Shown here piece after piece: positions 1 through 64,000 of a stretch of DNA of 64,000 bases (positions are counted from its first letter, which is position 1; each line of letters begins with the position of its first letter). Location of the stretch: assembly GCA_005954745.1 (NCBI GenBank), contig CP040678.1, positions 2,604,001 through 2,668,000 of the forward strand, in the 5' to 3' direction. This DNA comes from Halostella pelagica (lineage in GTDB: Archaea > Halobacteriota > Halobacteria > Halobacteriales > Natronoarchaeaceae). The position numbers and the translations under genes are program-made. The notes beneath the pieces were generated by a model. The model had not been told where the DNA came from. It saw only the letters and a list, made by a program, of their open reading frames with translations, and searched no databases.

Positions 1-1
1 C

Positions 2-658
2 GCTATCGAAGAGGAGATCCCGACGCCCGAACGGGACCCCGACGTGGACGCGCAGATGCACGTCGCGCGGAGTTTCGACATCAACCGCCCGGGAACGACC
101 TGGGAGAAACTGTCCGGCGGCGTACTCGGTGGAAGCCTCGTCAAGGGCGGTCTGGAGGAAGGCGACGAGATCGAGGTCCGCCCCGGGCGCGAGGTCGAAA
201 CGGGCGGCCAGTCGGAGTACCAGCCGATCACGACGACCATCCGCTCGCTGCAGGCGGGCGGCGAGACGGTCGACAAGGTGACTCCCGGCGGACTGCTTGG
301 CGTCGGTACCGGTCTCGACCCGAGTCTGACGAAAGGCGACGCGCTTGCCGGGCAACTCGCCGGGCCGCCGGGTTCGCTCCCGCCGACGTGGGACTCTTTC
401 ACTATGGACGTCGACCTGCTCGACCGCATCGTCGGCGACATGGACGGCGGCGAAGTCGACGACATCAGCACCGGCGAACCGCTGATGATGACCATCGGGA
501 CGGCGACCACTGTCGGGTCGGTGACGAGCGCCCGCGGCGACGAGGCCGAGGTGCAGTTGAAACGGCCCGTCTGCGCTCAAGAGGGCGCGAAGATAGCGAT
601 CAATCGCCGTATCGGCGCGCGGTGGCGGCTGATCGGCATCGGGACGCTAACCGGGTAG
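2..658 (+). CDS. eif2g: Translation initiation factor aIF2 subunit gamma (C-terminal part)
   Basis: The reading frame is open from the left edge, so the GTPase domain lies outside the window; about 218 residues remain. aIF2 gamma is the GTP-binding core of the archaeal ternary complex that delivers Met-tRNAi to the small ribosomal subunit. The visible part covers domains II and III: the region around ARSFDINRPGT, the LGGSLVKGGL beta-barrel segment, and a C-terminus with KRPVCAQEGAKIAINRR and IGIGTLTG, typical of the family. The TAG stop at 656-658 is followed directly by the ATG of the PIN gene, so the two are translationally coupled in a conserved archaeal operon. Confidence 0.95.
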   Translation, partial: AIEEEIPTPERDPDVDAQMHVARSFDINRPGTTWEKLSGGVLGGSLVKGGLEEGDEIEVRPGREVETGGQSEYQPITTTIRSLQAGGETVDKVTPGGLLGVGTGLDPSLTKGDALAGQLAGPPGSLPPTWDSFTMDVDLLDRIVGDMDGGEVDDISTGEPLMMTIGTATTVGSVTSARGDEAEVQLKRPVCAQEGAKIAINRRIGARWRLIGIGTLTG

Positions 659-1042
659 ATGACGACCGTCGCCCTCGATACGAACGCGCTCATGATGCCC
701 GTCGAACTCGACGTGCGGCTGTTCGACGAACTCGATAGGCTCCTCGACAGCTACGACCCGGTTGCGCCACAAGCCGTCGCGGAGGAACTCCGGAAACTAT
801 CGGAGACGGGCGGCGAGGAGGGCATCGCCGCGAGCGTCGGACACGACCTGGCGACGGACCGCTGTCTGCTCGTCGATACGGAAGAATCGTACGCCGACGA
901 CGCCATCGTCGAACTCGCCCGAGAGGACACGACCGACTACGTCGTCACGAACGACCGGCCCCTGCGGGACCGCGTCCTCGACGCGGACGTGCCAGTAATT
1001 GGTTTAAGGGGCAAGAACAAACTTGCGATCACTCAACCATAA
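659..1042 (+). CDS. PIN domain protein (FAF1/Utp24-like ribonuclease family)
   Basis: 127 residues, a full-length single PIN domain. The N-terminus VALDTNALMMP carries the first acidic residue of the PIN active site, and VVTNDRPLRDRV supplies the later T/D-x-D motif; acidic residues in between complete a plausible metal site. PIN proteins are Mg2+-dependent endoribonucleases. Position between aIF2 gamma and rpo7 is conserved in archaea and suggests a housekeeping role in rRNA or RNA processing rather than a toxin (inference). The start abuts the aIF2 gamma stop, and the stop at 1040-1042 is 3 nt before rpo7. Confidence 0.88.
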   Translation: MTTVALDTNALMMPVELDVRLFDELDRLLDSYDPVAPQAVAEELRKLSETGGEEGIAASVGHDLATDRCLLVDTEESYADDAIVELAREDTTDYVVTNDRPLRDRVLDADVPVIGLRGKNKLAITQP

Positions 1043-1045
1043 CAT

Positions 1046-1615
1046 ATGTACAAACGGGTCAGGCTCAAGGACACCGTCGAGGTACCACCGGAAGAACTCG
1101 CAGACGTCACGCCGCGTCTCGTCAAGCGTCTCCTCCAGGAGAAACTGGAGGGGCGCATGGACGAGGACGTGGGAAGCGTCGTCAGCGTCGTCAACGTCCA
1201 CGATATCGGCGAGGGGACCGTCCTCCCGAACCGTCCGGGCGTCTACTACGAGGCTGATTTCGACGCCGTCACGTACGACCCCCAGATGCAGGAGGTCGTC
1301 GACGGCAACGTCGTCGAAGTCGTCGAGTTCGGCGCGTTCGTCGGGATCGGTCCCGTCGACGGGCTGCTCCACGTCTCGCAGATCTCGGACGAGTATCTGG
1401 CGTTCGACGCCGAGAACCAGCAGCTCGCGTCGAACGAGTCGAACCGCACGCTCGGCGTCGACGACGCCGTCCGAGCGCGCATCGTCACGAAGAGCATCGA
1501 CGAACGCAACCCTCGGGACAGCAAGATCGGGCTGACAGCGAAGCAGGTCGGCCTCGGGAAGCACGGCTGGCTCGAAGAGGAGCGCCAGCGGCGACAGGCG
1601 ACCACGGGTGAGTAA
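1046..1615 (+). CDS. rpo7: DNA-directed RNA polymerase subunit Rpo7 (RpoE')
   Basis: 189 residues, normal for archaeal Rpo7, the homologue of eukaryotic Rpb7. It pairs with Rpo4 to form the polymerase stalk that binds nascent RNA and helps promoter opening. An N-terminal RNP-like domain (start MYKRVRLKDTVEVPPEEL) is followed by an S1/OB domain from about residue 80 (VEFGAFVGIGPVDGLLHVSQI). The ATG lies 3 nt after the PIN gene stop, and spt4 follows after 2 nt, so it sits in a tight transcription/translation operon. Confidence 0.96.
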   Translation: MYKRVRLKDTVEVPPEELADVTPRLVKRLLQEKLEGRMDEDVGSVVSVVNVHDIGEGTVLPNRPGVYYEADFDAVTYDPQMQEVVDGNVVEVVEFGAFVGIGPVDGLLHVSQISDEYLAFDAENQQLASNESNRTLGVDDAVRARIVTKSIDERNPRDSKIGLTAKQVGLGKHGWLEEERQRRQATTGE

Positions 1616-1617
1616 CG

Positions 1618-1815
1618 ATGGCCGAGGACCGACTCGTCTGTCGCGAGTGTCACCGCGTCGTCGAACCGAACGTGGAGACCTGCCCCTCCTGCGGGTCGAG
1701 TAGTCTCACCGAAGACTGGGCGGGGTACGTGTACATCGCCCATCCCGAAGTGAGCCAGATCGCCGAGGAGATGGAGGTCGAGGAACCGGGAGCGTACGCG
1801 CTGAAGGTCCGATAG
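1618..1815 (+). CDS. spt4: Transcription elongation factor Spt4 (RpoE'')
   Basis: 65 residues, the usual length. Spt4 forms a heterodimer with Spt5 that clamps RNA polymerase for processive elongation. The four-cysteine zinc site is clear: CRECHRVV near the N-terminus and CPSCGSSSL about 15 residues later, followed by the conserved GYVYIAHPEVSQIAEEM stretch. It starts 2 nt after rpo7, the standard archaeal gene order. Confidence 0.96.
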   Translation: MAEDRLVCRECHRVVEPNVETCPSCGSSSLTEDWAGYVYIAHPEVSQIAEEMEVEEPGAYALKVR

Positions 1816-1816
1816 C

Positions 1817-2365
1817 GTGGTGCCAGAGGAGTCCGACCCGCTCTTGCGGCTGCCGGACGAACTCCGGAGTGCGTTCAAAGACCCGCTCGGCCCCGTCGAG
1901 ACAGACCCGGAGCGCATCCTCGCTGACGTGACCGGTCCGCTGGTCGCCGTCGGGGATATCGTTACCTACCACTTCGAGCGCGTCGGCCGCACGCCGGACG
2001 TCGCCGTCATCGACGGCCGCACCAAGCGCCAGGCGGTCGAACAGGAGGTCCGTGAGACGATCCGGGAAGACGAGACCGTCCACGTCACCAATCCGGCAGC
2101 GACGCTCACTGTCGACCTACTCACCGCGCTACGTGACGCCCTGGGCGACGAGCGCCGGACCACTATCGTCGTGGACGGCGAGGAGGACCTCGCCACGCTT
2201 CCGGGGGTCGTCGCCGCCCCCGACGGCGCGAGCGTCGTTTACGGGCAACCCGACGAGGGGATGGTCCACGTTCGCGTCGACGCGGAAACCCGGGCGCAGT
2301 TCCGCGACCTGCTGACGCGGATGGACGGGAACCACGTGCGGGCGCTGGAACTGCTCGACGGATAG
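1817..2365 (+). CDS. GTP-dependent dephospho-CoA kinase (DUF359 family)
   Basis: 182 residues with a GTG start one base after the spt4 stop. The DUF359 family was identified as the archaeal GTP-dependent dephospho-CoA kinase, the last step of coenzyme A synthesis. Supporting motifs are GPLVAVGDIVTYH, the acidic/basic segment VAVIDGRTKRQ, and the later VDGEEDLATLPGV and YGQPDEGMV blocks that recur in the family. The overlap-like spacing with spt4 indicates co-transcription. Function is by family membership; nothing in the sequence contradicts it. Confidence 0.85.
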   Translation: MVPEESDPLLRLPDELRSAFKDPLGPVETDPERILADVTGPLVAVGDIVTYHFERVGRTPDVAVIDGRTKRQAVEQEVRETIREDETVHVTNPAATLTVDLLTALRDALGDERRTTIVVDGEEDLATLPGVVAAPDGASVVYGQPDEGMVHVRVDAETRAQFRDLLTRMDGNHVRALELLDG

Positions 2366-2446
2366 CGTGTGGGACCCGGTTCGCGCTCGCGCCGTCGGGA
2401 GGCAGAGATAGACAGATCTATTATCACTCGCGAACGGTACGGATAT

Positions 2447-2611
2447 ATGGAAGAGCCCGCCCTCCGTCGACGGCTCGACGCCGCCCTCGCGCTGTTGGTC
2501 GCGAACTTCCTGCTCCTGCTCGCGCTCGCGTTTCGGTACGTCCCCGAAACCGCGGTCGGGCTGTTAGCGGTGACGGGATTGGTCGGCTACGGACTATTAC
2601 GGGAGAGTTGA
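2447..2611 (+). CDS. Small membrane protein of unknown function
   Basis: 54 residues from the ATG at 2447; an upstream in-frame start at 2369 would add a charged N-terminus and looks less likely. Two hydrophobic segments are visible: LALLVANFLLLLALAFRYV and TAVGLLAVTGLVGYGLL, so it should span the membrane twice with an N-terminus rich in Arg and Glu. I do not recognise a family. It sits between the DUF359 gene and rps24e on the same strand, with its own AT-rich leader. Confidence 0.6.
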   Translation: MEEPALRRRLDAALALLVANFLLLLALAFRYVPETAVGLLAVTGLVGYGLLRES

Positions 2612-2779
2612 CGACCCGCCGCGCTAGAACTCGATGAGCCACTCGGTCCGCGTCGGCCGTCGTAGACAGTCCTGTGGGCCGGTTTCGCCGCGACAGCGTC
2701 CGCGAGTGATCAGGTCGCGAGCCAGCGAGAAGAGAGCGGCTGGCGGAGCGGGGCGGGGAAAACGGTCGCAGGGGTCGTT

Positions 2780-2794
2780 CGAAATCCTTTTACC
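2780..2794 (+). promoter_or_regulatory. BRE/TATA promoter of rps24e
   Basis: A purine-rich BRE (cgaaat) runs into a T-rich TATA-like box (ccttttacc). The ATG of rps24e is 36 nt downstream, leaving room for a short leader that contains the purine run gagg at about 2813, a possible ribosome binding site. Confidence 0.55.
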
Positions 2795-2830
2795 CGTTTC
2801 GAGGAGAAGTAAGAGGTAACTGATCACACC

Positions 2831-3145
2831 ATGGATGTCGACATTATCGACGAAGACGAGAACCCGATGTTGCACCGTACCGACGTGACCTTCGAACTCA
2901 CGCACGACGAAGCCACCCCGTCCCGACTGTCCGTCCGCGACAGTCTCGCGGCGAAGCTCAACAAGGACGCCGAGGAGGTCGTCGTTCGCAACCTGGACAC
3001 GAAGTTCGGGATGCGCAAGACCGTCGGCGAGGCCAAAGTGTACGAGACGGCCGACCACGCCCGCGACGTCGAGCAGGACTACATGCTCGAACGGAACAAG
3101 ATAGTCGCCGACGAGGAGACCGCGGAAGAAGCGGAGGAGGCCTGA
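2831..3145 (+). CDS. rps24e: 30S ribosomal protein S24e
   Basis: 104 residues, normal for archaeal S24e. The N-terminus [19 protein letters not shown] and the segment [22 protein letters not shown] are family hallmarks. The C-terminal tail is a run of Glu/Ala, a halophilic feature. It is a small-subunit protein and is followed one base later by rps27ae. Confidence 0.97.
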
Positions 3146-3146
3146 G

Positions 3147-3281
3147 ATGGCGCGACACGAACTCTACAACGACGACGGGTCGACGGACCGCGAGATGTGC
3201 CCGCGCTGCGGCGACACGTTCCTCGCGGACCACGGCGACCGCCTGCACTGCGGCCAGTGCAGTTACACCGAGTGGGAGTAA
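3147..3281 (+). CDS. rps27ae: 30S ribosomal protein S27ae
   Basis: 44 residues. It starts [11 protein letters not shown] and contains a C4 zinc ribbon, [10 protein letters not shown] then [10 protein letters not shown], exactly the archaeal S27ae pattern (the protein fused to ubiquitin in eukaryotes). The ATG lies one base after the rps24e stop. Gene order rps24e-rps27ae-kae1 is conserved across archaea. Confidence 0.95.
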
Positions 3282-3345
3282 GGGCGATGCGCCGAGCGGA
3301 AGCGAGGCGCACCGCGGACGGCCGAACGACGACCGCAGGTGAGCC

Positions 3346-4929
3346 GTGAGCCGCGGCACTCGCGTTCTCGGTATCGAGGGGACAGCGTGGGCCGCAAGCG
3401 CCGCAGTACACGACACGGCGACCGGCACCACGTTCATCGAAACCGACCCGTATCAGCCCGAGAGCGGCGGCATCGACCCGAGCGAAGCCGCCGAACACAT
3501 GTCCAACGCGATTCCCGACGTGGTCGGGACGGCGCTGGATGAGGCGGACGGCCCGATAGACGCCGTCGCGTTCTCCCGCGGACCCGGACTCGGCCCGTGT
3601 CTCCGGACCGTCGGCACGGCGGCGCGGGCGCTTGCGCAGGCGCTCGACGTCCCCCTGATAGGCGTCAACCACATGGTCGCGCATCTGGAGATCGGCCGCC
3701 ACCAGTCCGGGTTCGATTCGCCGGTCTGTCTCAACGCGAGCGGTGCGAACGCGCACGTCCTCGGCTTTCACAACGGCCGCTACCGCGTCCTCGGCGAGAC
3801 GATGGACACGGGCGTGGGCAACGCTATCGACAAGTTCACTCGTCACGTCGGGTGGTCCCACCCCGGCGGGCCGAAAGTCGAAGCGCGTGCGGACGGCGGC
3901 GAGTACATCGACCTGCCGTACGTGGTCAAAGGGATGGACTTCTCCTTCTCGGGGATCATGAGCGCCGCGAAGCAGGCGTACGATTCGGGAGAAGCCATCG
4001 AGGACATCTGTTTCTCCTTACAGGAGAACGTCTTCGCGATGCTCACCGAAGTCGCCGAGCGCGCGCTGTCGCTGACGGGCAGTGACGAACTCGTACTCGG
4101 CGGCGGCGTCGGCCAGAACGACCGGCTTCGAGAGATGCTCGCGGACATGTGCGAATCCCGGGACGCCGACTTTTACGCGCCCGACCCGCGCTTCCTGCGC
4201 GACAACGCCGGAATGATCGCGGTGCTGGGCGCGACGATGTACGGGGCCGGCGACACCGTCGCGGTCGACGAGTCCCGCGTACGCCCGGACTTCAGACCGG
4301 ACCAGGTTCCAGTCACCTGGCGCGCGGGCGAGAGCGTCCGTCGGCGAGCGCCCGAGGGCCGCAAGCGCCAGGGTGCCGAGGCGGTCGTCGAGATGGGAGA
4401 GGAAACGGTGACGAAACGCCGCGTTCCCAAATCCTACCGCCATCCCCAGTTAGACGCCCGTCTGCGGCGGGATCGGACGGTGCTCGAAGCGCGCCTCACT
4501 AGTGCGGCCCGGCGGCAGGGCGTCCCGACGCCCGTCGTTCGGGACGTAGACGTTGCCGAAGGGACGATCGTTTTCGAGTACGTTGGAGACGCCGACCTTC
4601 AGACCGATCTCACCGAGATGCGAGTCCGCGACGTGGGGCGTCATCTCGCGACCATCCACGCCGCCGGGATCGTTCACGGGGATCCGACGACGCGGAACGT
4701 CCGGGTCGACGGCGACCGGACGTTCCTCATCGACTTCGGACTCGGCTACTACACGGACGACGACGAGGACTACGCGATGGACCTCCACGTGTTCGAGCGG
4801 AGTATCGAGGGCACTGCGGAGCACCCTGAACGACTCCGAGAGGCGTTCGAAGCAGCCTACATCGACACTGGTAACAAAAGCGTCCTGACCCAGTTACGCG
4901 CGGTAGAGGGCCGCGGCCGGTATCAGTGA
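3346..4929 (+). CDS. kae1: KEOPS subunit Kae1-Bud32 fusion (tRNA t6A synthesis)
   Basis: 527 residues from a GTG start; GTG AGC CGC leads directly into TRVLGIEGTAWA, the usual Kae1 start. Residues about 1-325 are Kae1, the ASKHA-fold threonylcarbamoyl transferase, with the iron/zinc-binding HMVAH motif and GGGVGQNDRLREM. Residues about 345-527 are Bud32, a small atypical kinase/ATPase with HGDPTTRNV and IDFGLGYY catalytic motifs. Together they install threonylcarbamoyl on A37 of ANN-decoding tRNAs. The fusion is known in haloarchaea and some methanogens. No frameshift is seen at the joint. Confidence 0.96.
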   Translation: MSRGTRVLGIEGTAWAASAAVHDTATGTTFIETDPYQPESGGIDPSEAAEHMSNAIPDVVGTALDEADGPIDAVAFSRGPGLGPCLRTVGTAARALAQALDVPLIGVNHMVAHLEIGRHQSGFDSPVCLNASGANAHVLGFHNGRYRVLGETMDTGVGNAIDKFTRHVGWSHPGGPKVEARADGGEYIDLPYVVKGMDFSFSGIMSAAKQAYDSGEAIEDICFSLQENVFAMLTEVAERALSLTGSDELVLGGGVGQNDRLREMLADMCESRDADFYAPDPRFLRDNAGMIAVLGATMYGAGDTVAVDESRVRPDFRPDQVPVTWRAGESVRRRAPEGRKRQGAEAVVEMGEETVTKRRVPKSYRHPQLDARLRRDRTVLEARLTSAARRQGVPTPVVRDVDVAEGTIVFEYVGDADLQTDLTEMRVRDVGRHLATIHAAGIVHGDPTTRNVRVDGDRTFLIDFGLGYYTDDDEDYAMDLHVFERSIEGTAEHPERLREAFEAAYIDTGNKSVLTQLRAVEGRGRYQ

Positions 4930-5001
4930 ATCGGCGGCTCCGCCCCGTCGAACGGTGAGCCACTAGTAACGTTCTTAATCCAGCCCGTCGTAACGTCTCG
5001 T

Positions 5002-5271
5002 ATGGCCGACAAGCCGAAGTCAGGCGAACTTCTCGGCGTACCGTACAACTTCGAACGCCCCTCAGTCAGTCGCCTACTCTCCTCGTACTGGCAACCCGGT
5101 GACGGGATGTTAGTCGAGAAGCCGTTCGGGATCGGATACACGCTCAATCTGGCTAGCTGGCGTTCCTGGGTCGTTCTCGGGATCGCCGGTGTCTTGCTGT
5201 GGAACGAGCAAAGCGACGGTACCGCGGACGAGACAGACGAGGACGAACCGGTCGAAGTCGTCGTCGACTGA
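5002..5271 (+). CDS. DUF5808-type haloarchaeal protein
   Basis: 89 residues. The N-terminal two thirds match the DUF5808 pattern as I know it: SGELLGVPYNFERPS, then EKPFGIGYTLNLA. A hydrophobic stretch SWVVLGIAGVLLWNE at about residues 55-69 suggests one membrane anchor, and the tail is acidic. Function is unknown. The TGA at 5269-5271 shares its last base with the first base of a palindromic repeat. Confidence 0.75.
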   Translation: MADKPKSGELLGVPYNFERPSVSRLLSSYWQPGDGMLVEKPFGIGYTLNLASWRSWVVLGIAGVLLWNEQSDGTADETDEDEPVEVVVD

Positions 5272-5348
5272 TACTGTCGGCTGTACTCCCTTGAAGAATA
5301 TCGGACCCCGAGGTCCGAGCATCTTTACGAAGGTACAGCCGACAGTAT
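5271..5348. repeat. Palindromic intergenic element, family 1 (copy A)
   Basis: Perfect 16-bp inverted arms atactgtcggctgtac (5271-5286) and gtacagccgacagtat (5333-5348). An inner hairpin cggacc/ggtccg (5302-5307 and 5312-5317) sits in the middle. It starts inside the TGA of the preceding gene. Related copies are at 17233, 30697, 35795 and 58522. It could act as a terminator or be a MITE-like element. Confidence 0.85.
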
Positions 5349-7136
5349 GAGACAGCACGTTTTCGAACGGTCGACTACGACAACCGAAATCTATCTGCAC
5401 GGACGAGGGTGCCGACAGCGACAGGTCCGGTACGGACCGTCGGGGACGACGAATTACAACAGCGAAATATATCTTCTGTAGAGGCGAAACTGGGGGGTCG
5501 ATAGAAACAAAACTGACGGAAGGCAAATGGATGAAACTTGTATTGGGTTTATTCTAATAGGTCGGTGCCGGTCATAAGAAGTATAATTATTCCATAGATA
5601 ACAGAGAAAGAACACAACGGTTACAAATCCTGACCAACTGACAACGTCTCTGGACGCAAACCGATCTCGAACTCAGAACAGCACCTTACAGCACGGCTGG
5701 AGTAAACTGGCCAATCGAGCCGAAATACAGTAGTCACGTAACACTTCAAGCACTGATCGAATCGCTGTCGTGCGATCAGATATGGATTGGCTTTCAGTGA
5801 CAACCGTCACTCTCGGAGCAGAGGGTTTGGCGCTAATGTAGCGAGAGAACCAGTATCTCCGCGATGCCGGTCAGATGACCGGACCGTGGCGGGCCTGTCG
5901 TGTATCGGGAATAGTAACGCTGTATCCGTCGTCTGAGATAAGTCAGCTGAAAGAAAGAGGATTTCTTGAGAGATCCCGAGTTCGGTCTGGGAGAACATGA
6001 GTTGAAACGTCGCAGGTATTATAATAATACTGATATCAGTGTATAATTGTCTACTTTCATAATATCACACACTGGCATAGAGTAAACACTGGGCCTGTTT
6101 ATCCTACAGAGCCAGCTGGACAGAACTCCCGTCTCTCGTCGCCACTGGCGATCTCTGAACGCGTTCTTCCTGCCGTCACAGTCCTTTACACCCATAGGCC
6201 TGTGATAGGGTGACAGATCGAAAATCCCGCCAATCGCGACGGAAAACATAACGGGTGGGGAGAACACGTCGACTCACTCAACAGCGGCCACGGACGTACC
6301 TGAGGGGAGGAACGGCGATAGTGGCTTGCTGAGACTGAGACGGCGTACAAGTAACTCGGACAGAGATGCGATACGAACTCCTGGTTTCGAATCCACCATG
6401 GAAGACCGAACAGAGATACCAGATCTGCACCAATAGCCACTCTACCCCTCGTTTATCCGGGTATCAAAAGTTGCGGGACGAGAATATCGGTGAAGGAACT
6501 CCTCTCGGGAACCCGGTCAGGCGAAGAGGAGGAGGTTCCGAGCGCGGTATCGACTGGAGTTTCCGTTGACGGAAGCGAAACAGGACCGGACCCACCCCCA
6601 GTACAGATCGATCCCGTCGAATTCCTACGTTTAGCCGGGTTTCTGTTCGTTCGGCGTCTCTCGTTATTCTTCTCAGTTCCGTTCGAGGACACCATAACCG
6701 GAGCGTTTTGTACACTACTAGTGACTGATGTGCACTACTGTACGTTGTATTCTACTAATTCGGATCTCGATTGTTATTTCGGCTGTGGAAGTGCTAATCT
6801 TAACGGTCTCGAATTTACATGATTGTTAGTCAGAGTGTGGATATCATTCGTTTCTAGAGTACCCTCCGAGTGACGCGCTAAAACCACCGGATAACCGAAC
6901 GTGTTCTGGTAGCTAGTGATTCGCAAAATCCTACTTGCTTGGATATCCGTTGCTACAGTGGTCTCAAGGACGTGTTTTGCCTACCAAATCCGGTAGTTGG
7001 CGGCTGAGGCGGTCATACCACCGCGTTCTCCGAACTGCCTCGATATCTCTTTTCGGTTGCTTACGGGGACTTGCGAGTTCCACCTGTTCGATCACAACGG
7101 ATTTAACCACCGAAAATGATATTAGTGCTGTACATC
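5349..7136. other. Long gene-poor, AT-richer region
   Basis: About 1.8 kb with visibly lower GC than its surroundings. Open frames of 60-110 codons occur on both strands, but none has haloarchaeal acidic composition, a recognisable motif or a convincing start, and they overlap each other. The 110-codon frame at 6490-6822 (+) is the longest; its Cys/Leu/Ser-rich product is not like neighbouring proteins. This looks like decayed mobile or foreign DNA, or an unusual regulatory region; no transposase motif could be found. Confidence 0.5.
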
Positions 7137-7433
7137 ATGGAAGGCAATGCGCAGCAGAGAGACCAGTCGTGGGACGACGCGGCAGCACAACTGGAAGAGT
7201 ATCCACCGAGCGTGAAACTCGTCGCGAAAGTGCTGGACATTCACGGCGAACTGGGCCAGCAGGCGATCATCGAGGAAACCCTGCTGCCGTCTCGTACCGT
7301 CCGCCACGCCGTCAGCCTGCTAGACGAGAACGGACATCTAGACAGCAGACACTGCTGGAAGGACGCCCGCAAACGGCTGTACAGCTTAGAGCTCGACCAG
7401 ATAGAAACCGAGCAGCAGTCGATCGCACAGTGA
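7137..7433 (+). CDS. Winged-helix transcription regulator (MarR/Trh-like)
   Basis: 98 residues from the ATG at 7137. The core reads as a winged helix: PPSVKLVAKVLDIHGELGQQ, then a recognition helix IIEETLLPSRTVRHAVSLL and a wing around DARKRLYSL. Small proteins of this kind are common haloarchaeal regulators. An AT-rich box (atttaa, 7101) upstream is a candidate promoter. It precedes the aminotransferase by 60 nt on the same strand and may regulate it or the transporter beyond (inference). Confidence 0.72.
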   Translation: MEGNAQQRDQSWDDAAAQLEEYPPSVKLVAKVLDIHGELGQQAIIEETLLPSRTVRHAVSLLDENGHLDSRHCWKDARKRLYSLELDQIETEQQSIAQ

Positions 7434-7493
7434 TGGCCCACCCGTTGCAGGGGTCGACAACGGACATCGATACGGATCTAACGGAGCACGAAC

Positions 7494-8615
7494 ATGAGTA
7501 AATTCGCCACGCGCGTAGAAGAGATGGATATCAGCGGGATCAGGGAAGTGTTCGAGGCGGCGAGCGAAGACGCCATCAACCTCGGAATCGGACAGCCGGA
7601 CTTTCCGACGCCCGAACACGTCAGAGAGGCGGCGCTCTCCGCGATAGAGGACGAACTCGTCGACTCGTACACGTCCAACAAAGGGACACCCGAACTTCGC
7701 CAGGCCATCAGCGAGAAATACGAACGGGACAACGATATCGCCGTCGATCCGGACGACATCATCGCGACCGCCGGGGCCAGTGAGGCCCTGCACATTGCGA
7801 TCGAAGCCCACGTCGGACAGGGTGACGAAGTGATCTATCCGGACCCGGGTTTCGTCGCCTACAACCAACTGATACTGCTTGCTGGTGGCACGCCCGAGCC
7901 CGTCGGGCTGAGAGACGACCTCACTCTCGATCCCGCGACGGTCGAGGACGCGATAACCGAAGACACCGCGATGTTCGTCGTCAACAGCCCTGCGAACCCG
8001 ACCGGTGCTGTCCAGTCGGAAGCGGACATGCGGGAGTTCGCCCGTATCGCCGACGAGTACGACGTAGTCTGTCTGACTGACGAAGTGTACGAACACATCG
8101 TCTTCGAGGGCGAACACCGCAGTCCGATGGAGTTCGCAACCACCGACAACGTCGTTCAGGTGAACGCCTGTTCGAAGTCGTACTCGATGACCGGATGGCG
8201 GTTAGGCTGGGTAGTCGCGTCCGAGGAGCGGATCGAGCGGATGCTCCGTGTCCACCAGTACATACAGGCGTGTGCGAGCGCACCGTCACAGTACGCCGCT
8301 GAAGCCGCACTGTCGGGGCCTCAAGACCCGGTCGACGAGATGGTGGCCGCGTTCGAGAAGCGGCGCGACGTGGTTCTCGACGGACTGAACGACATCGGGC
8401 TGGAAACGCCGGAACCGAAAGGTGCCTTCTATGCGATGCCGAAAGTTCCGGATGGCTGGGCGACTGAAATGCTGGAAAACGACGTTGTCGTCGTTCCCGG
8501 TGACGCGTTCGGTGAAAACGGTGCCGGGTACGCGCGTCTCTCGTATGCAACCAGTATCGAAGAACTGAAAGAGGCGTTAGAAGTGATGAAATCTGTCACT
8601 CGGACATCCTTTTAA
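7494..8615 (+). CDS. PLP-dependent class I/II aminotransferase
   Basis: 373 residues, typical of the aspartate aminotransferase fold-type I subgroup. Visible landmarks: NLGIGQPDFPTP at the N-terminus, SPANPTG with the conserved Asn near 168, TDEVYE with the pyridine-binding Asp196, and the Schiff-base lysine K228 in ACSKSYSMTGWRLG. It transfers amino groups between an amino acid and a 2-oxoacid; the exact substrate cannot be read from sequence. The next gene on the same strand is a Na+-coupled NSS transporter with an own promoter, suggesting amino acid uptake and deamination. Confidence 0.92.
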   Translation: MSKFATRVEEMDISGIREVFEAASEDAINLGIGQPDFPTPEHVREAALSAIEDELVDSYTSNKGTPELRQAISEKYERDNDIAVDPDDIIATAGASEALHIAIEAHVGQGDEVIYPDPGFVAYNQLILLAGGTPEPVGLRDDLTLDPATVEDAITEDTAMFVVNSPANPTGAVQSEADMREFARIADEYDVVCLTDEVYEHIVFEGEHRSPMEFATTDNVVQVNACSKSYSMTGWRLGWVVASEERIERMLRVHQYIQACASAPSQYAAEAALSGPQDPVDEMVAAFEKRRDVVLDGLNDIGLETPEPKGAFYAMPKVPDGWATEMLENDVVVVPGDAFGENGAGYARLSYATSIEELKEALEVMKSVTRTSF

Positions 8616-8667
8616 CGGTAGAACGGCGTCGGTTTCCGCCCACGGTTCGTTTCTCCTACAGTGGTTC

Positions 8668-8673
8668 TTTTTT
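8668..8673 (+). terminator. T-rich terminator after the aminotransferase
   Basis: A T6 run about 50 nt after the stop codon, with a second T5 run about 20 nt further. Archaeal termination commonly uses such oligo-T tracts without a hairpin. Confidence 0.45.
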
Positions 8674-8706
8674 CAATCGTCCCATATCTGTTTTTGTGTC
8701 GAACAG

Positions 8707-8719
8707 AAAGGTTTTTATT
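8707..8719 (+). promoter_or_regulatory. BRE/TATA promoter of the NSS transporter
   Basis: A purine-rich aaagg is followed by tttttatt, about 25-37 nt before the ATG at 8744. That spacing predicts a leaderless or nearly leaderless mRNA. Confidence 0.6.
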
Positions 8720-8743
8720 GGATGTGATGATGGGTGGCTTTGT

Positions 8744-10171
8744 ATGGCACGGGATACATGGACAGGTCGTATCGGCTTCATATTAGCCGCCGTCGGAAGT
8801 GCTGTCGGTCTCGGGAACATCTGGCGGTTCCCCTGGATGACTGCCGAGAACGGGGGGAGCGCGTTCTTGCTCACCTATCTCGTCATCGTTCTCGGCGTGG
8901 GCGTGCCGGGACTGGTGGCGACGTTCGTCATCGGTCGGCGTTCAAACCTGAACCCGGTCGGTGCATTCAAATCCCTTGGCGGGTCACGCGCATGGTCGTT
9001 ACTCGGTGGACTGTGTGTTCTGACCTCTCTGGCACTGATCTCGTTCTACAGTGTCGTCGGAGGCTGGGTCCTCCGCTACTTCGTTGGCAGTTTCACCGGA
9101 GCGTACTTTGGTGATCCGGCAGCGTACTTCAACGCGATCAACTTCGGGCTACCGGCGTTTATGTTCCAGATCCTCTTTCTGGGGATAACCGCCCTCATCG
9201 TCGTGGCGGGGATCAAAGACGGTATCGAGATGGCGACGAAGTTCATGATGCCTGCGATCGCCATCCTTCTCGTCGGTCTGGCGGTTTGGGCGTCACAGCA
9301 GGCGAGCGCGATGGAGGGGTATCAGTTTTACCTCTCCTTTGACGCGGATTATCTCGCTAACAACTTCCTCGCAGTCGTCGGTTCGGCCGCGGGACAGGCG
9401 CTGTTCACGCTATCGATCGGTGCCGGGACGATGCTCACGTACGCGTCGTACATCAACGACGACCGGTCGCTACCGTTCGACGCTTCGCTGATCGCCATCC
9501 TCAACCTGGCTATCGGCGTTGTTGCGGGGCTCGTCGTGTTCCCCCTGCTGTTCACGTTCGCCGACGGTCCGACCGGCGGCGGGGAAGGCGCACTCTTCGT
9601 GAGTATCGCCGGCGCGTTCGCTGATCTGCCCGCCGGGCGTCTCATCGGGATCGCGTTCTTCCTGGTTGTGCTGTTGGCTGCACTGACCAGTTCGATCAGT
9701 ATGCTTGAGATCCCCGTCTCGTATCTCGTCGACCAGTTCGACATCGACCGGTCGAAAGCTACCGGGGGAATGTTCTCTCTTGTCTTCGTGACGGGTGCGG
9801 TTAACGCGTTCAACGCCGAGGTGTTCGCGCTCATCGCGGGTCCCATCGTGAGCCTGCTCATGATCCTGGGCCTCATGGGATTCATGTTCTACGCAGCGTG
9901 GGTTCTCGGCCCGGACGCCGTCGACGAGTATCTCTCCGGAGCGGGTCCGGTTTCCAGCGCAGTCGCCGTCCCCTGGCGGTACGCGATCGGGACGGTGTTC
10001 CCGCTGTTCCTGCTGTTCTCGTTCTACAGTGACGGCCTGAGTGTGGCCGGCTTCTCGCTGTCCACGACGGCGATACTCGGACTCACTCTCGCAACCGGCA
10101 TTCCGTTCATCCTCTACCTACGCATGTCCGGTGGCGCAGTCCCCTCGGAAAGCGTCGAAACCAGCGACTAA
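8744..10171 (+). CDS. Na+-dependent transporter, neurotransmitter:sodium symporter (NSS/SNF) family
   Basis: 475 residues from the ATG at 8744, chosen because MARDTWTGRIGFILAAVGSAVGLGNIWRFPW is the canonical NSS start with the unwound TM1 sodium/substrate site. A further upstream in-frame start (8696) lies in the promoter. About 11 hydrophobic helices follow, including the GAGTMLTYASY segment of TM6. Such proteins (LeuT, MhsT, TnaT) import amino acids with Na+. The preceding aminotransferase and following IclR regulator suggest an amino-acid or related amine substrate (inference). Confidence 0.93.
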   Translation: MARDTWTGRIGFILAAVGSAVGLGNIWRFPWMTAENGGSAFLLTYLVIVLGVGVPGLVATFVIGRRSNLNPVGAFKSLGGSRAWSLLGGLCVLTSLALISFYSVVGGWVLRYFVGSFTGAYFGDPAAYFNAINFGLPAFMFQILFLGITALIVVAGIKDGIEMATKFMMPAIAILLVGLAVWASQQASAMEGYQFYLSFDADYLANNFLAVVGSAAGQALFTLSIGAGTMLTYASYINDDRSLPFDASLIAILNLAIGVVAGLVVFPLLFTFADGPTGGGEGALFVSIAGAFADLPAGRLIGIAFFLVVLLAALTSSISMLEIPVSYLVDQFDIDRSKATGGMFSLVFVTGAVNAFNAEVFALIAGPIVSLLMILGLMGFMFYAAWVLGPDAVDEYLSGAGPVSSAVAVPWRYAIGTVFPLFLLFSFYSDGLSVAGFSLSTTAILGLTLATGIPFILYLRMSGGAVPSESVETSD

Positions 10172-10215
10172 ACCCCTTTCTGCGGTATTCTTCGGGCGGA
10201 TGTGACTTTCTCACA

Positions 10216-10229
10216 ATAAGAATTATACG
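10216..10229 (+). promoter_or_regulatory. BRE/TATA promoter of the first IclR gene
   Basis: The AT-rich block aataagaattata ends 23 nt before the ATG at 10252, consistent with a leaderless transcript. Confidence 0.6.
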
Positions 10230-10251
10230 GCGAATAGCTGTACTGTTCGGC

Positions 10252-11031
10252 ATGCCCGGAGAAAATCGGAAGAATCGCCCGGTCACCACGACCGAAACCT
10301 CGCTGGAGATCCTCGAAATCGTCAAACGAAACGACGGCGTCACGCTGTCTGACCTGAACCGAGAGCTAGATGTCGCTCGCAGCACGATCCACCGACACCT
10401 CCTGACGCTCGAAGACAACGATCTGCTCGTACGGGAGGACGGTGGGTACGGTCTCGGCCTTCGATTTCTGGATTTCGGTATGCGGTCTAGAGAGCGGATC
10501 GAGTTCTACGATATCGCGCGAGACCAGGTCGACAGGCTGGCAGAGGACACTGGGGAGAAAGTCTGGCTCGTCGCGAAAGAAGGCGATTACAGCGTCCATC
10601 TGTACAAGGCCCACGGTGCAAACCCCCTCGAAACGTCGGCCAGGGTCGGTCAGTACCGGCATCTCCATCAGTTGGCCGCCGGAAAGGCGATCCTCGCGCA
10701 CCTCCCGGACGACGAACTGGAGGGCATCATCGAGAGACAGGGGTTACCGGAGAAAACCGAGAACACGGTCGTCGACATGGACGACCTGTCCGAGGAGCTA
10801 AACACGATCCGGGAACGGGGTTGCGCGTTCAACCTGGGCGAGTCGATCGCGGGCCTCAACGCCGTCGGTGCGCCGCTTCGGACCGAGGACGGCTATCCGA
10901 TCGGCGCTCTCAGTATCTCGGGGCCGGCGAATCGCGTGAAAGGCGACCTCCTCCGCGAGCAGTTGCTCGATAAGTTACTGGCGGCTATCGACGAGATCCA
11001 GATTCACCTCCGATACTCCTCTACCGACTAA
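10252..11031 (+). CDS. IclR family transcription regulator
   Basis: 259 residues. N-terminal winged helix at about 15-75 (ETSLEILEIVKRNDGVTL; LDVARSTIHRHLLTLEDN), then the IclR ligand-binding domain (AAGKAILAHLPDDEL, GCAFNLGESIAGLNAVGAPL, GALSISGPANRVKG). IclR proteins control sugar-acid, aromatic and acetate catabolism by binding small organic acids. It lies between the transporter and the convergent epimerase/TPP genes, so it probably controls this cluster. A second IclR gene at 29271 belongs to the next cluster. Confidence 0.94.
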   Translation: MPGENRKNRPVTTTETSLEILEIVKRNDGVTLSDLNRELDVARSTIHRHLLTLEDNDLLVREDGGYGLGLRFLDFGMRSRERIEFYDIARDQVDRLAEDTGEKVWLVAKEGDYSVHLYKAHGANPLETSARVGQYRHLHQLAAGKAILAHLPDDELEGIIERQGLPEKTENTVVDMDDLSEELNTIRERGCAFNLGESIAGLNAVGAPLRTEDGYPIGALSISGPANRVKGDLLREQLLDKLLAAIDEIQIHLRYSSTD

Positions 11032-11040
11032 CTCCGGCGG

Positions 11041-11080
11041 TTGCTTCTTTCGTTTCTTTTCGCTTCTCTTTCCGTTCTGT
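11041..11080 (+). terminator. Pyrimidine-rich terminator after IclR
   Basis: Repeated T3-T4 tracts separated by C/G (ttctttcgtttcttttcg and onward) begin 9 nt after the stop codon. The convergent epimerase gene ends at 11159. Confidence 0.55.
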
Positions 11081-11158
11081 TCACGGATTGCGACGCAGGA
11101 AGCGTCACAAAAGCTCACGAACGGTAGGCGAAGAAAAACAGCTACACTCGGGACGGAT

Positions 11159-12133
11159 TCAGACGGGGTCGAGTCCGTTCTCCTCGCGGAGGACGTTGAT
11201 GTACTCGCGGAAGCCCGTTTCGAGGTCGTACTCGGGATCGTAGCCGAGGTCTTCCTGTGCCTTCGTCATGTCGAGGCGCTGGGTCCACGGGAGTTCGCCG
11301 TCGTCGCTGACCTCGATGTCGGCGTCCGGAACGATCCCTCTGACGGCCTCGGCCGCCTCGCGGACGCTCGCGAGTTCGCCGCGGACGTTGTACACCCGTT
11401 GCGTGAGGTCGGACTCGTCGGCGAACGCCGCCTTGCGGAAGCCCTGCGCGATGTCCTTGACGTGCTGCCAGTCGATCTCCTGGTCGCCGTAGTCGACGCT
11501 GAACGACTCGCCGAGTGCGGGCTTCTCGATGATGTTGGCGAGGAACGCGCTCCCACCGGTTTCGCGGTACGGCCCGTACGCGACGGTCGGGCGGATCGCC
11601 ACGTCGGAGACGCCGTACTCCTCGCGGTAGACGCGAGCCTGATGCTCGTTGTACTCCTTGGTCGCACCGTAGAGGGTGTCGGGCGAAACGAGGTCGTCCT
11701 CGGTGACCCACCAGTCGCCGCCGTCGTCGTAGTTCTCCGGCGGGGCGTAGATAGCGGCGGAGGACGCCCACGCGACGCGTTCGACCTGGTCGTCGAGCGT
11801 GCGTGCGGCCTCGAAAATGTTGCTCGTCCCCTCGATGTTCACTTCCAGTGCGGCACGGGGGTTCGACTCAGCGGTGTTCGTCAGTAACGCCGCCAGGTGG
11901 ACGATGTGAGTCGTGTCCGTCTCGGCGACGGCGCTTACGACGTCCGTCGGGTCAGTCACGTCACCGCGGCGGATCTCGACGTCGTCTTCGATCCCGAGTT
12001 TCGAGAGGATCCGGTCGTCGGTCGAGAGGTCGTAGGCGACCACGTCGTGACCGTGTTCGACGAATGACTGTGCGACGTAGGAACCGATGAATCCGGTCCC
12101 CCCGGTTACGAGAACTGTAGCGTTTTCAACCAT
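11159..12133 (-). CDS. NAD-dependent nucleoside-diphosphate-sugar-type epimerase/dehydratase (extended SDR)
   Basis: 324 residues. The start at 12133 is preferred because MVENATVLVTGGTGFIGSYV gives the Rossmann GxxGxxG motif right at the N-terminus; an upstream in-frame GTG would add a basic, non-conserved tail. The catalytic YxxxK is in LYGATKEYNE and the Ser/Thr in WASSAAIY. It matches the extended SDR group (UDP-sugar epimerases, uronate dehydrogenases). Substrate is unknown; context with the TPP enzyme and sugar-acid genes suggests a sugar or sugar-acid metabolite (inference). Confidence 0.88.
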   Translation of the reverse strand: MVENATVLVTGGTGFIGSYVAQSFVEHGHDVVAYDLSTDDRILSKLGIEDDVEIRRGDVTDPTDVVSAVAETDTTHIVHLAALLTNTAESNPRAALEVNIEGTSNIFEAARTLDDQVERVAWASSAAIYAPPENYDDGGDWWVTEDDLVSPDTLYGATKEYNEHQARVYREEYGVSDVAIRPTVAYGPYRETGGSAFLANIIEKPALGESFSVDYGDQEIDWQHVKDIAQGFRKAAFADESDLTQRVYNVRGELASVREAAEAVRGIVPDADIEVSDDGELPWTQRLDMTKAQEDLGYDPEYDLETGFREYINVLREENGLDPV

Positions 12134-12246
12134 CACGTTGACACTCGTGCGAAGAGCAAAAAAGCGTTGTGCTGTCCGCTGTACCTGACTGTTTACCCGA
12201 GATTCGTGCGCTAACACCAACTCACAGGGAGTAGAGAGGAGACGGG

Positions 12247-13944
12247 TTACTCGTGGAGGCCGCCGACCTCTTCGTAGAACGACGACTGGAGCGACTCGAC
12301 CATGTTCTGGTCCCTGTCGATACGCACGTCGACGACTGTGGGGATATCTGCTTCCTTCGCCGCCTGAAGTTCGTCCTGAAGTTCGTCCGCGGAGTGAACG
12401 TGAACGCCCTGTGCGCCGAACCCTTCAGCGACCTGAATGAAGTCGGTGTCGTGGAACTCGACGCCGGGGATCTGGTCGTCCATCTGTCGGACCATCCCGA
12501 GACTCGTGTCGTTGAGCACGACGAACGTCGGAGCGACATCGTACTCCACGGCGGTTTCGATGCAGGTCATCGTCATCGTGAACCCGCCGTCTCCGGCGAC
12601 CGCGACGACGTCTTTGTCGGTCGTGACTGCGGCAGACACGGCCGCCGGCCCGGCCCATCCCATCCCGCCGACGCCGCCGCTACCGAAGTACGTGCGGATG
12701 TCCGGCGTCTGGAGGTAGTTCAACAGCCAGAAGCGGTTGTTTCCGGAGTCTGCGGTGACGATCGTGTCCTCGTCGACGATCTCGTTTATCTCCGCGACCG
12801 CACGCTGCGGGAGGATCGGCTCGGCGTCCGACTCGCACTCGGACACGTGGAACGATTCCCGGGCCGTTTCGGCCCGGTCGCGGGCCCAGTCGTTCCCCGG
12901 CGTGTGATCGGATGCGGCCTGGTCGAGGAGCTGTAAGGTCTGCTCCGCGTCGCCGATCAGACCGACATCGGCGGGATACACCCATCCGGCGTTCCGGGTG
13001 TCGATGTCCGCGTGGAGTATCGTCTGTTCGTCCGGTCGGATGAACGACTCCGCCTGCCAGTTCGTGTCCATGGGGTTCATCCGACAGCCGACGATGAGGA
13101 GGGCGTCCGCCTCGCTCACCATCTGGTTCGCCCCTTCGTGTCCGAACGAGCCGATGACCCCCGCGGCGAGGTCGTGGGTCTCGGGGATCGTGGATTTGCC
13201 GAGATACGAGGTCGCGACGGCCGCGTCGTACGTCTCGGCGACGGATTCGAGTTCGTCGTACGCCTGAGAAACGTGGACGCCGTTTCCGGCGATGATCACC
13301 GGTCGTTCGGCGTCCGATAGTTCGCTTGCGGCCTGTTCGACGTCGGACGCTGTCGGGCTCGGGTCCCAGTTTTCGGTCTGTTCGGATGCCGACCAGAGCG
13401 GTGGGAACTCCTCGTCCGAAACGTCGTCCGTGACGGCCTCGCCGTCCAGGATGACCGCCGTCGGTCCCGGGCGTCCGGCGGTAGCGTGTTTGAATGCCAG
13501 TCCCAGCGTTCGGAGCGTTTCGTTCGCCGTCCGGGGGAACCACCACTCCTTGGTCACGCCGTCTAAGATCTTCGGGAGCGAGAATCCCCCGTAATCACCT
13601 CGGGCCTGCTGATACGGCGCGAGCGTGGAGTAATCCCCGCGCTCCGACGCCTCGGTGATAGCGACCATCGGAGACGATCCGAGTCGCGCTTCCATCTGGC
13701 CGATCGCTCCGATACTACCGATCCAGGGGCCCTGTCCGGTCAAGACCCCCGGTTCCTGATGCAGTCGACCGTACATCTCGGCCATCACGCTGGCTTCGCG
13801 TTCGTCGCGTGGACGAACGACGGTGATGTCCGAGTGTGCGAGTTCCTCGAGGAGTTCTATCGCACGACCGCCGGGATATCCGAAGAGATACTCTACATCC
13901 AGGTCTTCTAGAGTGTGGACGAGTTCCGTACTTACCTTGGTCAT
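12247..13944 (-). CDS. Thiamine-pyrophosphate enzyme, acetolactate-synthase-like
   Basis: 565 residues with the three domains of the POX/ALS family: Pyr domain with the cofactor-activating Glu48 (PRDEREASVMAEMYGR), central domain (RPVIIAGNGVHVSQAYDELE), and PP domain with GDGGFTMTMTCIETAVEYD then VVLND as the Mg-TPP motif. The N-terminus GYPGGRAIELLEEL is divergent from classical IlvB, and no small regulatory subunit is adjacent, so biosynthetic acetolactate synthase is unlikely. It is more likely a catabolic decarboxylase or ligase for a 2-oxoacid. Divergent from the E1 alpha/beta genes, sharing a 746-bp intergenic region. Confidence 0.85.
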   Translation of the reverse strand: MTKVSTELVHTLEDLDVEYLFGYPGGRAIELLEELAHSDITVVRPRDEREASVMAEMYGRLHQEPGVLTGQGPWIGSIGAIGQMEARLGSSPMVAITEASERGDYSTLAPYQQARGDYGGFSLPKILDGVTKEWWFPRTANETLRTLGLAFKHATAGRPGPTAVILDGEAVTDDVSDEEFPPLWSASEQTENWDPSPTASDVEQAASELSDAERPVIIAGNGVHVSQAYDELESVAETYDAAVATSYLGKSTIPETHDLAAGVIGSFGHEGANQMVSEADALLIVGCRMNPMDTNWQAESFIRPDEQTILHADIDTRNAGWVYPADVGLIGDAEQTLQLLDQAASDHTPGNDWARDRAETARESFHVSECESDAEPILPQRAVAEINEIVDEDTIVTADSGNNRFWLLNYLQTPDIRTYFGSGGVGGMGWAGPAAVSAAVTTDKDVVAVAGDGGFTMTMTCIETAVEYDVAPTFVVLNDTSLGMVRQMDDQIPGVEFHDTDFIQVAEGFGAQGVHVHSADELQDELQAAKEADIPTVVDVRIDRDQNMVESLQSSFYEEVGGLHE

Positions 13945-14690
13945 AGTTATGCGCTTACTGTGTTGGCTTACACGCAGTGAATCGATCTGGCGAGCGAGTC
14001 AGGTGCCCGGGGTCAGATCTCCTGTCTGTGTGCAAGGCGTAATACCAACGACTCCTCGCGGTAACTTTGTTCTGTCGGTAGATCCGAGTGGTGCCCGGAC
14101 CCGGCCACTGCTGTCGGTTTCCACGAGACACTCTCGCACTGACGAGCCCGCGGATGCCGGATCTGCGGTTCGTGACCGGATACTGTCAGCTGTTCCCGTT
14201 CGTCCGTTTTCGCGATCCGTCCCTATCGCTACTAGTTGTACGCTCGCGCGCTGGCGTAAACGCCCGACGGTACAACCGGACACGTTGCCACCGATCCGAC
14301 CGAAGAGGACCGAGGATTTCCGAAAATCCGACCGTCTTTCGCCGTCTGTTCCAGTTTCTTCGACATCACTGAAACATGTGAACGGGAGCCACGCAACAAC
14401 TAAGTAATGGGACGGAGTTTATTCGCTTATGGCTTCCGCCAGCAAAAGAGAGATTCGCGCGGCCACTAAGTCATCCAGGCGCAGTGGCGCCATGCGAAGC
14501 GTGATCGCTCTCTTTACATTTACACTGGCGGAACTTGCTTCTCTGCGTCTCGCCACGCGGACACGCGAGAAACACGCTCTCTGGGATTAGTCCACGGACC
14601 TCGCTACCACCGAGCCCGGGGGCGCCCAGACCGCCCGCCGCACTGCCTGCTAAACAGATAGAAGCCGACCAACGGAAAACGGAGACACCA
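13945..14690. other. Divergent intergenic region between TPP enzyme and E1 alpha
   Basis: 746 bp with no convincing gene; the open frames here lack the acidic composition of real proteins. It must hold both promoters. The sequence is less GC-rich at 14370-14440. The right end contains an imperfect inverted repeat (listed separately). Confidence 0.6.
14434..14533. repeat. Imperfect 100-bp inverted repeat upstream of E1 alpha
   Basis: ttccgccag at 14434-14442 pairs with ctggcggaa at 14525-14533. Inside it, aaagagag near 14445 mirrors ctctcttt near 14508. The arms are interrupted by about 80 nt, so it could be a degenerate mobile element or a looped regulatory site. The E1 alpha ATG lies 158 nt further. 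Confidence 0.55.
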
Positions 14691-15839
14691 ATGAGTGCAC
14701 AAGACGAAATCGAGCAACAGACTATCAGCAACACGCCGCAAGCGAACGCCGAACCCATCCGGATCTTAGACGAGAACGGCAACGTCCTTCCGAACGCGGA
14801 AGTTCCGGACCTTTCGGACGACGAGCTACTGTCCATGTACGAGGACATCAAGCTCGCACGAGAGTTCGACCAACGCGCGATCAGTTTACAGCGACAGGGA
14901 CGGATCGCGACCTACGCGCCGATGACTGGACAGGAGGGCTCACAGGTCGCGACGAGCTACGCCCTCGACGACCAGGACTGGTTGTTCCCGACGTACCGCG
15001 AACACGCGGCAAAGTACGTCCACGGCGTGGACCTCGCATCGATCCTGAAGCCGCTTCGCGGATTGAGAGAAGGGTACGCGGTGCCCGACGACGTCAACGT
15101 CATGCCGGAGTACATCCCGATCGCCACACAGGTACCGCAGGCGATGGGAATGGCCTGGGGGTTCAAGCTCCAGGGCCGGACCGACGAGGCGGTTCTGTGC
15201 CATCTCGGGGACGGAGCGACCTCCGAGGGCGACTTCCACGAGGGGCTGAACTTCGCCGGTGTCTTCGACGTCCCCGCGGTTTTCGTCTGTAACAACAACC
15301 AGTGGGCTATCTCGGTTCCCCGCGAACGCCAGACCGCAAGCGAGACGATCGCACAGAAGGCTCGCTCGTACGGCCTCGAAGGAATTCGGGTGGACGGACT
15401 CGACCCGCTCGCCGTGTACAAAGTCACGCGCGACGCCATCAACAAGGCGAAAGACCCCGCCGGAGACGAACTCCGGCCGACCTTCATCGAGTCCATCCAA
15501 TACCGGTACGGGGCGCACACGACCGCCGACGACCCGTCCGTCTATCGGGAGGAGAACGAAGCGGAGGAGTGGCGGGAAATGGACCCGATCGACCGCCTCG
15601 GGAACTATCTGCGCGGCGAAGGGATCCTCGACGACGAACTTGAAGCGACGATCGACGACCGGATCGAGGCCCACATCGACGAGGCCCTGGGCGAAGCCGA
15701 GAACGCGGAAACCGAGCCCGAGAAAATGTTCGAACACGTCTACGACGAGATGCCCGCCCGTCTGCAAGAGCAGATGGACGAACTGAACGCACTTCGCGAG
15801 AAGTACGGGGACGAAGAGTTCTCCGAGGTCTTAGAATGA
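14691..15839 (+). CDS. 2-oxoacid dehydrogenase E1 component, alpha subunit
   Basis: 382 residues. The ATG at 14691 follows ggagacacca; upstream in-frame codons are non-acidic and unlikely. The Mg-TPP motif is GDGATSEGDFHEG ending in CNNNQW, and TGQEGSQVATSYAL and YRYGAHTTADDPS are typical of E1 alpha. It decarboxylates pyruvate, a branched-chain 2-oxoacid or acetoin with TPP and acylates lipoyl-E2. It overlaps E1 beta by ATGA (15836-15839). No E2 or E3 gene is present in the window, so those partners must come from elsewhere. Confidence 0.93.
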   Translation: MSAQDEIEQQTISNTPQANAEPIRILDENGNVLPNAEVPDLSDDELLSMYEDIKLAREFDQRAISLQRQGRIATYAPMTGQEGSQVATSYALDDQDWLFPTYREHAAKYVHGVDLASILKPLRGLREGYAVPDDVNVMPEYIPIATQVPQAMGMAWGFKLQGRTDEAVLCHLGDGATSEGDFHEGLNFAGVFDVPAVFVCNNNQWAISVPRERQTASETIAQKARSYGLEGIRVDGLDPLAVYKVTRDAINKAKDPAGDELRPTFIESIQYRYGAHTTADDPSVYREENEAEEWREMDPIDRLGNYLRGEGILDDELEATIDDRIEAHIDEALGEAENAETEPEKMFEHVYDEMPARLQEQMDELNALREKYGDEEFSEVLE

Positions 15840-16852
15840 GTTCAGCGACGAACCCCGAAACGGAGACCAAGACGGACCGCCTGACGCTCGTCGAGGCCGT
15901 TCGCGACGGTCTGTACACGGAGATGTCACAAGACGATAGCGTCATCGTCCTCGGTGAAGACGTCGGCAAAAACGGCGGCGTCTTCCGCGCGACCGACGGA
16001 CTCCACGAGGAGTTCGGCGAGAACCGGGTCGTCGACACGCCGCTCGCCGAGGCGGGGATCGTCGGCTCCGCGATCGGCCTGGCGATGACGGGCATGAAGC
16101 CGATCCCGGAGATGCAGTTCATGGGCTTCATGTACCCTGCGTTCGACCAGATCGTCAGTCACGCCGCCCGGTTACGGAGTCGTAGCCACGGCCAGTACTC
16201 GGTTCCGATGGTCGTCCGCGCGCCGTACGGCGGTGGTATCCGCGCGCCGGAACACCACTCCGAGTCGAAGGAGGCGTTTTTCGTCCACGAGCCCGGTCTG
16301 AAGGTGGTTTCGCCGAGTACGCCGTACGACGCGAAGGGGCTTCTCACGGCGTCGATCCGGGACCCGGACCCGGTCATCTTCCTCGAACCGAAACTCATCT
16401 ACCGCGCGTTCCGGGACGACGTCCCGACCGAGTCGTACGAGGTTCCGCTGTCCGACGCCGCGATCCGTCGGGAGGGAAGCGACATCTCGGTGTACACCTG
16501 GGGCGCAATGACCCAGCCGGCGCTCATCGCCGCCGACAACCTCGCAGAGGAGAAAGGCGTCGACGTGGAAGTCGTCGACCTCCGGACGCTGTCGCCGCTC
16601 GACACCGAGACCATCGTCGACTCGTTCAAGAAGACGGGTCGGGCCGCTATCGTCCACGAAGCCCCGAAGACGGGCGGGCTAGGGGCGGAAGTGGCGTCGA
16701 CAATTCAGGAGGGTGCGCTACTCCATCAGGAAGCACCGATCAAGCGGATCACTGGATTCGACGCGCCGATGCCGCTGCACTCGCTCGAAGATTACTATCT
16801 GCCGCAGGCGGTCCGGATCCAGGAAGGCATCCTCGAAACGGTCGACTTCTAA
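15836..16852 (+). CDS. 2-oxoacid dehydrogenase E1 component, beta subunit
   Basis: 338 residues, full length. VIVLGEDVGKNGGVFRATDGL, DTPLAEAGIVGSAIGLAMTG and PEMQFMGFMYPAFDQ are standard E1 beta blocks, and the C-terminal transketolase domain contains VDLRTLSPLDTETI and HEAPKTGGLGAEV. It forms the alpha2beta2 E1 heterotetramer with the overlapping upstream gene. Archaeal complexes of this type act on pyruvate, branched-chain 2-oxoacids or acetoin; in this context it could consume a product of the neighbouring aminotransferase or TPP enzyme (inference). Confidence 0.94.
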   Translation: MSSATNPETETKTDRLTLVEAVRDGLYTEMSQDDSVIVLGEDVGKNGGVFRATDGLHEEFGENRVVDTPLAEAGIVGSAIGLAMTGMKPIPEMQFMGFMYPAFDQIVSHAARLRSRSHGQYSVPMVVRAPYGGGIRAPEHHSESKEAFFVHEPGLKVVSPSTPYDAKGLLTASIRDPDPVIFLEPKLIYRAFRDDVPTESYEVPLSDAAIRREGSDISVYTWGAMTQPALIAADNLAEEKGVDVEVVDLRTLSPLDTETIVDSFKKTGRAAIVHEAPKTGGLGAEVASTIQEGALLHQEAPIKRITGFDAPMPLHSLEDYYLPQAVRIQEGILETVDF

Positions 16853-17108
16853 CGACGACCCCACATTCGACCTGCACTGTTCTCGCGGAGCTGTACATTG
16901 GTAACAGAGCGAATACGCAGGCAACACAACATCCAGCGCGTTCTGGCGGCAAGAACTACGTCTCGCCGAGAGTCCCATCGCTGTCCCCACGTCATCTGAT
17001 AGGCCGCTCGGAAACGCGAGCGTTCCGAACGACTCGTCGGCCGGACGGTGGTTCCCTGTTTTACCCGGCTTCTACCTGATGCTGTCGGACGGCCCTGTGT
17101 GATCTATG

Positions 17109-17183
17109 GTAGCCAGTGAACGTCAGTATGCACTCGATCACCTGTTATCTGGCGACCACTGTGGAAACCGTTTCACTGGCTAC
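17109..17183. repeat. Palindromic intergenic element, family 2 (copy 1)
   Basis: Perfect 12-bp arms gtagccagtgaa (17109-17120) and ttcactggctac (17172-17183). The interior is closely similar to copy 2 at 51937-52017, sharing the blocks gcactcga, cctg, tatc, ggcga and cactgt in the same order. Conservation of the interior implies a copied element rather than a chance hairpin. Confidence 0.8.
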
Positions 17184-17232
17184 TACAGTTCCCAGAGTGC
17201 CCTGCGAGACGCTTCACTGACGTTGGTTCGTC

Positions 17233-17313
17233 ATACTGACGGACGGAAGTCAGTGAAGAATTTCGCGGGGATGTTCCCCGCGAAATATCTGAAACAGTTC
17301 CGTCCGTCAGTAT
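17233..17313. repeat. Palindromic intergenic element, family 1 (copy B)
   Basis: Perfect 16-bp arms atactgacggacggaa (17233-17248) and ttccgtccgtcagtat (17298-17313), with a perfect inner hairpin atttcgcgggga / tccccgcgaaat (17260-17271 and 17275-17286, 3-nt loop). The inner hairpin recurs in copy E at 35795. Confidence 0.85.
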
Positions 17314-17416
17314 CAGTATCACTGGCCCCGCCACCGCTTTCCCGGAGTCGCGGTAGTTGTACCGCTAACTGGGGGCGACGACCGCGTGGTCGCCGTCCCG
17401 GGGGTAAGTGTGGGGG

Positions 17417-17629
17417 TTAAAATGTCTCGCCGAAGCAGTCCTCGTCGCAAAAGGAGAACTCTGTGAACCGACCGGAGGAGCCCTGAACCGTGACGTACTT
17501 GTACTGGACGCGCTGCTCAATGCTTTCACCACAGCCATCGCACGTGGTGGAGTTCTCGGTAAGCTGGATGCGGGTAGAGACGCACTCTACTCGCTCCGAC
17601 TTGCTTACCTGTCGGACGTTTTCGGCCAT
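17417..17629 (-). CDS. Small zinc-ribbon protein
   Basis: 70 residues from the ATG at 17629. It has CDGCGESI and, about 25 residues later, CDEDC, a CxxC...CxxxC site that should bind zinc (compare small haloarchaeal Cys-rich proteins such as the MYM/YHS-like group). The segment between, YKYVTVQGSSGRFTEFSF, looks like a short beta hairpin. The upstream frame remains open but lacks a good start. A TATA box (ttaaatagg, 17657-17665 on the complement) and a perfect palindrome just before the ATG suggest a tightly controlled leaderless gene. Confidence 0.7.
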   Translation of the reverse strand: MAENVRQVSKSERVECVSTRIQLTENSTTCDGCGESIEQRVQYKYVTVQGSSGRFTEFSFCDEDCFGETF

Positions 17630-17645
17630 TACGATAGCATCGTAA
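17629..17645 (-). promoter_or_regulatory. Operator-like palindrome at the start of the zinc-protein gene
   Basis: Perfect palindrome ttacgat-agc-atcgtaa lies between the TATA box (17657-17665) and the start codon, where the leaderless transcript should begin. A protein bound here would block initiation. Confidence 0.6.
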
Positions 17646-18173
17646 CGCCGGGACCTATTTAATCCATGGGTTAGCGGCAGGTTCACGTAGCATCGAACGA
17701 ACCGCCCGGTTATCGCGGGACGGGAGATGATTTCCGAGTAATCCGAACAACGGAAACTACCACGACGCGGACTGCGCTGACAGTCGACGACCATCGGTCC
17801 AGGAACCAGCGGCCGCAGTACGGCGGTTTCCGCGTTTAGATTGGATTGCAGGCCTCGGGAATAGGACTCGAAACTGACGATACCGATAGATTAAGCGGGA
17901 GAAATGTCCAATTTACTCGGATGGAGAATTACGAGCATAGGCGTGTAATGCACCCAGTGGTTTTCACTGATACACCGGGTCGAACAGTACAATCCGTCAC
18001 TCCGAGGGGAAAACACACAGATCGAGCCGGCAGAGACCGGACGGTTCAGGGATTCTTCACCGGAACGAACACGCGCCGCTGGAATTCACTGGGGTTGTCC
18101 GAGTTTTTCGGATATATTCGGCGCGAACTGGCGGACCCTCAACCATTATTATCTCCGGGGAGGAGATGTAACT
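17646..18173. other. Divergent regulatory region upstream of the DgoD-like gene
   Basis: About 530 bp without a gene. It includes the TATA box of the zinc protein (17657-17665), a TATA-like gatatatt at 18111-18118, a second AT-rich box near 18140-18150, and a strong purine-rich ribosome binding site ggggaggag at 18157-18165 ahead of the ATG at 18174. Confidence 0.55.
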
Positions 18174-19325
18174 ATGAAAATCGTTAACTACGAACTGTAC
18201 GAGGTTCCGCCCCGGTGGCTCTTCCTCGAAGTTACCACCAGTGACGGCCTCGTCGGCTGGGGTGAGCCGATAGTCGAGGGGCGGGCGAGTACAGTCCGCG
18301 AGGCCGTGGAGGATATCTTCGAGAACTATCTCCTCGGGAAAGACGCGTCTCGGATCGAAGACCACTGGCAGGCGATGTACCGCGGCGGGTTCTACAGGGG
18401 AGGTCCGATCCTGATGAGCGCTATCGCCGGCATCGACCAGGCGCTCTGGGACATCAAGGGGAAGCGACACGGACTGCCGGTGTACGAACTGCTCGGTGGA
18501 CCGTGTCGCGACCGAGTACGCGTCTTCCAGTGGATCGGCGGCGACCGGCCGGAGAACATCGCAGAAGAGGCGGAACAGCTCGTCGACACGGGGTACACCG
18601 TCCTGAAGATGGATGCCGCGGGACTCGTCGATTTCATCGACACGCCGTCGACGGTAAACCGCATCGTCGACCGAGTAGCGGGCGTCCGCGAGGCCGTCGG
18701 CGACACGGTTGACATCTGTCTCGATTTCCGGGGCCGCATCTCGAAGGCGATGTCGAAGCGCCTCGTCGCGAAACTCGAACCGTACGACCTGATGTTCGTC
18801 GAAGAGCCGGTTCTGCCCGAGCACAACGATTCGCTGTCTGCGATCGGAAACCACACCACCACGCCGCTCGCGACGGGCGAGCGAATGTACTCGCGATGGG
18901 ATTTCAAGCCGCTACTTGAGGAGAAAGCGGTCGATGTCGTCCAACCGAACCTCTCACATGCAGGGGGGATCACGGAGGTGAAGAAGATAGCGGACATGGC
19001 TGCCGCATACGACGTGGCCGTCGCCCCCAACTGCCCCGTCGGACCGATAACGCTTGCCTCGTCGATCCAGATCGCGATGTCCGTACAGAACTTCCTCGTG
19101 CTTGACCACGGGTTCGATATCCAGATGTCCTCAAAGGATATGGCCTACAAGTACCTCTCCGACGCCAGCGTGTTCGACCTCGAAGACGGCTACATCGAAC
19201 CGCCGGACGAACCGGGTATCGGGATCGCGATCGACGAAGAGACCATTCGGGCGCAGTCGGACAAGGAGATCAGCTGGCACAACATGATCTGGCGGCACGC
19301 CGACGGGAGCATCGCCGACTGGTGA
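18174..19325 (+). CDS. Enolase-superfamily sugar-acid dehydratase-like protein (DgoD relative)
   Basis: 383 residues, co-linear with E. coli D-galactonate dehydratase DgoD over its whole length: YRGGFYRGGPILMSAIAGID, ALWDIKGK, IGGDRPENI, the C-terminal WRHADGS. Metal ligands are kept: D184 (CLDF), E210 (VEEPV), E236 (TGERM). In DgoD the acid/base pair is H185 and H285; here the aligned residues are R186 (DFRGR) and N286 (APNCPVGP). So a galactonate-type dehydration is doubtful and another elimination or epimerisation is likely. It has a good ribosome binding site at 18157 and opens the catabolic island. Start chosen at MKIVNYELYEVPPRW, matching the family. Confidence 0.9.
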   Translation: MKIVNYELYEVPPRWLFLEVTTSDGLVGWGEPIVEGRASTVREAVEDIFENYLLGKDASRIEDHWQAMYRGGFYRGGPILMSAIAGIDQALWDIKGKRHGLPVYELLGGPCRDRVRVFQWIGGDRPENIAEEAEQLVDTGYTVLKMDAAGLVDFIDTPSTVNRIVDRVAGVREAVGDTVDICLDFRGRISKAMSKRLVAKLEPYDLMFVEEPVLPEHNDSLSAIGNHTTTPLATGERMYSRWDFKPLLEEKAVDVVQPNLSHAGGITEVKKIADMAAAYDVAVAPNCPVGPITLASSIQIAMSVQNFLVLDHGFDIQMSSKDMAYKYLSDASVFDLEDGYIEPPDEPGIGIAIDEETIRAQSDKEISWHNMIWRHADGSIADW

Positions 19326-19703
19326 AAGTTCACGTTGTATGAACTCCCCTGATGGCGCTGGCTCGTATCGGACCGGAGAGTGAGACGCTATCTACGTGTC
19401 CGGACGAACCTGACCGCACCGGCAGCGTTATCGACCGAAATGGGGGCTGGAGGGTACCCCCGCGCGGGTCGCGTCCACGCCGTCCGAAGCGAAGACGCAG
19501 TGAATCAGAAGACTGCCAGAGTCTGATTACAGCCATACCTCTGTAAAACACGAACCGCTGTCGCTGTTCGGGTACCCACCCGATATTCACGTTGACGAAA
19601 CATCGACGAACGGTACTCGCTGCGGTGGTGGACTGGGCGAACCTGGACTGTCAGGATCTGTCGTGAACTATCCGCCGTCTCTCGCCGGCCGGCCAGAGGC
19701 AGG

Positions 19704-19722
19704 TGTTCATTCAGCATGAACA
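19704..19722. promoter_or_regulatory. Operator-like palindrome upstream of PIG-L
   Basis: tgttcat (19704-19710) and atgaaca (19716-19722), perfect 7-bp arms with a 5-nt spacer. The size fits a dimeric regulator site such as IclR, but only one copy was found in the island. Confidence 0.4.
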
Positions 19723-19846
19723 AATAGCGCTCTCTCCCGGACACACAGTCCCGGGGCCGACCAGTCACGTGAACCGTTGGACGGATCGCTATCCGCATCT
19801 TTCATCCCGTTCGTCCCACAATTTTATTACAGTCCCACCGGGAGAT

Positions 19847-19852
19847 GGAGGT
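19847..19852 (+). promoter_or_regulatory. Shine-Dalgarno site of PIG-L
   Basis: ggaggt ends 3 nt before the ATG at 19856 and decides this start over the open frame that extends upstream. Confidence 0.65.
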
Positions 19853-19855
19853 ACA

Positions 19856-20554
19856 ATGGATCTACTAGCCATTGTGGCACATCCTGACGACGCAGACATC
19901 TTCTGCGGTGGCACACTCGCAAAGCACGCTGACCGGGGCGACGACGTCGTCGTCGCCCACATGACGCGGGGAGAGTACGGCGGGTTCGACACGACCGAGT
20001 CGGATATCGCCGCGACCCGGGAGGCGGAAGCGACGGAAGCGGCGGAGGTGCTTGGCTGTGACTGTACGTTCCTGGGTTTCGAAGACGGACGTATTACGTA
20101 CTCGCTGGAGAACCGACGGCGCATCGTCGAGGTGATCCGGCAGTACGAACCCGCAGTCGTCCTCACGCACTACGAGGACGACATGCATCCGGACCACCGC
20201 ACGACCTCTGAACTGGTTACGGACGCATACTACATGGCGTCGCTTCCGCTCGTCGAGACGGAGTCCGACCCGCACGACCCGGACAACGTCTACTTCTTCG
20301 GCAAGCCCACGTCGTCGTTCGACCCCGAGGTGTACGTCGACATCGCGGAGTATCAGGAGACGAAAGAGCGAGCGATCGAACGCCACAAGTCCCAGGTGAG
20401 TTTCCTCCAGGAACACGGCGGAATCGACGGGGAGTTCGACGACCTCGTCGACAGCACTCGTGCGGAAGCACGCGTCCTAGGAACGGAAGCCGGCGCGCAG
20501 TTCGTCGAGGGGTTCGTACCGTTACATCAGCCGACGACCGACTACCTACGATGA
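19856..20554 (+). CDS. PIG-L family deacetylase (LmbE-like)
   Basis: 232 residues. The zinc-binding signature HPDDADIFCGGTLAKHA is at the N-terminus and the second zinc ligand region THYEDDMHPDHRTTSELV near residues 100-120. Family members remove the acetyl group from N-acetylglucosamine-containing substrates (PIG-L, MshB, BshB, chitin-oligosaccharide deacetylases). No signal peptide, so it acts in the cytoplasm on an imported substrate. The ABC ATPase, RidA and PLP lyase genes follow on the same strand, which points to an N-acylated amino sugar as the nutrient (inference). Confidence 0.92.
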   Translation: MDLLAIVAHPDDADIFCGGTLAKHADRGDDVVVAHMTRGEYGGFDTTESDIAATREAEATEAAEVLGCDCTFLGFEDGRITYSLENRRRIVEVIRQYEPAVVLTHYEDDMHPDHRTTSELVTDAYYMASLPLVETESDPHDPDNVYFFGKPTSSFDPEVYVDIAEYQETKERAIERHKSQVSFLQEHGGIDGEFDDLVDSTRAEARVLGTEAGAQFVEGFVPLHQPTTDYLR

Positions 20555-20643
20555 CAGACAGTATCCGCGTCAGATCCGCGTCAGTCGAGCGTTTCAATCC
20601 CTCTCCTGGCCACTCAGGCTTGGCTGTATCGAAGCCACCTGGG

Positions 20644-20655
20644 CAAAATACTTAT
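20644..20655 (+). promoter_or_regulatory. BRE/TATA promoter of the ABC ATPase
   Basis: aaaatacttatg lies 30-41 nt before the ATG at 20685, the spacing of a leaderless haloarchaeal promoter. Confidence 0.6.
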
Positions 20656-20684
20656 GTGGTGGGCATGGAATCAAGGGATAGGCT

Positions 20685-21806
20685 ATGAGTACCGTATCGA
20701 TCCAGGACCTGAAAAAGGTCTATCGGAGCACCGACTCCCCAATCGTCGCCGTCGAAGGACTCGACATCAGTATCGAGGACGGCGAGTTCCTCGTGTTGGT
20801 CGGCCCGTCCGGCTGTGGCAAGTCGACCACGCTCCGCTGTATCGCCGGGCTGGAGACAGTCACTGAGGGCGAGATCACCTTCGACGGGAAACCCGTCACC
20901 GACGACAAGCCGAAAGACCGGGACATCGCGATGGTGTTCCAGAACTACGCGCTGTACCCGCATTTCACCGCTCGGGAAAACATGGCGTTCGGCCTCAAGA
21001 TGACGACTGAGCTCTCGGACGCCCAGATCCGCCCCAAAGTGGAGGAGGTGGCACAGATGATGGGGATCGAGGACCTGCTGGAGAAACAGCCCGGCGAGCT
21101 ATCGGGCGGCCAGCAACAACGGGTCGCTCTCGGTCGAGCCATCGTCCGCGACCCGAAGGTGTTCCTGATGGACGAACCGCTCAGCAACTTAGACGCAAAA
21201 CTGCGCTCGGAGATGCGCACCGAGTTACAGAACCTCCAAGAGCAACTGGGCGTAACGACGGTGTACGTCACTCACGACCAGACCGAAGCGATGACCATGG
21301 GCGACCGCGTCGCGGTACTCAACGACGGCGAACTCCAGCAGATCGGCACGCCGCTCGAATGTTATCACGAACCGGAGAACATCTTCGTCGCCGGGTTCAT
21401 CGGCTCGCCGGAGATGAACCGTCTGGACGTGCGCCTCGACGGCGACCGCCTCGTCGACGAGGAACTGTCCTATCGGATCCTCGAAGGGACCGCAAAACGC
21501 ATCAACAGCTCCGAACTGACGCTGGGAATCCGGCCCGAACACATCCGGGTGTCGGACGACCTGGCGAACGCGGACCTCACTGCGGGTGTCTCCGTCGTGG
21601 AACCGATGGGCCAGCAGACCAACCTCTATCTCGAGTTCGGCAGCGAGACGTTCACCGCAACCGTCACCGGCGAGACGATGTTCGAATCCGGCGACACCGT
21701 CGGGATCGAGTTCCCGCACGAATCGGTCCACCTGTTCGACCGCGCCACCGGCGAGGCACTGGTCCACGGGATGGAACAAGCCACTTCACCGGATCAGACG
21801 GCCTGA
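20685..21806 (+). CDS. ABC transporter ATPase, UgpC/MalK/MsmK type
   Basis: 373 residues. Walker A GPSGCGKST, Q-loop FQNYALYPHFTARENM, signature LSGGQQQRVALGRA, Walker B VFLMDEPLSNLD and the H-loop VYVTHDQTEAM are intact. A C-terminal TOBE/regulatory domain begins near residue 240 (GFIGSPEMNRLDVRL; LGIRPEHIRVSDD). This subfamily energises carbohydrate importers. The matching binding protein and two permeases lie at 24955-28144, separated by RidA, a PLP enzyme and the dehydrogenase. Confidence 0.95.
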   Translation: MSTVSIQDLKKVYRSTDSPIVAVEGLDISIEDGEFLVLVGPSGCGKSTTLRCIAGLETVTEGEITFDGKPVTDDKPKDRDIAMVFQNYALYPHFTARENMAFGLKMTTELSDAQIRPKVEEVAQMMGIEDLLEKQPGELSGGQQQRVALGRAIVRDPKVFLMDEPLSNLDAKLRSEMRTELQNLQEQLGVTTVYVTHDQTEAMTMGDRVAVLNDGELQQIGTPLECYHEPENIFVAGFIGSPEMNRLDVRLDGDRLVDEELSYRILEGTAKRINSSELTLGIRPEHIRVSDDLANADLTAGVSVVEPMGQQTNLYLEFGSETFTATVTGETMFESGDTVGIEFPHESVHLFDRATGEALVHGMEQATSPDQTA

Positions 21807-21813
21807 TAACTCC

Positions 21814-22188
21814 ATGGACTCTATCACAACTGACGACGCACCGGAAAGCATCGGACCGTTCTCCCAGGCAGTCCGGGACGACGGGACTATCTACGTCTCC
21901 GGACAGGGGCCTGTCGACCCCGACACCGGACAGATCGTCGACGGGGGAGCGGGTGACCAGACCAGACGGACTCTCGACAACGTGGCGGCCATCCTCGAAG
22001 CCGCCGACTGCGACTTCGGCGACGTGGTGAAAGTGACAGTGTACACCCGCGACATGGAGGCCTACGACGAGATCAACGACGCCTACGCCGAGTACGTCGA
22101 CCCGCCGTATCCCGCCCGTTGCGCCGTCGAGGTCAGGGACCTGCCGATCGATATCGACGTCGAGATCGAGGCGATCGCCCATGGGTGA
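21814..22188 (+). CDS. ridA: RidA family enamine/imine deaminase
   Basis: 124 residues from the ATG at 21814, 7 nt after the ABC ATPase stop. The signatures GPFSQAVRDDGTIYVSGQ, FGDVVKVTVYTRDM and YPARCAVEVRDLPIDIDVEIEAIA are those of RidA (YjgF); the catalytic Arg (PARC) and C-terminal Glu are present. RidA hydrolyses reactive enamine/imine intermediates released by PLP-dependent ammonia-lyases. The next gene is such a PLP enzyme, so the pair makes chemical sense: RidA would finish its deamination (inference). Confidence 0.94.
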   Translation: MDSITTDDAPESIGPFSQAVRDDGTIYVSGQGPVDPDTGQIVDGGAGDQTRRTLDNVAAILEAADCDFGDVVKVTVYTRDMEAYDEINDAYAEYVDPPYPARCAVEVRDLPIDIDVEIEAIAHG

Positions 22189-22233
22189 AGCGCCTCGGTC
22201 ATCGGCGAGAAGAGCCAGACAACGACTGTATAG

Positions 22234-23463
22234 ATGACCGAACCACCGACAGACGCACACACTACGATGACAACAGAGAACGTATATCAGCGACTCGGCG
22301 TGGAAGAAGTGATCAACGCGGCAGGCACCAAAACTCGCATCGGCGGAAGCCTCATTCGGCCGGAGGCGGCGGACGCGATGCGAGAAGCAGCCAACGGCTT
22401 CGCGGAGATCTCCGAACTCCAGGCACGAGCGTCGGAACTGATTCGGGACGTAACCGGCGCGGAGGCCGGATACGTGACGTCCGGAGCGAGTGCTGGACTG
22501 ACGATGGCCGCTGCGGCCTGCATCGCTGGTGACGACCCCGAGAAGATGCGTCAGTTGCCGTCGACCGACGGGATCCCCGATCGGATAGTCGTGCCTCGAA
22601 GTCACCGGAGCAGTTACGACCACGCCTACCGCGTCGCCGGGGCGACGATAGCAGACGTCGGCGCGAACGACCACCGCCTCGGAACGGGCGCGGAAAACAC
22701 TAAGCTCTGGGAGATCGACGCCGCGATCGACGAGGAGACGGTCGCCGTCGGCTACATGCAGAAGCCGTCCACGGACCCGCCGCTGGCGGAGGTCGCCGAG
22801 GTCGCCCACCGCCACGACGTGCCGGTCATCGTCGACGCCGCCGCCGAACTCCCGCCGGTCGAGAACCTGCGGCGTTTCGTGGACGCAGGTGCCGACCTCG
22901 TTGCGTTCAGCGGCGGGAAAGCGATCCGGGGGCCACAAACTACGGGGATCCTTGCCGGTCGGAAAGACCTGATCCGGTCGACCGCGCTCCAGCATCTCGA
23001 CATGCACGAACACCGGGCCATCTGGGACCCGCCGGCCGGCCTCATCGACAGCGACGCGGTGGACGGCATCCCCGGCCAGGGCGTCGGTCGCGGGATGAAA
23101 GTGAGCAAGGAGGAACTCGTCGGCCTGATCACGGCACTGGACCTGTTCGTCGAAGAGGACTTCGCCGCGTCGTCCCGCAAGTGGCGAGCGCAGGCCGAGG
23201 GGATAGTCGACGACGTGGACTCTCTCGACTGCGTATCGACGCGAGTAGACGGCGGTGACGTTGCGACCGTCGTCGTCACGGTGGACGGAGCGGCTGCCCC
23301 GGCCTCCGCGACGGACGTCGTTCGACGCCTTCGCACGGGGTCCCCGCCGATATTCGTCGGGAGCGACGACATCGACCGGGATCAGTTCACCATCAACCCG
23401 ATGTGTCTCGCCGACGGGGAGGCTGACGTTCTCGTCGACCGACTCTACGAGATCCTCTCTTGA
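22234..23463 (+). CDS. PLP-dependent lyase of the SelA/DgaE family
   Basis: 409 residues (398 if the in-frame ATG at 22267 is used, which matches relatives starting near YQRLGVEEVINAAGT). The fold-type I landmarks are VTSGASAGLTMAAAACIAGD, Asp201 in VIVDAAAELPP and the Schiff-base lysine K229 in FSGGKAIRGPQTTG. The closest characterised relatives that I recognise are D-glucosaminate-6-phosphate ammonia-lyase DgaE and other SelA-like enzymes, which eliminate ammonia from 2-amino sugar acids. A true SelA is excluded by its length and by the catabolic context. RidA directly upstream fits an ammonia-lyase yielding an enamine product. Confidence 0.85.
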   Translation: MTEPPTDAHTTMTTENVYQRLGVEEVINAAGTKTRIGGSLIRPEAADAMREAANGFAEISELQARASELIRDVTGAEAGYVTSGASAGLTMAAAACIAGDDPEKMRQLPSTDGIPDRIVVPRSHRSSYDHAYRVAGATIADVGANDHRLGTGAENTKLWEIDAAIDEETVAVGYMQKPSTDPPLAEVAEVAHRHDVPVIVDAAAELPPVENLRRFVDAGADLVAFSGGKAIRGPQTTGILAGRKDLIRSTALQHLDMHEHRAIWDPPAGLIDSDAVDGIPGQGVGRGMKVSKEELVGLITALDLFVEEDFAASSRKWRAQAEGIVDDVDSLDCVSTRVDGGDVATVVVTVDGAAAPASATDVVRRLRTGSPPIFVGSDDIDRDQFTINPMCLADGEADVLVDRLYEILS

Positions 23464-23625
23464 CCCGGTGGCGAATCCGGCGACTGGCAACCTCTCCACA
23501 CGGGCGATCTACCGTTCAGAGCGTTCGCCGGAGTCGTCCGCGAATCGCTTCGGTGACTTGCGTCCGGATGAGAGAAAAGCAGCGAACGTCAATGTCGCCC
23601 GTTGTTCACGAGAACGAAACTCCGC

Positions 23626-24645
23626 TCAGGGGCGGAGAACCGCTTTGATCACGCCGTCACGTCGCTCGGTCACCGTCTCGAACGCTTCCTCGTACGCCGC
23701 GAGCGGGAACTCGTGAGTGACGATGCCGTCGACGCTCAGGTCCCCTCGGCGGAACAGTTCAGCGCATTCGTCGACGGCGTGGGCGGCGGTCACACCGCCG
23801 ACTACCTCCAGTTCCTTGGCGACGATGTCGTTCGGATCGACCTCCCGTAGACCGTCGAACACGCCGGTGAGAACCACTGTCCCGCGCTTTCCGGCGGCCT
23901 GCAAGCAGGTGTTCACCACGTCGCCGGCACCCGCCGCCTCGACGCAGATGTCCGCGCCGTCGCCGTCGGTGTGGTTCCGGATGGCCTCGACCGGGTCTTC
24001 CTCGCGGACGTTGACCGTCCGGACAGCGCCGTAGTCCGCTCCCACGGAGAGCCGTTCGTCGCGGGTGCCAGTGAGAACGATATCTCGGACGCCGCGGGCG
24101 CGCAGGAGCTGGACGCCGAACAGGCCGAGCGACCCGGGGCCGAGGACGACGGCGGTGTCTGTCACTGACGTTTCGACGCGTCGAAGCGCGTGCTGGGTAC
24201 AGCCCGCGGAATCTATCTGCGTCGCGGCGACATCGGAGATGTCGTCCGGCAGGGGCCGAAGCGTCTCCTCGGGGAAGGTGGCGAACTCGCGGTATCCTCC
24301 GTCGATCGTAAAGCCGATCTCCTGTAAGTCGCGGCACTGGTAGTAGCGCCCGTCCCGGCAGTGGGTGCAGGTACCGCAGTAGACGAACCCGTGGAGCGAG
24401 ACGCGGTCGCCGACGGAAAGCGACGTTACGTCGTCGCCCAGTTCGACCACCTCGGCACACACCTCGTGTCCGGGGACCAGCGGATACTCCGTCCACGGCG
24501 GCCCCTCGCCGTGGATCAGACCGACATCGCTGCCGCAGATGCCGACGGCACGGACCCGCACCAGAGCTTCGCCCGGTTCCGGTTCCGGCCGGTCGCGGTT
24601 CTCCTCCCAGATGGTACCACTCCCATTCGTGACTAGCGCTCGCAT
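23626..24645 (-). CDS. Zinc-dependent medium-chain alcohol/sugar dehydrogenase
   Basis: 339 residues. Catalytic zinc ligands in GICGSDVGLIHGEGP and GHEVCAEV, a structural zinc lobe CGTCTHCRDGRYYQC, and a Rossmann motif VVLGPGSLGLFGVQLLRARG. It belongs to the MDR group with threonine, sorbitol and galactitol-phosphate dehydrogenases. It is the only gene of the island on the minus strand here, convergent with the PLP lyase and divergent from the binding-protein operon. A role in oxidising the imported sugar or its amino derivative is inferred. Confidence 0.92.
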   Translation of the reverse strand: MRALVTNGSGTIWEENRDRPEPEPGEALVRVRAVGICGSDVGLIHGEGPPWTEYPLVPGHEVCAEVVELGDDVTSLSVGDRVSLHGFVYCGTCTHCRDGRYYQCRDLQEIGFTIDGGYREFATFPEETLRPLPDDISDVAATQIDSAGCTQHALRRVETSVTDTAVVLGPGSLGLFGVQLLRARGVRDIVLTGTRDERLSVGADYGAVRTVNVREEDPVEAIRNHTDGDGADICVEAAGAGDVVNTCLQAAGKRGTVVLTGVFDGLREVDPNDIVAKELEVVGGVTAAHAVDECAELFRRGDLSVDGIVTHEFPLAAYEEAFETVTERRDGVIKAVLRP

Positions 24646-24954
24646 TGATTCGGTGTTTCCCGGGTATCAAAATAAACCTGTTGCCGCGGTCAACACTCAC
24701 TCCACGGTGTCCGTCAGGAAGGCTCGCCGCCGGCCCGGACGTACTCGGCTGGCCGACCAGCAGCCGGAACTGGCGGGCGGACGCAGTCGTCTGGGAGAGC
24801 AACTCAGTCGAGCAAGCGACCTCAGCCGACCGGAAGAGCGTCCGCCGGTTTGATCGGACGAACGTCGACGGTTGATTGAGCGGCAGTTACTTGCATTCGT
24901 TAAAGATTTCTTACGAAACATTTATGAACCGGCCAATGCTCGGTAATTTCTGTC
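24646..24954. other. Divergent region between dehydrogenase and binding-protein genes
   Basis: 309 bp without a gene, holding promoters in both directions. The strong promoter of the ABC operon is at 24915-24927. Confidence 0.6.
24915..24927 (+). promoter_or_regulatory. BRE/TATA promoter of the ABC importer operon
   Basis: BRE cgaaac runs directly into TATA box atttatg, 28-34 nt before the ATG at 24955. This is close to the haloarchaeal consensus and predicts a leaderless transcript. Confidence 0.7.
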
Positions 24955-26277
24955 ATGGCAGACAGCCATAGCCAGCTAGACGTACATAGTAGTCGGAGAA
25001 GCGTGCTGAAAGCGACCGGCCTGACGGGGACAGTCGGACTCGCCGGCTGTCTCGGCGTGCTGGGCGACGGCAACGACGGTGACGTGACGCTCCAGGTCCG
25101 TCACATGGACGCACCGGGACTCGAAGACCAACTCGACAAACACACCGCGGATTTCGAGGACGAAACCGGGATCGCAGTGGAGTACGAACTCATGGGCTGG
25201 GGCGAGGCGTCGGAACAGCAGATGGCGAGCATCACGAGCCAGAGCGGTCCGGACGTCGAGGAGATCGCTTCCTCGTGGATCCCTCAGCAGGTCGAAGCGG
25301 GCGGCTGGATGGACATGCAGGAGATAGACGGATATCAGGAACTGGACCCGTTTTTCGACCCTGTCCAGGACGTTGCGATGTACGACGGCAAGCAGATCGG
25401 TGTCCCCTGGTACTGGGGACCGCGCGGACATCTTCAGTACGACCCGCTTCTGGAAAATGCTGGCCTCGACGGATCACCGTCGACGTGGGACGAACTCGCC
25501 AACATGAACGAGCAGTTCCAGTCGGAGTATCCGGACAAGAACCTCTTCGGGCTGACCGGCGTCGTGCCGGACCTCGGCCACCACTTCGCGACGCTGACCT
25601 GGCAAAACGGCGGTCAACTGCTCTCGGACGATAACTCGGAAGTCACGTTCAACAGCGACGCGGCCGTCGAAGGGATGAACTACTGGGCGAGTCTGATCAG
25701 CGAACACGACGCCATCCCGTCTAGTTCCGCCGAGTGGGGACCGAACGAGATCAACAGCGCGTTCATTAACGAGCGGATCGGAAGCCTCTGGGGGTCGCTG
25801 ACTGCCGTCGAGCGCTTCGAAGAGGAGCGAGACGACGTCTCCCGCGAGGACTTCTCGATCCACGAACTCCCCGCCGGACCGAACGGCGACAGCGCGACGT
25901 TTTTCGGCCTCGAACTCGTCGGAATTCACCCCTGGACGGACCACCCCACGGAGGCCGCCAAGTGGGTGAGTTACCTCTCAAAACAGCAGGTCAACGGCGA
26001 ACTCTCCAAGTCCGTCGGATTCCTGCCGACTCGCGAGGACAGTTTCGAACTGGACATCTACGAGGGACACCTGTACGACAGTTTCCAGGAGGAGATCCTC
26101 CCGACCGGGAAAACCTTCCCCGCCGTCCTCGGCTGGGGGCAGGTCGAAGAGTCTATCAACAACGCAGTCGGCGAGATCCTCACGTCCGTCGCCACCGACA
26201 ACTGGGACGAGAGCGTCACTCGTGAGGAACTCGACGACGCGGCCCAACAGGCCCAGAACGCCCTAGACAATCAATGA
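24955..26277 (+). CDS. ABC transporter extracellular solute-binding lipoprotein (sugar type)
   Basis: 440 residues. A Tat signal (SSRRSVLKATG) ends in the lipobox LAGC with Cys32 as the lipid attachment site, so the protein is folded inside, exported by Tat and anchored outside. The mature part is a family 1 carbohydrate binding protein: hinge regions DEIASSWIPQQ-like, NLFGLTGVVPDL, and EAAKWVSYLSKQ near the C-terminus. It overlaps the first permease gene by ATGA (26274-26277), forming a tight operon. The substrate is not readable; neighbours favour an N-acylated amino sugar or its acid. Confidence 0.94.
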   Translation: MADSHSQLDVHSSRRSVLKATGLTGTVGLAGCLGVLGDGNDGDVTLQVRHMDAPGLEDQLDKHTADFEDETGIAVEYELMGWGEASEQQMASITSQSGPDVEEIASSWIPQQVEAGGWMDMQEIDGYQELDPFFDPVQDVAMYDGKQIGVPWYWGPRGHLQYDPLLENAGLDGSPSTWDELANMNEQFQSEYPDKNLFGLTGVVPDLGHHFATLTWQNGGQLLSDDNSEVTFNSDAAVEGMNYWASLISEHDAIPSSSAEWGPNEINSAFINERIGSLWGSLTAVERFEEERDDVSREDFSIHELPAGPNGDSATFFGLELVGIHPWTDHPTEAAKWVSYLSKQQVNGELSKSVGFLPTREDSFELDIYEGHLYDSFQEEILPTGKTFPAVLGWGQVEESINNAVGEILTSVATDNWDESVTREELDDAAQQAQNALDNQ

Positions 26278-27287
26278 GCGAGGGCTCCTCCGACACGACA
26301 TCGGGACACGCCGTCGGCGATCCGGAAAGCCGTGATACCCACGGGGTGAGCGGATGGATCCGACAACGGACTCGCCTTACCGAGGAGAACAGGTACGCCT
26401 ACAAGCTCATCCTCCCGGCGATCGCCATGATGTTCATCATCCACTTCGTTCCGATCGTCTGGGGGTTCGCGATCAGCTTCATGGAACTCGACGCGCTGTA
26501 CATCGCTCGGTGGACGGAAGCGCCGTTCACCGGCCTCAGCAACTACACGCGGGTACTCGACCCGGCGACGATAGTCGGCCAGCGCTACTGGTTCTCGCTC
26601 CGCCAGACGCTCATCTTTACCGTCGGGAGCGTCGGCGGTGCCTACGTTCTTGGACTGATCACGGCGCTGATCCTGAACCGCGGGTTCCGGGGGAGCAAGG
26701 TGGCCCGAACGCTGATCCTCCTTCCCTGGATATCCCCGATCGTCGTCGTGTTGCTGACTTGGCGGATGATGCTCCTCTCGGACACGGGGATCATCAACCA
26801 CCTGCTACAGACGGCGGGGATCATCGACGAACCGATCCTCTGGCTGCTCGGAAGCAAGACGATCATCTCGGTGACGCTCACCAACGTCTGGATCTACTTC
26901 CCGTGGGCCACGATCATGCTGTTTGCGGGGCTGAAATCGATCCCCAACCAGTTGTACGAGGCGGCATCGATCGACGGTGCCGGTCGGTGGGGGAAGTTCC
27001 GCTACGTAACGCTCCCGCAGTTGAAACCGGTGTCGGCCGTCGTCGTGCTGTTGATGGTGCTCTGGTCGATGATCAACTTCACAGTGCCGTTCGTGCTCAC
27101 CGGTGGCGGGTCTGGCCGACACGGTGAAGTGCTGATGCTGTTCATCTACAACTACGCGTTCCAGAACTACGAGTTCGGGCTGGGTGCGGCGATGAGCGTC
27201 GCTCTCTTCCTGGTCGCGATGGTGTTAGCGATGGTCTACTACCGAAAGGTTATCGACGACAGCTTCGGCGGAGGTATCGGCGGATGA
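26274..27287 (+). CDS. ABC sugar transporter permease (MalF/UgpA type)
   Basis: 337 residues. A soluble 45-residue N-terminus precedes about six membrane helices (LILPAIAMMFIIHFVPIVWG; LILLPWISPIVVVLLTW and others). The EAA loop that contacts the ATPase is EAASIDGAGRWGKFRYVTLP. It overlaps the binding protein gene upstream and the second permease downstream by 4 nt each, so all three are translationally coupled. Confidence 0.94.
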   Translation: MSEGSSDTTSGHAVGDPESRDTHGVSGWIRQRTRLTEENRYAYKLILPAIAMMFIIHFVPIVWGFAISFMELDALYIARWTEAPFTGLSNYTRVLDPATIVGQRYWFSLRQTLIFTVGSVGGAYVLGLITALILNRGFRGSKVARTLILLPWISPIVVVLLTWRMMLLSDTGIINHLLQTAGIIDEPILWLLGSKTIISVTLTNVWIYFPWATIMLFAGLKSIPNQLYEAASIDGAGRWGKFRYVTLPQLKPVSAVVVLLMVLWSMINFTVPFVLTGGGSGRHGEVLMLFIYNYAFQNYEFGLGAAMSVALFLVAMVLAMVYYRKVIDDSFGGGIGG

Positions 27288-28144
27288 AGATGAAAGACGA
27301 ACACCGGGACATGCTGTTCGACCTGCTGGCCAAGTCGGTACTCGTCTGTATCCTCATCTTCGCGTTGTTCCCGATCTACTGGATGGTCATCACCAGTTTC
27401 CGCACTTGGTCTGACGTGACCCAGACCGACCCCAGCCTGCTACCCACGTCGTTTTACTATCAGAACTATCTGGACATGTGGGACCGCTTCCCGCTGATCG
27501 ACTACTTCGTGAACAGCCTCGTCATCTCGCTAACGACGACGGCGCTCGCGCTGTTCATCGGGAGCCTCGCCGCGTACGCGTTCTCCCGGTACGACTTCCC
27601 CGGCAAACAGCTGTTCGGCGGCGCGATCCTCGGGACCCAGATGATCCCCGGCGTGTTGATCCTGTTGCCGATGTATCTGCTGTTCGTCTGGGTCCAGACG
27701 AACGTCGGGATCCCGCTACGGAACACGTATCACGGAATGATCTTCGTGTACACGACGTTTACCGTTCCGTTCGCGATCTGGATGCTTCGAGGCTTCTTCG
27801 ACACGATCCCCGCGGCACTGGAAGACGCCGCGCGTATCGACGGCTGTACGCGTTTCCAGGCGCTGATACGGATCGTGTTCCCGCTTGCGGCACCGGGTAT
27901 CGCCGCCACCGGGATGTTCGTGTTCATCGCCGCCTTCAACGAGGTGTTGTTCGCGTCCATCCTGGCGTCCAGCGACGTGACGCCGTTCGCGATCGGGATC
28001 ACCCGGTTCGAGGCCCGTTCCCAGACCTTCTGGGGACAGATGATGGCCGCTTCGACGGTGGCGACGATCCCGCTGTTGGCGCTTTTCATCCTCTTCCAGC
28101 GGCCGATCGTCGAGGGACTGACGTCGGGGAGCGTGAAGCAGTAG
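27284..28144 (+). CDS. ABC sugar transporter permease (MalG/UgpE type)
   Basis: 286 residues, six predicted membrane helices, starting with KSVLVCILIFALFPIYWMV-type first helix. The EAA loop is EDAARIDGCTRFQALIRIVFP. It is the second half of the heterodimeric membrane channel. The stop is 48 nt before the TIM-barrel-like protein gene, likely the same operon. Confidence 0.94.
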   Translation: MKMKDEHRDMLFDLLAKSVLVCILIFALFPIYWMVITSFRTWSDVTQTDPSLLPTSFYYQNYLDMWDRFPLIDYFVNSLVISLTTTALALFIGSLAAYAFSRYDFPGKQLFGGAILGTQMIPGVLILLPMYLLFVWVQTNVGIPLRNTYHGMIFVYTTFTVPFAIWMLRGFFDTIPAALEDAARIDGCTRFQALIRIVFPLAAPGIAATGMFVFIAAFNEVLFASILASSDVTPFAIGITRFEARSQTFWGQMMAASTVATIPLLALFILFQRPIVEGLTSGSVKQ

Positions 28145-28192
28145 CACACACCGAAAGTTCCTTATCCTCTCTTTGCGTGGCTACTGTTACCG

Positions 28193-29188
28193 ATGGTCGA
28201 GACTGGCACTAGTTACTTCGGCGTCCGGAGCGAGAGCCACGTCCGGGAAGACCTGGACCGGTTCCGCGAGCGCGGCCTCGACGCCGTCTTACACACGTTC
28301 AGCGAACGCGACCGGGAGTACTATCAGGAGACGATGGCGGATATCGTCTCGGCGAGTCACGAGCGAGGGTTCCGGGTGTACGTCAACCCGTGGGGCGTCG
28401 GACGCGTCTTCGGCGGCGAGGCGCTCTCGGAGTTCATCGGTCGTCACCCGGAGGCCTGCCAACAACTATCGACGGGACAACGCCTTCCAGCGGCGTGTTT
28501 CAACCACCCCGAGTTCCGGGAGTACATGCGAGAGTGGTCCCGCGATGCGGTCGCGACCGGCGCTGATGTCGTCTTCTGGGACGAGCCACACTGGTACATT
28601 CCCGAATGGCACGGCGACGAGATACCCCAGGGTGCCTGGACCTGCCGGTGTTCCGCCTGTCAGGACCGATACGAACAGGAGTACGGCGAGGAGATGCCCG
28701 CCGAGCGGACCGACTCGGTCGACGAGTTCCGGGAGGAGTCCCTGCTCGATTTCTTCGAGGAGATGACCGGCGTCGTGGCCGCCGAAGGGGCTGAAAACGC
28801 CGTCTGCGTTCTCCCCAGCGACGACTGGGACCACGGCCTCTCGGACTGGGACCGACTCGCGAGCCTCGAAGCCCTCGACGTGTTCGCGACCGACCCGTAC
28901 TGGGCGATCCACGACCACGACTGTGCGGAGTTCGTGGCCGACAGCACGGCACGCGTCACCGACCTCGCGGACCGGTACGACCTCGAAAGTCAGATCTGGG
29001 TACAGGGCTTTCGGCTCGACGACGGGGCGGCGACGGTCGAGGACGTGGCGACCGCGACGCGGGCCGCCCTCGACGGCGACGCCGACAGCGTGTTTATGTG
29101 GGGGTACGATGCCTGTGAGTCCATCTCAAGTATCGCCTGCGAGGACCCCGAGGCCGTCTGGGAGTCGTATCTGATGGCGCTGCCCTGA
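28193..29188 (+). CDS. Putative cytoplasmic TIM-barrel (glycoside-hydrolase-like) protein
   Basis: 331 residues, no signal peptide. It shows barrel-like alternation: RGLDAVLHTFSERDREYY, GFRVYVNPWGVGRVFGGEA, GADVVFWDEPHWYIPEW, LEALDVFATDPYW, SQIWVQGFRL, DSVFMWGYDACES. A Cys cluster CRCSACQDRYEQEYG resembles the CxCxxCq motif found in many uncharacterised hydrolase-like barrels and could bind a metal. Acidic residues at the strand ends (WDEPHW) are candidate catalytic residues. I cannot assign a known family; its place as last gene of the importer operon suggests it processes the imported compound. Confidence 0.75.
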   Translation: MVETGTSYFGVRSESHVREDLDRFRERGLDAVLHTFSERDREYYQETMADIVSASHERGFRVYVNPWGVGRVFGGEALSEFIGRHPEACQQLSTGQRLPAACFNHPEFREYMREWSRDAVATGADVVFWDEPHWYIPEWHGDEIPQGAWTCRCSACQDRYEQEYGEEMPAERTDSVDEFREESLLDFFEEMTGVVAAEGAENAVCVLPSDDWDHGLSDWDRLASLEALDVFATDPYWAIHDHDCAEFVADSTARVTDLADRYDLESQIWVQGFRLDDGAATVEDVATATRAALDGDADSVFMWGYDACESISSIACEDPEAVWESYLMALP

Positions 29189-29235
29189 CTGGATACCGGC
29201 CCGTGAGCCCGATAGGTGGTCCTGACGGGGGTGGG

Positions 29236-29250
29236 CAAACTATATTTATT
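29236..29250 (+). promoter_or_regulatory. BRE/TATA promoter of the second IclR gene
   Basis: gcaaac then tatatttatt, with the TATA box 21-30 nt before the ATG at 29271: leaderless arrangement. Confidence 0.65.
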
Positions 29251-29270
29251 CGGCCGCCGACTGCACTGGT

Positions 29271-30053
29271 ATGAACGATTCGCGCGGCGAGACGGTCGAC
29301 GCGACGCGGACGGCGTTCGACATCGTCGAGACGCTCGCGGCGGTAGACGGCGCGCGACTGACCGACATCGTACAGGAACTCGACCTCCCGAAAAGCACGT
29401 GCTACAAGCACCTTCAGACGCTTCAGTCGCTCAACTACGTCTACCGTGACGGCTACGTGTACCACGTCTCCCCCCGTTTCGTCGAGATCGGAAACGCCGT
29501 CACGTCGAATCGGCAGGTACCCGAGTTCCGCTCGGAGATAGACCGCCTGGCGGAGATCACACAGGAAGTCGCCGGTGTGTACGTCGAGGTCGGCGGTCTC
29601 GGCACCGACGTCTACCAGACCGTCGGAGAGAGCGCCGTGGAGGATATCGGCGAAGTCACGAACAGTGCGTATCTCCACTGCACGGCCCCGGGAAAAGCGA
29701 TCCTCTCCGGACTCGACGAGGACCGAGTGTCCGAGATAGTCGAGGGACACGGAACGCCGACGTACACCCAAAACACCATCGCGGACGCGGAGGAACTGTT
29801 CGACGAACTGTCCCGCATTCGCGAACGCGGCATCGCCTTCGAGCGCGGAGAGCAAGACGAGGCGGTCCGGAGTCTCGCGATGACCGTTCCGGACGCCGTG
29901 ACCGATAGCAACGTCGCGGTGTACGTGGCCGGGCCGGCAGACCGTATCACCGGCAAGCGCTTCGAGCAGGATTACCCGGGCATCCTCGCCGACATGCTGA
30001 ACCAGATCGAACGCGACTACGCCGATGAGCAGTTCCCGTCGAGCACTCAGTGA
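29271..30053 (+). CDS. IclR family transcription regulator
   Basis: 260 residues. Winged helix at about 10-70 (RTAFDIVETLAAVDGARLTD; ELDLPKSTCYKHLQTLQSL), then the effector-binding domain (HCTAPGKAILSGLDEDRV, RERGIAFERGEQDEAVRSLA, VAVYVAGPADRITGKRF). It ends the catabolic island and is the natural candidate for its local regulator, responding to a sugar-acid or 2-oxoacid intermediate (inference). It is only distantly like the IclR at 10252. Confidence 0.94.
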   Translation: MNDSRGETVDATRTAFDIVETLAAVDGARLTDIVQELDLPKSTCYKHLQTLQSLNYVYRDGYVYHVSPRFVEIGNAVTSNRQVPEFRSEIDRLAEITQEVAGVYVEVGGLGTDVYQTVGESAVEDIGEVTNSAYLHCTAPGKAILSGLDEDRVSEIVEGHGTPTYTQNTIADAEELFDELSRIRERGIAFERGEQDEAVRSLAMTVPDAVTDSNVAVYVAGPADRITGKRFEQDYPGILADMLNQIERDYADEQFPSSTQ

Positions 30054-30101
30054 GTCGTCACACGTTCGATCGACGACCGCGGTAGGGGCGAACGCCCCGT
30101 T

Positions 30102-30578
30102 TCAGTCGGGGGTAGAGAGGTCGAATCCAGACGCAAGATCGTCCGCATAATCGGGGTTTAGCCGGTACTCGTTTTGTTCGCCGGTCCAGCGCTGCTCGTC
30201 GACGTCGAACTCGCCGCTGTACTTGCGAGTGAATCCCGCGCGGATCCCGGAAATGCCCTGCGGTCCGCCCGTTTCGACGCCGTATTCGTCGGCCATCCGC
30301 TCGCGTACCGCCGCGTTCGTCAGCCAACCGTCGCCGTCGAGCAGGGTTCTGACGTACGCGTCCTGCTTTCGGCTGAGGCGGTCGAAAAAGTTATCCGGAA
30401 GCTCCACAGCGTTTCTACGGTCCGTATCGTCCGCCGCGTCGGGCACATCGACTTCCCGATCACTGTCGGATTCGGCATCACCGGTCAGAGCGACAGAGAC
30501 GATTTTAGCCGCCTGCTCCTCGGAAACCTCGCGTTCGAACTCTATCCCTGTTCCAGTTATCGTCACCGTTATGGTCAT
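30102..30578 (-). CDS. Conserved haloarchaeal protein of unknown function
   Basis: 158 residues. The N-terminal 30 residues (TITVTITGTGIEFEREVSEEQ) look like a short beta domain, a very acidic linker follows (about 34-58), and the C-terminal 95 residues (FFDRLSRKQDAYVRTLLDGD; LTNAAVRERMADEYGVETGG) look like a winged-helix-type fold, as judged from helix spacing. No enzyme motif is seen. It is convergent with the IclR gene. Confidence 0.7.
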   Translation of the reverse strand: MTITVTITGTGIEFEREVSEEQAAKIVSVALTGDAESDSDREVDVPDAADDTDRRNAVELPDNFFDRLSRKQDAYVRTLLDGDGWLTNAAVRERMADEYGVETGGPQGISGIRAGFTRKYSGEFDVDEQRWTGEQNEYRLNPDYADDLASGFDLSTPD

Positions 30579-30696
30579 GTCCAGCTATTGTCCCTCAAGC
30601 TCTTAAAACGTTACGAGAACTCCAGAGTTTCTACAGCCCGTACGCGGAACGTCGCGCCCGGGCGTGTCTCCGCACGGCGTTTCGGCGGATGCCTGA

Positions 30697-30775
30697 TACT
30701 GTCGGACAGTGGTCCACGATAACTGTCAACACACCGAGGTCTCGACTCTCGTCAGGACGGTCCGTCCGACAGTAT
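30697..30775. repeat. Palindromic intergenic element, family 1 (copy D)
   Basis: Perfect 12-bp arms atactgtcggac (30697-30708) and gtccgacagtat (30764-30775). The right half (ctcgtca..ggcggtccgtccgac-like) is closely similar to copy F at 58522. It lies 5 nt beyond the stop of the minus-strand CHAT-like gene. Confidence 0.8.
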
Positions 30776-30779
30776 GCGC

Positions 30780-32771
30780 TCAAGTGATCGGATAGAGGGC
30801 ACTGGTTTCGTGAGGCGAGTAGACCCCGTCGTCGAGGATCAGAAACGTCTGTTCGTTCGCCAGTAGCCGCTGAAGTTCGGACGCGTTGACGATGAACTCC
30901 AGGGTCGTCCCGACCAGCTTTTGGGCCGGATCGGAGATGTCCGGCGACCACAGAAACCCGTTGTCGGGGAGGACCGGATGGCCGGTAACCTTGAACCGGT
31001 GCCCGTCGATCGGTTCGATCTCGTAGCCGATGGGGTATATCCCGTCCATCGTCGCGAACGGGGTCAGGCCGTCACCGACGACGATAGGCCCCGTTCCGGA
31101 CCCTCCGTACCGTCGGGCGTACTGGGCCGCCTGTTCGACTGCCGCGCCGCCGCCGAGGAGTTTGAGGAACGCCTCGCGCCCCGCCGTATCCAACGTCTCC
31201 CCGTCGTCGTATCGCCCGACTACCGCGGCGGATCCTCGCTGGACGAGCAAGTCACACGCCTCGACGGACCCGTTCGCGTCCGCGAAGACGATCCGGACGT
31301 TCGACTCGGCGATCTCGTCGGGAGCGAGCGTTCCGTCCGCGCAGACGAACCCGTCGTCGTACTCGCCGACGTAGTGGAGGAGGTTAGCGGACGCGGCAAA
31401 CCGGTCACGGAGTTCCGCCGTCGAGAGGTCGCTGGCGACCGAAACCTCCAGCGACTTGGTGGAACACGTCCGGAGGATATCGCTGAGCCGATCCGCCTGT
31501 GAGCCCGAATCTGAGGAGTTGTCGACTACGACGGCCCGAGCGGTATCCTCCGCGCTGACGCCGTATTCGAGCGCGTTCTCGAACCCCTGTCGCCGGGCGC
31601 GGAAGGCGTTTGTCGGCGGGTCGTCGTCCGCCCATCCGACAAACGGGAAAGACTCGGTGTCGCGGTCGCGCGCTCCCTCGGACGAGCGCGGCGCAGCGTC
31701 CGAGAGCATTACCTGTCCCATGTGGGCGGTCACGTACGGCAGGAGTCGCGCGTTGCGGACCGTCGGGTCGAGATACGCGCAGTAGTGCCACGGCGGCAGG
31801 ACCGGTTCGAGTCGCTCGTACGGCAGCGACAGGTACGTCCGGAGGCGCTCGTCGATATCCGCACGATACACTCGGTCGAAATCCGGCGGCAGTGACCGCA
31901 ACACGTCTAACTCGCTGAGTCCGGCCCCCTCGTGCTTGAACTTGACCAGCGTGTCGAGCAGGAACACCCGGCGAAGGAGATCAGCCACCTCGAACTGGAA
32001 CGTCGGCATCGGCTCGAACTCGTGTGTGAGGTCCACGTCCGGCGCACGCAGGATCGGGGATCCCCGCTCCTCGATAGTCACCTCGGCGTCGAGGTAGTAC
32101 GCGAGCGGTGCGACGGGGAGTAACGATTCGATACTGTCCGGAACGCGGATCGCTACGCTCGTGTCAGGAGCTCTCTCGCGAACTGACTCGGGGATCGCGG
32201 TCTCGTCGCCGAACTCGACCCGCGGCGGATGCCGTCGGCTCATCGGACTCGTCACCGTCACACCGCCGGAGGGGTGAGAGACCGAGAGGGCGCTGATAGC
32301 CGTCGCGACGCCCGCCGTCGTCCGGGGGACGGTGACAGTCTCGGTCGGGTACCTCGTCATCGACTGGAGGCCGACAGTGACCGCTGTCGGATGCTCGAAG
32401 GAGAGGACCGTCCGATTGGCAGAGTCTCGGTGGACCGTTGCGGACCCCTCGAAATTGACGAACACGCGCATGTCCAGGTCGAACAGCACGTTGTACCGAC
32501 CCCGGTCGAGCGAGATCGATTCCTGGTCGTTGGTGAACTTCTGTCCCTCTATCGGTATCTCGTCGTCCCCGAGTTCCGAGATCCAGGTGTGAGTCCACGG
32601 GGGGAAAACGAGCTGGCGCGTCCGGCCCGAGACGGCGGCGTCGACCGGCCGCTCGAACTCGGTCTCGGGGGCCGGCTGGTCCCAGCCGAACAGGTTGACT
32701 TCGACCTCGTTACCGCTGACATCCACGCCCCGGATCGTCGTCCCGACCACTGACAGTTCGACTAGATCCAC
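30780..32771 (-). CDS. Haloarchaeal protein with a degenerate CHAT-like C-terminal domain
   Basis: 663 residues, no signal peptide or membrane helix. The first 450 residues match nothing I know. From about 463 the sequence follows the CHAT (caspase-like) protease pattern: LLHYVGEYDDGF with His466, then VRIVFADANGS where the catalytic Cys of the usual N-A-C motif should be, then LLVQRGSAAVVGRYD and FLKLLGGGAAVEQAAQYARR. The position of Cys appears to be Asn500, so the domain would be inactive as a protease. The stop codon of the histidine kinase downstream on the same strand comes one base after... the kinase gene lies immediately upstream: its stop (32773) is one base from this start, so the two are co-transcribed. 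Confidence 0.72.
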   Translation of the reverse strand: MDLVELSVVGTTIRGVDVSGNEVEVNLFGWDQPAPETEFERPVDAAVSGRTRQLVFPPWTHTWISELGDDEIPIEGQKFTNDQESISLDRGRYNVLFDLDMRVFVNFEGSATVHRDSANRTVLSFEHPTAVTVGLQSMTRYPTETVTVPRTTAGVATAISALSVSHPSGGVTVTSPMSRRHPPRVEFGDETAIPESVRERAPDTSVAIRVPDSIESLLPVAPLAYYLDAEVTIEERGSPILRAPDVDLTHEFEPMPTFQFEVADLLRRVFLLDTLVKFKHEGAGLSELDVLRSLPPDFDRVYRADIDERLRTYLSLPYERLEPVLPPWHYCAYLDPTVRNARLLPYVTAHMGQVMLSDAAPRSSEGARDRDTESFPFVGWADDDPPTNAFRARRQGFENALEYGVSAEDTARAVVVDNSSDSGSQADRLSDILRTCSTKSLEVSVASDLSTAELRDRFAASANLLHYVGEYDDGFVCADGTLAPDEIAESNVRIVFADANGSVEACDLLVQRGSAAVVGRYDDGETLDTAGREAFLKLLGGGAAVEQAAQYARRYGGSGTGPIVVGDGLTPFATMDGIYPIGYEIEPIDGHRFKVTGHPVLPDNGFLWSPDISDPAQKLVGTTLEFIVNASELQRLLANEQTFLILDDGVYSPHETSALYPIT

Positions 32772-32772
32772 G

Positions 32773-35052
32773 TCAGATCTCGCCCCCGGACTCGGTGTGG
32801 AACTCCAGGCGCGCGCCGCCGGACTCGGATTCGGTTACGTTCGCCGACCAGTCGTGGGCGTTCGCTATCTCCTCGACGATGGCGAGTCCGAACCCAGTGC
32901 CGCTGTTCGCGGTGGAATAGCCGTACTCGAACACGGTCTCGCGCTCCGCTTCGGGGATGCCGGGACCGTCGTCCGCGACGTAAAATCCCGCCGTCCCATC
33001 CAGTCCACCGACAGTTACCGTTAGTGTCTCGCCGGCGTGGTCGTCCCCGTCGGCGGAAGGGGAGCCGTCGTCAGCCGCTGTCTGACCGCTCGCGGACCCG
33101 TGTTCCACGCTGTTTCTGAAGCAGTTCTCGAACAGTTCCGAGAGTCGGTCCGAGTTGGCCTCAATCGACGGGAGGTCGTCCAGTTGCAGGTCCGCGCCCT
33201 CAGTCTCGACGTGCGTCCAGGCCTCGGTCGCAACAGCGCCCACGTCGACCGTCTCCGTTTGACCGATGATCTCCCCCTCGCGGGCGAGCGTGAGCAGTTC
33301 GCTGACCATCCGGTCCATCCGGTCGAGTTCCTCCGCTGTCTCCTCGGCGTAGGTCATCTCGCCCGAATCCAGCATCGTCTCGACGTAGCCCGTGGCGATG
33401 GACAGTGGGTTGCGAAGGTCGTGACTGACGATGCTCGTGAACCGTTCGAGCCGCTCGTTTTTCCGCTCGAGGAGCTGCTCTCGCTCCTTCAGGTCCGCGA
33501 TATCCGTGTAAATGAGATACCCTTCAGTGCTGTCGGCATCGCTGAACGGGACGTTACGGAGCAGGAACGGGCGGCTACCGTCCACCGTCAGCCGTTCGAC
33601 TTCGCGGTCGAGTTGAGCGCCGGCAGCGATCGATTGGTACTGCTCTGCGGCGCTCTCACTTTCGCTGTCAGGAACGAGTAGGGACTCGACGGGTCGGCCT
33701 ATCGCGTCGTCCGGGTCGTACCCGAACAGCCTGACGAACGCCGCGTTCACGGCTTCGATCCGGGGAACTCCATCCTCGAGGACGTACCGGACGGCCGCGT
33801 CGGGGACGTTCTCGAACAGCGCGGCGAACCGGTCCCGTTCCTGGGTGAGAAGCGATTCGAACTCGACGCGTTCGACGGCGTGCTGGACGTGCGTACAGAG
33901 CAGCTCTGCCAGTTCGCGGTCCGTCTCGGTGAAGGCGCCGACGTTCGTCGAGATGGCCTGAAAGACGTTGTCGTCGCCCAGCGGGATAGACAGCACCGAC
34001 TGATAGCTGTCCTCGGTCGGCCGCGCCTCCGGATGGTCGCCGATGTCGTCGACGAGAAACGTCCGGCCCTCGCGTATCGTGCGACCGGCGATCCCGTCGC
34101 CCTCGTCCAGCACCTCCGCACCGACCTGGATGTCGGACGTCGCCGCCGCCCGCAGAACGATGCGGCCGTCCGACCGCTCCGAGATCGAACAGGCGTCGAA
34201 CTGTAGGACGCGGTTAGCCGAATCAACCGCGAGTTCGAGGATCTCTGTCACCGAATCGAGGGTGTCTAACTCCGAGGTGATGTCGTGAAGCCGTTCGACC
34301 TTCTCGTTGGTTTCCGCCTCGGACGGTGTCGTCTCCGACACGCGTTCGAGTTCGGTAAACCGGACGAGTCCACCAACGGTGCGCCCGTCTCCCGCGAGTG
34401 GCGTCGTGTCGATCCGGTAGAGAGTGTCCTCGATAGAGCGCTGTCGCGACCGCGATTCGCCGTCGAGCGTAGCGCGGTAATCCGATTCGAGGTAGGCTCC
34501 GGCCGCCCCGCCGGGGATATCGGTCACCCGCTCGCCCTCCATCAGGACGCTCTCGCCCGCCACGAATGTGTGTCGAAAGTCCTCGTCGAAAACCGCGACG
34601 GCGTCGGACTCGTCGAGTCCAGTCAGTGCGCGTAGCGCCGTCGAGCCGTGTCGGTCGACGTGGGGTTCCTCGGCAGAAACGAGAGCATCGATGCGCCGGG
34701 CGAGCAGTCGATACGCGTCGTCGGTTCGCTCGTCCCGGCCAGTGACGACGTCGTCAGCGCCGGCGTCGAGCGCTGCTTCGACGGACGTATCACCGTCAGA
34801 AAATAACACGACCGGCGTCGTCGGTGCAGTCGACCGGAGGTCCGCAACCAGTTCGAGTTCGTCGGACTCGGACCCTCCACTTCCGCAGACGACGCACCCG
34901 ACGTTCGGTTCTCGTTCGACCGTCGCCCGGGCGTCAGCGACTGTATCAACCGGTATGACCTCCCCGTATCCCAGTTCACCTGTAACGCGCGTCGTCGCGG
35001 GGACTGTGATTGCTGGTTCGTCGACGATAACTATCACCGGCGGATCCGTCAT
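32773..35052 (-). CDS. Sensor histidine kinase (pseudo-receiver, GAF, PAS, HisKA, HATPase)
   Basis: 759 residues, soluble. About 1-125 resembles a receiver domain (VIVIVDEPAITVPAT; TPVVLFSDGDTSVEAALDAGADD) but the phospho-acceptor Asp position reads CVVCGSGGS, so it is probably not phosphorylated. Then a PAS-like segment (about 140-245), a GAF domain (about 255-400, VLQFDACSISERSDG), a PAS domain (about 405-530, NAAFVRLFGYDPDDAIGRP), HisKA with the phospho-His in FTSIVSHDLRNPLSIATGY, and an HATPase with N, G1 and G2 boxes (NCFRNSVEH, DDGPGIP, GTGFGLAIV). Its partner regulator is not adjacent; the CHAT-like gene follows after one base. Confidence 0.93.
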   Translation of the reverse strand: MTDPPVIVIVDEPAITVPATTRVTGELGYGEVIPVDTVADARATVEREPNVGCVVCGSGGSESDELELVADLRSTAPTTPVVLFSDGDTSVEAALDAGADDVVTGRDERTDDAYRLLARRIDALVSAEEPHVDRHGSTALRALTGLDESDAVAVFDEDFRHTFVAGESVLMEGERVTDIPGGAAGAYLESDYRATLDGESRSRQRSIEDTLYRIDTTPLAGDGRTVGGLVRFTELERVSETTPSEAETNEKVERLHDITSELDTLDSVTEILELAVDSANRVLQFDACSISERSDGRIVLRAAATSDIQVGAEVLDEGDGIAGRTIREGRTFLVDDIGDHPEARPTEDSYQSVLSIPLGDDNVFQAISTNVGAFTETDRELAELLCTHVQHAVERVEFESLLTQERDRFAALFENVPDAAVRYVLEDGVPRIEAVNAAFVRLFGYDPDDAIGRPVESLLVPDSESESAAEQYQSIAAGAQLDREVERLTVDGSRPFLLRNVPFSDADSTEGYLIYTDIADLKEREQLLERKNERLERFTSIVSHDLRNPLSIATGYVETMLDSGEMTYAEETAEELDRMDRMVSELLTLAREGEIIGQTETVDVGAVATEAWTHVETEGADLQLDDLPSIEANSDRLSELFENCFRNSVEHGSASGQTAADDGSPSADGDDHAGETLTVTVGGLDGTAGFYVADDGPGIPEAERETVFEYGYSTANSGTGFGLAIVEEIANAHDWSANVTESESGGARLEFHTESGGEI

Positions 35053-35080
35053 TGTGTGTTAATAACACCTCAGAGTAATT

Positions 35081-35094
35081 ATACTGTTGGCTGT
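35081..35094. repeat. Possible half-copy of the family 1 palindrome arm
   Basis: atactgttggctgt differs at one position from the left arm of copy A (atactgtcggctgt). No matching right arm was found nearby. Confidence 0.3.
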
Positions 35095-35255
35095 GGTGGT
35101 ACGTTCCGGTAGACTCGCCGAAAGATCCCTGCGAACGTTCAGCGGTGACAGCGCGGTAGCAGGCGTCCGGCTATTTGCCGGCGTGGTGGCGAGCATCCGG
35201 CGGTCACGGAAACCGTACCGACGCCTATTTTCCCGCGGGGTTCGCCTCTCCAAGT

Positions 35256-35795
35256 ATGATCCGGTTCGTCACTGGAAACGAGGGGAAAGTCCACGAGGCG
35301 CGCGAGTACCTCGACGAGAGCGTCGAACAGGTCGACTACGACTACACGGAGATCCAGGGAGAACTGAAAGATATCGCCCTATACGGTTCACGGGAGACGT
35401 TCGCGGAGACGCCCGGCGACGGGCCGGTTCTGGTCGACGACACGGGACTGTTCGTCGAGGCGCTGTCGGGGTTTCCCGGCCCGTACTCCGCGTTCGTCGA
35501 GGACACGCTGGGGATCGAGCGGGTCTGGGAGATCGCACAGCGGGAGGAGAACCGCCGTGCGACGTTCCGAACGGTACTTGCCTACTACGACGGCGAGACG
35601 GCCGAGACGTTCGAAGGGAGCGTTCGCGGGCGGATCGTCGCCCCGCGCGGCGACGACGGCTTCGGTTATGACCCCATCTTCGCACACGACGGCCGGACGT
35701 TCGCGGAGATGAGTACGGCGGAGAAAAACGCAATCAGCCACCGTGGGCGGGCGTTGGCGAAGTTCGCGGACTGGCTCGCCGAGCGGAACGAGTGA
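35256..35795 (+). CDS. XTP/dITP diphosphatase (RdgB/HAM1 family)
   Basis: 179 residues from the ATG at 35256, chosen because MIRFVTGNEGKVHEAREYL is the family start with the nucleotide-binding TGNxxK motif. VLVDDTGLFVEALSGFPGPYSAF contains the catalytic acidic cluster, GFGYDPIF and SHRGRALAKFADWL complete the signature. It hydrolyses non-canonical purine nucleoside triphosphates to protect DNA and RNA. The TGA at 35793-35795 overlaps the first base of a palindromic element. Confidence 0.95.
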   Translation: MIRFVTGNEGKVHEAREYLDESVEQVDYDYTEIQGELKDIALYGSRETFAETPGDGPVLVDDTGLFVEALSGFPGPYSAFVEDTLGIERVWEIAQREENRRATFRTVLAYYDGETAETFEGSVRGRIVAPRGDDGFGYDPIFAHDGRTFAEMSTAEKNAISHRGRALAKFADWLAERNE

Positions 35796-35873
35796 TACTG
35801 ACTGACGGAAGTCAGTGACGAATTTCGCGGGGACGTTCCCGCGAAATATCGGAACAGGGACGTCCGACAGTAT
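35795..35873. repeat. Palindromic intergenic element, family 1 (copy E)
   Basis: Arms atactgactgacg (from 35795) and cgtccgacagtat (to 35873) are imperfect. The inner hairpin tttcgcggga / tcccgcgaaa is intact and shared with copy B at 17233. The element begins in the stop codon of the XTP pyrophosphatase gene. Confidence 0.8.
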
Positions 35874-35977
35874 GAGTCCGGCGCGTCGACGGTCTGCACT
35901 CTGAGTTCTCCGCTGTTGTCCTGCTCCGCGCGGTGCAGGGATCAGTACCTTTTTTTCCGCTGTCGAGTACACTCGGC

Positions 35978-36556
35978 ATGGAAAAACTCCGAGAATCCCT
36001 CCACGACGCCCCGATCATCGAGAAGGAGGGCGGCTACGAGTACCTCGTTCATCCTATCAGCAACTGCGTTCCGATGCTCGAACCCGGACTGCTCCGGGAA
36101 GTCGTCAACGAGATCATCCAGAAGGCGGATCTGGAAGACGTAGACAAGATCGTGACCCCCGCAGCGATGGGGATCCACATCAGCACGGCGGTGTCGCTGA
36201 TGACAGACATCCCACTCGTCGTCATTCGCAAGCGCCAGTACGGCCTGGACGGCGAAGTGGCGCTGTTTCAGGAGACGGGGTACAGCGAGAGCGAGATGTA
36301 CATCAACGACGTCGACGAGGGCGACCGCGTGCTGTTGCTCGACGATATGCTCTCGACCGGCGGCACGCTCAAGGCGATCATCGAGGCGCTCGACGATATC
36401 GGCGCTGACCTCGTCGACACGGTGGTCGTGATGAAGAAAGTCGGCGGCGAGAACGCGCTGGCCGACGGCGACCACGAGGTCAAAACACTCGTCAACCTGC
36501 GGGTAGAGGACGGCACCGTGACTCTCGTCGACGAGCAGTCAGTGACGCCGACCTAG
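35978..36556 (+). CDS. hpt: Hypoxanthine/guanine phosphoribosyltransferase
   Basis: 192 residues from the ATG at 35978. The PRPP-binding loop is [21 protein letters not shown]. Archaeal HGPRTase features include [17 protein letters not shown] and [19 protein letters not shown]. It salvages hypoxanthine and guanine to IMP and GMP. A related group in haloarchaea is annotated as HGPRTase-like without proof. The upstream XTP pyrophosphatase also deals with purine nucleotides. Its last bases overlap the stop of the convergent PIN gene. Confidence 0.92.
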
Positions 36557-37023
36557 GATCGCGGGTCGCGGTCCGGTCCCGGGTACTCGCCCTCCTGTGT
36601 GGCGTCGTAGAGGCTCTCGGCGTCGAACACGGTGGCGAAGGCGTCGGGCGTACGAACGGACAGTCCCTGATACGGCTGGATAGAGAGGCCCGTCTTCGCG
36701 GAGCGAAGCGTCTCGTCGAACGAGAGCAGGTGCGCCGCTCCGGACTGGTAGGCGCTGGCGAGGCCGGGATGGTCGTCCGGCGGGTGGTCGACGGCGACGC
36801 GCTCGTCCTCGATCCGTTTACGCCAGTCGCTCGCCAGACCGTCGTCGGCGAGCGCCGCTATCGCGGCTTCGGCGTCGGCGAGCAGGGCGTCGCTGGCGAC
36901 GAGATCGACCCACGAGTGCCGGCGGACGTGGTCCAGCGCCTCGCGGGCGGGACCGCCGACCAGGAGATCCGCGACGAGTACGTCCGCGTCCGCGACGACG
37001 TGGGTCGGGTCGGGGTCAGTCAT
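36553..37023 (-). CDS. PIN-like domain protein (possible toxin or RNase)
   Basis: 156 residues from the ATG at 37023. The N-terminus [23 protein letters not shown] shows PIN-type acidic residues (D-A-D), then [19 protein letters not shown] and [14 protein letters not shown] supply further conserved acidic positions. The C-terminus is less typical. The ATG overlaps the end of a 32-codon gene, the usual layout of an antitoxin-toxin pair, but a housekeeping ribonuclease is also possible. Confidence 0.75.
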
Positions 37024-37114
37024 CGCGGCGCTCACCGAGCGTATCACGGATAGCTTCGACGTCGGCGTCCGTCCGGTCGGCGCGGTCGAACAGGTCGGCC
37101 CAGGTGTGACTCAT
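37016..37114 (-). CDS. 32-residue small protein upstream of the PIN gene (antitoxin candidate)
   Basis: The frame reads MSHTWADLFDRADRTDADVE followed by [12 protein letters not shown] and stops at 37016-37018. It overlaps the PIN gene start by 8 nt. Amphipathic helical character and high Asp/Arg content would fit a short antitoxin, but 32 residues is very small and no DNA-binding domain is visible. The MOT1-like gene ends upstream of it. Confidence 0.5.
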   Translation of the reverse strand: MSHTWADLFDRADRTDADVEAIRDTLGERRDD

Positions 37115-37154
37115 ACGAGACAGCAGGGACCGACGAGCAAAAAACCGGTCGACG

Positions 37155-38234
37155 CTACCGCAGATAGCGGTAGGCGAGCGCGCCGGCGACGAACGCGACG
37201 CCGACGTTGACGAGGAGGCCCGCGACGCCGACGGCGGCCGTCAGGAGCGCGTCGTCGGTGTCGGCCGCTGCCCGGCCGAGTTGGACGGCGACGACGGCGA
37301 GCAAGACGCCGAGCAGTGCTGTCGGAAAGGCCATTACGAGACCGCCACCGGCCACCAGCGCCACCGCGGCGTACAGCACGCCGAGAATCAGGTTCGCGCC
37401 GCCGGTTCGCGCGCCGAACGCGTACTTGCCAGCGAGGCCGCCGCTTCCGTGACACATCGGGAGGCCGCCGAGCGGGACCGCGGCCACCGTCATCGCGCCC
37501 ATGCTCGTCGAGAGGTCGTCGGGGGACACGTCGCGGTCGAACAGGTCGGCACAGAGAACGGCCGTTGCGACGGCGGCGTTGCCGACGGTCATCGCGAGTT
37601 GCGCGACTGCCCCCTCGACGACCGCGACCGAGAGCGTCGGCGCGCCGCTGGGAAACGCCGCGAGCGCGGGAACCGCCGGCGACGGGACCCCGGTTTCGGC
37701 GACGGCGAGGCCCGCCCCCACCGCCAGCACGACCAGCGCGCTCGCCTGTCCGCGGCGCGCGAGCACCGCCGCGGCGGCGACTCCCACCCCGAGAGCGGCG
37801 AGCGCGACGTTCGCCTCGCCGAGTGTGATGCCGGTTTCCAGCAGCAACAGGGCCACCGCTAACTGGACGCCCCGAACGACCGGTCGGCCGACGACCGACT
37901 CGACCCGGTCGAGCGCGCCGAGTGCGCCCATTGCGAGGAGGACGACGCCGGCGAGCAACCCCGCCGCGGCGAGTTCACCGGCGGTAAGCGCACCCGCTAT
38001 CGCCAGCCCCGCGAGCGCCTTCATCGGTTCGACGGACAGCGGTAAGCCGTAGGCCACGCCCCAGACCACCTGAAAGACGCCGAACAGAAACAGGACGTGC
38101 GGGAGCGACACCGCCGTCGTCGCCCCTAGTGCGACGACTATCGGTAGCACCGTAACCGAATCCCCTAACGCGCCGGTCAGCTCTCCCGCGGAGAACGACA
38201 GTCGGGCGCGGAGCGACTGCACCGCCGTGGCCAT
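37155..38234 (-). CDS. MOT1-type sulfate/molybdate transporter
   Basis: 359 residues, about 10 or more hydrophobic helices. Family blocks are ELTGALGDSVTVLPIVVALG in the first helix, GLPLSVEPMKALAGLAI, and PLGGLPMCHGSGGLAGKYAFGARTGG near residue 265. MOT1 proteins are high-affinity molybdate or sulfate carriers in plants and prokaryotes. Very Ala/Val/Gly-rich composition is normal for such carriers. It lies alone, in opposite direction to Hpt, with the TrkA gene upstream. Confidence 0.88.
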   Translation of the reverse strand: MATAVQSLRARLSFSAGELTGALGDSVTVLPIVVALGATTAVSLPHVLFLFGVFQVVWGVAYGLPLSVEPMKALAGLAIAGALTAGELAAAGLLAGVVLLAMGALGALDRVESVVGRPVVRGVQLAVALLLLETGITLGEANVALAALGVGVAAAAVLARRGQASALVVLAVGAGLAVAETGVPSPAVPALAAFPSGAPTLSVAVVEGAVAQLAMTVGNAAVATAVLCADLFDRDVSPDDLSTSMGAMTVAAVPLGGLPMCHGSGGLAGKYAFGARTGGANLILGVLYAAVALVAGGGLVMAFPTALLGVLLAVVAVQLGRAAADTDDALLTAAVGVAGLLVNVGVAFVAGALAYRYLR

Positions 38235-38635
38235 TTAACCACCGTACTGCGTGAAGGCTCATTACCGTTCGGAGAAATCAGAATCGGTGGCGCGAATACG
38301 TTCGGGTAACTATTACTGGTTTCTCCTCACCGCCACAGATTTCCTCGTCATTCCGTGCAGTTCGTCGTCGAACGGTGTCGGCAGTGACACGCCGGTACCG
38401 TCCGAACGGCGTCGAGGACGGCGACGAACAGGGGTGTACGCGACACGGGTAGAACGGAGCAGAGACTCGGAACACGGAGTCATGCGTCCGTCTGACGGGT
38501 ATTTATGCCCGCACGGTCACGAGATACCGCCGGGCGCGCCGCAAGGCCTCAGTTCCCATCCTCCCGACAGCGCGCCCGGCACACCGCTATCTCCCACCCG
38601 CACCTTTTGCGCCCGTTACCCGTCGCGAGACGGAC
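38235..38635. other. Intergenic region between MOT1-like and TrkA genes
   Basis: 401 bp without a gene. It should hold the promoter of the minus-strand transporter gene near 38255-38280, but no convincing TATA box is obvious. No repeat was found. Confidence 0.5.
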
Positions 38636-39292
38636 TTACGACGGTAGGACGGACGTTCGAACCTCTTCGACGGCCTCGGACTGAACGATGACGGCGATCC
38701 GGTCGTCCGCCTCGATCCGCGTCCCGGGAAGCGGGATCGTCAGCGACTCGTGTGCGCGACCGTGCGCGTAGATGCGAGCGGTCGAGGGCAGGTCGACGCT
38801 GCTGATCCGTTCGCCGATGAGCGGCGACCCGTCGCGAATGGTAAACACCGTCAACTGGAGTTGTTCGGTGAGGTCAGACACGACGTTGAAGTCCCCGCCC
38901 AGCAGCGCGGTTTTCGCGCCGGCCGCTCCGAGCCGCTCGGGGTATATTATCTCGTCAACGTCGTCCGCGTACTTCTTGTATATCTCTTCGCGGTAGTCCT
39001 CGTCGATGCGCAGGACGGTCCGACAGCCGTAATGCTTGCCCACCATGCAGGCCGCGAAGTTGACGTTCAGGTCGCCGGTCAGTCCACCGATGGCGTCCGC
39101 GGTGTCGAGCCCGGCCTGTTCGAGAACCTCCTCCTCGGACCCGTCGCCTTCGACCGTTTCGAACCCGTCAGTTATTGCGCGTTCGGCCTTTTCCGGGACG
39201 TTTTCGACGACTATCACGTCGTGGCCCTCCTCCCGGAGGATACGAGCGGTCCGGATACCGACCCGGCCGTACCCGACGATGACGAACTTCAT
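38636..39292 (-). CDS. TrkA-like potassium uptake regulatory protein
   Basis: 218 residues: RCK/TrkA-N domain with a Rossmann motif (FVIVGYGRVGIRTARILREEG, then VVENVPEKAERA) and a TrkA-C domain from about 140 (FTIRDGSPLIGERISSVDLP; DDRIAVIVQSEAV). It binds NAD(H) or nucleotides and gates a K+ transporter or channel; haloarchaea need high K+. No channel gene is adjacent, so its partner is elsewhere. Confidence 0.93.
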   Translation of the reverse strand: MKFVIVGYGRVGIRTARILREEGHDVIVVENVPEKAERAITDGFETVEGDGSEEEVLEQAGLDTADAIGGLTGDLNVNFAACMVGKHYGCRTVLRIDEDYREEIYKKYADDVDEIIYPERLGAAGAKTALLGGDFNVVSDLTEQLQLTVFTIRDGSPLIGERISSVDLPSTARIYAHGRAHESLTIPLPGTRIEADDRIAVIVQSEAVEEVRTSVLPS

Positions 39293-39327
39293 AAGGAGTC
39301 ATACGAAACCGGGGGTGAAAATAGTGA

Positions 39328-39873
39328 CTACGAACCGTCGGCACACGACCAGAGGCCCGTCCCGTTCGCCCGGGCCCGTCGCTCCGCGTCGGCGTACTGG
39401 TCGCGGTCCGCGAACTCGGTGTCGTAGAGGCGCGCGTACCCCCGGTCGACGAGTTGCCGGTTGAAGCGGCCGCCGTCGTACTCGACGTACGCGAGCAGTC
39501 GGCCGTACCCGCCGCGGCGGTCGGACTCGGGGTCGACGACGAGCGTTACTTCCTCGCCCGCCAGTTCGGTTCGGGCGAACTCGCTGGACCGGTGACCCCA
39601 GTCTCGCAAGCAGTCCCGTCCTGTCTCGGTGTCCGGGACGCCCTCGAACTCCGACGGGTCGTTCTCTGCGTGGACTTCCGGCGTGTCGACGCCGAGTAAC
39701 CGCACTGTCTCGCGCGTGCCGTTCGGATACTCGACCTCGACAGTGTCACCGTCGACCACCTCAACGACCGTCACGTCGTGGCGTTCGGTCGTCCGCGGGT
39801 CGTCTCCGACGACTCCGCCCAGACAGCCGGCGAGCAACAGAACGAACAGACACGACAGGAGGACGCGGCGCAT
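39328..39873 (-). CDS. Secreted staphylococcal-nuclease-like (SNase) lipoprotein
   Basis: 181 residues. Signal peptide with lipobox LLLAGCLGG (Cys17) marks a lipoprotein outside the cell. The SNase OB fold carries VVDGDTVEVEY, VRLLGVDTPEVHAENDPSEF, GRLLAYVEYDGGRFNRQLV and RANGTGLWS, all matching micrococcal nuclease-like enzymes. It likely cleaves extracellular DNA or RNA. Confidence 0.92.
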   Translation of the reverse strand: MRRVLLSCLFVLLLAGCLGGVVGDDPRTTERHDVTVVEVVDGDTVEVEYPNGTRETVRLLGVDTPEVHAENDPSEFEGVPDTETGRDCLRDWGHRSSEFARTELAGEEVTLVVDPESDRRGGYGRLLAYVEYDGGRFNRQLVDRGYARLYDTEFADRDQYADAERRARANGTGLWSCADGS

Positions 39874-39934
39874 CGGTGTCTCATGAGAGCGGACGCCACT
39901 TCATAGTCCCGGGACCGGACGAACGGGCGAGCAG

Positions 39935-39958
39935 ACACTGACGGATGTGCGTCAGTGT
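39935..39958. other. Hairpin in the divergent region
   Basis: acactgacg (39935-39943) and cgtcagtgt (39950-39958) form a perfect 9-bp stem with a 6-nt loop, between the SNase lipoprotein (-) and the secreted acidic protein (+). The arm resembles parts of the family 1 element arms. Confidence 0.5.
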
Positions 39959-40152
39959 GGTAGCGTGTGCAACTGTTTACACACCTGATCGCACTCGCCT
40001 AGGATTACCAGATATGTGATAGCGTTCAAACGCTACTGTGTTTTGACCCGAGTAAACTCGGCTGAACCGTCGCTAACTACCGGGGAAATCGGGTGAATCC
40101 GGTGTGACGCTCTCGACGGTTGAAGTGGGTATACCTGCCAGAACCGAGTGCA

Positions 40153-40605
40153 ATGCGCCTAACCAAGATCGCGGCACTCGGACTCGCAGTACTGCTGCTG
40201 ACCACTGGGGTCGCGGCGGCCGCGTCCGGCAGTGCCGCCGTCGACGTACAGCCCGCAAACGAGAGCGACTCCGCACAGGGTCCGCCCGCGAACGCGGGGA
40301 ACGGAACGGCGTCCGACGCCGACGGCGAGCGCGGCCCCCCGGTGGACCTCCCGGACCAAGTTCCTGACCACGTGAGTGACATCCACCAGGCGATACACGG
40401 GTTCTTCGACGGGACGATCGACTCCCTCGGCGACGCGGTCAGCGACCTGACGCCGGGCGAGGAGAACGACAGTGAGGCTGAAAACGCCGACGACGATGCC
40501 GAGAACACCGACGACGATGCCGAGAGCGACGCCGACGAGGACGCTGACGGTAGTTCTGAGAACGACGCCGACAGCGATACCGAGCGTCGGGACGGCGGCC
40601 GATAA
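40153..40605 (+). CDS. Secreted acidic haloarchaeal protein
   Basis: 150 residues from the ATG at 40153. A signal peptide (MRLTKIAALGLAVLLLTTGVAAAA) is followed by a mature part with a conserved-looking middle block VPDHVSDIHQAIHGFFDG and GDAVSDLTPGEEND, ending in a long Asp/Glu/Asn-rich low-complexity tail. Sec-type export. Function unknown. The minus strand of this gene is also covered by an open frame running from the lipoprotein gene; the + gene is the better candidate because of its signal peptide and acidic composition. Confidence 0.75.
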   Translation: MRLTKIAALGLAVLLLTTGVAAAASGSAAVDVQPANESDSAQGPPANAGNGTASDADGERGPPVDLPDQVPDHVSDIHQAIHGFFDGTIDSLGDAVSDLTPGEENDSEAENADDDAENTDDDAESDADEDADGSSENDADSDTERRDGGR

Positions 40606-42231
40606 CCGGTGTTCCGATAGACCGACTTCCCGCTGAATCGCAACGGCTCTCCGCCGCACTCGCGGACGGATTTTCCTTCGCTTTACAGTCCGGCTTCGAA
40701 CCGGTACATCTCCGACCGGAACTTCGCCCGCGACCAGCGTCTCAAGCGGATGGAAGCCGCGACGCGGGCTTCCGGTTCCCCGCCGCGCCGTCTCCGCGCA
40801 CGTCCCCGGGATGGCACCGGTCGCCGGCGGATGCAGTGTCACTAGGCCGTCCGCCGACGGCGCGCTCGCGATAGTGACCGTATCGCCGTTCCGCTCGACG
40901 TAGTACGCGTCGGCGAACGGTCCGTCGTCGAGGACCCAGTGGCCCGCGCGTCGCTCCGCGCCGTGGTACGACAGCAGCCGCTCGTACCCGTCGACGAAGG
41001 TGCTCGCGTTGTCCGCGTCGTCCCAACGGATCTGCCAGACGTAGCCGGCGTCGTCTCCGTTCTCGTAGGCGTACAGCCGGTCGTTGCCCCAGCCGTTCGA
41101 GTAGTTGAGGTCGTAGTCGAGCGCCGCGCCCCCGCCGCGCTCGCGGACGAACGCCTCGCTGTCTATCACGGACCCCTCCCGGTCGTCGTACAGCGTGTAC
41201 GCGAACATCGTCGCCAGACCGGCCTCGCCGACGGTCACCGTTCCGGACCCGTCGCTCCGGCGGACCCGTTCCCAGTCGTCAGTGCTATGGTCCCGGCTGT
41301 CAAGCGGGAGCGGCCCCGCAACGTCCGGTCCGTGGATGATCTGCTCGGTGCTGACGGGCGGGTCGTCGTACTGGTCGGAGACCCCCTTCCATCCCTCTCG
41401 GCTCCGTACCGATTCGACGTAGGACTGTCCTTCGGCGTACGGAAAGTACGACAGGATGTACAGCCCCATGTGGATGTCGGGGGCGGCGACGTCTGCGTCG
41501 CCGCCGGTCCCGCCGGTCGCCCGCGGCCGAAAGCAGTCCCACTCGGCCTCGCAACGGGCCTCGTACTCGCCGTCGACGAGGTTCGCATCACCCTCGATCA
41601 GCGAGAGCAACGCTGTCACGCGGTCGTCCGACGCCGAGGGCGGCGCTCGGATCTCCACGCCGTTTCCGTACCGGAACTGGTAGGCGTGATACAGTTCCTG
41701 CGAGAGCGTGATCTCGTCGATACTGGGCTGTTCGGAGTCCGAGACGATCACGATACGGTCCTCGGGAATGCTGTAATAACCCAGGACGGACGACTCGCTG
41801 TTTTGCTGTGCGACGGATGCGGAGTCCGCGTCGTCGCCGACCAGAAACAACGCGCGGTGGTGCACGTTCTCGTACACGCGGTCCCCGCCCGCGGCGGTCT
41901 CACCAGGCGTCTCGTTTCGATACTCGTCCCGCCTGACGACGGTTACGTCGACGTCTTCCCGGAACTCGACCCCGCGGATACGTTCGACGCGAGCCATCGA
42001 CCGGGCCACCACGGCGTCAAGTTCGCTGTTGTTCAGTCCGTCGTCGGAGTCGACTGACAACGAGGCGTTGTACCAGTGGCCGTTCTCCCACCCCTGAACG
42101 TCGGTCCGTGATTCGTTCGACTGATCTGTGGGGTCATCGGTGTCGGCAGGGCTGAACCCCGTGGGAGCGGCACAACCGGCGAGGGCAACGAGAAGGAGGA
42201 CGAGTAACAGTGACGGACGAGACGGTCGCAT
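40159..42231 (-). CDS. Hvo_1808-family surface lipoprotein (3' end uncertain)
   Basis: 690-residue open frame. It begins with a lipoprotein signal, LLLVLLLVALAGC (Cys20), then a well-conserved region to about residue 470 (WENGHWYNASLSVD, LSQELYHAYQFRYGNGVE, SLIEGDANLVDGEY, HMGLYILSYFPYAEG). Beyond about 40830 the sequence turns Arg-rich and runs antisense through the secreted acidic protein gene. A second frame ends at 40684-40686 with a short RLRRWSRAKFRSEMYRFEAGL tail, so a frameshift (real or sequencing) near 40750-40800 is likely. The real gene probably ends near 40684. Confidence 0.65.
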   Translation of the reverse strand: MRPSRPSLLLVLLLVALAGCAAPTGFSPADTDDPTDQSNESRTDVQGWENGHWYNASLSVDSDDGLNNSELDAVVARSMARVERIRGVEFREDVDVTVVRRDEYRNETPGETAAGGDRVYENVHHRALFLVGDDADSASVAQQNSESSVLGYYSIPEDRIVIVSDSEQPSIDEITLSQELYHAYQFRYGNGVEIRAPPSASDDRVTALLSLIEGDANLVDGEYEARCEAEWDCFRPRATGGTGGDADVAAPDIHMGLYILSYFPYAEGQSYVESVRSREGWKGVSDQYDDPPVSTEQIIHGPDVAGPLPLDSRDHSTDDWERVRRSDGSGTVTVGEAGLATMFAYTLYDDREGSVIDSEAFVRERGGGAALDYDLNYSNGWGNDRLYAYENGDDAGYVWQIRWDDADNASTFVDGYERLLSYHGAERRAGHWVLDDGPFADAYYVERNGDTVTIASAPSADGLVTLHPPATGAIPGTCAETARRGTGSPRRGFHPLETLVAGEVPVGDVPVRSRTVKRRKIRPRVRRRAVAIQREVGLSEHRLSAAVPTLGIAVGVVLRTTVSVLVGVALGIVVGVLGIVVGVFSLTVVLLARRQVADRVAEGVDRPVEEPVYRLVDVTHVVRNLVREVHRGAALAVGVGRRSVPRVRGRTLCGVALVCGLYVDGGTAGRGRRDPSGQQQYCESECRDLG

Positions 42232-42425
42232 CCTCCGAGTGTACGGTCGCCGAGAAAAAAAGCCACCGGGAAACGCGGCGTTCCACGATCACCGCCCGGC
42301 CGACGGATCGTCGGCCGCCGTCGCCCGGACCACCCGGTCGGCAGTCGTCACACACCGACGCCCGAGTGCATGATACTCGGGCGACAGATATCGAGCGTTT
42401 TGGTGCTGATAGCCGTATATCCCCT

Positions 42426-43196
42426 ATGGCGCGACTGGCCAGGGTACTCGACGTCGTGATCACCGTAGTCAGGTCGAGCTACGAACACGACGTGAGATAT
42501 CCGGCGGCGGCGCTCGCGTACTACGCCTTCGTCTCGTTCGTCCCGGTCCTCCTGCTGGCGTTTGCGGTCGTCGGCGAGCAGTTCGCCGCGGAGATCGAAC
42601 GGGCAGCGCCGCAGTTTCTCACGCTCGAAGCCCGGCGGTTGATCTCCCAGGCGACGACGACCGCGTCGGGACAGACCGGCGCATCGGTGCTCGCTATCGC
42701 CGTGATCGGCTGGAGCGGGGCAAACGTCGCCATGGACTTCCAAACAGTCGTCGAACGCATCGAAGGCGTGGAGGAGCAGCCGTTGCGACAGCAGTTCCGC
42801 AACTCGGTCGCCGTCCTCGGGTCGCTCGGGTTGGCGATACTCGCGGTGCTTTTCACGAGCACGCTCTTTACCCTCCCGCCGGCGGGGTCGTACGCCGGTC
42901 TCGTCATGCTGTTTATCGTGCTGACGGTCGCGTTCGTCCCGCTGTATTACGTGCCGTCCACCGTTCTCCCGACGCCGTCGTCGGCGCTTCCCGGCGCGCT
43001 GACGGCCGCGTTGGGGTGGACGACGATCCACACGGGCATCCTCTTCTACGCCGCAAACGCCGGCAAGTACGCTATCTACGGCGTTCTAAGCGGGATCATA
43101 ATCATCCTCACGAGCCTCTACATCGCCGCTGTCGTGCTCCTGACCGGGGTCATCGTCAACGTGACCCTGGTGGAGAAGGGGTACGTCATCGCGTAG
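42426..43196 (+). CDS. YihY/BrkB family membrane protein
   Basis: 256 residues from the ATG at 42426; the open frame extends upstream through non-coding-like Arg-rich sequence. RSSYEHDVRYPAAALAYYAFVSFVPVLLLAF is the family start with its first helix, and five or six further helices follow (GASVLAIAVIGWSGANVA; LGSLGLAILAVLFTSTLFTL; YYVPSTVLPTPSSALPGAL; IYGVLSGIIIILTSLYIAAVV). The family was once called RNase BN; its function is unknown. A tatatccccta element just upstream may be the TATA box. Confidence 0.9.
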   Translation: MARLARVLDVVITVVRSSYEHDVRYPAAALAYYAFVSFVPVLLLAFAVVGEQFAAEIERAAPQFLTLEARRLISQATTTASGQTGASVLAIAVIGWSGANVAMDFQTVVERIEGVEEQPLRQQFRNSVAVLGSLGLAILAVLFTSTLFTLPPAGSYAGLVMLFIVLTVAFVPLYYVPSTVLPTPSSALPGALTAALGWTTIHTGILFYAANAGKYAIYGVLSGIIIILTSLYIAAVVLLTGVIVNVTLVEKGYVIA

Positions 43197-43452
43197 CGAG
43201 TCGGTCAGCGAACTGGCCCGACAGCGCACCCAAGCGGTAGCCGCCCGGACGACAGCGCGTCCCCGATGACGGAATCGGGAAAGCAAAAAGAGGATCTGTC
43301 CGTACTCCCGGCCGAGTATTCGTGAACGGGGCGCTATGGGCGAAAAGGAGCCGTTAGCGTTTCCGATTCTCTTTCCGAGGGGGAGACGGTTCACGCTCGA
43401 ACCGTGCGAATTACTCCGCTGTTGAAACTCCAAGACCAGCGACCGCAAGAAG

Positions 43453-43524
43453 AGCCTAGGCCGGAATTTGAATCCGGGCTCTCGTCCTTACCAAGGACGC
43501 GCTTTACCGCTAAGCTACCCAGGC
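43453..43524 (-). tRNA. tRNA-Thr (anticodon GGT)
   Basis: 72 nt on the minus strand. Acceptor stem gcctggg/cctaggc (one G-T pair), anticodon stem cgtcc/ggacg with loop ttggtaa giving anticodon GGT, T-stem ccgga/tccgg with loop ttcaaat. Position 73 is T, the archaeal Thr discriminator. No intron. A BRE/TATA-like element cgaaacgcctaaag lies just upstream on that strand (around 43545-43565). Confidence 0.93.
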
Positions 43525-43574
43525 GCGTCTGGTGATTGGCGGTTGCTGTCTTTAGGCGTTTCGATTCCGTTCGG

Positions 43575-44246
43575 TCATCGGTCGGACGCCGATTTCGGGA
43601 CGCTATCGGTGCCGCTACCGTCGGTTGCGGTGGCTTCGATGCCGAGAGCGCCGGGCGAGTCCGGGAGCACGGCCTCCGCTGAGGAGAACGAAGAGCCGCG
43701 GCCGTCGGCGAGCGCGGCTGCGGTGTCGAGCGTGGCGGCGGAGGGCGTGACGCCGACGGCGGACGTACCCGCGATGACCGCCAGTTCGAGAACGTTGCGT
43801 TCGAGGGAGCCGTCGAGCGCCGGCGCGTCGGCGTCGGGCGCGCGTCGCCGCGTCTGGTCCCGGCCGAACGCCTGAACGGTGGCGACGGCTTTGTCGGCGG
43901 CGTCGGTCCGGGCCAGCAGGTAGAACCCGCGGGAGACGAGGACGTCCGCGGCGAGAACGTCGAGGTTCGGTTCGGTGTGGTCTTCGCTCTCGGCCCACGG
44001 CTCCGTGCGGGCGAGCGTGCGGGTGAGACGAAGCCCGTCGTAGATCAGTTGGACGCCAGCAGCGCGATTCGAGATGCTGGCGAAATCGATGTTCTCGTCG
44101 GCGGCCCGCGCGGAAAGCAGTGCGAGTGCACCCGGCGTCATCGAGGCCTCTCCGACGTAGTCGTCGATGACGTCGTGGAGTCGGTCGGGCTCGATGTCCC
44201 GAACCGCTTCGCGGGCGGCGCGCCGGCACGTGGCGGCCTCTTCCAT
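43575..44246 (-). CDS. Haloarchaeal DUF7114-like helical protein
   Basis: 223 residues, mostly alpha-helical: EEAATCRRAAREAVRDIEPD, SMTPGALALLSARAADEN, QLIYDGLRLTRTLARTEPW, NLDVLAADVLVSRGFYLLA. This pattern, with helices and DGLRLTRTL, resembles the haloarchaeal family I know as DUF7114, which may be distantly related to polyprenyl synthetase-like proteins. No DDxxD motif is present, so it is not an active prenyl synthase. It is divergent from the enoyl-CoA hydratase gene (60 nt apart). Confidence 0.72.
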   Translation of the reverse strand: MEEAATCRRAAREAVRDIEPDRLHDVIDDYVGEASMTPGALALLSARAADENIDFASISNRAAGVQLIYDGLRLTRTLARTEPWAESEDHTEPNLDVLAADVLVSRGFYLLARTDAADKAVATVQAFGRDQTRRRAPDADAPALDGSLERNVLELAVIAGTSAVGVTPSAATLDTAAALADGRGSSFSSAEAVLPDSPGALGIEATATDGSGTDSVPKSASDR

Positions 44247-44306
44247 TATCGCGGACTAGCGGTGGGAGGGGCAAAGACCTTTGGAAACGGACCACGACAT
44301 CGGGAC

Positions 44307-44993
44307 GTGATCGAATCGAGCAACGACGGGCGGATCCGGACGGTGACGCTCGACCGACCTGAGCGCAAGAACGCCCTCACCCCCGACGGGTTGGACGCCC
44401 TTCGAGACGCAGTTACCGAGGCCGAGACGCCGGTGGTGTTTCTCCGGGGCGCTGGCGACGCGTTCTGTGCCGGTGCGGACCTGAACGTGGTCGACGACCT
44501 CGACCGAGAGACGGCGAGGGAGTTCGCCCGCCGGGGTCAGCGAACCGCCACCGCCATCGCCGAGGCGGACAGCGCGGTCGTTGCGGGCGTCGACGGCGCG
44601 GCGCGGGGAGGTGGTGTCGAACTGGCACTGGCCTGTGACGTCCGGGTGGCGACGACGGACGCGACGTTCGGCGAACCGGGCGTCACGTTCGGCCTGTTCG
44701 GTGCCTGGGGCGGGACGGTGCGGCTTCCGGCGGTCGTCGGTGAGAGTCAGGCGAGAGACCTCGCGCTCTCCGGGCGGGTCGTCGACGCCGCCGAAGCCAG
44801 GCGGATCGGGCTGGTCTCTCGCGTCATCGCGGACCCGCGGGACGTGGCGGCGGAGATAGCCGCGAACGACCGGGCGGCGCTGTCAGTCCTCACGGAGCGT
44901 CTCCGCGACAGGTCGGACCGGGAAACCAGAGAGAAACGGGAGGCGACCGCGTTCGGCGAACTTGTCGCTGAACGGGACAGTCGCAAGGGTTAG
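44307..44993 (+). CDS. Enoyl-CoA hydratase/isomerase family protein
   Basis: 228 residues from a GTG at 44307; the open frame upstream is antisense to the DUF7114-like gene. VIESSNDGRIRTVTLDRPERKNALTP is the crotonase start. The oxyanion-hole region is GAGDAFCAGADLNVV, then GVDGAARGGGVELALACDVRVA with the second oxyanion Gly, and GEPGVTFGLFGAWGGTVRL. It hydrates enoyl-CoA or isomerises acyl-CoA; substrate unknown. Confidence 0.92.
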   Translation: MIESSNDGRIRTVTLDRPERKNALTPDGLDALRDAVTEAETPVVFLRGAGDAFCAGADLNVVDDLDRETAREFARRGQRTATAIAEADSAVVAGVDGAARGGGVELALACDVRVATTDATFGEPGVTFGLFGAWGGTVRLPAVVGESQARDLALSGRVVDAAEARRIGLVSRVIADPRDVAAEIAANDRAALSVLTERLRDRSDRETREKREATAFGELVAERDSRKG

Positions 44994-45019
44994 GTACGCG
45001 GTAGTTCCCATTCATACCT

Positions 45020-45631
45020 ATGACCGAGTGCGACCACTGTGGGGCCTCATTCGACGGGGAGGAGGAGTACCTCCGTCACCTCCGCGACGAGCACGCAGGG
45101 GAGTTGAGTCGGATCGAACAGCGCCGGGTCAAGGGACTGACGGAGAGCGAGGATTCGGATGGGATCCCCACTGTCGCCGTGTACGGCGTGACCCTCGTCG
45201 GCATCCTGATCGCCGGTGCGCTCGCGTACGTCCTGCTCGCAGGCGGAGGGAGCGCGGCCGAGGACGTCAAAACTGAGCCCCACTCATCGGGTAGCGTTCA
45301 CGAACACGGCACGATGAACGTGACCATCGACGGTCGAACCCTCGATTTCAGTAAGGACAGGTTCCAGATGCAGGACCGGAACTTCTTCCACTACGAGGCC
45401 GGGAGCGGCGAACGGTGGCACGTCCACGGCCAGCGAGTCACTCTGGAGTACGGCCTCTCGACGCTCGGTATCCAGGTGACTAAAAACTCGGTGACGTTCG
45501 AGGGGACGACGTACAACGACGACGACGAGGGCACCAGCGTCACCTTCGAGGTCAACGGGGAATCGGTCAACCCGCGCGATTACGTCCTGCAGGAAGGCGA
45601 CCACGTCCGCGTGATCGTCACAACAGAGTGA
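45020..45631 (+). CDS. Membrane protein with cytoplasmic C2H2 zinc finger and extracellular domain
   Basis: 203 residues. The N-terminus has a C2H2 zinc finger, CDHCGASF then HLRDEH, typical spacing. A single membrane helix at about 50-72 (TVAVYGVTLVGILIAGALAYVLL) is followed by an extracytoplasmic domain with VTIDGRTLDFSKDRFQ, GERWHVHGQRVTLEYGLS and VRVIVTTE, which looks like a beta-rich fold, with several His residues (EPHSSGSVHEHG) that could bind a metal. The combination joins an intracellular nucleic-acid- or protein-binding finger to an outside sensor-like domain. No known name. Confidence 0.78.
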   Translation: MTECDHCGASFDGEEEYLRHLRDEHAGELSRIEQRRVKGLTESEDSDGIPTVAVYGVTLVGILIAGALAYVLLAGGGSAAEDVKTEPHSSGSVHEHGTMNVTIDGRTLDFSKDRFQMQDRNFFHYEAGSGERWHVHGQRVTLEYGLSTLGIQVTKNSVTFEGTTYNDDDEGTSVTFEVNGESVNPRDYVLQEGDHVRVIVTTE

Positions 45632-45661
45632 TCCCAGGCCGTGACAGAACGTCGGTAGTCG

Positions 45662-46459
45662 CTACGGCGACGGTTCCGCCGGCGAGGGGGGCATCGACCG
45701 CTTGTGCTTGCTCTGCTCGTACAGTTCTCGCACTCTGTCGATAGTGTCGCGGTCGATGTCGAGCGTGCGCTGTGTGGCCGCGACTGACAGCGTCCCTTCG
45801 ACGTGCAGCGCCAACACGGCGTCGAGCGTGTCGTAGTCGACGCCCATCTCGTCCTCGTCGGTCTGGTCCTCCCACAGTTCGGCCGTCGACGGTTTCGTGA
45901 CGACCCGTTCGGAGACGCCGACGTCGCTCGCCAACTGGCGCACTTGCTGTTTGTACAGGTTACCGATGGGGTGGCAGTCCACCGCGCCGTCGCCGTACTT
46001 CGTGAAATAGCCCGTCAGCGACTCGCTCTTGTTGCCGGTGCCGAGCACCACGCGGTTCTCGTGGTTGGCGACGAGGTAGTTCAGGACGCCACGGACGCGC
46101 GCTCGACTGTTCCCGACGGCCGTCGTATCGTCCTCCGCCGCCGGGTAGGCGTCCAACAGGTCCTCGACTATCGGGTCGATCTCGATCACGTCGTGGGAAA
46201 TCCCCAGGTTCTCGGCGACTCGCTCGGCGTCGCTCATGTTGTCCTCGCTGCTGACTGTCGCGGGCAGCACCAACCCGTACACGCTGTCGGTTCCGAGCGC
46301 CTCGACGGCCAGATACGCGGTCAGCGCGCTGTCTACGCCGCCGGAGAGCCCCAGCACTGCTCCGTCTGCCCCCGCGGCGTCGACGGTGTCCTCGATGAAC
46401 GACGTGATGTTCTCCCGGCGCACCTGCAGTTCCGACTCCGAAAAGCGGAGATCGAGCAT
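45662..46459 (-). CDS. nadE: NAD+ synthase, ammonia-dependent
   Basis: 265 residues from the ATG at 46459, chosen over an in-frame start 36 nt upstream that overlaps the promoter. The PP-loop ATPase motif LGLSGGVDSALTAYLA binds ATP; VVLGTGNKSESLTGYFTKYGDGAVDCHPIGNLYKQQV is the NadE signature. It converts deamido-NAD to NAD+ with ammonia; no glutaminase domain. A promoter-like gactattagg lies about 30 nt before the start. Confidence 0.95.
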   Translation of the reverse strand: MLDLRFSESELQVRRENITSFIEDTVDAAGADGAVLGLSGGVDSALTAYLAVEALGTDSVYGLVLPATVSSEDNMSDAERVAENLGISHDVIEIDPIVEDLLDAYPAAEDDTTAVGNSRARVRGVLNYLVANHENRVVLGTGNKSESLTGYFTKYGDGAVDCHPIGNLYKQQVRQLASDVGVSERVVTKPSTAELWEDQTDEDEMGVDYDTLDAVLALHVEGTLSVAATQRTLDIDRDTIDRVRELYEQSKHKRSMPPSPAEPSP

Positions 46460-46599
46460 CAGACTGTGGTACGGGGCGAACGGCCTAATAGTCACTCGTT
46501 ATCCGCGAAAACTGGACGAATGACGAGTGTCCGGTTCGGTGAGCCGAAGCGCTACGTTGAAGTACGCCGACCGGAAAGAACGGAGTGAGTTGGATCCTG

Positions 46600-46693
46600 G
46601 CCGAGCAGTGCGAGGGCAGGACCGACGCACGAAGCGCGTCGGTGGTGAGCAAATCCGGAGGATTTGCGAGCCTCGGCGCGAGTAAGCGAACGA
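46600..46693 (+). other. Structured leader upstream of tRNA-Gly
   Basis: Two perfect 8-bp hairpins: accgacgc/gcgtcggt (46621-46628, 46636-46643) and gcaaatcc/ggatttgc (46649-46656, 46660-46667, 3-nt loop). cggcgc at 46673-46678 could pair with the tRNA 5' strand gcgccg. It may be a precursor leader or an unrelated repeat-rich spacer. Confidence 0.45.
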
Positions 46694-46764
46694 GCGCCGG
46701 TGGTCTAGTGGTAGGACATGAGCTTCCCAAGCTCATAGCGCGGGTTCAATTCCCGCCCGGCGCA
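46694..46764 (+). tRNA. tRNA-Gly (anticodon CCC)
   Basis: Acceptor stem gcgccgg/ccggcgc, anticodon stem tgagc/gctca with loop ttcccaa giving anticodon CCC, T-stem gcggg/cccgc with loop ttcaatt, discriminator A. 70 nt plus discriminator, 4-nt variable region, no intron. The integration-scar region begins just after it. Confidence 0.95.
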
Positions 46765-46871
46765 TCATACAGCTCTTCTCTCGCTGGTTTTCCGGGTCCT
46801 CAGCAAAACACATATGACCCGAATCGAAGCTTACAATCCGGATGGGCGCATCGCACCCCGACGCCGCCCCC

Positions 46872-46901
46872 GAGTTATAAAAAGGTTCAGGCTTACTAGA
46901 G
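46872..46901 (+). promoter_or_regulatory. Strong promoter of the small gene after tRNA-Gly
   Basis: TATA box ataaaaagg (46877-46885), with tactagag at 46894-46901. The same two blocks recur at 49050 and 49070. It drives the gene at 46954; a ribosome binding site ggaggtg is at 46936-46942. Confidence 0.6.
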
Positions 46902-46953
46902 CTAGAGAGCGCGGGACCAAGGGTTCCGCGAGTGGGGAGGTGTGAAGCTTACA

Positions 46954-47202
46954 ATGCAGAGTCGTGACCAAGTCGAAGATATCGTCGTCGTTCCTGAAGC
47001 CTCGGGGCAGTTCTTGAACCAGCGGCAGCTAGAGGACTATCGTGACCACCGCGAAACAGGGTTCGACGTGATCTGGCTCGTCTGTCGTGATCGCGACGTT
47101 CGGGGCGGAATCCAGCGGCGTCTCGAAGACGCCGGGGATGATATGGAAGATCTCGTCTTCCTTCGTGTTCAGGATCTCGACGACGAACTTGACAGCCTAT
47201 GA
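46954..47202 (+). CDS. Small protein of unknown function in the tRNA-Gly integration scar
   Basis: 82 residues from the ATG at 46954, which is 11 nt after the Shine-Dalgarno-like ggaggtg; an in-frame GTG at 46942 is possible. Sequence VVVPEASGQFLNQRQLEDY, FDVIWLVCRDRDVRGGIQRR and VQDLDDELDSL matches no family that I know. Alpha/beta-looking, acidic, no membrane segment. Lies between tRNA-Gly and the McrB-N-like gene. Confidence 0.6.
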   Translation: MQSRDQVEDIVVVPEASGQFLNQRQLEDYRDHRETGFDVIWLVCRDRDVRGGIQRRLEDAGDDMEDLVFLRVQDLDDELDSL

Positions 47203-47292
47203 AAAGCCGATAGCGAATTGTATCATTTTGCCTCAATTATGCTGGAGAGCCAATATTTATGCATGTATTTGAATGATAAGCAATAGTTCAAC

Positions 47293-48657
47293 ATGGGTAT
47301 CCTTGGACCTCGTCAGGAAAGTATTCTCGACGCCTGGGCGGAGACGATCAGGCACTCAGCACAGGGCCAGAACTACAATTTTGTTACACCTACGCGCACG
47401 GAACAACTTCAGAAGAGGGTGGACGAGTTTCTCGAATCGCCAACACAGGAAACATTCGAGGACCTCTGGTCACGCGAGAACCTCCGCAACGCCACCTATG
47501 GCGGGGCAGGGGCAGTCCTCAACAACTGGAATGGGACGACCAAGGAACTTGCAGGCTTCGTCCGAACACTCCGAACAGCCGAATCATTCGATGCCGCTTG
47601 GGAACGACGGTTTCCGGAGTTTATCGTACCTGGAATCTGGGAACTGTATGGGCGATTAGATCCGGCGCAGCGGCCGATCCTGAATAGCTGGGTCCGCACG
47701 GCATTGCCAACCTTCGGGCTCAAGAACCCACGGACCTACGAGGAAGGAGTTGAGCAACTAGACAAGTTCCGAGAGATCTATCAAACTCGAATCGGCCACA
47801 GCACTGCTGACACGGATCACGTGGTGCCGTTGTCCGATGAAATCGAGCAGTTTCTGTACGTCGTGGAGACGCTCGACGAGGCGGAACTCCGGTCGACGTT
47901 TGGAATGGAGAGTCCGACGTACGCTTCGTTTGCCGGCTGGGACGCGATGCGGGATCACGGCGACACGATCGAGTTGACTGGTCTCAGATCCGTCCTTGAT
48001 GCCTTCACCACAGCAACCAACAGCGACGCCTACGAAACATCTTCCCCATTGGAACACTGGGGGGCGAATCACTGGGAGACGTGGAAGGACGACTACTCTG
48101 ACTATCTTCGAGACGAGGTCTTCACGACGTACGACCCGACTGCGCTTGATGGGGCAGATGTCGAACCGTTCATCGATGCATTGACTGTTGCACGCCCAAT
48201 CTCGAACGTCGTTCCGATTTATCTACTGGGAGGGCGGTGGCAGCCATGGGACAGCTTTGAGAAAATCTCTACCGAATCTTCCGACGAGGCTGCTCAGGTG
48301 CTCTCACATCTACTTGACGACGAGAGTGGACCGATTACCGACCGACTCACTCATTTCGGAGAGTTCTACAGGGACGTATCGGATTCAGGGGGCGAGCGTA
48401 TGTCACTGGCGACGATGTTGTTGATGTTTGTTCATCCCGATAAATACGCTATGTATCGATATCAGATGTTCAACGACTTCTTCTCCGCGTTCAGCGAGTA
48501 CGATATTCCGAACGGGTTCAACCCAAGCGCATATGCGTTGATGAATGAGGCACTCCAGAGAGTCCGCGCCGATCTGAATTCACACGCGAACCACGGTGTC
48601 CGAATGCTCGATGTCCACTCACTACTGTGGGTATTCCATCGGCAAGGACCCCCTTGA
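47293..48657 (+). CDS. Orphan McrB N-terminal-type domain protein
   Basis: 454 residues. Segments such as LWSRENLRNATYGGAGAVLN, FGLKNPRTYEEGVEQLDKF and the C-terminal part (FVHPDKYAMYRYQMFNDFF; MLDVHSLLWVFHR) look like the N-terminal recognition region of haloarchaeal McrB-type restriction ATPases, in which an AAA+ domain would follow the final LLWVF segment. Here the frame stops exactly there, so the motor is missing. No Walker motif is present. It is less GC-rich than neighbours and lies in the tRNA-Gly scar, so it is probably horizontally acquired and truncated, or a stand-alone modified-DNA sensor. Confidence 0.6.
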   Translation: MGILGPRQESILDAWAETIRHSAQGQNYNFVTPTRTEQLQKRVDEFLESPTQETFEDLWSRENLRNATYGGAGAVLNNWNGTTKELAGFVRTLRTAESFDAAWERRFPEFIVPGIWELYGRLDPAQRPILNSWVRTALPTFGLKNPRTYEEGVEQLDKFREIYQTRIGHSTADTDHVVPLSDEIEQFLYVVETLDEAELRSTFGMESPTYASFAGWDAMRDHGDTIELTGLRSVLDAFTTATNSDAYETSSPLEHWGANHWETWKDDYSDYLRDEVFTTYDPTALDGADVEPFIDALTVARPISNVVPIYLLGGRWQPWDSFEKISTESSDEAAQVLSHLLDDESGPITDRLTHFGEFYRDVSDSGGERMSLATMLLMFVHPDKYAMYRYQMFNDFFSAFSEYDIPNGFNPSAYALMNEALQRVRADLNSHANHGVRMLDVHSLLWVFHRQGPP

Positions 48658-49049
48658 GGAAACACCAGTCACTAATGGTTAGACACCCTCCTTGAATTGG
48701 TACTTTTACGGGGTTTTACTATTTAATGCCCGAATAACGGATAGAACGTAGGAAACACGAAAATGCAGCAGATTTCGGCTATTTCGCTAATAGTACGAGA
48801 CATTGTAATCCGCGGGAGAGGTGGTTAGGGGGTTCGGCAAATCGGAAAGTAGTGGCTGATGACTCGCTTGCCCGAAAAAGGATACCCGTCTCAGGCCAGT
48901 TTGAGCTAACATACCCGTCGTTTTCGATGGGATAGGGTAACGACACGAAGCAGGGTATCAACGTATGCGATGGCTGCTCGAGTCATCAGACGGAGTCAGC
49001 AACACTCCGCCAGGCAACGGGTGATGAGTGCAGACAACCACAGATGTAT

Positions 49050-49077
49050 ATAAAAAGGCCGAGCGGGAGTACTAGAG
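49050..49077 (+). promoter_or_regulatory. Second promoter with the ataaaaagg/tactagag blocks
   Basis: TATA box ataaaaagg (49050-49058), tactagag (49070-49077), and a later ggggaggt-type purine tract (about 49097-49104), the same order as at 46872-46942. No intact gene follows within 180 nt. Confidence 0.5.
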
Positions 49078-49142
49078 TGAAACCCCAACCGAAACGAGGG
49101 GAGGTATCGCGGAGAGACCACGCTTTGAACCATTCGTAGTAA

Positions 49143-49161
49143 GCCCCGAGAGGGATTCGAA
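49143..49161 (-). other. tRNA 3'-end-like fragment (candidate attachment site)
   Basis: On the minus strand this reads ttcgaatccctctcggggc: a T-loop ttcgaat, one side of a T-stem ccctc and an acceptor 3' strand tcggggc. The rest of the tRNA is absent. Such 19-nt 3' ends are typical attachment-site remnants of elements integrated into tRNA genes. Confidence 0.35.
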
Positions 49162-49261
49162 TAGACTGTTCACAGCCCTCCATGAGAACCGACGGCCTAC
49201 AGCACAAGAGAAATACTCTGTCTCCCGGCCTCCTTCTTAATTCAAATATGAAGTTAAGACT

Positions 49262-49435
49262 ATGTCCTCAACAAAGTACGTAAACGTCGAAACCGCCCTT
49301 CAAAACCTCCAAGACGCGGAGCTCAGCCAGGCAGACACCCAAGCGATCCACGAGTTCATCGACCATCTCGCAGCAGAAGGAATCAGTGAAGTCCGGCAAC
49401 GCCGGCGCATCCTGCGACAAACGAACCTGAGACGG
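49262..49435 (+). pseudogene. Truncated tyrosine recombinase (integrase), N-terminal stub
   Basis: About 58 codons: KYVNVETALQNLQDAELSQ, then AIHEFIDHLAAEGISEVRQR and RRILRQTNL. This matches the N-terminal SAM-like region of haloarchaeal site-specific integrases as I know them. The catalytic domain (R..H-x-x-R..Y) is missing. After about 49430 the frame is antisense to the Nmad3-type gene, so the end is a deletion or recombination junction. It is the clearest sign of a former integrated element at this locus. Confidence 0.6.
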
Positions 49436-50152
49436 TCAGTTCTCGAAGCACCGCTCTATCTCACCGGTTTCGACGATATCCACGAGCGCCGAGGTCGCCG
49501 GTTCGTCGAACCGGAGCGGTCGCCGCCACCACGGACCCTTACCGGAATCCGCCGAGAGGCCGGTCACGATTCGGTTCGGGTCCGCACCGGCGGTCCGACT
49601 CGACAGCGGGATCGCGTGGTCGAACAGTCGCGATTCGGCGGGGTCGCCCGACAGCAAGACTTCGGCATCGACCGTCTCGCGCTTGACGTGGGCGTTGTTC
49701 GCGAACCGCTCTCGGTCGGCCGGGTCGAGCGACTCGTACGCCGTGACGGGGTCGCGGTCGAGGCGGAACGCGCCGATCAGGTACGCGCCCCACTCCGGTG
49801 CCGCCCACGTCGGCGGGTCGCCGGCGGTCGAGAGCGTCGCGTAGAAGAAGGCGTAGTCGCCCGCCGCGAGGTCGGAGAGCGGGCCGGCCTTGACAGCGTA
49901 GTCGTCCCCGTAGGTGTAGGCCTCGCACTGGGGATACTCGGCGAACTCGGGGTCCAGATGGACCTCGGTGTCGCGGACGTCCGGCGGGACATCCATCTCG
50001 ACGTTCAGGTCGGCGTACGTCGGGAGCGACACCGCCGCGGGTTCGCGTTCCGGGATCGGAACGTACTCGAAGCGTCCGTCGGGGTGAACCGGCGCGCGGA
50101 ACCCGGGAAGCGTCGTGTTCGCACCGACGTTGACCGCTACACTCCGTGGCAT
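49436..50152 (-). CDS. Nmad3-type protein (putative nucleotide modification associated)
   Basis: 238 residues from the ATG at 50152, chosen since MPRSVAVNVGANTTLPGFRA is the expected start. Motifs NVGANTTLPGFRAPV, PDGRFEYVPIPE, LPTYADLNVEMD, YGDDYAVKAGPLSDLAAGDYAFFYATL resemble the Nmad3 family, predicted to act in nucleotide or DNA modification (from context of homologues; no biochemistry known to me). The 3' end abuts the truncated integrase, so the junction lies at or just after its stop (49436-49438). Confidence 0.78.
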   Translation of the reverse strand: MPRSVAVNVGANTTLPGFRAPVHPDGRFEYVPIPEREPAAVSLPTYADLNVEMDVPPDVRDTEVHLDPEFAEYPQCEAYTYGDDYAVKAGPLSDLAAGDYAFFYATLSTAGDPPTWAAPEWGAYLIGAFRLDRDPVTAYESLDPADRERFANNAHVKRETVDAEVLLSGDPAESRLFDHAIPLSSRTAGADPNRIVTGLSADSGKGPWWRRPLRFDEPATSALVDIVETGEIERCFEN

Positions 50153-50220
50153 ACTGCGAGCTACGGACGCTCGCCGGAAATATGGTTCGCAGGGACGGGT
50201 CCGCGGACCGGAGAGCGAGG

Positions 50221-50538
50221 TTATATTCCCAGGCGCTTGACGCACTCGTAGCAGTAGGTGTACGTCGGATTGCTCTCGTTTATCGTCCCGCAGTGCGGAC
50301 ACCGGCGTCCATCCACGTCGTCCTGTTCGGACCGCCCGGCGTCGTGGAGGTCCTGTGGCGCGTCGCGCCGGTCGCGCGGAACCGGTTTTCTGGGCGAGTA
50401 ATCGCCGCCGTTCTCGCCGGAAAAGGAGGGGTTCGCCGAGTCGTCCCCCTGTTCACCCCGGAGATAGTAGTAGTAGATAGCCAGGTGTAGGAGAGCGAAC
50501 GAGACGACGTAGATCAGAGCCCACTGTGGGATGTCCAC
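50221..50538 (-). CDS. Small membrane protein with C-terminal zinc ribbon
   Basis: 105 residues from a GTG at 50538; a TTG start 21 nt upstream is possible. An N-terminal membrane helix (WALIYVVSFALLHLAIYYYYL) is followed by a disordered acidic linker and a four-Cys zinc ribbon, CPHCGTIN then YCYECVKRL. The ribbon faces the cytoplasm if the short N-terminus is outside. Conserved haloarchaeal design, function unknown. Confidence 0.75.
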   Translation of the reverse strand: MDIPQWALIYVVSFALLHLAIYYYYLRGEQGDDSANPSFSGENGGDYSPRKPVPRDRRDAPQDLHDAGRSEQDDVDGRRCPHCGTINESNPTYTYCYECVKRLGI

Positions 50539-50619
50539 GTGTACCACTACGTACTGCAAACACTTGTGTATTCGTGGCGGACCGTCAGAGTTAGGCGACA
50601 GCCGTTACCACTCGCCAGT

Positions 50620-51951
50620 ATGGACCGTCGGACGCGCGTCGTTGCCCTCTCTGCGGTCGTACTCGTCCTCACCGCGGTGTTCGGCCTGCAGGTAGTACTC
50701 ACGGATACGACCCAGCAGGGAACGGCCGTGGCCTCGGGGGCCGGCGAACCGTATCCCGGAAACACGCTCATCAGCGTCCAGAGCTACGGCGACGACTTCG
50801 ACGGAAAGGCGATGGAAGTGACGCCGGACGGCGATCGAGTGTGGGTGTACGACCCGCCGAACTCGCGCGTCTTCGACTCGGAGATGCTCGACAACGGAAA
50901 CCTGCTCGTCGCCGTTGCGACGAAAGTAAAGCGGGACAACTGTCCGACCGCCCAGATACTCTATCACTCCCAAGAGTGCGTCCACAATCGGATTCTGGAG
51001 ATAGACGGCGACACGCTGGCGGGTGACGACGAAGAGATAGTCTGGCGCTACACCTGGTACGACGAGTACGTCCTCAACCACGAAGTGCACGACGTCGACC
51101 GCCTCGACAGCGGCGAGACGGCCATTGCGGACATGGGCAACGACCGTGCGTTCACCGTCGCCCGAAACGGAACGGTTACGTGGCAGTGGAACGCGACCGA
51201 CCATCTCGGCGATGGGACGGAGTTCCACGAGGAGTACGGCGGTCCGGAGGGCGAGGGTTCTGAACGCGACTGGACGCACATGAACGACATCGACCACCTC
51301 GACAACGGGAACTTCCAGTTATCCGTCCGGAACTTCGACTCGGTTATCGAGGTGGACCCCGAGACGAACGAGATCGTCGGTATGGTCGGCGAACCCGGGG
51401 ATCACGAGACTATGTACGAACAGCACAACCCCCAGCGCCTCGACGAGTGGGGGACGCTACTCGTCTCGGACAGCGAGAACAACCGAGTCATCGAGTACAG
51501 CGTCGACAACGGGACGAGCGTGTGGGAGTACGGCGGGAGCGACCTCCTGTTCTGGCCGCGAGACGCCGACCGCCTCCCGAACGGGAACACGCTGATAGTC
51601 GACACGTACAACGACCGCGTGGTCGAGGTCGACAGCAACGGAGCCGTCGTCTGGGAGTACCGCGGCGTCGCGATGCCGTACTCCGCGGACCGACTCTCGG
51701 TTCCCGAAGAGGGCGGCGAGACGGTGCCTGGATGGCGACTCGGTAGCCGGACGGCGGAGCAGTCCGTGGTCGCGGAAACCGCCGCAAAGGCCGAAGCCTG
51801 GGCTCGGTTCGTCTTTCCGAACTGGATCCGGCTGTCCCACCTGCTGACGATCTCTGCGGGTGCGCTCGCGTCGCTGCTGATCGTCCTCGATTTCGCCGTT
51901 CTCGGGACACGCCGCCTCTGGACCGTGCTTCGGAACGATAGTAGCCGGTGA
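50620..51951 (+). CDS. Arylsulfotransferase-like (ASST) beta-propeller membrane protein
   Basis: 443 residues from the ATG at 50620. An N-terminal membrane helix or signal anchor (VVALSAVVLVLTAVFGLQVVL), then a propeller of repeating blades, each with a N-H/N-G-N or D-R-V-x-E motif: DNGNLLVAV, EIVWRYTWYD, NDIDHLDNGNFQLSV, DADRLPNGNTLIVD. A second hydrophobic helix (ISAGALASLLIVLDFAVL) is at the C-terminus. ASST family proteins transfer sulfate between phenols, but the catalytic His cannot be placed with certainty. The TGA at 51949-51951 lies in the arm of a palindromic element. Confidence 0.83.
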   Translation: MDRRTRVVALSAVVLVLTAVFGLQVVLTDTTQQGTAVASGAGEPYPGNTLISVQSYGDDFDGKAMEVTPDGDRVWVYDPPNSRVFDSEMLDNGNLLVAVATKVKRDNCPTAQILYHSQECVHNRILEIDGDTLAGDDEEIVWRYTWYDEYVLNHEVHDVDRLDSGETAIADMGNDRAFTVARNGTVTWQWNATDHLGDGTEFHEEYGGPEGEGSERDWTHMNDIDHLDNGNFQLSVRNFDSVIEVDPETNEIVGMVGEPGDHETMYEQHNPQRLDEWGTLLVSDSENNRVIEYSVDNGTSVWEYGGSDLLFWPRDADRLPNGNTLIVDTYNDRVVEVDSNGAVVWEYRGVAMPYSADRLSVPEEGGETVPGWRLGSRTAEQSVVAETAAKAEAWARFVFPNWIRLSHLLTISAGALASLLIVLDFAVLGTRRLWTVLRNDSSR

Positions 51952-52017
51952 CACATTGCACACTCGACCGCCTGCTATCGGGCGATCACTGTATGAACCG
52001 TTTCACTGGCTACTATC
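51937..52017. repeat. Palindromic intergenic element, family 2 (copy 2)
   Basis: 15-bp arms gatagtagccggtga (51937-51951) and tcactggctactatc (52003-52017), one mismatch. The left arm encodes the last four residues and the stop codon of the ASST-like gene. The interior matches copy 1 at 17109-17183. Confidence 0.8.
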
Positions 52018-52103
52018 GCTGGACGGTGAGAGACTGTCGTACGTCAGTTCGGTAGTTCGCCGACCGCGCGTCGGCGAAGACCGGAATACAGTTACGACGA
52101 CTC

Positions 52104-52994
52104 CTATGAGAGGTCCCGGTCGAACTCGTCGAAGACGTCGAGACTGTCGTCGAGTTCGAACTCGATCCGGCGTTGTTCCTGGCGGTTCTCGTTCGCCTGG
52201 TCGATAGCGACGGCGACGTCCTCCCATCCGGGTTTGATCTTCACGCTCTCGGCCGGCATCCCGACGGCGATGTGGTGGTCCGGAATGTCGTTCTGGACGA
52301 CGCCGCGGGCACCGACCAGTGCGTTTCGCCCGACCTTGGTACCGGCACGGACCATCGCGTCGTAGGTGACGCGGGCGTCGTCCTCGATGATAGTGTGGTA
52401 GTTCTGGACCGCGGTCTGGTCGACTACGTCGTGGTCGTGGCTGTACACGTGGACGCCGTCGCTGATCGAGACGCGGTCGCCGACAGTGATCCGTCCGCGG
52501 TCGTCTAGGTGCACGTCGTCGTGGACGACCGCGTTGTCGCCGACAGTGATATTGTGGCCGTACGTGAACGAGATTCCCTTGAAAAAGCGGCAGTTGTCGC
52601 CGCACTCGTCGAACAGGTGTTTGGCGAGCATCCGCCGAAAGCGGAGCGCGAACTCGACGTTGTCGGCCATCGGCGTGGCGTCGAACTGACGCCAGAGCCA
52701 CTGGAGATGCTTCGAGCGCTGAAACCGTTCCTCGTCTTTTTCGGCGTAGTACTCCGATTCGACCGTCGCGTTGCAGGGGTCGTACCCCTGGAGTCGAACT
52801 CGCGTCGCGTTGGAAACGGGCTTGCCGGCCTGCCACCGTTCGAACGCCTCTCGGTCCCCGTACAGGTCGACGAGAACGTCCTGAACGACGGAACAGGTGT
52901 CCTCGTCGCCGGACAGCCGACTATCCACCTCCTCGATGAACGCCGTCACACCGTCGTCCGCCTCTTCGGGGAGTGAGACGTGTCGCTTCGTCAT
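52104..52994 (-). CDS. Hexapeptide-repeat acyltransferase (LbH, maltose/galactoside acetyltransferase type)
   Basis: 296 residues from the ATG at 52994. Residues 1-120 are a helical N-terminal part (VSLPEEADDGVTAFIEEVDSR), and 120-260 form a left-handed beta-helix with hexapeptide repeats: FTYGHNITVGDNAVVHDDVHL, ITVGDRVSISDGVHVYSHDHD, ARVTYDAMVRAGTKVGRNAL, VGARGVVQNDIPDHHIAVGMPA. The family transfers acetyl groups from acetyl-CoA to sugars or other acceptors. Convergent with the ASST-like gene. Confidence 0.88.
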   Translation of the reverse strand: MTKRHVSLPEEADDGVTAFIEEVDSRLSGDEDTCSVVQDVLVDLYGDREAFERWQAGKPVSNATRVRLQGYDPCNATVESEYYAEKDEERFQRSKHLQWLWRQFDATPMADNVEFALRFRRMLAKHLFDECGDNCRFFKGISFTYGHNITVGDNAVVHDDVHLDDRGRITVGDRVSISDGVHVYSHDHDVVDQTAVQNYHTIIEDDARVTYDAMVRAGTKVGRNALVGARGVVQNDIPDHHIAVGMPAESVKIKPGWEDVAVAIDQANENRQEQRRIEFELDDSLDVFDEFDRDLS

Positions 52995-53140
52995 TGTCAC
53001 CCGTAACGCGGGCCGCGTTGAAATGGATTCGGATGACCGAAGATAGCGTTAGAGCGGTGGGTTCGGGGCGCTACGACCGTGCTACTGGCCTCTGTGAAAA
53101 GATCCGCAATACACATATATTTGTTATATCATGTAGATGT

Positions 53141-53560
53141 ATGGAACTGAAGAGACGGGCTGTACTGGGTGCTGCTGGACTGACGCTCGTAGGCTCCGCT
53201 GGCTGTATCAGTACGGCTCTGGACGCCGTCTCCGGAACGTCGTTCGACACGCTGACGGTGACCGTCTCCACGACGGCCGCCTTCAGCGGCCAGATCGAGT
53301 TCGACGACGGAAACACGACGAACAAGATCCCGGTCTCCGGCCTCGGAGAACAGGAGTTCGTCATCCCGGACGACATGAAAGAGAGCGACCAAGAAGCGGT
53401 CGACAACATCGAACCGCCGATTTCGGCGTCCGTGTTTCCGCGGGGCGGAGGGCCTGACGAGGCGGTATCGCTGGATCTGACCGTCGAAGCGGACGGCGAA
53501 GAACTCGGCACCGACACGGCGACGGGCGACGAGACGGCGACGGTCAAACACGACCCCTGA
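53141..53560 (+). CDS. Small Tat/Sec lipoprotein of unknown function
   Basis: 139 residues from the ATG at 53141. Signal MELKRRAVLGAAGLTLVGSAGC has an RR pair and a lipobox ending in Cys22. The mature part contains LTVTVSTTAAFSGQIEF and TVEADGEELGTDTATG and looks like a small beta-sandwich. The family appears restricted to haloarchaea. A TATA-like catatatttgtt lies about 27-40 nt upstream. Confidence 0.8.
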   Translation: MELKRRAVLGAAGLTLVGSAGCISTALDAVSGTSFDTLTVTVSTTAAFSGQIEFDDGNTTNKIPVSGLGEQEFVIPDDMKESDQEAVDNIEPPISASVFPRGGGPDEAVSLDLTVEADGEELGTDTATGDETATVKHDP

Positions 53561-53609
53561 CGTCAAGCGAACCGGACCCGATAAGTGCGTTGCATCCCAA
53601 CGCGCACCC

Positions 53610-54668
53610 ATGCAGCACCGCGAACTCGGAAGCTCCGGCGTCGAGGTCAGCGAAGTCGGGTTCGGCGCGTGGGTAGTCGGCACTGACTGGTGGGGCGACC
53701 GCGCCGAAAGCCAGGCGGTCGACATGATCCAGCACGCGCTCGACCGGGGAATCACCTTCTTCGATACCGGCGACGTGTACGGCCACGGCGACAGCGAAGA
53801 ACTGGTCGGCCGCGCCCTCGCTGACGTCCGCGACGAGGTGACGGTGAGTACGAAAGTCGGCTACGACTTCTACAACAACCCACAGGCCGGCCACGGCGAA
53901 CTGCCAAAGCGGATCGACGGCGAGTGGATCGAGACGGCGGTCGACCGCAGTCTCGACCGACTGGACATGGACTACGTCGACGTGCTGATGCTCCACAACG
54001 CGAACGTCGACGAGGTCGACCGCGACGTACTGGAGACGCTCGACGACCTTCGCGAGGCCGGCACCGTCGATGCCGTCGGATGGGCGCTCGGCCCCTCCAT
54101 CGGGTGGCTTGCCGAGGGCGACCGCGCCATCGAGGAAGGGTTCGACGCCGTCCAGGTCGTGTTCAACGTCCTCGAACAGGCACCCGGCGGGCATTTCCTC
54201 GACACTATCGAAGAACTCGACGCCGACACCAGCCTCCTTCCCCGAGTCCCACACTCCTCGGGCCTGCTGAACGAACAGGTCACTCCCGACACTGAACTCG
54301 ACGAGGGCGACCATCGCGCGTACCGCCCCGACGAGTGGTACGAGACGGGGTGGGAGAAGGTCGACGCGCTTCGGTTCCTAGAGCAGGATGGGGAGCGCAC
54401 AATGGGACAGGCGGCCATCCAGTGGCTGCTCGCCCACGACGCCGTCGCCTCCGTGACGCCGACGTTCCGCACCGCGGCGGACATCGACGAGTGGGCCGCC
54501 GCTCCCGACACGCCGCCGCTCAGCGACGAGGAGGTCGACCGCGTTGCGGAGCTTCACGCTGACAACTTCGGCATCGACCGCGACGACGGCATGGACAGCC
54601 TCCGCTCGTCGGTCGACGGCGAAGACATCGAATCGGCCGGAATCGAGAAGATGAGTGCGGGAGATTAA
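53610..54668 (+). CDS. Aldo/keto reductase
   Basis: 352 residues. The AKR barrel shows the catalytic tetrad region: Asp in FDTGDVYGHGDSEELVGRAL with the Tyr (VYG), Lys in STKVGYDF and the His in MLHNANVDEV. Further blocks are QVVFNVLEQAPGGHF and AIQWLLAHDAVASVTPTFRT. It reduces aldehydes or ketones with NADPH. Part of the YgdS/IolS-like AKR group by length. It is followed by a 353-bp non-coding stretch. Confidence 0.93.
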   Translation: MQHRELGSSGVEVSEVGFGAWVVGTDWWGDRAESQAVDMIQHALDRGITFFDTGDVYGHGDSEELVGRALADVRDEVTVSTKVGYDFYNNPQAGHGELPKRIDGEWIETAVDRSLDRLDMDYVDVLMLHNANVDEVDRDVLETLDDLREAGTVDAVGWALGPSIGWLAEGDRAIEEGFDAVQVVFNVLEQAPGGHFLDTIEELDADTSLLPRVPHSSGLLNEQVTPDTELDEGDHRAYRPDEWYETGWEKVDALRFLEQDGERTMGQAAIQWLLAHDAVASVTPTFRTAADIDEWAAAPDTPPLSDEEVDRVAELHADNFGIDRDDGMDSLRSSVDGEDIESAGIEKMSAGD

Positions 54669-55021
54669 CCGGGCGAGCGTTTTACCGCGAGTCAGTGATC
54701 TCGCGCGCTTTTGTGCGGGCGACTGATCGGGTGAGAACCTCGGCGCGAGATAGCAGTCACCCGCGTTTTTGTGCCGCGGGCCGAGCGGTCGAGCGTTTCA
54801 CCGGAGACTGCGCTCGGCGGCACGTTTGAGCCGGGGACCGAACCCCCTCGCTTCCGCTCGAAACCGATAGACTGCGCGACGGGAGACAGCGGTATTTTTA
54901 CTTTCACCCTACAGTGCAGGCGACCGGTCGTTGCGCTGTCGGTCGAAGCGTCCGCCGACCAGTAGTGGATACAGTCCGTTCGGGGCCAACCGTTAACCCC
55001 TCGCTGGTGGTACGTCGTTCC
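54669..55021. other. Intergenic region after the aldo/keto reductase
   Basis: 353 bp without a gene. It has T-rich tracts (cgcttttgtgc, cgtttttgtgc) set in imperfect repeats, possible terminators, and a TATA-like tatttttac near 54893-54901. Confidence 0.5.
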
Positions 55022-55573
55022 ATGGCAGACGACACCGTCAAGATCACGGCGACGCTGGAGATCGAAGTCGACGAGGACGAACTCGAACTGACCGCCGAGG
55101 GGGACGGTCCGATGACGGCGGACCTCGTCGCACCGGGTTTCGACGGTGTCTTGCGGGCAGACGCCGTCACGTTCGCGTCCAGCCAGGGCACCGAAATGGA
55201 TGCACAGACGCCGCCGAGTCGCCCGGGAGAGCCGCCCGCGGAGTTAGACGAGGCTGTCGAGAGCGCCGACATGGCGGGGCACGTCGAACCCGCCGAAACC
55301 GGCGAGTCGGTGAGCGAGGCGGAGATCGCCGAGGCGCTCCCGGACGACCCCCTCGGCGACGAACAGCCGACGTTCGAGACGGCTAAGGCGCGGTTCCAGC
55401 TGTTCCGCGACAAGGCGGGCGACTGGCGCTGGCGGCTCCGCCACGACAACGGGAACATCATCGCCGACAGCGGCGAGGGCTACTCCTCGAAGCAGAAGGC
55501 CGAGCAGGGCCTCCAGAGCGTGAAGGCGAACGCGCCGGGGGCGGAGGTGGAGTTAGCGCCCGGGAAAGAGTAG
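55022..55573 (+). CDS. Haloarchaeal amphipathic protein with C-terminal DUF1508/YegP-like domain
   Basis: 183 residues from the ATG at 55022. The N-terminal half is a beta-rich, very acidic part (KITATLEIEVDEDELEL). The C-terminal 60 residues (ARFQLFRDKAGDWRWRLRHDNG and YSSKQKAEQGLQSVKANAP) match the YegP/DUF1508 fold, typical of HVO_2922-like proteins. Function unknown. The Arg-rich ORF upstream is not coding. Confidence 0.82.
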   Translation: MADDTVKITATLEIEVDEDELELTAEGDGPMTADLVAPGFDGVLRADAVTFASSQGTEMDAQTPPSRPGEPPAELDEAVESADMAGHVEPAETGESVSEAEIAEALPDDPLGDEQPTFETAKARFQLFRDKAGDWRWRLRHDNGNIIADSGEGYSSKQKAEQGLQSVKANAPGAEVELAPGKE

Positions 55574-55635
55574 GAACGGGAGTGCGGTGAGAAGCGGACA
55601 CGACAAAGTGCCGAACGACAACGCGAGAGGTCGCG

Positions 55636-57417
55636 TTAGGCGAGGAAGACGTGTCGCGGCCGGTCCGCAAGGACCTCTCGCCCGAAGTCGACCGTGTCGG
55701 CGAAGGCGTCGCTGCGGAAGAACTCCATGCAGTCGTCCTTCGAGTCCCATCGGCTAGTGATGAACATGTCCGTGTCGTCTTCGACGTTGGCGTAGAGGTG
55801 CGTCTCGCGGTGACCGTCCATGTCCGCGAGGAGGCCGCCGACGGTGTCGAACCGCTCGACGAACTCCTCCCGCGAGTCGGGCTTGACGGTGTAGAACATA
55901 CCCATCGTGCCGAACGCTGAGGTGCCGTCGTCACCTTCCTGTCGGACGATACCGGGCAGGTCCGAGAGGTAGTCGCTGGCGGTGTCGGCGGCGTCCGCCG
56001 TCTCCCAGATGGAGACCACCGCGGGGTTGGAGCCGTCAGCCTCGTAGACGGCCGTCTTGACGTGAGTGTCGTAACGGTCGAACCCGTCGCTCAGGTCGTC
56101 GACCTCGTCTCGAAGGGCGTCGACGTCCGCTTCGGAGTAAAGCACCAGCGAGAACACGTCCTCGCCGTGTGGCTGGCCGGCGTAGATGCCGAGGTCGTCG
56201 AGTTCATCGCGGATGCGCGTCGCGTCGCCGCCGTCGTCGGTATGGTCACCGTCGTCGCCCACAACTGTCGTCTCCCCGCCGCTGAGCGCCCCGGCGTGCG
56301 TCTCCGTCACGCCCGGCAGGCCTTCGAGAAAGCCCTGTGCGGTGTCGGCCGCGCTCTCGGTTTCCCAGACGGAGACGATAGCCGTGCCGTCGTCGGTTTC
56401 GTGTACCTCCGTCAACACGTGCGTGTCGTAGTGTTCGAAGTTGCCGCGGAGGCCGTCGACCTCCTCGCGGACGGTCTCGACGTCAGCGTCCGAACGGAGA
56501 ACGAGGCCGTGAGACCCCTCCGGGGCGTCGACATCGACGCCGACCGCGGCGAGTTCGTCGCCGATGTCGGCCGCGTCCGCGGCGGTGGGATCGCTCTCGC
56601 CGCCGCCGGCGAGCGCCTCGGCACCCGCGTCAGTCGGCACCTCGTCGCCGGCGAGCAGTGCGTCCAGGTCCTCGGGCGGGAACCGCCGGCCGACGTAGAA
56701 CTGGCCGAACTCGGCGAACTTCGACGACGAGGGGTCGAAGCGCATCTCGTACAGCAGGTCCTTGATGTCCGTCGGGTCGTCGGCGAACAGCGTGACTCCC
56801 CACTCCCAGTCGTCGAAGCCGACGCTGCCGCTGATTATCTGGGACACCTTCCCGGCGTAGTCGCGGCCGATGTCGCCGTGACTCGCCATGTGTTCGGTGC
56901 GTTCCTCCATCGGGAGGTCGTACCAGTTGTACTCCGGATCGCGGCGCTTGCTCATCGGGTAGAAGCTGACGTACCCGTCGTCGGGTATCTCCGGGTGGAG
57001 GCGAGACCGGATGTACTGTGCGAGTCCCGAGTCGTCGGCAACCTCGTCCTCGAAGTACTCGCGGGCCCGCTCGCTGTAGCCCGACGCTTCGGTGACGGAA
57101 ACGTAGGAACTCGACCGCTCCGTGAACTCGGCGAGGGCGGTCCCCTCGAACTGCCGCTGGAGGGCGTCAAGAGCCGCCATCGTCGGGCGCAGGTGGACGA
57201 TCATGATGTCGGCCTTGTGACCGACGACGCTGTAGACGGCGGACCCGCCGTCGTCGGGGTCGACGCTCTCGACGTCGCGGAGGTACTCGACGCCGGCCTC
57301 GATAGCGTGTTCGCGGTCCCGTTCGGCCGCCGCCCGCCAGGCGTCCCAGTCGACGGTTCGGAGGTCGTGGAGCGCGTACCAGCCTTCTTCCGTCGGCGGG
57401 GGATCTCGTCTGTCCAT
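55636..57417 (-). CDS. HemQ/PitA-type heme protein with ABM domain and duplicated middle domain
   Basis: 593 residues. About 1-255 form a chlorite-dismutase-fold coproheme decarboxylase (HemQ) with the catalytic Tyr in FYPMSKRRDPEYNWY (Y153), and the proximal heme ligand H180 in MASHGDIGRDYAGKV. Residues about 285-370 and 403-490 are two copies of a roughly 85-residue alpha/beta module sharing DELxxLG, DADVxxxRxEVD, FxxYDTHV, VSxWET and DTAxxxLxxLPG. The last 90 residues (503-593, GMFYTVKPDSREEF; NVEDDTDMFITSRWDSKD) are an antibiotic biosynthesis monooxygenase domain, as in haloarchaeal PitA. The duplicated module makes it about 110 residues longer than the PitA known to me. Confidence 0.9.
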   Translation of the reverse strand: MDRRDPPPTEEGWYALHDLRTVDWDAWRAAAERDREHAIEAGVEYLRDVESVDPDDGGSAVYSVVGHKADIMIVHLRPTMAALDALQRQFEGTALAEFTERSSSYVSVTEASGYSERAREYFEDEVADDSGLAQYIRSRLHPEIPDDGYVSFYPMSKRRDPEYNWYDLPMEERTEHMASHGDIGRDYAGKVSQIISGSVGFDDWEWGVTLFADDPTDIKDLLYEMRFDPSSSKFAEFGQFYVGRRFPPEDLDALLAGDEVPTDAGAEALAGGGESDPTAADAADIGDELAAVGVDVDAPEGSHGLVLRSDADVETVREEVDGLRGNFEHYDTHVLTEVHETDDGTAIVSVWETESAADTAQGFLEGLPGVTETHAGALSGGETTVVGDDGDHTDDGGDATRIRDELDDLGIYAGQPHGEDVFSLVLYSEADVDALRDEVDDLSDGFDRYDTHVKTAVYEADGSNPAVVSIWETADAADTASDYLSDLPGIVRQEGDDGTSAFGTMGMFYTVKPDSREEFVERFDTVGGLLADMDGHRETHLYANVEDDTDMFITSRWDSKDDCMEFFRSDAFADTVDFGREVLADRPRHVFLA

Positions 57418-57569
57418 ACTCCAACGTTAGGACGGATCGAGTAAGGGCCTTACCGTTTCGTTCGGGGTCGCCGCGGAACTATCGTCTGGCTGTCGGACGC
57501 AAAGAACCGACCAGTCGCGAAACGTGGGAGTAATAAGACTGATATCTATCGGCTCTGATCTGTCGCTCG

Positions 57570-57851
57570 ATGCCGCCCTCTCCGCCCTTCATCGACTCGG
57601 CCACCGGCGAGTTAGACACTGACCGCCTCCTGTACGAGGCGATACCGATCGCGAAGCTGATCGCCGCGATCGGTGCGATAGCAGTGGTCCCGTTCGGAAT
57701 CGCGTTCCTGTTCGGCTTCTCGATTTTCGCTGGGCTCCTCGTCCTCGTCGGCCAGTTCGTCGTCGCAGTCGGGACCGGTCTCGTCCTCCTGTACGTCGCT
57801 CTCCGGGCGCTGCAACTCGCGAACGCGGACGACGAACAGATCGGCGAATAG
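57570..57851 (+). CDS. Small membrane protein of unknown function
   Basis: 93 residues, two long hydrophobic stretches (IAKLIAAIGAIAVVPFGIAFLFG; IFAGLLVLVGQFVVAVGTGLVLLYVALRAL). Starts MPPSPPFIDSATGELDTDRLL, a soluble 25-residue N-terminus, acidic tail. No known motif. Confidence 0.75.
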   Translation: MPPSPPFIDSATGELDTDRLLYEAIPIAKLIAAIGAIAVVPFGIAFLFGFSIFAGLLVLVGQFVVAVGTGLVLLYVALRALQLANADDEQIGE

Positions 57852-57978
57852 TTACGCACGCCCACGAGGAGCCGCGAACTTCCAGCGGACGCCGGGAACC
57901 GGCGGACGCTCGGCCGGAGTATCACCCGACCGGAGACGACCGAAACCCTTTCACAGTCACCACGGAAAGTGCCTCCCA

Positions 57979-58497
57979 ATGCGGAAGAGCGGCCCACCGA
58001 AAGGCCTGATCTCGTACGTCGTGCTCGAACTACTCGACGAGAAACCCCGGTACGGATACGAGATACTCAAGGAGATAGAGGACATCAGTGGCGGTCACTG
58101 GGAGCCGTCGTACGGGTCCGTCTACCCCATTCTCTACAAGTTCGAGGAGAAAGGCTGGGCGGAGCGGATCGAACGCGAGGACGAGCCCGACCGGAAGTAC
58201 TTCGAACTCACCGACGACGGCCGCGACGAACTGGCCGAAAAGCGCGAGGAGAGCGCGGAAAAAGCGAAGGAGTTCGCGGACGTCATCCTCGGGTTCTATC
58301 ACGTCTACGTCGGCTTCACCACCGACGACCGCTTCGAGTTCCCGACGGTCGAGAACTCCTGGCGGTTCGACGAGGAGTTCAGCGCCTGGATCGTCGAACA
58401 GATGATCCGCCACCACGAACACTACTTCGACGAGTTCGACCGGATCGAGGAGACGCCCGAGGAGTTCAACGAGCGCCACGGACTCGACGAGAACTGA
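57979..58497 (+). CDS. PadR family transcription regulator
   Basis: 172 residues. The winged helix PPKGLISYVVLELLDEKPRYGYEILKEI, then SYGSVYPILYKFEEKGWAERI and YFELTDDGRDELAEKREE, is the PadR signature. The C-terminal helical part (FPTVENSWRFDEEFSAWIVEQMI) forms the dimer interface. It would bind phenolic or other hydrophobic ligands or sense stress; the target is not visible. A palindromic element follows 25 nt after its stop. Confidence 0.93.
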   Translation: MRKSGPPKGLISYVVLELLDEKPRYGYEILKEIEDISGGHWEPSYGSVYPILYKFEEKGWAERIEREDEPDRKYFELTDDGRDELAEKREESAEKAKEFADVILGFYHVYVGFTTDDRFEFPTVENSWRFDEEFSAWIVEQMIRHHEHYFDEFDRIEETPEEFNERHGLDEN

Positions 58498-58521
58498 CTC
58501 CAGGCCCCAGGTCGGACCCTG

Positions 58522-58601
58522 ATACTGTCGGACGGAAGCCCGCGAAGACTGTCGACACGTCGGGATGTCGAATCTCGTCACGGCGGTCCGTCCGACGGTA
58601 T
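58522..58601. repeat. Palindromic intergenic element, family 1 (copy F)
   Basis: 14-bp arms atactgtcggacgg (58522-58535) and ccgtccgacggtat (58588-58601), one mismatch. The region before the right arm (tctcgtcacggcggtccgtcc) is closely related to copy D. It lies 25 nt beyond the PadR stop and 32 nt beyond the stop of the convergent protease gene. Confidence 0.8.
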
Positions 58602-58632
58602 GAACTCCGCCCGGCGACGAACCTGTTTCTCG

Positions 58633-60420
58633 CTACCCGAGGAGTTGCGGTCCGAACACCAGCAACAGGAAACTCACGAACATCGTCAGGCCGACCGTCG
58701 TCGTCACCGTCCGGGTGAGTTCGTGCGTGGTGTCGATCGGGAGCCGCGAAACGACCGCTTCCGTGCTCGTCCGGAGGATCCGTCCGCCGTCAAGCGGGAA
58801 CGCCGGGATACAGTTGAAGAAGCCGAACTGGACGTTTATCCACCCCGTCCAGAACAGCACGTTCGCGAGGGTGAACACGCCGCCGCCGAGGAACGCGAGC
58901 GGGCCGTCGACGACGTAGAAGTTCGTCATCGGGCCGGTGAATCCGGCGAAGGGGAACGCGAATCCCGCGAGCGTTCCGAGCGGGAGAAACAGCGTGATCA
59001 GTATCTTGCCGAAGAAAGAGCCGACCGGACCGGGCAGGTCCGGACCGCTTCCCGCGCCGCCGTCTCCGCCGAGCAGCGTGAGATACTGATCGGAGGGGTA
59101 CGTCTGAATACCGAAGTCGCTGACCGTGAGTCCGGACATCCCCTCCGCCTGCCGCGTGACGCCGATGAAGCCGATGTCGTCCCGCGGATGCTCCCCGAGA
59201 GTGACGTTGTACGTCACCCGTTGGCCGTCTTTATAGGCGACCATCGACACGTCGTCGCCGGGCGAGGTGTTGTCGGCCCAGTCGTGGAGGTCCGACAGCG
59301 ATGTGATCCGACGGTCGTTCATCCGGACGATCACGACGCCGTCGCCCGCGGACGCCTCGGACTCGGAGAGCGGGCCGTCGTCAGCGACGTGGACGTACGC
59401 GCCCACTGGGAACGTCGCCTCTCCGGTCGACCCGTTCTTCTGGACGGTCGCCGCTATCACTTCGCGGTCCTCGACGGCGTTTTTGAACGCCTGTTCGGTG
59501 TACACTTCAGTACCGTTGACCGCCCTGATAGTAGATCCGCGCTCGACGTTTACCGGACCGTCCGGCGTCACGCCGGTGACGAGTAGCGAGCGGTTGACCG
59601 TTTCAGTGTTCTCCCCGTTTATCTCCACTTCCACCTCCCGGTCGTCCTCGCTCTCGAGCAGAGCCGTGAGGTCGTCGTTCGTCTCGACCTCTTGTCCGTT
59701 GACCGCGGTGATGCGGTCACCGTAGCCGATCCCGGACTCGTTGGCGGGAGACCCCGGGAGACTCCCGCCGACGGCAGCGCCGGAGGCGAGGCCGATAGAG
59801 CCCGCGACGGGGCCGAACAGCAACGCGAACGCGACGACCGTAATCGCGAAGTTGTTGGTGACGCCGGCCGCAAGCATCCGCGTCTTTGCGCCGCGGTCGG
59901 CCGCCGCCTGACTCTCCTCGTCGGGTTCGACGAACGCGCCGACCGGGATGATCGTGAAAAAGGCCAGTCCCATCGAATCGATGTCGATCCCCTCGACGCG
60001 GGAGAGCAGGCCGTGCCCGCCCTCGTGGACGATGAGGCCGAGCGCGAGGCCGGTGATTATCTCGGGCGCGACCGAAAGCGGGAGGAAATCGTTGACGCCG
60101 GGGATGACGAGGACGTTTCGCGGCTGATTGACTGCCGTCGACTCCGTCTGCTGGAGCGCGGCGAACGCGCCGAACAGGAGGAAAACGAACGATCCGACCA
60201 TCAGGACGATGGAGATGCCGATGCCGAAGTTCGCCCAGGCGCGCCAGAGGCGTTTCGGGGCCGAGAGCCAGTCCAGGAACTCGCGGCCGCGCTTCGTGTG
60301 GAGGGTCATGATCGGCCCCTGGGTGCCGATGTAGTCGGGTAGCAGGCCCTGCCGCCGCAACAGCAAGACTACGAACCAGTAGACGACGATGCCGGCAAGC
60401 ACCCACATCAGCGTACTCAT
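58633..60420 (-). CDS. Site-2 protease family membrane metalloprotease with PDZ domains
   Basis: 595 residues. The zinc motif HEGGH is at about residue 132 within a membrane helix, and the second metal ligand region is in FFNCIPAFPLDGGRIL near 540. Two PDZ-like domains lie between, about 225-310 and 330-440 (ANESGIGYGDRITAVNGQEV; VARNDRRITSLSDLHDW-like). S2P proteases cut membrane-anchored regulators and other proteins within the membrane. Six to eight helices are seen. Start at 60420 (MSTLMWVLAGIVVYWF) is natural. Confidence 0.9.
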   Translation of the reverse strand: MSTLMWVLAGIVVYWFVVLLLRRQGLLPDYIGTQGPIMTLHTKRGREFLDWLSAPKRLWRAWANFGIGISIVLMVGSFVFLLFGAFAALQQTESTAVNQPRNVLVIPGVNDFLPLSVAPEIITGLALGLIVHEGGHGLLSRVEGIDIDSMGLAFFTIIPVGAFVEPDEESQAAADRGAKTRMLAAGVTNNFAITVVAFALLFGPVAGSIGLASGAAVGGSLPGSPANESGIGYGDRITAVNGQEVETNDDLTALLESEDDREVEVEINGENTETVNRSLLVTGVTPDGPVNVERGSTIRAVNGTEVYTEQAFKNAVEDREVIAATVQKNGSTGEATFPVGAYVHVADDGPLSESEASAGDGVVIVRMNDRRITSLSDLHDWADNTSPGDDVSMVAYKDGQRVTYNVTLGEHPRDDIGFIGVTRQAEGMSGLTVSDFGIQTYPSDQYLTLLGGDGGAGSGPDLPGPVGSFFGKILITLFLPLGTLAGFAFPFAGFTGPMTNFYVVDGPLAFLGGGVFTLANVLFWTGWINVQFGFFNCIPAFPLDGGRILRTSTEAVVSRLPIDTTHELTRTVTTTVGLTMFVSFLLLVFGPQLLG

Positions 60421-60474
60421 TGTTTCACCGTGGGGGCGGGCAGGTCAAATGGGTTTGGTTCCGCGGACCGTCTG

Positions 60475-62121
60475 TCAACGCTCGCGCCGGAGTCGCGCTA
60501 CGACGAACGTCTCGTCCAGTTTCGCCAAGAACGGACCGAGTTTCGGTCCCTGCTCCTCGTCGAAAAAGAGGCGGTAGCCGACCGAGAAGAAGTCGCCGAC
60601 GGGGATGTCGTGGCGCTTCGCCGTCTCGTATATCTCTCCCTGGATAGCCTCGGGATCGTCCTCGCGTTCGACGAAGTCGGCGAGTTCGTCGAGCGCCGCT
60701 TCGGTGTTCTCGTCGAGTTCCACGCCGGGCATCTCTCGGCGCTTGAGTTCGTAGTTGAACTCGTTGTCCGTGCGGCGCGCCCACTCGCGGGCGCGTTCGA
60801 CGCGGGCGAGCGCCTCCTCGACGGCCCAGTCGGGCGCGTCGGCCGGGATGTGGCCCTCGCGCCGGGCGATCTCCTCGCGCAGGTCCTCGTCCTCAGTCAT
60901 CCCGAGAACGGCGGCGAACGTGTACGGCAGGCGGACGCGCTCCTCGCGGACCTCCCGTACTGCGATCGGATACGCGCGCTCAGCGAGTTCGCGCTCTCGC
61001 TCGTCACCCTCGCGTTCGCCGAAGTACACCGCTTCGAAGTTGTCGAACTCGTCGACTAGCTGGTCTAGCCGGGAGATGTCGAAGTCCCGCGCCCTGCTGG
61101 GGTCTTTCGTGAAGAAGTACCGGAGCACCTCGGGTTCGAGCATCTCCAGTACGTCCGAGACGAGAACGACGTTCCCCTCGGAGGACGAAAAGGGCTCGCC
61201 GTTCAGCGTGAACCACTCGTACACCATCGGCACCGGCGGGTCGAACTCGAACACGTTGCGCGCGATGTCCTCGCCGCTCGGCCAGGAACCCTCAGCGTGG
61301 TCCTTGCCGAACGGCTCGAAGTCGACGCCGAGCGAGCGCCACTGCGCGGGCCACTCGAAGCGCCAGGGGAGTTTGCCCTCGCGCAGAGTAGCGGTGCCCT
61401 CGTGGCCGCAGCCTTCGATGGTGCGGTCGCCGGCCTCCATATCGGTACAGACGTAGTCGACGGTGCCGGCCTCGACATCGACGGCTGTCACCGTCTCCGT
61501 GATCTTGCCGCAGCTCTCACAGACCGGATTGAACGGGACGTACTCCGCGTCGATCTTGTCCTGGTATTCGGCGAGCACCTCTCGGGCGCGGTCGGTGTTG
61601 GTAAGCAGATAGCGGGTCGCGTCCTCGAACTCGCCGCTCTCGTACATCTCGGTGTTCGAGACCACGTCGAGAGAAACGTCCAGTAGGGCCGCGCTCTCGG
61701 CGATGAGACTGGAGAAATGTTCGCCGTAAGAGTCACAGCAGCCGAACGGGTCCGGGATGTCGGTGTACGGCTTGCCGAGGTTTCGCCCGAGCGCGCCGGC
61801 GTCGACGTCGCCGAGGTCCACGAGGTTCCCGTCGAGGTCCGCGAGTTTCCGCGGGAGTTTTCGGAGCGGGTCGCGGTCGTCAGTGGTGAACACCTGTCGG
61901 ACTTCGTGACCACGGTCGCGGAGGCGCTCCGCGACCACGTACCCCCGCATGATCTCGTTGACGTTGCCCAGATGCGGGACGCCGGACGGCGAGATACCGC
62001 CCTTGATGACTATCGGCTCGTCGGGGTCCCGGTCGAGGACCCGGTCGGCGACTTCGTCGGCCCAGAAGGCTCGGTGTTCGTCGTCCTCTCGCAGCGTGTA
62101 CGGGTCGCTCTCGGCGGTCAT
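60475..62121 (-). CDS. lysS: Lysyl-tRNA synthetase, class I
   Basis: 548 residues. The class I catalytic motifs are SPSGVPHLGN (HIGH-type) at about residue 45-55 and SSSEGN (KMSKS-type) near 310. The C-terminal alpha-helix-cage region follows. Archaea including halophiles use this unusual class I enzyme for lysine instead of the class II one. It overlaps the UMP kinase gene at 62118-62121 (ATGA), so the two are co-transcribed. Confidence 0.96.
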   Translation of the reverse strand: MTAESDPYTLREDDEHRAFWADEVADRVLDRDPDEPIVIKGGISPSGVPHLGNVNEIMRGYVVAERLRDRGHEVRQVFTTDDRDPLRKLPRKLADLDGNLVDLGDVDAGALGRNLGKPYTDIPDPFGCCDSYGEHFSSLIAESAALLDVSLDVVSNTEMYESGEFEDATRYLLTNTDRAREVLAEYQDKIDAEYVPFNPVCESCGKITETVTAVDVEAGTVDYVCTDMEAGDRTIEGCGHEGTATLREGKLPWRFEWPAQWRSLGVDFEPFGKDHAEGSWPSGEDIARNVFEFDPPVPMVYEWFTLNGEPFSSSEGNVVLVSDVLEMLEPEVLRYFFTKDPSRARDFDISRLDQLVDEFDNFEAVYFGEREGDERERELAERAYPIAVREVREERVRLPYTFAAVLGMTEDEDLREEIARREGHIPADAPDWAVEEALARVERAREWARRTDNEFNYELKRREMPGVELDENTEAALDELADFVEREDDPEAIQGEIYETAKRHDIPVGDFFSVGYRLFFDEEQGPKLGPFLAKLDETFVVARLRRER

Positions 62122-62837
62122 CTCTCGGCCCAGTAGGTCGGTTCGTCACCCGCGGTTTCCGGGATGACGTCGGTTCCGTCGTGTTCGCCGTCGCGAACGG
62201 CGTCGGCGATCCGCTGCGGGTTCGTGCCGTCGAGAACGATGGTTCGCACGCCCGAGCGTTCGATGATCTTCGCCGCGAGCAGGTCGACCGGGGCGGAGCT
62301 ACCGGCGGTCATATCGATGTCGGCGATCACGTCGACGAGTTCGCCCGCGGAGAGGCGGTCGAACGGTTCGGCACCGTCGTCCTCGTTGGGGTCCGCGTTG
62401 AACACGCCGGGGACGCTCGTCGCGTAGACGAGCAGGTCGGCGTTGACGTACTCCGCGACCGCCGCGCTGACCGCGTCGGTCGTCTGCGCAGGCGTGACGC
62501 CGCCCATCACACAGATGTCGCCGCGGCGCATCGCTTCCCCCGCCTCCTCGTAGTCTTCGGCAGGTGCCGGGACGGCGTCTTCGCCGAGCGCCGCGATGAG
62601 CAGGCGCGCGTTCAGGCGCGTCACGTCGATGCCGATCTGGTCCAACTCGATCTCGTTCGCGCCGAGGTCTCGCGCTGTACCGATGTACTCCCGGGCGACG
62701 CCGCCGCCGCCGACAACTGCCCCGACGGAACAGCCGTCGTCAGCGAGTGCCTCGATGACGGCCGCGTGCTCGCTGACCCGCTCCGACCCGAGGTCGGGCG
62801 CGAGAACGCTCCCGCCGATAGAAACGACCACTTTCAT
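62118..62837 (-). CDS. pyrH: UMP kinase, archaeal type
   Basis: 239 residues from the ATG at 62837; the frame is open further upstream but only in antisense of the secreted protein, so it is not used. VVVSIGGSVLAPDLGS, GAVVGGGGVAREYIG, CVMGGVTPAQTTDAVSA, LVYATSVPGVFNADPNEDD and GTNPQRIADAV are the amino-acid-kinase-fold signatures. It phosphorylates UMP to UDP for nucleotide synthesis. The stop overlaps the lysS start. Confidence 0.94.
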   Translation of the reverse strand: MKVVVSIGGSVLAPDLGSERVSEHAAVIEALADDGCSVGAVVGGGGVAREYIGTARDLGANEIELDQIGIDVTRLNARLLIAALGEDAVPAPAEDYEEAGEAMRRGDICVMGGVTPAQTTDAVSAAVAEYVNADLLVYATSVPGVFNADPNEDDGAEPFDRLSAGELVDVIADIDMTAGSSAPVDLLAAKIIERSGVRTIVLDGTNPQRIADAVRDGEHDGTDVIPETAGDEPTYWAER

Positions 62838-63032
62838 GCTACCGCCGAGTAACCCTGTCGCGCTCTTAAGGGTTGCCAACTCTCTACCGTTTCGACTGTC
62901 GCGCCCGAACGGCCGCGCCGAACGCCGCGGACATCCAATCTCGCGGAGAGGTAAAGGCGCGGTTTCTCCCGCGTGGCCGGGCTTGGGCCCGTCATTACAA
63001 ACCCCTCTGGGGTGGTCGTTTCCCGTCACCCT

Positions 63033-64000
63033 ATGCGCCGCCCTATCGTACTCGTCTGCCTGTGCGTTCTGCTCGTCTGCGTCGCCGCGGGCAACGCGGC
63101 GGCCGCAGGCGCTACCGGCGACGCGGCGACCGTTGTCGACGGCCTCGAGAACGTGCAGGAGGACGACGCGGATCCTGACGACGCCGACGACCGAAACGAT
63201 GCGGATGATGCGGACGACGCCGACGACCGAAACGATGCAGATGACGCGGACGACGCCGACGAGGCGACCGATTCGGACTCCGACGACGACAGCTCTAACG
63301 GGGAGGGACGCGCGGTCGAGGTAGCGACAGACGACGGCGACAGAGAAGTCGGGATAGAGTTCGAAACCGACGAGCGCGACGTGGAGATAGCGTTCGAGGG
63401 CGAGGAGGGGGTTGTGACGGTCGAAACCGAGGACGGAGAGCGCGAGGTTCCGGTCGAAGACGGGCGGCGGGAGACGCTGTTCGAAGACGGCGAGCGCGAA
63501 ATCGTGCTCGATACCGAGGGCAGCGAACACGAGATAGTGATCGAAGGCGATGACTCTCGCGAGATACCGCTCGGCACCGCGGACGCCGAACAGCGAGAGA
63601 GCAACGCGTCGGGACCGGGTATCGACAGCGACGAGGACAGTTCGGATGCGGCTGACGACGGGGCGACAGGCGACGAGGGCGAACGAACTGGAGACACCCT
63701 CGCGGCCGGGCAGGAAAACGGCTCACAAGGGAACGAGACGGTGTCGGACGACGGAGCGGAAGACGACGGAGCGGAAGACGATGGAGCGGAAGACGACGGT
63801 CCCCGGACAGTCGGCGTGACGAACGTAACCGCGAACCGCACCGAGGTTTCGACGGGAGAGTCAGTAGCCATCCGGGCGATGGTCGTCAACGAGGGCGACA
63901 CCGAGACGACGACGAACGTCACGCTTCGTCTCTTCGACGAGCGGGTCGGAACTGAGACCGTCACCCTGGAACCCGGCGAAACGCGGACCGTCGAATTCGT
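63033..64000 (+). CDS. Secreted repeat-rich protein with CARDB-like domain (right end cut off)
   Basis: At least 322 residues, open through the window end. A signal peptide (IVLVCLCVLLVCVAAG) is followed by a region with repeats: DADDADDADDRN-type blocks twice (about 50-75), then a beta-rich acidic part (VEIAFEGEEGVVTVETEDGER), a DDGAE triplet repeat (about 245-265), and from about 268 a CARDB-like beta domain (VTNVTANRTEVSTGESVAI; VNEGDTETTTNVTLRLFDE). CARDB domains are found in adhesion proteins. Likely a surface protein; no membrane anchor is visible before the edge. Confidence 0.8.
   Translation, partial: MRRPIVLVCLCVLLVCVAAGNAAAAGATGDAATVVDGLENVQEDDADPDDADDRNDADDADDADDRNDADDADDADEATDSDSDDDSSNGEGRAVEVATDDGDREVGIEFETDERDVEIAFEGEEGVVTVETEDGEREVPVEDGRRETLFEDGEREIVLDTEGSEHEIVIEGDDSREIPLGTADAEQRESNASGPGIDSDEDSSDAADDGATGDEGERTGDTLAAGQENGSQGNETVSDDGAEDDGAEDDGAEDDGPRTVGVTNVTANRTEVSTGESVAIRAMVVNEGDTETTTNVTLRLFDERVGTETVTLEPGETRTVEF

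Follow-up and report, generated by a model that had tools for sequence, protein, structure and literature searches.

How chitin-eating haloarchaea catabolise GlcNAc has been described as not yet recognised (PMC12343721). The 2025 paper on Natrarchaeobius genomes that makes this statement reports chitinase clusters with CE14, DGA, GDH, IclR, RutC/RidA and a gene labelled 'GAD (galactonate dehydratase)', and proposes that GlcNAc is converted through glucosamine and glucosaminate to KDPG by a deacetylase, a glucose dehydrogenase, an unknown kinase and a DgaE-like lyase (PMC12343721). In the available excerpts of that paper the 'galactonate dehydratase' is drawn in the cluster figure and given no step in the pathway, and the annotation is kept at face value, with no comment on the active site (PMC12343721). 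A bacterial system offers a second point of reference. In the ong pathway of Pseudoalteromonas, N-acetyl-glucosaminate is converted to KDG by a deacetylase together with a PLP deaminase, and RidA is essential (PMC9537276). A deacetylase, a PLP enzyme and RidA are also encoded in the haloarchaeal cluster described here; by contrast, the bacterial enzymes are of the D-aminoacylase and D-amino acid deaminase type, and the excerpted text describes no enolase-superfamily member in their cluster (PMC9537276).

The locus analysed here lies in a stretch of 64,000 nucleotides from Halostella pelagica, hereafter the window. It encodes a DgoD-like protein of the enolase superfamily (18174–19325, plus strand, 383 aa), identified by profile matches, alignment and a phylogenetic tree. 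The protein resembles DgoD (E. coli b4478; R. pickettii 3RR1/3RRA; PRK14017) in full-length homology, fold, metal ligands, K145 and most of the scaffold. It differs by five replacements (H185 to R, H285 to N, D258 to N, N146 to D and E310 to D) and by another gene neighbourhood.

Active site of the DgoD-like protein

The N- and C-terminal MR_MLE domains of the window protein scored above their curated cut-offs (PF02746, 95.9 bits; PF13378, 217.8 bits), and the model for the D-mannonate dehydratase ManD fell short (NF043051, 263.8 bits against a cut-off of 550). An AlphaFold2 model built with 40 related rows reached a mean pLDDT of 87, and its best fold matches in the PDB were the DgoD entries 3RRA/3RR1 (TM 0.88–0.91). 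D184, E210 and E236 are invariant across 40 aligned rows and lie at the ends of strands 3, 4 and 5, the ligand arrangement of the MR/MLE type of the enolase superfamily.

For reference we used DgoD of E. coli K-12 (b4478, sequence from NC_000913), in which we take H185 to be the general acid, H285 the general base and D258 the partner of H285. The original prediction held that both catalytic histidines had been replaced, that the metal ligands had been kept and that this was not a random misalignment; each of these statements was borne out. By BLASTP the two proteins align across all 383 columns at 46% identity, interrupted by one gap near residue 49, and the alignment is consistent in sequence and fold with R. 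pickettii 3RR1/3RRA, the nearest relative of solved structure. The pairwise comparisons with E. coli DgoD and 3RR1 place no histidine at either position: R186 (codon 18729–18731; this and all following codons on the plus strand) aligns with H185 (LDFRGR against LDFHGR), and N286 (19029–19031) aligns with H285 (APNCPVGP against APHCPLGP), with which a five-row alignment concurs. The interval initially singled out, 18729–19031, runs exactly from codon R186 through codon N286. Retained in the same alignment are the metal ligands D184 (18723–18725), E210 (18801–18803) and E236 (18879–18881), equivalent to DgoD D183, E209 and E235.

Three more swaps in the active region had been overlooked: N146 to D147 (18612–18614), D258 to N259 (18948–18950) and E310 to D311 (19104–19106). 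The first turns K-x-N into K-x-D where barrel strand 2 ends; in the AlphaFold2 model strand 143–147 ends at D147 and strand 180–184 ends at D184. Judged from the aligned residues, the remodelling of the active site is thus broader than the two histidines and includes D147, N259 and D311.

The NCBIfam equivalog model for galactonate dehydratase (NF010624, PRK14017) scored 573.6 bits (cut-off 311), in a test that leaves the catalytic residues outside. At those residues the window protein departs from DgoD, having R186 for the histidine general acid, and N286 and N259 for the histidine base and its aspartate partner. On sequence grounds, it is a member of the enolase superfamily that fails DgoD membership at the defining catalytic residues.

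A haloarchaeal clade and its relatives

Proteins are designated below by their residues at the positions of DgoD H185 and H285. Of the haloarchaeal homologues read that have comparable identity, the majority are H/H and some, like the window protein, are R/N. All R/N proteins read have KMDA, DFRGR, N-C-P and D311, whereas ordinary haloarchaeal proteins have KMNA, DFHGR, H-C-P and, where aligned, E311. The combination D147/R186/N286/D311 is common to 39 haloarchaeal proteins including that of the window, and K145, D147, D311 and all three metal ligands are invariant in the R/N clade. Position 259 is invariably D in the ordinary proteins, and among R/N proteins it is D, A, V or N; drift at this site, the former partner of the histidine, is to be expected once the His-Asp dyad is lost.

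In a maximum-likelihood tree from which the trait columns had been removed, the 39 R/N rows fell on one side of a branch with support 100/99. The window protein is a long, early-branching member of this clade, and its exact place inside it is weakly supported. One clade of 39 rows with the same residues rules out a single decayed gene. An exact DNA-pattern scan of ~85,000 species genomes (DF-R-G, then N-C-P-x-G-P at the correct spacing) found 24 matching stretches, in haloarchaea only and in genera that include Natrinema, Natrialba, Natrarchaeobius, Haloferax, Haloarcula and Halomicrobium; because pattern scans demand exact matches, their counts are underestimates. The R/N signature occurs in 37 of 392 sampled haloarchaeal genomes. 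The R/N proteins are best explained as a haloarchaea-specific clade that split off from ordinary D-galactonate dehydratase and is still 60–65% identical to its parent.

The members of this clade might nevertheless remain galactonate or gluconate dehydratases that employ other residues as acid and base, as the 46% identity to E. coli DgoD and the 573.6-bit match (cut-off 311) would suggest. We consider this very improbable, since the residue swap is clade-wide and coordinated, and ordinary H/H DgoD is present in the same group of organisms, in unrelated neighbourhoods.

A third class of haloarchaeal DgoD-like proteins, R/H, has R186, retains the histidine at 286 and carries S/A at 147 and A at 311. 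Members are located at L171 (4908–6059 and 16125–17276), L172 (9532–10683) and L173 (8981–10132), and also at loci L167–L170. The class groups with the R/N clade (support 92/88). Three R/H loci lie near genes for an FGGY kinase and a class II aldolase, not the aminosugar set, and two of these three are also near FAD oxidoreductase, HbpS-like and ThuA genes. No H/N protein was found among 197 genomes searched for half-way states. Given this absence and the existence of the R/H class, an order of change in which arginine came first and asparagine later is plausible, with the R/H sister class as a possible intermediate toward R/N.

In two of four R/H members the metal ligand E236 is replaced by Q. 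This loss in a sister class, together with the disappearance of both textbook acid/base groups, would be in keeping with a pseudoenzyme, or a regulatory or structural partner, that binds metal and performs no catalysis. Within the R/N clade, however, the metal ligands, K145 and the new D147 and D311 are invariant, and most substitutions are at third codon positions; we regard a non-catalytic role as decidedly unlikely. Separately, locus L096 contains a further DgoD homologue (7032–8156) that is 47.6% identical to the window protein, with an ordinary DgoD gene ~1.5 kb away.

The aminosugar-oxidation cluster

Between 18174 and 30053 the window holds the genes by which an aminosugar-oxidation cluster is recognised: PIG-L, DgaE-like, RidA, IclR, an ABC transporter and a sugar dehydrogenase. 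The 20 R/N loci outside the window have the same gene set in varying order, and the counts that follow refer to all 21. On the plus strand, the DgoD-like gene is accompanied by genes for a PIG-L family (GlcNAc-type) deacetylase, BshB1-like (19856–20554; 17 of 21 loci), a sugar ABC transporter ATPase of the UgpC/MalK type (20685–21806; 19 of 21), a RidA-type enamine/imine deaminase (21814–22188; 13 loci besides the window copy) and a SelA/DgaE-like PLP enzyme with a GGKxxxGPQ lysine motif (22234–23463; 20 of 21). The last is a putative glucosaminate ammonia-lyase; it scored 211 bits against the model of its nearest named relative, far below the 600-bit cut-off, and its substrate is putative. 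Further along the same strand are an ABC solute-binding protein (24955–26277; 18 of 21), two ABC permeases (26274–27287, 16 loci; 27284–28144, 17 loci) and an IclR-type regulator (29271–30053) that is present at every locus.

The sugar dehydrogenase varies between loci. A glucose-dehydrogenase-type enzyme is encoded at 16 of the 21 R/N loci, the window not among them. Here the dehydrogenase belongs to a subtype other than family F05: it is a Tdh-like zinc alcohol/sugar dehydrogenase (23626–24645, minus strand), copies of which, 76–80% identical, stand beside SelA-like genes at L109, L110 and L121. The glucose-dehydrogenase-type gene was not found at these three loci, and in the window organism it lies far from the cluster, ~2 kb from a gene whose match to the DgoD model is below the cut-off. 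The two enzyme types may be alternative C1 dehydrogenases, the Tdh-like one possibly substituting in the window.

An uncharacterised TIM-barrel protein with a glycosidase-like fold is encoded between the permeases and the regulator (28193–29188, plus strand). Searches of Pfam and NCBIfam gave no match to it; its AlphaFold2 model (pLDDT 84.6) resembled, at low identity, glycosidase barrels of the clan-A type (GH5, GH42, GH14-like) in a fold search. The protein is conserved, its WDEPHW motif is invariant, and the gene turns up again next to SelA-like and PIG-L genes, whether or not the R/N gene is present. It may represent a new family of aminosugar glycosidases.

As a control, SelA-like, PIG-L and RidA genes were all absent within ~10 kb of 14 ordinary H/H DgoD loci. 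At the level of genomes, the SelA-like PLP lyase gene was found in 88 of 392, comprising 37/37 R/N genomes against 51/355 others (Fisher 8e-28), and a GH18 match in 27/37 R/N genomes against 23/355 others (5e-20); these p-values ignore shared ancestry and are indicative only. GH3 and GH18 genes occur at several R/N loci. The window organism's genome gave no GH18 chitinase match, which leaves chitin unsupported as this organism's own substrate.

The Natrarchaeobius chitinase clusters, as far as the excerpts of that paper depict them, are of the same type as the R/N loci, and Natrarchaeobius genomes carry the R/N signature; on this basis the gene drawn there as 'GAD' is presumably the R/N gene (PMC12343721). 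Taken together, recruitment of the R/N clade into oxidative catabolism of aminosugars derived from chitin or GlcNAc is the best explanation of these associations.

At 20 SelA-like loci that lack the R/N gene, PIG-L, RidA and a dehydrogenase are often present, and the matching solute-binding protein and permeases are absent. It follows that the core pathway can run without the R/N enzyme, and that the R/N gene and the transporter go together. The link to import raises the alternative that the enzyme dehydrates a different sugar acid of this cluster, such as the aldonic terminus of an oxidised chito-oligosaccharide brought in by the linked ABC transporter, in place of a free aminoaldonate. The DgoD pocket is, however, built for a monomeric hexonate, its scaffold is little changed and there is no sign of an oligomeric substrate, which makes such an activity quite improbable.

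Putative reaction and significance

The original prediction of a changed substrate or reaction is well supported by four pocket swaps that are invariant in the clade, by the retained metal ligands and by an aminosugar neighbourhood that is absent from ordinary DgoD loci. Its corollary, a substrate that needs no acid/base groups, found no support, as D147, K145 and D311 could serve. An amino-substituted sugar acid, one of the substrates then suggested, is the best candidate in view of the genome context.

Glucosaminate and N-acetyl-glucosaminate are the C2-nitrogen analogues of gluconate, and gluconate and galactonate share the same configuration at C2 and C3. A descendant of DgoD would thus be a natural binder of glucosaminate-type acids, and the change of asparagine to aspartate beside C2 would suit a positively charged C2 amino group, which favours action on an aminoaldonate. 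We tentatively propose that the R/N proteins are enolase-superfamily enzymes of oxidative aminosugar catabolism whose substrate has shifted from galactonate to a C2-amino or C2-acetamido gluconate, with a putative reaction; this is a possibility that we take seriously while stopping short of calling it probable.

The sugar would be imported, then deacetylated, and oxidised at C1 to D-glucosaminate (or N-acetyl-D-glucosaminate). The R/N enzyme would bind this C2-nitrogen gluconate analogue on Mg2+, the nitrogen being faced by D147, which this fold places next to C2. A metal-stabilised enolate would form and, less surely, the C3 hydroxyl would be expelled; RidA would hydrolyse the enamine/imine product to 2-keto-3-deoxygluconate, in parallel to the PLP lyase. 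The class of substrate, a C2-nitrogen aldonate, is the firmer part of this scheme; we are guessing at the elimination across C2-C3 and at which residue, D147 or K145, is the base. In a more specific version, which we put forward as doubtful, a dehydratase/ammonia-lyase of the enolase superfamily, cofactor-independent and acting on D-glucosaminate or N-acetyl-D-glucosaminate, arose from DgoD through the D147/R186/N286/D311 site and works beside the PLP lyase and RidA.

Several observations speak against a C2-nitrogen aldonate enzyme of this kind. Since the PLP lyase by itself should turn glucosaminate into a keto-deoxy acid, another enzyme for the elimination seems redundant, and the R/N gene is missing from roughly half of the genomes that carry the lyase. 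Arginine and asparagine are poor acid/base groups, and the window organism has no GH18 chitinase. The redundancy would end if the enzyme were instead a C2 epimerase for a C2-amino or C2-acetamido aldonate, or acted on the C2 epimer (mannosaminate type), feeding the PLP lyase its stereoisomer, with D147 deprotonating from the face opposite the old H285. In mandelate racemase the second lysine of the K-x-K motif is the base, and K-x-D occupies its place in the R/N clade, where the base on the H285 side is lost and D147 is new and invariant. Yet epimerases normally have one base per face, N286 cannot be a base and many lyase clusters run without the R/N gene; we judge epimerisation unlikely.

The description of an aminosugar-cluster enzyme with a rebuilt acid/base site rests on the results above, whereas its substrate, base and product are what we infer from them. 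Given the score of the window protein against the galactonate dehydratase model, the whole R/N clade likely receives that automatic annotation, and for the whole clade it is probably wrong. The R/N gene is an unexplained member of the haloarchaeal chitin/aminosugar cluster, and its clade constitutes a natural case in which the entire acid/base set was exchanged at 60–65% identity to the parent enzyme.
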